Part shown: in pieces, positions 1 through 17,559 of the stretch | Layout of the letters: the number at the start of each line of letters is the position of its first letter | Numbering within the stretch: the stretch's first letter is position 1 | Origin: Acidobacteriota bacterium | GTDB taxonomy: Bacteria > Acidobacteriota > Aminicenantia > UBA2199 | NCBI GenBank assembly: GCA_021817755.1 | Contig: JAKAGC010000009.1 | Coordinates: forward strand, 1 to 17,559 | Length of the DNA: 17,559 nt | Direction of reading: 5' to 3' | Notes under the pieces: generated by a model | What the model saw: the letters and a program-made list of their open reading frames with translations, nothing else | What the model was told of the DNA's origin: nothing | Database searches by the model: none | Made by a program: the position numbers and the translations under genes

Positions 1-1328
1 ATATCCCCCAGATCACCTTCGATTAAATCTTTATCTAATTTTTCTATTCGTTGATCCTGTTTCTCTTTTGCCAAAGCCTCATGTTTCTCGAATTTCTTTT
101 TCCTTTCAAATTGACCTTGCAAAGTATCATCTACAATAATCGGAAGTTTAAAATCCCTAAACTCTTTGCGATCGTCTCTTTTGAAGGATTCCTGATCTTT
201 TCGAAAAGGAGGAGTTTGAGAAGGCGGGTAAGTTTTCTTATGATGGGAATCATCTTGTTGGCGAGGTCTTTGTCTCTGATCTCCTGGTACAAAATCCCGG
301 GATCTTTCTCGAGGTTCGAATGGTCTTCTCTCACGCTGTTCTCCGGGTCTGAATTCCCGTTGTCTATCTCTTGGTTCAAAATTCCTTGGTCTTTCACGAT
401 TTTCCGTTGGGGGACCGACTCGCGGTTTCTCACGTTGCTCACCGGGTTTAAAATCTCTCGGCCTATCTCTCTGTTCACCCTGTCTCGGCCTTTCCCGTTG
501 ATCATTATGCGAAAAATCTCGCTGTCTATCACGTGGTTCTCCAGGTCTGAAATCCCGTTGCCTATCTCTTGGTTCAAAATTTCTCGGTCTTTCACGATTT
601 TCCGTTGGGGGACCGACTCGTGGTTTCTCACGTTGCTCACCGTGAACAAAATTCCTTGTTCTCTCGCGATTTTCAAAATTTCTCGGTCTTTCACGTACCG
701 GGCTTTCATTTGGTGTTGGTCCAACTTCTCTTGGTTTTGGTTCATATTGAGGAACCTGTCTAATAGGTTCTTTATTTACATTTATAATAACTTTCTCAGG
801 CCGTTGTTCAGTCGGTTTTTGGATCGGTTGCGTAGGAGGAATATGTATTTCAGTTTTTTCTTTGATGACCACTTCAGTTTGCACATGAGGTTTTTCTAAT
901 GGGATATGATCCTCTACTGGAGGTTTAGTTTCTAAAACAGGTGGAGAAATTGGCTCCACAGTTTTTTTAACCTCGGTTTCTATCTGGACAGGTTTTGATT
1001 CTGGAACAATCTCGACAATAGGGATAGGAGTGACTTCAGCTTCTTTCTCTATCTCCTTTTCTTTTTCTGTTTCCTCTTGAGTTTGATGGAATTTATCTTT
1101 AATCTTTGGTTTTTTATCTTTCTCTTTCTCCAGGTGATTAAATTCCGTTATCAAATCTTTAAATGCATCCTGGTTACCGGAAAATTCGCGCAGCAATTCA
1201 AGTTGATCGATCGAAATAACAGAAGAATGAGATTTAACAGGAATATTTTTCTTTTCAAGAAAGAACATAGCCAATCGATTTGAGATCCCGAATTGTCTTG
1301 TCGCCTCATGCAATTTAATGGTCTGCAT
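1..1328 (-). CDS. infB: Translation initiation factor IF-2, N-terminal part (runs off the left edge)
   Basis: IF-2 is the GTPase that places initiator tRNA on the 30S subunit. Only about 442 codons of its variable N-terminal region are in the window; the G domain lies outside. ATG at 1326-1328 (MQTIKLHEATRQFGISN) follows an AGGAGG at 1337-1342, and the frame stays open to base 1. Residues 1-50 look like the small IF-2N helical module. About residues 70-205 are Lys/Glu- then Pro/Val/Glu-rich, and about 210-385 are an Arg-rich low-complexity tract built from RPRNFEPRDRQR-like units. The gene starts 19 bases after the nusA stop, the classical nusA-infB order, so it is probably cotranscribed with nusA. 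Identification rests on this position plus the start module and basic linker, not on the GTPase motifs. Other open frames across 51-899 are shadows of this tract. Confidence 0.85.
   Translation of the reverse strand, partial: MQTIKLHEATRQFGISNRLAMFFLEKKNIPVKSHSSVISIDQLELLREFSGNQDAFKDLITEFNHLEKEKDKKPKIKDKFHQTQEETEKEKEIEKEAEVTPIPIVEIVPESKPVQIETEVKKTVEPISPPVLETKPPVEDHIPLEKPHVQTEVVIKEKTEIHIPPTQPIQKPTEQRPEKVIINVNKEPIRQVPQYEPKPREVGPTPNESPVRERPRNFENRERTRNFVHGEQREKPRVGPPTENRERPRNFEPRDRQRDFRPGEPRDRQRDFSHNDQRERPRQGEQRDRPRDFKPGEQREKPRVGPPTENRERPRNFEPRDRQREFRPGEQRERRPFEPRERSRDFVPGDQRQRPRQQDDSHHKKTYPPSQTPPFRKDQESFKRDDRKEFRDFKLPIIVDDTLQGQFERKKKFEKHEALAKEKQDQRIEKLDKDLIEGDLGD
339..444 (-). repeat. infB internal repeat, copy A (198-base period)
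   Basis: This 106-base segment is nearly identical to 537-642, exactly 198 bases (66 codons) away and in the same frame. It encodes an Arg-rich stretch with the units PRVGPPTENRERPRNFEPRD and RQREFRPGE, at about residues 296-330 of IF-2. Differences between the copies are scattered single bases, so this is an internal duplication in the linker rather than a mobile element. Confidence 0.8.
537..642 (-). repeat. infB internal repeat, copy B (198-base period)
   Basis: Second copy of the 106-base module at 339-444, covering about residues 230-264 of IF-2. The stretch TCCGTTGGGGGACCGACTCG (601-620, plus strand) recurs at 403-422 with no mismatch. The period is a whole number of codons, so the duplication keeps the reading frame. 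Confidence 0.8.
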
Positions 1329-1347
1329 AAAAAATGCCTCCTACACG

Positions 1348-2409
1348 TTACAATTTTTTTTGGATATAATCACCCTTAATTTCCATTCTATTAGTTAATT
1401 GGATATTCCATTTAGTTAATTTGGAAGCCAATTTGATATTGATTCCTTTCTTTCCAATCGCGGCAGAAAGAGAATCATCGGAAACAGTGACTTCTGCTTT
1501 GTATTCACTTGGGTCTATAATTTTAACTTTGATAGCTTCCCCTGGTGTAAGTGAAGATGCTATAAAGCGTTCAGGGGAATTACTCCATGCGATAACATCT
1601 ATTCGTTCGCCGCGAAGTTCCTTTGTGATCGATAAGACCCTATTTCCATTCATCCCGACAATAGCACCTACGGGATCAACGGTTTTATCAATGGAATATA
1701 CCGCAACTTTTGTTTTAATGCCCGGTTCACGGGAGATGCCAAAAATCTTTACAATACCTTCCGATACTTCAGGGACTTCCATTTTTATCAACTCTGCAAC
1801 AAAATCGTTCATATAACGTGAGCCAAGAATTAAAGGTCCTTTTCCTTCAGGAAAAACACGTTTAATAAAAAATTTTACTATTTCTCCACGTTTAAAGACA
1901 TCTTTTGGTGATAATTCTTTTGGAGGGAGTATTGCTTCACCAATATCCAGTCCGATAATGACATTATTCTTTTCAATTCGAGTGACTTCGCCAGAAAGAA
2001 GCGTTCCTGTTAATGGGAGATATTTGGAATAGATTTTCTGCTGCTCTGCCTTAAACACCTTATGCATAATAATTTGTTTTGCAGTTTGAGCAGCGACACG
2101 TCCCAAAGTTTCTCCAGGCAGATGGATATTTATTTCATCACCTGGTTTGGATTTGGGATCATATTTTAAAGCATCCTTCCAGCTAATTTCCAAAAGAGGA
2201 TCTTCCACATCTTTAACTACCAATTTGGTACAATAAACCTGGATTCTCCCTCTCTCTTTATCGATATCGACCTGGATATCGGCGCCGTGATCGAAATACT
2301 TATCGGCAACCGTTAATAACGCCTCTTCGATGGCAGAATAAAAAATGTCCGGTGATATACCACGCTCTTTGCTTAATTGCTTTATGCTTTTCAACAATTC
2401 TTCTGCCAT
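1348..2409 (-). CDS. nusA: Transcription termination/antitermination factor NusA
   Basis: 353 aa. NusA binds RNA polymerase and nascent RNA and modulates pausing, termination and antitermination. The N-terminal polymerase-binding domain is about residues 1-125 (start AEELLKSIKQLSKERGISPD), followed by an S1 domain at about 130-200 (GTLLSGEVTRIEKNNVIIGL), KH1 at about 205-280 (DPVGAIVGMNGNRVLSITKE) and KH2 at about 285-345 (AAIGKKGINIKLASKLTKWN). The protein ends after KH2, without the acidic repeats seen in enterobacterial NusA, which is usual outside Proteobacteria. ATG 2407-2409 follows a GAGGAA ribosome site. A strong sigma-70-type promoter lies just upstream, and infB follows after 19 bases. 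rimP, the usual upstream partner, is not adjacent; a GRE activase gene is there instead. The stop is TAA. Confidence 0.97.
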   Translation of the reverse strand: MAEELLKSIKQLSKERGISPDIFYSAIEEALLTVADKYFDHGADIQVDIDKERGRIQVYCTKLVVKDVEDPLLEISWKDALKYDPKSKPGDEINIHLPGETLGRVAAQTAKQIIMHKVFKAEQQKIYSKYLPLTGTLLSGEVTRIEKNNVIIGLDIGEAILPPKELSPKDVFKRGEIVKFFIKRVFPEGKGPLILGSRYMNDFVAELIKMEVPEVSEGIVKIFGISREPGIKTKVAVYSIDKTVDPVGAIVGMNGNRVLSITKELRGERIDVIAWSNSPERFIASSLTPGEAIKVKIIDPSEYKAEVTVSDDSLSAAIGKKGINIKLASKLTKWNIQLTNRMEIKGDYIQKKL

Positions 2410-2437
2410 TAATGTTCCTCATTTTTGTTAACAGTCC

Positions 2438-2466
2438 ATTATAATGAATTTTCACTAAAAAAGCAA
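2438..2466 (-). promoter_or_regulatory. Sigma-70-type promoter of nusA-infB
   Basis: On the minus strand TTGCTT (2461-2466) and TATAAT (2438-2443) are separated by exactly 17 bases. The -10 box is a perfect consensus and the -35 box matches four of six bases. Transcription would start near 2431, giving a leader of roughly 20 bases before the nusA ATG at 2409. This separates nusA-infB from the GRE genes upstream, although I see no convincing terminator between them, so readthrough is possible. Confidence 0.75.
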
Positions 2467-2511
2467 TTCTATTTTTAGAAAAACATTAAAAGATCAAACG
2501 ATTTTAGACTG

Positions 2512-3333
2512 CTATTCATTGTATTTATTACTTTCTAAGGATATTAAAAAAAAATCTCTCCATCGAGAAAATTCTACTTGATTAAGCGGCTTTTTAGATA
2601 AATTCGCTGGTGGAGACTTCCCTATTTTCTCCCATTTTTCTACCCCAGAAGGATTGTATGGAAGTAATTCAAATTTTTTTATTCCCATTTTCTTCAGAAA
2701 GTGAGCAATCTGAATTAAATTTTCTTCACTTGCTGTATATCCTGGGATGAGTGGAATTCTGGGCAATATTTCTTTGCCAGTTTCTACAAGTTTTTTAAAA
2801 TTCTCAATGATTTTATAGTTAGTTTTTCCTGTCCATTTTTCATGTAATATTGGATCTATGGTTTTAATATCAAAAAGAAACAAATCGATTTTTGATAATA
2901 AATTTTCTTCCAAAGAATTAAAGTCAAAAATACCACAGGTTTCTATCGCAGTATGAACATGAATAGAATGAAAACATAAAATTGTATCTCTTATATACTC
3001 GATATAAAGAAGCGGCTCACCACCTGAAAAGGTTACCCCTCCTCCTGATTTTTTATAAAAGACCTCATCCCTCAAAATCATTTCTGCTAATTTAACGGGG
3101 GGGTAATACTGTCCAACAGTTTGGCGTGCTAAGGAGTAGCATTCCGTATCACAGTTCCCACATTTGATGCATAAATCTCTGGTAAATAACATTTCTTTGT
3201 CAGAATTTTGAGATTCGGGATTCTGACACCATAAACACCGAAGTGGGCATCCTTTTAAGAAAACTACTGTTCTTAACCCAGGGCCATCCTCACCAGAAGC
3301 CCTTCCTATATCAAATACTAAAGGAAATATCAT
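2512..3333 (-). CDS. Glycyl radical enzyme activating enzyme (radical SAM)
   Basis: 273 aa. It is expected to use S-adenosylmethionine and a [4Fe-4S] cluster to abstract a hydrogen from the conserved glycine of the neighbouring glycyl radical enzyme. The radical SAM motif is C29-x3-C33-x2-C36 (KGCPLRCLWCQNPES), with the SAM-binding GGEP at 104-107 (GVTFSGGEPL). The family signatures GRASGEDGPGLRTVVF and LFLFDIKTID are present. A second Cys set, C55-x2-C58-x2-C61-x3-C65 (CIKCGNCDTEC), can hold one auxiliary cluster. Many relatives carry two such sets, so this ferredoxin-like insert looks shortened. ATG 3331-3333 lies 2 bases after the stop of the SCP2-like gene and has only a weak ribosome site, suggesting translational coupling. 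The stop is TAG. The natural partner is the interrupted GRE at 3819-6335. Confidence 0.93.
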   Translation of the reverse strand: MIFPLVFDIGRASGEDGPGLRTVVFLKGCPLRCLWCQNPESQNSDKEMLFTRDLCIKCGNCDTECYSLARQTVGQYYPPVKLAEMILRDEVFYKKSGGGVTFSGGEPLLYIEYIRDTILCFHSIHVHTAIETCGIFDFNSLEENLLSKIDLFLFDIKTIDPILHEKWTGKTNYKIIENFKKLVETGKEILPRIPLIPGYTASEENLIQIAHFLKKMGIKKFELLPYNPSGVEKWEKIGKSPPANLSKKPLNQVEFSRWRDFFLISLESNKYNE

Positions 3334-3335
3334 AC

Positions 3336-3806
3336 CTATTTGAATATTCTTTCAAGCATAAATTTCAAGTGTTTCGCCATGTATGCGAATTTCATAATAT
3401 AGTTTAAATTCCCATTATAATTAAGTTTATTTTCCAACATAAAGGCAAATACGTCCGGATCAGCAGCAACCAAGAAATGAAAAAGAGCATTTGCATCTTC
3501 AAATACAACGGTTACATTTGTATCAGGGATCTCCTTTTTTTTCACAGTCATTTTATTATTTGCGATTATTGCGGAAGCAGCTATTCTCCCATCTTTACTT
3601 TTAAAGGTATACCTACCATTAAAGCCCTCAATATTTCGTCTATATTCATGACTGAAACAAAACATTATTCGCATTGCAGATAAGAGTATTTCAAGGAAAT
3701 CGTCCATCAAACCCGTCTCGATACAATCGATAAACTTTTTAAATTTTAACCATAATCTACATTTCCTTAAAGGATGTAAAATAAAATCGATTATCTTTCG
3801 AAACAT
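3336..3806 (-). CDS. Small SCP2-like (sterol carrier type) protein
   Basis: 156 aa, no signal peptide seen. The first 35 residues are basic and amphipathic (MFRKIIDFILHPLRKCRLW). From about residue 60 the pattern follows the SCP2 sterol-carrier fold: a strand GRYTFKSKDGRIAASAIIAN, then NVTVVFEDANALFHFLVAAD, then the typical closing MLENKLNYNGNLNYIMKFAY and a helix. SCP2 domains bind lipids or acyl chains in a hydrophobic tunnel; that this protein does so is inference from fold resemblance. An AGGAGG lies just upstream of ATG 3804-3806. The gene begins 12 bases after the GRE stop and ends 2 bases before the activase start, so it belongs to the GRE unit and may handle a hydrophobic substrate or help assembly. 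The stop is TAG. Confidence 0.65.
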   Translation of the reverse strand: MFRKIIDFILHPLRKCRLWLKFKKFIDCIETGLMDDFLEILLSAMRIMFCFSHEYRRNIEGFNGRYTFKSKDGRIAASAIIANNKMTVKKKEIPDTNVTVVFEDANALFHFLVAADPDVFAFMLENKLNYNGNLNYIMKFAYMAKHLKFMLERIFK

Positions 3807-3818
3807 AACGTCCTCCTA

Positions 3819-6332
3819 TTAGTCTTCATTATCGCCCGGATATGGAACTGCTTTATTAGAAAACAGATCATATTGGGTTCGAGTAATCAATTCATCTTTC
3901 ATTGCATCATTTAAATCTTTAAAATATGCAGAATACCCCGAAACACGTACTACTAATCCGGGATAGGCAGATGGGTTTTTTCTAGCTGTTTTCAATTCAT
4001 CATAGGTATAAATATTATACTGAACCTGCATGCCTCCGTTCTCAAAATATCCGTCAATCATTGAAGTAAAATTGTTCAAATATTTTTCTTTTTGAGATGA
4101 GTCTGTTAACGGAGTATATTTCATATTAAGCGCAACTCCACCTGGTATATTTTTACTGTCTAATTTTGCAACAGAGAGATAAGCTGCCGTCAAATCTTTT
4201 GCCATTTGTGACGCAGGTGTTATTCCACTGGAAAAAAGTTCAAAATCTTTTCTTCCACTAGGTAGTGCTTTTCCAATTTTTCCAAGCCCTGCGTGATTAG
4301 TCATTGTCCAATATGCAGGACGATATTTTCCTCCGCGATAGTTCGTTTTCCCCTGATAATACTCATACAAAATATGTATTAACCATCGTGAATTTTCTTC
4401 TGCAATCTGATTATGCATTCCATATTTCGGTGCCTTATTCTTTAGATATGCATGGAGATTCTCATAACCGGTAAAATTCTTTTTTACTGCATCAATTAAT
4501 TGTTCCATCGTAAAAATTTTATTGTTATAAACCACATCTTCAATAGCATTCAAAGAGTCGCATACATCAGCGAAAGCCACATGAGTTGCTCCGGATGAAT
4601 TATATAATGCACCTCCAAAAATCAAATCCTTCCCTTTATCAAGAGGCCCTAAAAAGAAACTGGATAATAATGGAGTCGGTAACAATTTCTGATGCATTTT
4701 TCCGAATTCTTCATTCAGCATAATTGCTCTATCCAACAAAAAAAACAATTGTTTTTTAAATGCATCGAGAAATTGTTCGTATGTGGTAAACTCCTTCGGT
4801 TCACCAGTTTTGGGGCCTATTTGCTCATCACCCATCATATAGGGACGTTTTCCATTGTAGATAGTTAAATCCATTGCAGCGCTAAGATTGAATAAAATTG
4901 ATGAAGTAGATGCATATTCTCGTCCTGAGCTGTTTAATTCCACACAGCCGACGACTGCATAATCCCTCGCATGTTCCGGAGTTACCCCCTGATTTTCCAA
5001 TGTAGCAATATTCACTGTATCATTATACACAGCGGGTACTGCTTTTGTATTTAATATTACTTTTGCAACTCGATCTCGATACATTTCAGAATTAATCCCT
5101 TGGTGATATCGTGCATTCACGTTAGGATCTTTTATTAACAGAAGTTCAGTCACTCTCAACATTAAATAAGTTAAATCATTGACTGCATTATGACGGTCTT
5201 TGTCTATTCCACCTAAAGTTACCGCTGGCACCGAGCCGGCACCGCCAAAAAGTTTTTCAGCACTAGCTGGGACGAGATTCGTATTATCAGCTATCTTAAA
5301 CCATAAACAACCTATAATATTTAATGCTTGTTCAACCGTAATTTTTTTCTCTTCAACATCCTTTTTGAAAAAAGGATAGAGTATTTGATCTAAACGGCCG
5401 GGACTCATTGCCATGTTTACATTTTCTGCAAGTATACCTACATGGCATAACCATAATGAATTTACTGCTTCGCGAAATGAAGAAGCCGGATTTGCAGGGA
5501 CATGAGAACATATTTCCGCAATTTCATTATAATTGATTTTCTTTTCAGGAGTTGATGCTGTTGCAGCTAATTCTCAGGCTTTTTTTGCAAGATTTGAAGC
5601 ATAATTTAATATTCCTTTCATAGAAATTTGCATCGCTTCATAAAAGTCCGCTTTATCATTTTCATCTGAGGACAACATTTTTTTGCGAGCCTCAACTTCC
5701 TGAATCATTGTATTTAACCCTTTATGAAGGGCATCTTCATAATAAGGAACCGTATGTGAAATCACAGTACTTTTTCCATTCATAAAAAAGGCAATTTTTT
5801 CCATTAAGCGAAATGCTTCCATGACAGGATGTTTTTCCCCATCAGGTAATTCTTTCTCTTCGTCCAATAATTTTTTTCGAGTGACTTCCATGAGAGTTTT
5901 ATCTATCCAATAAGGAAAAACTTCAAAATTTAGTATCTCAGCTTCATCGGATGTTAATAATTCCGGATTTGCCTTTCGAGTTCCGATATCATCCAATTCA
6001 GGCCAGATACTTATTCCCATTAATTCTGGATAAACTGGGGCTCCCAAGGGTTTGGATGTTGTTGAACCAGCAATTAAATTATCGTCATGAAATAATGCTT
6101 CTCGATTACTTAGATAATAATTTATTGCCTTTGCTCTCGTAATAATGACAGGTTCATTTTTCCCTTCAACACTTTTCATATACTGTGTTAAATAATTAGA
6201 TCTCTCAATACAAACTGAAGTAGGAGTATTCAAGTATTGTTTTTTCAATCGATCGAGAAGCTCCAGTTTATTTAACGAATACTGTTCTAAAGCTGGATCC
6301 TGCTCAACTTCTTTCATAACAAATTTGTCCAT
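3819..6332 (-). pseudogene. Glycyl radical enzyme (PFL/glycerol dehydratase-like family), interrupted by one in-frame TGA
   Basis: Reading through codon 253 (TGA, 5574-5576) gives a normal full-length 837-residue GRE; the two open parts are 5577-6332 and 3819-5573. Start: an AGGAGG at 6340-6345 precedes ATGATG (6330-6335); I use the second ATG at 6332, and 6335 is equally possible. N-terminal family features include VIITRAKAINYYLSNREALF and GSTTSKPLGAPVYPE. The active-site loop is GCVELNSSGREYASTS with thiyl Cys at about 463 and Glu at +2; the glycyl radical loop is RVSGYSAYF with Gly at about 799, 38 residues from the end. Cys-x-Glu marks eliminase/dehydratase-type GREs (glycerol, propanediol, choline, hydroxyproline enzymes) and differs from Cys-Cys of pyruvate formate-lyase. 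The loop does not match any of these subgroups as I know them, so the substrate is open. An SCP2-like gene and the activase follow directly. Downstream translation could restart at ATG 5414, but that product would lack the N-terminal third. The stop is TAA. Confidence 0.85.
5574..5576 (-). other. In-frame TGA inside the glycyl radical enzyme gene
   Basis: On the minus strand the frame reads ...AsnLeuAlaLysLysAla-TGA-GluLeuAlaAlaThrAla... and is open on both sides for hundreds of codons. Aligned from memory with the family pattern YAERYAELAREMAAEET, the TGA falls where an Arg is common, so a single C-to-T (CGA to TGA) or A-to-T (AGA to TGA) change explains it. No other long gene here contains TGA, and Trp is encoded by TGG, so there is no sign of a changed code. 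The position is far from the catalytic Cys and the radical Gly. Confidence 0.9.
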
Positions 6333-6339
6333 CATATTT

Positions 6340-6345
6340 CCTCCT
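6340..6345 (-). promoter_or_regulatory. Ribosome binding site fixing the GRE start
   Basis: AGGAGG on the minus strand, 4 bases before ATG 6335 and 7 before ATG 6332. The frame is open further upstream to 6455, but that extension overlaps the end of the metallophosphoesterase gene, has no ribosome site, and does not look like GRE sequence. Confidence 0.8.
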
Positions 6346-6381
6346 ATAATGTTATAATGGCCTAATCTTTCAAATGTGTTT

Positions 6382-7686
6382 TTACATCGAAGAATAACCA
6401 ATGCTTTCCGATGAAAACCCCTCGCCGGTTTGATAAAAGAAAATTTCCGCACCACAAAAAACCATCTCTTTCGTTTCCTTATTGAGATGGTTCAACCATC
6501 CTCCTGTATTATACATTACGAGCTCTTTACCATGAAGCTGAGGTAATGAAATTTTAGGAGCTGTAGATGCTCCCCATGGAATTGGTTGATGAGTATGACC
6601 AAAGATCATGCGTTGGGGTAATGGAAAATCAATTCCACATCTCTCTTTGATTTCATCAATCTCATATGCGGTGGAGTCAAAAAATTCCTTAAATCGGGCT
6701 CTTACAAGCGGATCTTCCATAAATGTTTTATTATATCGCGCTTTCTTCGTTTTCCCTAGTGTTTTAAGCAGTTCTTTTTGAATCAGATCAAATCCGATTT
6801 TTTTTAAATATCCTTTAAAACCTTTAAAAAAACCCATCTTCTTTAATTCTTCCTCAAATCGATGAAAATACGGTTCCAATCGGCGAGTTTCATGTTCTTT
6901 CAACTCATGCTCTAGTTTTTGAATAACACGTGTTAATGGCCCTGCCTGTCCAATGGCGGAGCATCCCAACTGGCAAAGAGGAAAATTAATTGCCACCATT
7001 TCTTTCATATCCAACATTGCCTGATTTTTTATATCCAGGTCGCCATTAATAATCTTCAATCCCCATCTTCCAAGAATGGACCAATAGGCTTCCTGGTATT
7101 GTCCATGTGTTATTAATACCGTTTCATCATCAGTAATGAAATAAATATTTGGAAATACAAAATTAAAAGGAGTAGCCGGAGTAGTAATATGATCCATAAA
7201 AAGGCCTGCATAACTAGGTTTATGAGATTCTTTCCGGCGGCTTACATTAAACAAAGTAAAACCCCTATTAGATGTACTTTGCCGGTCATCAATTATTGCA
7301 GGGATCGACATACGAAAAGGAATGGGTAACTTTCCTCTCTCAAGTCGTTGGGTCACATTTACCTGGTATTCTACAGTATGCCATAAATCAAAATCATGAT
7401 TACCCGGGGTATAAATTATTTCTTTTGCAATACCATCATCTTTTAATTGTTGGAAAAAAAATTTCCCAATAGCATAGGCATCACTATAACTGGAAACCGA
7501 GAAATCAAGAATATCTCCTAGTAATACTAGATAATCTAGTTCTTCTCCACCAAATTTTGTTTTAATCTTATTTTTAAATGCATCATATTTCGAGCCTAAT
7601 TGAATTTGACCAGTCATTGGATCTTTCAAAACCATCACTGACATTGAATCTCCAAGATGAACATCCGAAATAATTGCTATCCGCAT
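6382..7686 (-). CDS. Calcineurin-like metallophosphoesterase
   Basis: 434 aa, cytoplasmic (no signal peptide). The two-metal phosphoesterase signature is complete and in order: D8-x-H10 (ISDVHLGD), G57-D58 (LVLLGDILDF), G95-N-H97-D (TPGNHDFD), H194 (LITHGQYQ) and G363-H364-x-H366 (FGHTHQP). Between about residues 200 and 350 there is a Lys/Glu-rich helical region not found in minimal members. The substrate cannot be told; phosphodiesterases acting on nucleic acids, nucleotides or lipid precursors all share this core. The start is ATG 7684-7686 after AGGAGG (7693-7698). A start 13 codons upstream is open but has no ribosome site. The gene ends 46 bases before the GRE start on the same strand, so it may be the first gene of that unit, but the gap is looser than the others. 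The stop is TAA. Confidence 0.88.
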   Translation of the reverse strand: MRIAIISDVHLGDSMSVMVLKDPMTGQIQLGSKYDAFKNKIKTKFGGEELDYLVLLGDILDFSVSSYSDAYAIGKFFFQQLKDDGIAKEIIYTPGNHDFDLWHTVEYQVNVTQRLERGKLPIPFRMSIPAIIDDRQSTSNRGFTLFNVSRRKESHKPSYAGLFMDHITTPATPFNFVFPNIYFITDDETVLITHGQYQEAYWSILGRWGLKIINGDLDIKNQAMLDMKEMVAINFPLCQLGCSAIGQAGPLTRVIQKLEHELKEHETRRLEPYFHRFEEELKKMGFFKGFKGYLKKIGFDLIQKELLKTLGKTKKARYNKTFMEDPLVRARFKEFFDSTAYEIDEIKERCGIDFPLPQRMIFGHTHQPIPWGASTAPKISLPQLHGKELVMYNTGGWLNHLNKETKEMVFCGAEIFFYQTGEGFSSESIGYSSM

Positions 7687-7692
7687 GTTTAA

Positions 7693-7698
7693 CCTCCT
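7693..7698 (-). promoter_or_regulatory. Ribosome binding site fixing the metallophosphoesterase start
   Basis: AGGAGG on the minus strand, 6 bases before ATG 7686. This makes the protein begin MRIAIISDVHLGD, the usual N-terminus for this family, rather than at the upstream in-frame ATG at 7725. Confidence 0.8.
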
Positions 7699-7957
7699 GA
7701 AAAAAATATCTCTCGGTACATTCAAAATTTTCCAAATAAAATATTACAGCAGTTATATTCAATCAAATTAAATGCACCACCAAAGTAATAAAAATAATAA
7801 TATAACAATTTTCCAAAAAAAAATCACTAAAAATATTTAATTTTTTTTATTCATTTTCTAACTGCGTCAAACTTTTTCACGTATTAAACGTAAACCATTT
7901 ATTAATATTTCCTCTTTGAATAGAAGTAAAACGAGAAAAGCAAATACAAGGGATCCT
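7699..7957. other. AT-rich divergent intergenic region
   Basis: About 260 bases between the metallophosphoesterase (minus) and the permease (plus). It is very AT-rich with A and T runs (for example 7813-7823 and 7842-7849) and must hold promoters for both directions. I could not assign a convincing -35/-10 pair. The short ACGTATTAAACGT (7879-7891) has ACGT at both ends and may be a regulator site, but this is weak. Confidence 0.4.
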
Positions 7958-10357
7958 ATGTTTTTTAGTTATATGAAAAGTGCTGTACGCAATCTTATCA
8001 AAATTCGTATGTTTTCTATTCTAAATATCCTGGGACTTTCTATCGGGATATGTGCATTCCTTTCAATACTCCATTATACTAAATTTGAAACAAGCTATGA
8101 TCGTTTTTACCCCCTTTATCAAGACCTATACAGAGTATACTTTGAACGCTCGGATTTTGAAGGCGAAGTTACTCGATTTGCTTCATGTCCTCCGCCATTG
8201 GGACCTTTTATAAAAAAGAATTTTCATACGGTTGAATTTGTCACACGACTTTTTTCGTTTAAAACAGTTGCTTCATCCGGTAAATATACATTTTTTGAGA
8301 ATAATCCATTTTTTGTTGAGCGTGATTTCTTTGAAATTTTTAAATTAAAATTTATTTCAGGTACCCCATGGGTCGACGATGAATCAGGTGCATTTGTAGT
8401 TATCACCCGTTCAACTGCTATGAAATATTTTGGTACCACAAATGCAATCGGAAAGACATTATTACTTGGTGGGAAAAATAAAACCCAAGTAATAGGAGTT
8501 ATTGAAGATATTCCCGCTAATTCTCATCTAAAGTTTCAGATATTGGTATCTTACAATCAGATGAATGTTTTAGTTCCTCCCAATGAGGGTTGGCACCATA
8601 CAGGATTTTATACTTATATTCGTTTTAAACCGGGGACCAATGTATTCCTGTTTGAAAAAAAATTGAATCGTTTAATTAATCAACAAACTGAAATAATAAA
8701 TCTTTTACCTGAAATTATATACCGCATGCGATTACAAGCAGTAAAAGACATCCATCTTTCATCCCACCTTTTCCAGGAACTCGAAACAAATGGTGATAAT
8801 AAGACTGTTGAATATCTCTTCATAATCGGATTATTTATTATAGTGATGTCCTGGGCGAATTATATCAGTCTTTCAACCTCTCTAGTAGGTGTAAGAGCAA
8901 AAGAAATAACTTTACGTAAAGTGATCGGTGCTTCCAAATCTCAACTAATATCTCAATTTCTTATCGAAACCGCTATCATCAATTTTATTGCGATAATTTT
9001 AGCGCTAATTCTAATGGAAGTTATTTCTCCTCTTTTTAGGAGTATTTCTGGCATTCCACAGGGTTTTTCTCCCCTTAAACAAATTTGGTTTTGGGTTACC
9101 TTACCTCTTTTATTTATTTCAGGAATTATTTTTGCAGGAATATTTCCAGCATCCATTTTATCCTCAATAAAACCGACTTCTTTTAGCAAGAGGACAAAAC
9201 TAATTCCTAAAAAACTTCATTTCAGAAAAATGCTTGTTATATTTCAATTTTTTATTGCACTGGTTCTTTCCGCCGAAACAGTAACAATTTTTAAACAACT
9301 TCAATTTTTAAAAAGTCAATCTACTGGGTTTGATATGAATCACCTTTTGGTAATTAAAACTCCTCATATCCGTTATATTAATCAAAAACAAAAATATGAA
9401 TCCTTTAATAAATCACTTAGGAATATTAGAGAAATAAAAAATTCATGTTATGCCACAGAAATACCAGGTAGACAAATCCTCTGGGATAATGCCGGAATTT
9501 TTAGATTTGATGCTCCCCCTGATTTTACAGTTTATATGATTGTAGGGGTTGATTCCAATTATTTAAATGTATTTGATTTGAAATTGATAAATGGAAGAAA
9601 TTTTTCTCCACAACTTGAACAAGATTCTAATTTACTTATCCTTAATAAGACAGCTGCAAAACGTATGGGGTTTAATCCACCAGGATCAGCAGTGGGGAAA
9701 CCTGTTCAATACTGGAATCAAAAATACACAGTTATTGGAGTAGTGGAAGATTACTACCAACAATCAAGAAAGACATCCATAAAACCACATATTTTAAGGC
9801 CATTTTCCGAAGACCGCTTAAAGGGATACTTTATCATTAAATGGAACCCGAAAGATAGTACCACCGTTTTAGAAAAAATTAAATCATTGTATACAGCTTT
9901 CTTTCCGGAAGCCCCTTTTGAATACTTTTCACTTGGAGATTACTACAACGAACAATATATCCCGGATGAGCTTTTTGGAAAGACTTTCTGTTTTTTTTCC
10001 GTTATATCTATAATAATAATCGTATTAGGAGTCTATGGGTTAACAGCTTTTCTCGTAGAACAAAGAACTAAAGAAATCGGAATTCGAAAAATTTTGGGAG
10101 CCTCAATAATTCGAATTTACTATTTATCTTTTAAAGAATTAGGTTCACTGCTTATTATATCATTTTTTGTTTCCATACCAGTCTCCTATATCTTTATTAC
10201 CAAATGGCTTAGAGAATATGCTAATAGGATTCCAGTCACAATTGAATTATTCCTAATTCCATTATTATTGGTATTTATACCTGTGTTTCTTGCAATTATT
10301 TGGAATATTACCCGTTCAGTATTTGCTAATCCAATTTATGCACTCAGATACGAATAA
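7958..10357 (+). CDS. ABC transporter permease of the FtsX/MacB type, duplicated
   Basis: 799 aa inner-membrane protein. It has two tandem FtsX-like halves, each with an outer-facing MacB-type domain. TM1 is near residues 18-38 (ILNILGLSIGICAFLSILHY), followed by a large outer domain, three TMs between about 285 and 410, a second start TM (MLVIFQFFIALVLSAE), a second outer domain, and three TMs at the end, closing with NPIYALRYE. The repeated cytoplasmic motif KEITLRKVIGASKSQL is echoed as KEIGIRKILGASIIRI in the second half, which shows the duplication. Such permeases work with a LolD/MacB-like ATPase in lipoprotein, antibiotic or peptide export; no ATPase gene is nearby, so the substrate is unknown. 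I chose ATG 7958, preceded by AAGGG; an upstream TTG at 7916 has no ribosome site. It is the only plus-strand gene and ends TAA, converging on the next gene with a 40-base gap. Confidence 0.9.
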   Translation: MFFSYMKSAVRNLIKIRMFSILNILGLSIGICAFLSILHYTKFETSYDRFYPLYQDLYRVYFERSDFEGEVTRFASCPPPLGPFIKKNFHTVEFVTRLFSFKTVASSGKYTFFENNPFFVERDFFEIFKLKFISGTPWVDDESGAFVVITRSTAMKYFGTTNAIGKTLLLGGKNKTQVIGVIEDIPANSHLKFQILVSYNQMNVLVPPNEGWHHTGFYTYIRFKPGTNVFLFEKKLNRLINQQTEIINLLPEIIYRMRLQAVKDIHLSSHLFQELETNGDNKTVEYLFIIGLFIIVMSWANYISLSTSLVGVRAKEITLRKVIGASKSQLISQFLIETAIINFIAIILALILMEVISPLFRSISGIPQGFSPLKQIWFWVTLPLLFISGIIFAGIFPASILSSIKPTSFSKRTKLIPKKLHFRKMLVIFQFFIALVLSAETVTIFKQLQFLKSQSTGFDMNHLLVIKTPHIRYINQKQKYESFNKSLRNIREIKNSCYATEIPGRQILWDNAGIFRFDAPPDFTVYMIVGVDSNYLNVFDLKLINGRNFSPQLEQDSNLLILNKTAAKRMGFNPPGSAVGKPVQYWNQKYTVIGVVEDYYQQSRKTSIKPHILRPFSEDRLKGYFIIKWNPKDSTTVLEKIKSLYTAFFPEAPFEYFSLGDYYNEQYIPDELFGKTFCFFSVISIIIIVLGVYGLTAFLVEQRTKEIGIRKILGASIIRIYYLSFKELGSLLIISFFVSIPVSYIFITKWLREYANRIPVTIELFLIPLLLVFIPVFLAIIWNITRSVFANPIYALRYE

Positions 10358-10397
10358 AAGCAAATGCATTAATTAAGGAATTTATTAAAAAGAATTG

Positions 10398-11858
10398 TTA
10401 GGCAAGAACTTTTGGCAATACGATATCGGATGTATCAAAAAAACGTGAAAGTTGATTTTTTATCTCATCAATTCTTTCAATATGGGATGAATATTCTTCT
10501 CTTATTCGTTCAATCTTCGACGTAGCAACACGGTATTCTTCCTTTAAAGCAGCAGCTCCTTTTTCAATCATGGTTTCAAATTCCATCCGTAATGATTTAA
10601 TCCGATAATCCATCTCTTTTTTATACTCTTCCACTAAATTACTTAACTTATTTATTCCTTTTTCAAATTCATTTCTTAAATTAATAGTACTATTTTCAAC
10701 AACAGTCACATATTCTTGTCTCAATTCACTAAAAAGTTCCTTTACGTGTACAATTTTGTCAATCCGAGCGACATTCGCCCCGGCAAATGCATAACCATCA
10801 TCGAGTTTACCTTGTCTCGCATTATTTAGCGCCTCAGAAATACAATACCTTGCGTCACGGGCTTTACAATGGGACAGGCATCTCCAAGCACATCGTACTT
10901 TCCGCGGAGTATCAGATTTCATTTCTTCTATGAAATTATTCCTTATTGCCCTCCCCGGTAAACCTACAGGGCTGGAAATAATTACAACATCCTCTGGATT
11001 GGAATTCACATAAACTTCCTTGAAACGTTGGTCTGCATCACATTCATGTGTTGCCACAAAACGAGAAGCCATCTGAACACCACTTGCCCCCATTTCAAGA
11101 AACTTGAAAATATCCTCTCCTGTAAAAATTCCACCGGCAGCTATTACAGGGATAGATTTACCACTCTCTTTTTCAAATGGTAATACGGCTTCTATAACCT
11201 TAGGAATTATTTTCTCCAAAGCAAAATCCGGATTATCGATTTCTTCACGAGAGAATCCGAGGTGACCTCCGGCTTTTGGGCCCTCTACTACTACTGCGTC
11301 CGGAATATCATTATAATTCTTTTTCCAATAACTAAATATTAAGTTTGCAGCTCTAGCAGAGCTAACAATAGGTACGATGCCTATTTTTTGTTTCCGAATC
11401 GAATCCAGGGGAATATTTTTTAACGGGAGACCTGCTCCTAAAAAAATAATATCAACTTTTTCTTCAATGGAAACCTGCAATAAATCGTAAAAATCATTTA
11501 AGGCCACCATAATATTGACACCAAGAACTCCTGTTCCTTTTTCTCTTGCTTTTCTTATTTCTTGCCTTAGTGTACGAATATTGGCTTCTTTTCCATCCTG
11601 ATAATAATTTGGATCGATCATCCCGATAGCATTAGCAGCAATTACACCAATACCTCCTTCTTCGGCAACAGCTGAGGCCAATCCGGAAAGCGAAATTCCA
11701 ACGCCCATTCCACCCTGAATAATCGGTATACGAGATTCGCTTCTTCCTATTTTTAATGTGGGAAAACGAATATCTGTAGAGTTAAAAAAAGAAAATTTGA
11801 GTCCACTAAAGTCAATTTTAGGAAAAGAAAACAAAAACGGCGCTTGATTCGATTTCAT
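10398..11858 (-). CDS. Nitronate monooxygenase / FabK-like FMN protein with coiled-coil tail
   Basis: 486 aa. The core (about 33-360) is an FMN TIM barrel of the nitronate monooxygenase/2-nitropropane dioxygenase family. It shows IPIIQGGMGVGIS (44-56), FLGAGLP (139-145), the EGPKAGGHLG loop with the candidate catalytic His199, and the phosphate-binding AAGGIFTGEDIFKFLEMGA (240-258). A Cys set, CAWRCLSHCKARDARYC (C323, C327, C331, C339), resembles that of related anaerobe proteins and could bind metal. Residues about 375-475 add a charged heptad-like helix, predicted coiled coil, beyond the usual family length of about 310-360. Residues 1-32 are also an unusual extension. An AGGAGG lies 4 bases before ATG 11856-11858. 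The gene stands alone: a terminator lies upstream and the permease converges on its 3' end. The substrate is unproven. The stop is TAA. Confidence 0.85.
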   Translation of the reverse strand: MKSNQAPFLFSFPKIDFSGLKFSFFNSTDIRFPTLKIGRSESRIPIIQGGMGVGISLSGLASAVAEEGGIGVIAANAIGMIDPNYYQDGKEANIRTLRQEIRKAREKGTGVLGVNIMVALNDFYDLLQVSIEEKVDIIFLGAGLPLKNIPLDSIRKQKIGIVPIVSSARAANLIFSYWKKNYNDIPDAVVVEGPKAGGHLGFSREEIDNPDFALEKIIPKVIEAVLPFEKESGKSIPVIAAGGIFTGEDIFKFLEMGASGVQMASRFVATHECDADQRFKEVYVNSNPEDVVIISSPVGLPGRAIRNNFIEEMKSDTPRKVRCAWRCLSHCKARDARYCISEALNNARQGKLDDGYAFAGANVARIDKIVHVKELFSELRQEYVTVVENSTINLRNEFEKGINKLSNLVEEYKKEMDYRIKSLRMEFETMIEKGAAALKEEYRVATSKIERIREEYSSHIERIDEIKNQLSRFFDTSDIVLPKVLA

Positions 11859-11937
11859 ATTGCCTCCTTATGCATTTCACCAGGAGTACAACATGTCAAA
11901 CGACTTGGAATTGACGTTTTTCTCCTCATGAATCCAT

Positions 11938-11943
11938 ATAATA
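11938..11943 (-). promoter_or_regulatory. Possible extended -10 promoter element of the nitronate monooxygenase-like gene
   Basis: TATTAT on the minus strand, preceded by TGG (extended -10, TGn). It would start RNA near 11931, about 73 bases before the ATG. No good -35 box is seen at 16-18 bases. A promoter is needed in this interval because a strong terminator closes the region upstream. Confidence 0.35.
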
Positions 11944-11981
11944 CCACAATTTCAAGAAAAAGACACCATTTTTTAAAAAAC

Positions 11982-12019
11982 AAAAAAAAAGCCTTCACCC
12001 CCGGAGGAGGGATGAAGGC
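11982..12019 (-). terminator. Strong intrinsic terminator with an anti-Shine-Dalgarno loop
   Basis: On the minus strand GCCTTCA pairs with TGAAGGC (12013-12019 with 11991-11997). The stem continues with one U-G wobble and CCC/GGG, giving 11 pairs capped by UCCUCCG, and is followed at once by nine T (11990 to 11982), then G and six more T. Read on the plus strand, the wobble becomes a C-A mismatch and the T run is separated from the stem by 6 bases, so the minus-strand reading is favoured. It lies 443 bases after the end of the response regulator gene and 132 bases before the next ATG. Confidence 0.88.
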
Positions 12020-12186
12020 CTGGTGTTTTTTTTTGTGGGTACCTTTGTGAGGATTATATGACTATAATAAAATATGAGCGACCTCCGGTTTACTGATACC
12101 CACAGTAACCTCTAAAAAATATTAATAACTATAAAAATTTTTGATTTTACCTTTAATTGCTCATTCACTCATTATAAATGTATGAG
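11982..12186 (-). ncRNA. Candidate sigma-54-dependent small RNA, about 205 nt
   Basis: The limits are predicted from a -24/-12 promoter (12197-12212, start near 12186) and the intrinsic terminator ending at 11982. I find no credible coding frame inside; the one short ATG frame stops after three codons. Minus-strand structures, 5' to 3': CTCAT/ATGAG near the 5' end; a hairpin GGTTACTG (12110-12103) with CAGTAAACC (12095-12087, one bulged A) and loop UGGGUAU; a perfect 6-pair AUUAUA-GUCA-UAUAAU hairpin (12068-12053) flanked by GAGG/CCUC; an A-rich linker; and the terminator hairpin with loop CCUCC. Loop UGGGUA can pair with UACCCA (12041-12036), a possible pseudoknot. The gene lies directly downstream of a sigma-54 activator, as for Qrr, CrcZ and GlmY. 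I do not recognise the family. Function is inferred: pairing with ribosome sites through the C/U-rich loop. Confidence 0.6.
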
Positions 12187-12196
12187 ATAAATATGA

Positions 12197-12212
12197 AGCA
12201 AAATTGTTGCCA
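12197..12212 (-). promoter_or_regulatory. Sigma-54 (-24/-12) promoter
   Basis: The minus strand reads TGGCAACAATTTTGCT. The GG and GC doublets are at the exact required spacing, with TGGCA at -24 and TTGCT at -12, against the consensus TGGCAC-N5-TTGC(A/T). RNA would begin near 12186. The match sits in an intergenic region facing a terminator and lies 250 bases downstream of a gene for a sigma-54 activator, which strengthens it. Confidence 0.72.
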
Positions 12213-12247
12213 AAAATTTAAATATTCGAAAATTGCCTTATTAAAAT

Positions 12248-12261
12248 GAAAATCGATTTTC
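12248..12261. promoter_or_regulatory. Perfect 14-base palindrome upstream of the sigma-54 promoter
   Basis: GAAAATCGATTTTC is its own reverse complement. It is centred roughly 68 bases before the predicted start of the small RNA, between the promoter and the distal inverted repeat. It may bind a regulator or a DNA-bending protein; in AT-rich DNA a chance palindrome is also possible. Confidence 0.35.
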
Positions 12262-12366
12262 CCCTCCAGAAAACCCCGACAACTTATTTTGACTTCACTT
12301 TCATCTACCACCCAGAATTTCATCCACAACAAACATCAATTCGATAGAAACGAGATGTCTCCCAAA

Positions 12367-12406
12367 ATTGTCAGTGTCAATTTTTATTGACATAGTTTCA
12401 TGACAG
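12367..12406. promoter_or_regulatory. Candidate enhancer (activator binding) site cluster
   Basis: TGTCAATTTTTATTGACA (12375-12392) is a perfect 7+7 inverted repeat with a 4-base spacer. Two further TGTCA half sites flank it: TTGTCA at 12368-12373 and TGACAG at 12401-12406. The cluster lies about 190-220 bases before the predicted sigma-54 start, a usual distance for an NtrC-type activator acting by DNA looping. No other gene's promoter is nearby on either strand. Assignment to the adjacent regulator is inference. Confidence 0.5.
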
Positions 12407-12462
12407 TATTATCCCTCTAATAGATTGTGTAATTTAGAAAAATCTTTAAATATGATATAACT

Positions 12463-13881
12463 TTATGCTTTTGAAGTTTTTAAACGTTTGCTAAGGGCTT
12501 GTTTAGTTATTCCCAACATTCTGGATGCAATACTTTGATTATTTCCGGAACGTTCCATAGCAAGTTGAATCAAAGCCCTTTGCACCTGTTTAAGAGTCGG
12601 TAATGGTTCTGATGGAGAAATTTTTAACCAGGGATGAGTTAATGGGTGAAGTGGTTTATCAGCTACTTCTTGTTTATTTTCTTCAAGGTAACGCTTAAAA
12701 CTATCCATTGAAAGCATTCGCGAACTGTGCATACTCACAGCTTTTAAAATCAAGGATCTTAGTTCGCGTAAATTCCCTGGAAAATGAAATACAGAAAGTA
12801 ATGTATACAATTCTTCAGGAGGTGTCGGTTTCTTTTTCCCTAATGCTTTCCCGGCTTCTTCTAAAAAATGATCGACCAACAAAGGTAAATCGTCCATTCG
12901 TTCTCTTAAAGGAGGTAGTTTTATATGATGAACATCTAATCTATAGAATAAATCCTTACGAAATTTACCTTCTTCATGTAATCGGGATAAATTGCGATTA
13001 GTAGCAGTTATAATCAACGCATCAGAATATCTTGGCTCATCATCACCCAGTGCATAGTATTCTTTTTCCTGAAGAAGTCTTAGTAATTTGACCTGGGATT
13101 GAACACTCATATCACCTATTTCATCCAAAAAAAGAGTCCCGGAAGCTGCCATTTCAATAAAACCTTGTCTATCTTTACTGGCGTCTGTAAAAGCACCTTT
13201 CTTATGGCCAAATAGTGTATCTGAAAACATTTGATCATCAAGACCACCGATATTTACAGGGACAAATCTTCCTTTTCGCCCACTTAAAGCATGAAAGGCT
13301 CTTGCGATCAATTCCTTTCCAGTCCCCGTTTCACCTGTTACTAGAATTGGCTCATTTGTTCTTTTTATTGCTTCCATATAGTGAAAAATTGCATTCATTT
13401 TTTCATTTCGGGTAATAATTTTTGAAAAAGCTTCGGGTTGTTCGAGTTTCTGGAAAAAAAACTTTTGTTTAAGAGATATATTTTCTTTTCTTAGTTCACT
13501 TAATTCAATCGCTTTTTTAATACTACTTATTAACCGGCTTTCTTCAACGGGTTTTAGAATATAATCCAACGCCCCTTTTTGCATACACCTTACAGCAATA
13601 TCGATTTCCGTTTTACCTGTTACGATAATTACCTGTGTTTGTGGAAATTGATTTTTTATACTTTCTAGTAATTCTTCCCCAGAAATATAAGGCATCGTTA
13701 AATCCAGAAGTACAACATCCACTTTCTGTTTTTCGATTATATCAAGAACCTGGCGACTGTCCTGGCAGGAAATAATATTGTTGATTCCAGCCATTTTCAA
13801 CATGAATGTAAACCCGTCTATAATGTGAGATTCATCATCTACTGTCATTATGGGATTTTCGGGATATAAAATTTTTTCCAT
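12463..13881 (-). CDS. NtrC-family sigma-54-activating response regulator
   Basis: 472 aa in three parts. The receiver (1-125) has acid pocket D15/D16, phosphoacceptor D60 (VVLLDLTMP), T88 and K110. The AAA+ domain (about 155-390) has Walker A GETGTGKE (183-190), sigma-54-contact loop GAFTDA (229-234), Walker B FLDEIGD (D253, E254) and arginine-finger region FRKDLFYRLDV. The Fis-type helix-turn-helix is at about 440-470 (NNQSIASRMLGITKQALSKR). When phosphorylated it should assemble, bind DNA enhancers and remodel sigma-54 polymerase. GAFTDA replaces the commoner GAFTGA, a variant I know from other members. ATG 13879-13881 follows GTGAGG. No sensor kinase is in the window. A sigma-54 promoter with an inverted-repeat cluster begins right after its stop and is its most obvious target. 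The gene is 140 bases downstream of the CheY-like gene on the same strand. The stop is TAA. Confidence 0.95.
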   Translation of the reverse strand: MEKILYPENPIMTVDDESHIIDGFTFMLKMAGINNIISCQDSRQVLDIIEKQKVDVVLLDLTMPYISGEELLESIKNQFPQTQVIIVTGKTEIDIAVRCMQKGALDYILKPVEESRLISSIKKAIELSELRKENISLKQKFFFQKLEQPEAFSKIITRNEKMNAIFHYMEAIKRTNEPILVTGETGTGKELIARAFHALSGRKGRFVPVNIGGLDDQMFSDTLFGHKKGAFTDASKDRQGFIEMAASGTLFLDEIGDMSVQSQVKLLRLLQEKEYYALGDDEPRYSDALIITATNRNLSRLHEEGKFRKDLFYRLDVHHIKLPPLRERMDDLPLLVDHFLEEAGKALGKKKPTPPEELYTLLSVFHFPGNLRELRSLILKAVSMHSSRMLSMDSFKRYLEENKQEVADKPLHPLTHPWLKISPSEPLPTLKQVQRALIQLAMERSGNNQSIASRMLGITKQALSKRLKTSKA

Positions 13882-14021
13882 GATTTTACCTCACTTTTTA
13901 AAGGCAAATCAAAATTTTATAGATTAAAAGAAGTGCTAATATTTACTGGTAATCTTTACTATAGTTATCAATTTAAAAAAAGAAGTAATATATTTTTTAA
14001 CCACAAAAGAAAATATAAAAT

Positions 14022-14396
14022 TTATGTTTCACGTTCTTTAAAGATTTCTTCTATACGAGCAACCACTTCAGGGGGTTTAAAGGGCTTCGTCATATAATAT
14101 GAAGCCCCAAGTGAAATCCCTGTTGCTTTACTTTCATCTTCTCTGTTAGCACTCAGTATAAGAATCGGAGTATGAAAATTTTCTTTTTCTTTTAGCTTCT
14201 CTAAAACTTGTTCACCACTCATAACAGGCATTGCCATATCTAGAATAATTAAATCGAAGGTTTCCTTGGAAATATTCTCAAGTCCGACACGACCGTTATG
14301 TGCTTCATCAACTGTATATCCTTTCTTTTTTAGATAAAATCTCAATAATTTTCTAAGTGTTGGAGAATCATCGATAATTAGAATCTTACGTTCCAT
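14022..14396 (-). CDS. CheY-like single-domain response regulator
   Basis: 124 aa, only a receiver domain. It shows acid pocket D9/D10 (IIDDSPTLRK), phosphoacceptor D53 (LIILDMAMP), a Ser at the switch position (ILILSANRED) and the conserved Lys in YYMTKPFKPPEV. With no output domain it must act by protein contact, in a phosphorelay, chemotaxis-like switch or adaptor role; which one cannot be told. ATG 14394-14396 lies 3 bases after the rpoC stop, with no clear ribosome site, so translation is probably coupled to rpoC and the gene is cotranscribed with it. An NtrC-type regulator follows after 140 bases; the two may share a kinase. The stop is TAA. Confidence 0.93.
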   Translation of the reverse strand: MERKILIIDDSPTLRKLLRFYLKKKGYTVDEAHNGRVGLENISKETFDLIILDMAMPVMSGEQVLEKLKEKENFHTPILILSANREDESKATGISLGASYYMTKPFKPPEVVARIEEIFKERET

Positions 14397-14399
14397 TTT

Positions 14400-17300
14400 T
14401 TATTTTGCGCTTCGGAATAATTCTTCGTTTTCTTCCACAATTTCAAAATTCTGATAGAAAGGATAACCAGTACCGGCAGGAATCAATCGTCCCATTGTTA
14501 CATTTTCCTTGATACCACTTAAATTGTCTTCTCTTCCGGCAATAGCAGCTTCGGTAAGAACACGCGTTGTTTCCTGGAATGCCGCAGCAGAAATAAAACT
14601 ATCATACGCAAGCGCAGCTCTGGAAACTGGTAACAAATGAGCCTTGGCTCTTGCAGGTCGCAAGCCTTCACTAAATGCTCTGCGATTCTCTTCTTCGAAC
14701 ACGAATTTTTCTACAATTTGTTCAGGAATAAAACGAGTATCCCCTACTTCTTCAATTCGTCTCCATTTTATCATTTGCCGAATAATTATTTCGATATGTT
14801 TATCGTTAATGGTAACACCCTGTAATCTATAAACATCCTGAATCTCTTTTAAAAGGTATTCAGCCAGTTTATTTTCTCCAAGAACTGTCAAGATATCTAC
14901 AGGATTCAAAGGTCCATCCATCAAAGGTGTTCCAGCAGTTACCTTATCACCGTCACCGACAATAATATATGCACCACGAGGAATATTATGTTCATCCGGT
15001 TTTCCATTTTTGTCAAGTGGTTTTATTACAATTTTACGAGAACCTTTCATTAATTTCCCATATTCGACAATACCGTCAATTTGGGCCATACGGGCCGGAT
15101 TTCTAGGCTTCCTTGCTTCAAATAATTCAGTTACGCGTGGCAAACCACCAGTGATGTCTTTTGTTTTTGCAAATTCTGAAGGAATCTTTGCCAATACATC
15201 TCCGGCACTTACTTCATCTCCGTCTTTAACAGCAACATGAGCATTAACAGGTAGATAAAACCGTCTAATAATCTTATGACTGGCTTTATCACGAATTACA
15301 ATTTGAGGTTGCAACTCATCACGAAGTTTTTCACTCTTTATATCGATAATAATTGTAGTCAATTTTCCGGTGGCTTCATCGCGATCCTGAACAAATGACA
15401 CATTCTCTTCAAGATCTTTAAACTCAACAATACCGTCATCCCTGGTAAGAATTGCGTTCGCAAAAGGATCCCATTCAAGTAACAGATCGCCTTTTTTGAC
15501 TTTCTGACCTTCCCGAACCATAACTTTCGAACCATATGCGACCGGATAAAAAGCCTTTTCTCTGTCTCTTGTATCCAGTATAAGAATAGCACCGGAACGG
15601 TTCATTGAGATATAATCTCCATCCTTGTCTTCAATAATATCCAATTCCTTAAAATGAACTGTACCTTCAAACCCGCTGAGCAATTTGGTCTGACCTTCAG
15701 CACCGGATGCAACACCTCCGATGTGGAAGGTTCTCATCGTTAACTGCGTACCTGGTTCACCAATGGACTGTGCGGCGATAATTCCAACGGCCTCACCCAA
15801 TTCAATCATTCTACCAGTTGAAAGGTTTCGGCCATAGCACATCCGACAGACACCGGCACGGGTTTCGCAAGTTAAGACAGAACGTATTTTAACTTTCATA
15901 ATACCTGAATCAATGATAACTTTTGCTTTATATTCATCGATTTCTTCCCCGGCTTTTACGATAAGTTTTTCCGGATCATCAGGATAATAAATGTCATCAA
16001 GTGAAGTACGTCCGATAATTCTCTCAATTAAAGGTTCAATTTCCTTACCATTTTCGATTAAATCAGAGACCTCTATACCATCAATTGTTCCACAGTCATG
16101 CTCTTTTACAACAACTTCGATAGCTGCGTCGACCAGTTTACGTGTTAGATATCCGGCATCTGCTGTTTTTAACGCAGTATCGGCAAGACCTTTACGTGCA
16201 CCATGAGTGGAGATAAAGTACTGCTGCACTGAAAGACCTTCTTTAAAGTTAGCAGTAATGGGAGTTTCAAGAATTTCTCCTGATGGTTTGGCCATTAATC
16301 CACGCATACCTGCTAATTGCTTTAACTGATCTTTACTTCCTCTCGCACCGGAATCCGACATAACGAAGATCGGATTGATGGTATCACCTTCATAACTCAT
16401 TCTTTTCATGTTAGCGAACATAGTCTCACGGATTTGATCAGTGGCACGGCTCCATTTATCAATAATTGTGTTATGTCGTTCACTGGCAGACAGATGACCA
16501 TCTGTATACTCTTTTTCGACCAATTCCAATTCACGTTCGGTATCTTTAATAATTTTATCTTTCTCACTGGGAATGACAAGATCTGAAACACTTATTGTAA
16601 AACCAGCTTTGGTTGCATATTCAAAACCACCTTCTTTTAGCTTATCCAGCGTAATAACAGTAGCATCAAATCCAAGTTCAAGATAAATATAATAAATCAA
16701 ATTCTGGATACCTTTTTTCTTTAGCAATCCATTTATAAATGGAATACCTTCCGGTAATAATTCATTAAAAACAACACGTCCCGGAGTAGTAACCAACAAT
16801 CGATTTTCACCTTTTTTTATTTCTGAAACAGGGCAGTTTGCAATGTCCTGGTTATCAAGAACAAATGTATCAAGGTTTTTAATTTTTCCAAAATAACGGA
16901 CTTTTATCCGGGCATTTATATCAACTATTCCCAATTCCCATGCTCTAATTACTTCATTCCTGGAACTGAAAGTCATATTTTCGCCTTTAAGTCCTGTTTT
17001 ATGAAAAGTCAAATAATAGAATCCAAGGATCATGTCCTGAGTAGGAACAGCCAGAGGACGTCCATTAGCAGGATTCAATATATTATTAGTAGAAAGCATT
17101 AATAACTTAGCTTCAGCCTGAGCTTCAAGTGATAGTGGAATATGAACAGCCATCTGGTCGCCGTCAAAGTCAGCATTAAATGCAGGGCAAACCAGAGGAT
17201 GAAGTGTTATGGAGTTTCCTTCAACCAGGTGAGGTTTAAACGCCTGAATTCCAAGACGGTGAAGCGTAGGAGCGCGGTTTAAAAGAACAGTATGTTCTTT

Positions 17301-17559
17301 AATTACCTCATCAAGTGCATCCCAGATTTCATCCCTGTTTTCTTCAACCCAGGTTCTTGCCACACGTAAGGTTGTAACAACACCTTTTTTCTCAAGTTTA
17401 TTATAAATAAATGGTTTAAATAATTCCAATGCCATCTTTTTCGGAAGTCCACATTGATCCAATTTCAATTTCGGATCAACAACGATTACAGATCTTCCGG
17501 AGTAATCAACACGCTTTCCAAGCAAGTTCTGACGAAAACGTCCCTGTTTACCTTTTAAT
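14400..17559 (-). CDS. rpoC: RNA polymerase beta' subunit, partial (N-terminus off the right edge)
   Basis: The last about 1,052 codons of RpoC, the catalytic beta' subunit. The frame is open to the window edge, where it reads [20 protein letters not shown], a conserved segment that begins around residue 330 in E. coli, so roughly the first 300 residues are missing; TTG at 17525 is only an internal codon. The catalytic Mg-binding loop NADFDGDQM is at about 17162-17188. The second zinc site is complete: the Cys in [10 protein letters not shown] and the three Cys in [13 protein letters not shown] (about 15830-15870). Trigger-loop sequence [16 protein letters not shown] follows. The C-terminus ends [16 protein letters not shown] and a short tail. 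It is followed after 3 bases by a CheY-like gene instead of the common rpsL-rpsG. The stop is TAA. Confidence 0.98.

Follow-up and report, generated by a model that had tools for sequence, protein, structure and literature searches.

The window, a 17,559-nucleotide stretch of DNA, is one contig of a 4.74-Mb assembly that comprises 811 contigs and is 79.6% complete. On its minus strand, the gene of an NtrC-type response regulator is followed by several repeats, a -24/-12 element, a stretch that lacks long open reading frames, an intrinsic terminator and a FabK/nitronate monooxygenase-like gene (Table 1); these parts and their order are plain from the DNA itself. Elsewhere in the window (3819-6455, minus strand), a glycyl radical enzyme gene contains one in-frame TGA near 5575, and both halves match the PFL-like family. 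The rpoC fragment shows 84% identity to that of a congener and 56-57% to those of three relatives of the same class. Among the named genomes, 14 of 16 produced an rpoC match, with the Acidiferrales genome at 57%, the other near-full-length matches at no more than 53% and shorter matches at up to 75%; no match was obtained in the second acidobacterial genome probed (Sulfopaludibacter). The identity to this one named genome makes it likely that the window belongs to Acidobacteriota.

Table 1. Features of the regulator-terminator region of the window.
Feature	Position	Strand	Basis
NtrC-type response regulator, probable activator	12463..13881	-	Pfam domains; relatives at 44-66% identity
Candidate activator site TGTCAAT-N4-ATTGACA	12375..12392	-	inverted repeat in sequence
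Repeat overlapping the candidate activator site	12364-12384	-	sequence
14-bp palindrome GAAAATCGATTTTC, 5' of the box	12248..12261	-	sequence
Sigma-54 -24/-12 element TGGCAACAATTTTGCT	12197..12212	-	rare by chance; counterparts 3' of related regulators
Predicted untranslated RNA, ~205 nt	11982..12186	-	start inferred from box, end from terminator
Possible long-range stem GTGGGTA...TACCCAC within the RNA	12034..12103	-	sequence and one minimum-energy fold
Intrinsic terminator with 5-nt CCUCC loop and T-run	11982..12021	-	hairpin 12021-11989, T-run 11990-11982
Possible separate vegetative promoter for the next gene, extended -10 TGgTATTAT	11934..11946	-	by eye
FabK/nitronate monooxygenase-like gene, 3' of the terminator	10398..11858	-	PF03060

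The regulator scores above the Pfam cut-offs for receiver (PF00072), sigma-54 activator (PF00158), lid (PF25601) and Fis-type helix-turn-helix (PF02954) domains and carries a GAFTDA loop, in full agreement with the sequence-only reading, which had described a complete sigma-54 activator with this loop and a Fis-type helix-turn-helix. The combination of a receiver, an AAA+ domain with a GAFTGA-type loop and a Fis-type helix-turn-helix is that of Group I sigma-54 enhancer-binding proteins (NtrC family). The protein falls far below the NCBIfam cut-offs for LuxO (260 vs 800 bits) and GlrR (248 vs 763 bits). No histidine kinase domain was found among the nine window proteins scanned. The genus is rich in such regulators, with at least 39-40 matches to the window regulator in each genus genome.

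The -24/-12 element, which we refer to as the box, lies 250 nt past the regulator gene and has the exact GG-N10-GC spacing that had been claimed for it; the pattern TGGCA-N7-TGCW occurs once in the whole window, compared with a mean of 0.08 in 100 shuffled sequences. The cluster of inverted repeats described upstream of the box is present but weak: three perfect repeats with 7-bp arms were counted against a shuffle mean of 0.92, a number reached in 31 of 300 shuffles. By raw count, TGTCAA/TTGACA is found between the regulator gene and the box in five of the six loci examined, being absent in L038 (see below).

Within the 206-nt stretch behind the box, the two longest frames, of 18 and 13 codons, start with GTG, the shorter one after AGAGG; the claim of about 200 bases without a coding frame is borne out in the sense that nothing exceeds 18 codons. 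The stretch ends, as had been proposed, in a terminator hairpin (14 pairs by our count, seven of them G-C) followed by nine T. One terminator-like site was detected in 11800-12600, against a shuffle mean of 0.4 (sd 0.9), under criteria less demanding than the properties of this site. The stretch folds better than its shuffles mostly through the terminator: z is -4.1 to -4.4 with the terminator (0 of 200 shuffles being as good for z -4.1), whereas without it the signal is modest (z -2.4; 10 of 500 shuffles as good). The possible long-range stem is found in one fold, and an input four bases longer folds otherwise in that part.

A check of the genome for rpoN, as suggested by the sequence-only reading, gave a divided result. 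Neither the DNA-binding nor the core-binding domain was found in the own, 79.6%-complete assembly, whereas 39 of the 40 relatives, the three congeners among them, have rpoN; the search covered 41 genomes, and its two misses are the own assembly and one that is 63% complete. Given this distribution, an assembly gap is the likeliest reason for the absence. Furthermore, the pattern TGGCAHN5TTGCW is about 4 to 6 times more common than its reversed control in all four genomes of the genus (35 vs 9 in the own genome, 107 vs 19, 52 vs 12 and 40 vs 8), which shows that -24/-12 promoters are truly used in the genus.

We sampled 84 of the 234 counted boxes, comprising the complete own-genome set of 35 and a further 49 of the three congeners. 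Twenty-four are located inside long open frames; for the remaining 60, the nearest ORF starts no more than 150 nt past the box in 48 (median 51) and at 150-350 nt in four, and eight lack one, although two of these eight have less than 20 nt of sequence left and one has 169 nt. The window is among the four, through the frame beyond its terminator. Set against this usual proximity of a reading frame, the window is an exception to the protein-coding pattern.

A similar arrangement is present in the same genome at L223 (163-360; G000:C695), where a box is followed by an ORF-less, strongly folded stretch of ~185 nt and a G/C-rich terminator with nine T; the contig begins 162 nt upstream of this box. 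By its layout, L223 is a second candidate sigma-54 RNA of this genome. A search with its RNA outside the own genome produced four matches of 24-37 bases, two of them over the box area, where L267 has a true box in front of a protein gene and L268 has no box at that place; no convincing homologue was found outside the own genome in the family genomes searched. Other loci with an apparently ORF-less box are not counted as RNA genes: L186 was rejected because a peptide gene starts 103 nt after the box, L211 contains a 7-codon frame, L219 and L179 have less than 20 nt of sequence left, L216 has 169 nt left, and no cleanly terminated unit is apparent in L209, L192, L230 and L281.

Boxes are also located 38-75 nt before short ORFs in L206, L215, L199, L172, L227 and L279, and at 103 nt in L186. 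We take these ORFs to resemble RiPP precursors, with LNxxEM-type leaders that in part contain a double glycine, and their positions suggest sigma-54 control of peptide natural products in the genus. In L273 (G000:C362), a response-regulator gene and a 417-aa ORF that diverges from it are separated by a region with sigma-54 boxes and a long hairpin.

The regulators compared with that of the window came from 29 stretches of relatives, selected among the best matches, and from the best 80 loci of a scan of named genomes; those with at least 44% identity to the window regulator, a cut of our own choice, were kept (range 44-66%). Among the 35 kept rows, including the window, 14 have a box scoring at least 9/10 within 700 nt downstream, and eight of these score 10/10; some of the 9/10 boxes are doubtful, that of L055 being inside an ORF. 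Because several contigs end early (L036, L050, L058, L060 and L062), the misses are partly blind. In a tree of 33 rows, the window groups with L038 (100/100), this pair with L035 and L036 (98/89), and L037 joins them (99/97). The box is found 182-311 nt downstream of four of the five regulators of this clade, namely the window, L038 (9/10), L035 and L036, so the conservation of the box in close relatives, which had been put forward as a check, was observed, and this comparison is the strongest evidence for the locus; L037 has no box at 9/10 or better within 700 nt downstream. A search for weaker boxes behind 13 further regulators yielded five at 8/10, located behind L037, L039 and L084, with just 70 nt open to this search in L050. 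The 8/10 box behind L084 (at 267 nt) could be real, and the box misses are therefore not firm.

Given that the contig of L036 ends 2 nt after the box, the product can be read only for the window, L035 and L038 within the clade. In L038, the closest regulator to that of the window, a subtilase gene (PF00082) starts 69 nt after the box. In L035 (61% identity, another genus), no credible ORF is seen over the 104 nt between the box and the T-run of a G/C-rich hairpin; a single GTG frame, of 26 codons, extends across the terminator, and past the unit the next long frame (475 aa) is encoded by the opposite strand. Among more distant relatives, boxes precede sodium:dicarboxylate symporters (PF00375) in Geomonas and in an Oceanospirillaceae genome and, as judged by eye, a response regulator, a pilus-like protein and 278-aa secreted proteins. 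Judging from these sequences, the promoter that follows the regulator gene is what relatives have in common, and its product is what varies. In L063, a box is located 379 nt after a related regulator and 41 nt before a gene for an 87-aa lysine-rich, apparently secreted repeat peptide.

Rfam includes the Qrr, CrcZ and GlmY-GlmZ families. At gathering scores, there is no Rfam match in the window, and a permissive search of 11900-12500 returned 10 weak matches (E up to 5), none of them to these families. At permissive thresholds, the window, L035, L223, L209 and L216 all stay short of the family cut-offs; the description of the RNA as unrecognised thus holds against Rfam. No convincing homologue of the window RNA was found by sequence in 34 genomes of the family, the best match outside the own genome covering 31 bases of the AT-rich part at 91% (E 1e-4). 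The words shared among the three RNAs are A/T-rich 8-mers between the window and L035 and the T9 run between the window and L223, and nothing more.

The window combines a -24/-12 box, a downstream stretch with no ORF, a terminator and an adjoining activator gene, and this layout has precedents. According to the accessible text of two studies, pxr of Myxococcus xanthus sits downstream of the sigma-54 response regulator nla19/pxrR, and the 260-262-nt intergenic region upstream of pxr holds a predicted sigma-54 promoter (PMC5568312, PMC5684412). As in the window, the gene of an NtrC-like response regulator is directly upstream and the predicted promoter lies in between. The differences, within the same text, are that Pxr has 108 nt as opposed to the ~205 nt predicted for the window RNA, that a gene for a predicted partner kinase, pxrK, has been named, and that M. 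xanthus lacks hfq, whereas the own genome encodes an Hfq-like protein. In two Myxococcus genomes, the best-scoring regulators, which may or may not include PxrR, are 33-38% identical to that of the window (short segments to 44%), compared with 44-66% for the kept rows. In these genomes, L313 and L308 each have an NtrC-type regulator and a box, followed by C-rich hairpin stretches that resemble one another and possibly represent Pxr or a relative; we do not name them Pxr because the adjoining frames, by eye, are unlike the published pxr neighbour. Myxobacteria were formerly counted among Proteobacteria. The locus had been presented as an independent example outside Proteobacteria; the likely placement in Acidobacteriota agrees with this, but, because Pxr has an equal layout, the window would not be the first case outside today's Pseudomonadota.

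In Pseudomonas, crcZ is directly downstream of cbrB, and CbrB activates crcZ from an RpoN-dependent promoter, as stated in the accessible parts of two papers (PMC10562864, PMC6296734). The window resembles this system in having a predicted RNA gene behind the activator gene and differs from it in that the window RNA has no Rfam match. The repeats of CrcZ bind Hfq/Crc, and no such repeat array is visible by eye in the window RNA. In GlrR-GlmY, an NtrC-family activator and a sigma-54 promoter drive a regulatory RNA. LuxO, per the accessible text, acts at the sigma-54 promoter of the regulatory RNA qrr1 (PMC10162802). The window shares the activator family and promoter type with LuxO-Qrr and GlrR-GlmY, and differs in the lack of an Rfam match for the RNA and in a regulator that scores below the LuxO and GlrR cut-offs. 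The window is therefore best read as a new case of the known layout in which a sigma-54 RNA is placed beside its activator, the likeness being one of layout. The main text of a 2025 comparison of sigma-54 regulons, as far as accessible, does not contain the terms 'small RNA', 'sRNA' or 'Acidobacteri' (PMC12316311), and a narrow search of the open-access literature, in which hyphenated fixed phrases may miss papers, returned no precedent for a sigma-54 sRNA in Acidobacteria/Aminicenantes; what it did return dealt, by title, with Desulfobacteraceae and with an Enterobacteriaceae RNA.

The stretch behind the box could instead be a 5' leader that ends in a conditional terminator, or attenuator, and places the FabK-like gene under sigma-54 control. 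This gene shares the strand and begins ~340 nt past the box; by eye, the leader has a CCGGAGG that is complementary to a CCTCCGG of the terminator, and the 13-codon GTG frame after AGAGG would suit such a leader. However, the 700 nt before the gene contain no box in any of 17 other FabK-like loci (one with 9 nt of upstream sequence; all closer than the homologues at about 30% identity), L035 has a similar terminated unit with the next long frame on the opposite strand, and no Rfam leader reaches its cut-off. A separate extended -10 past the terminator, seen by eye and not called by the promoter scanner, also argues against the leader. The FabK-like gene is probably outside the unit; the leader arrangement, while possible, is disfavoured, and we consider it unlikely.

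Comparably improbable, in our estimate, is that the promoter is a relic of a lost protein gene and gives rise to a functionless leftover transcript, as might be supposed from the subtilase behind the sister regulator L038, the symporter or other proteins behind other relatives, and the lack of conservation of the RNA sequence. Points against a relic are that the box is intact, that a strong terminator stands where it would stop a short transcript, that the arrangement recurs in another genus (L035) and that the fold beats shuffles, mostly through the terminator. That the transcript is a short mRNA for a tiny peptide has very little to recommend it: although several sigma-54 boxes in the genus precede short ORFs and the GTG frame after AGAGG is of the appropriate kind, no frame exceeds 18 codons and the two longest start with GTG.

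We consider it probable that an activator-driven sigma-54 promoter gives rise to an untranslated RNA of ~205 nt that ends before the FabK-like gene and most likely acts in trans; transcription, activation by the adjoining regulator and mode of action are what we infer from the arrangement. Under this scheme, the phosphorylated activator would bind the candidate sites that lie between the end of its own gene and the box and drive sigma-54 RNA polymerase to produce the RNA, which would stop at the terminator. As the first choice, the RNA would pair with mRNA leaders, for example, via the CCUCC terminator loop, which is complementary to Shine-Dalgarno sequences, and an Hfq-like protein may help this pairing; the own genome encodes such a protein (over the Pfam cut-off) as well as CsrA. 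As the second choice, the RNA might titrate an RNA-binding protein, and titration of CsrA, though the protein is present, is not favoured because the window RNA contains a single GGA.

A broader and decidedly tentative proposal is that a sigma-54 promoter has been retained directly behind the genes of this regulator subfamily while what it drives has changed freely from lineage to lineage (a symporter, a subtilase, secreted proteins or an RNA). In this probably acidobacterial family, the product would have become a regulatory RNA, perhaps on more than one occasion, and the genome would hold further sigma-54 RNAs, L223 being an example. If the window RNA is transcribed, the layout of an activator beside its own RNA, documented in Pseudomonas and Myxococcus, extends to a regulator-rich lineage, and the sister pair of the window and L038, with an RNA and a protein, respectively, behind a like promoter, would make the origin of an sRNA at the regulator's own promoter testable.
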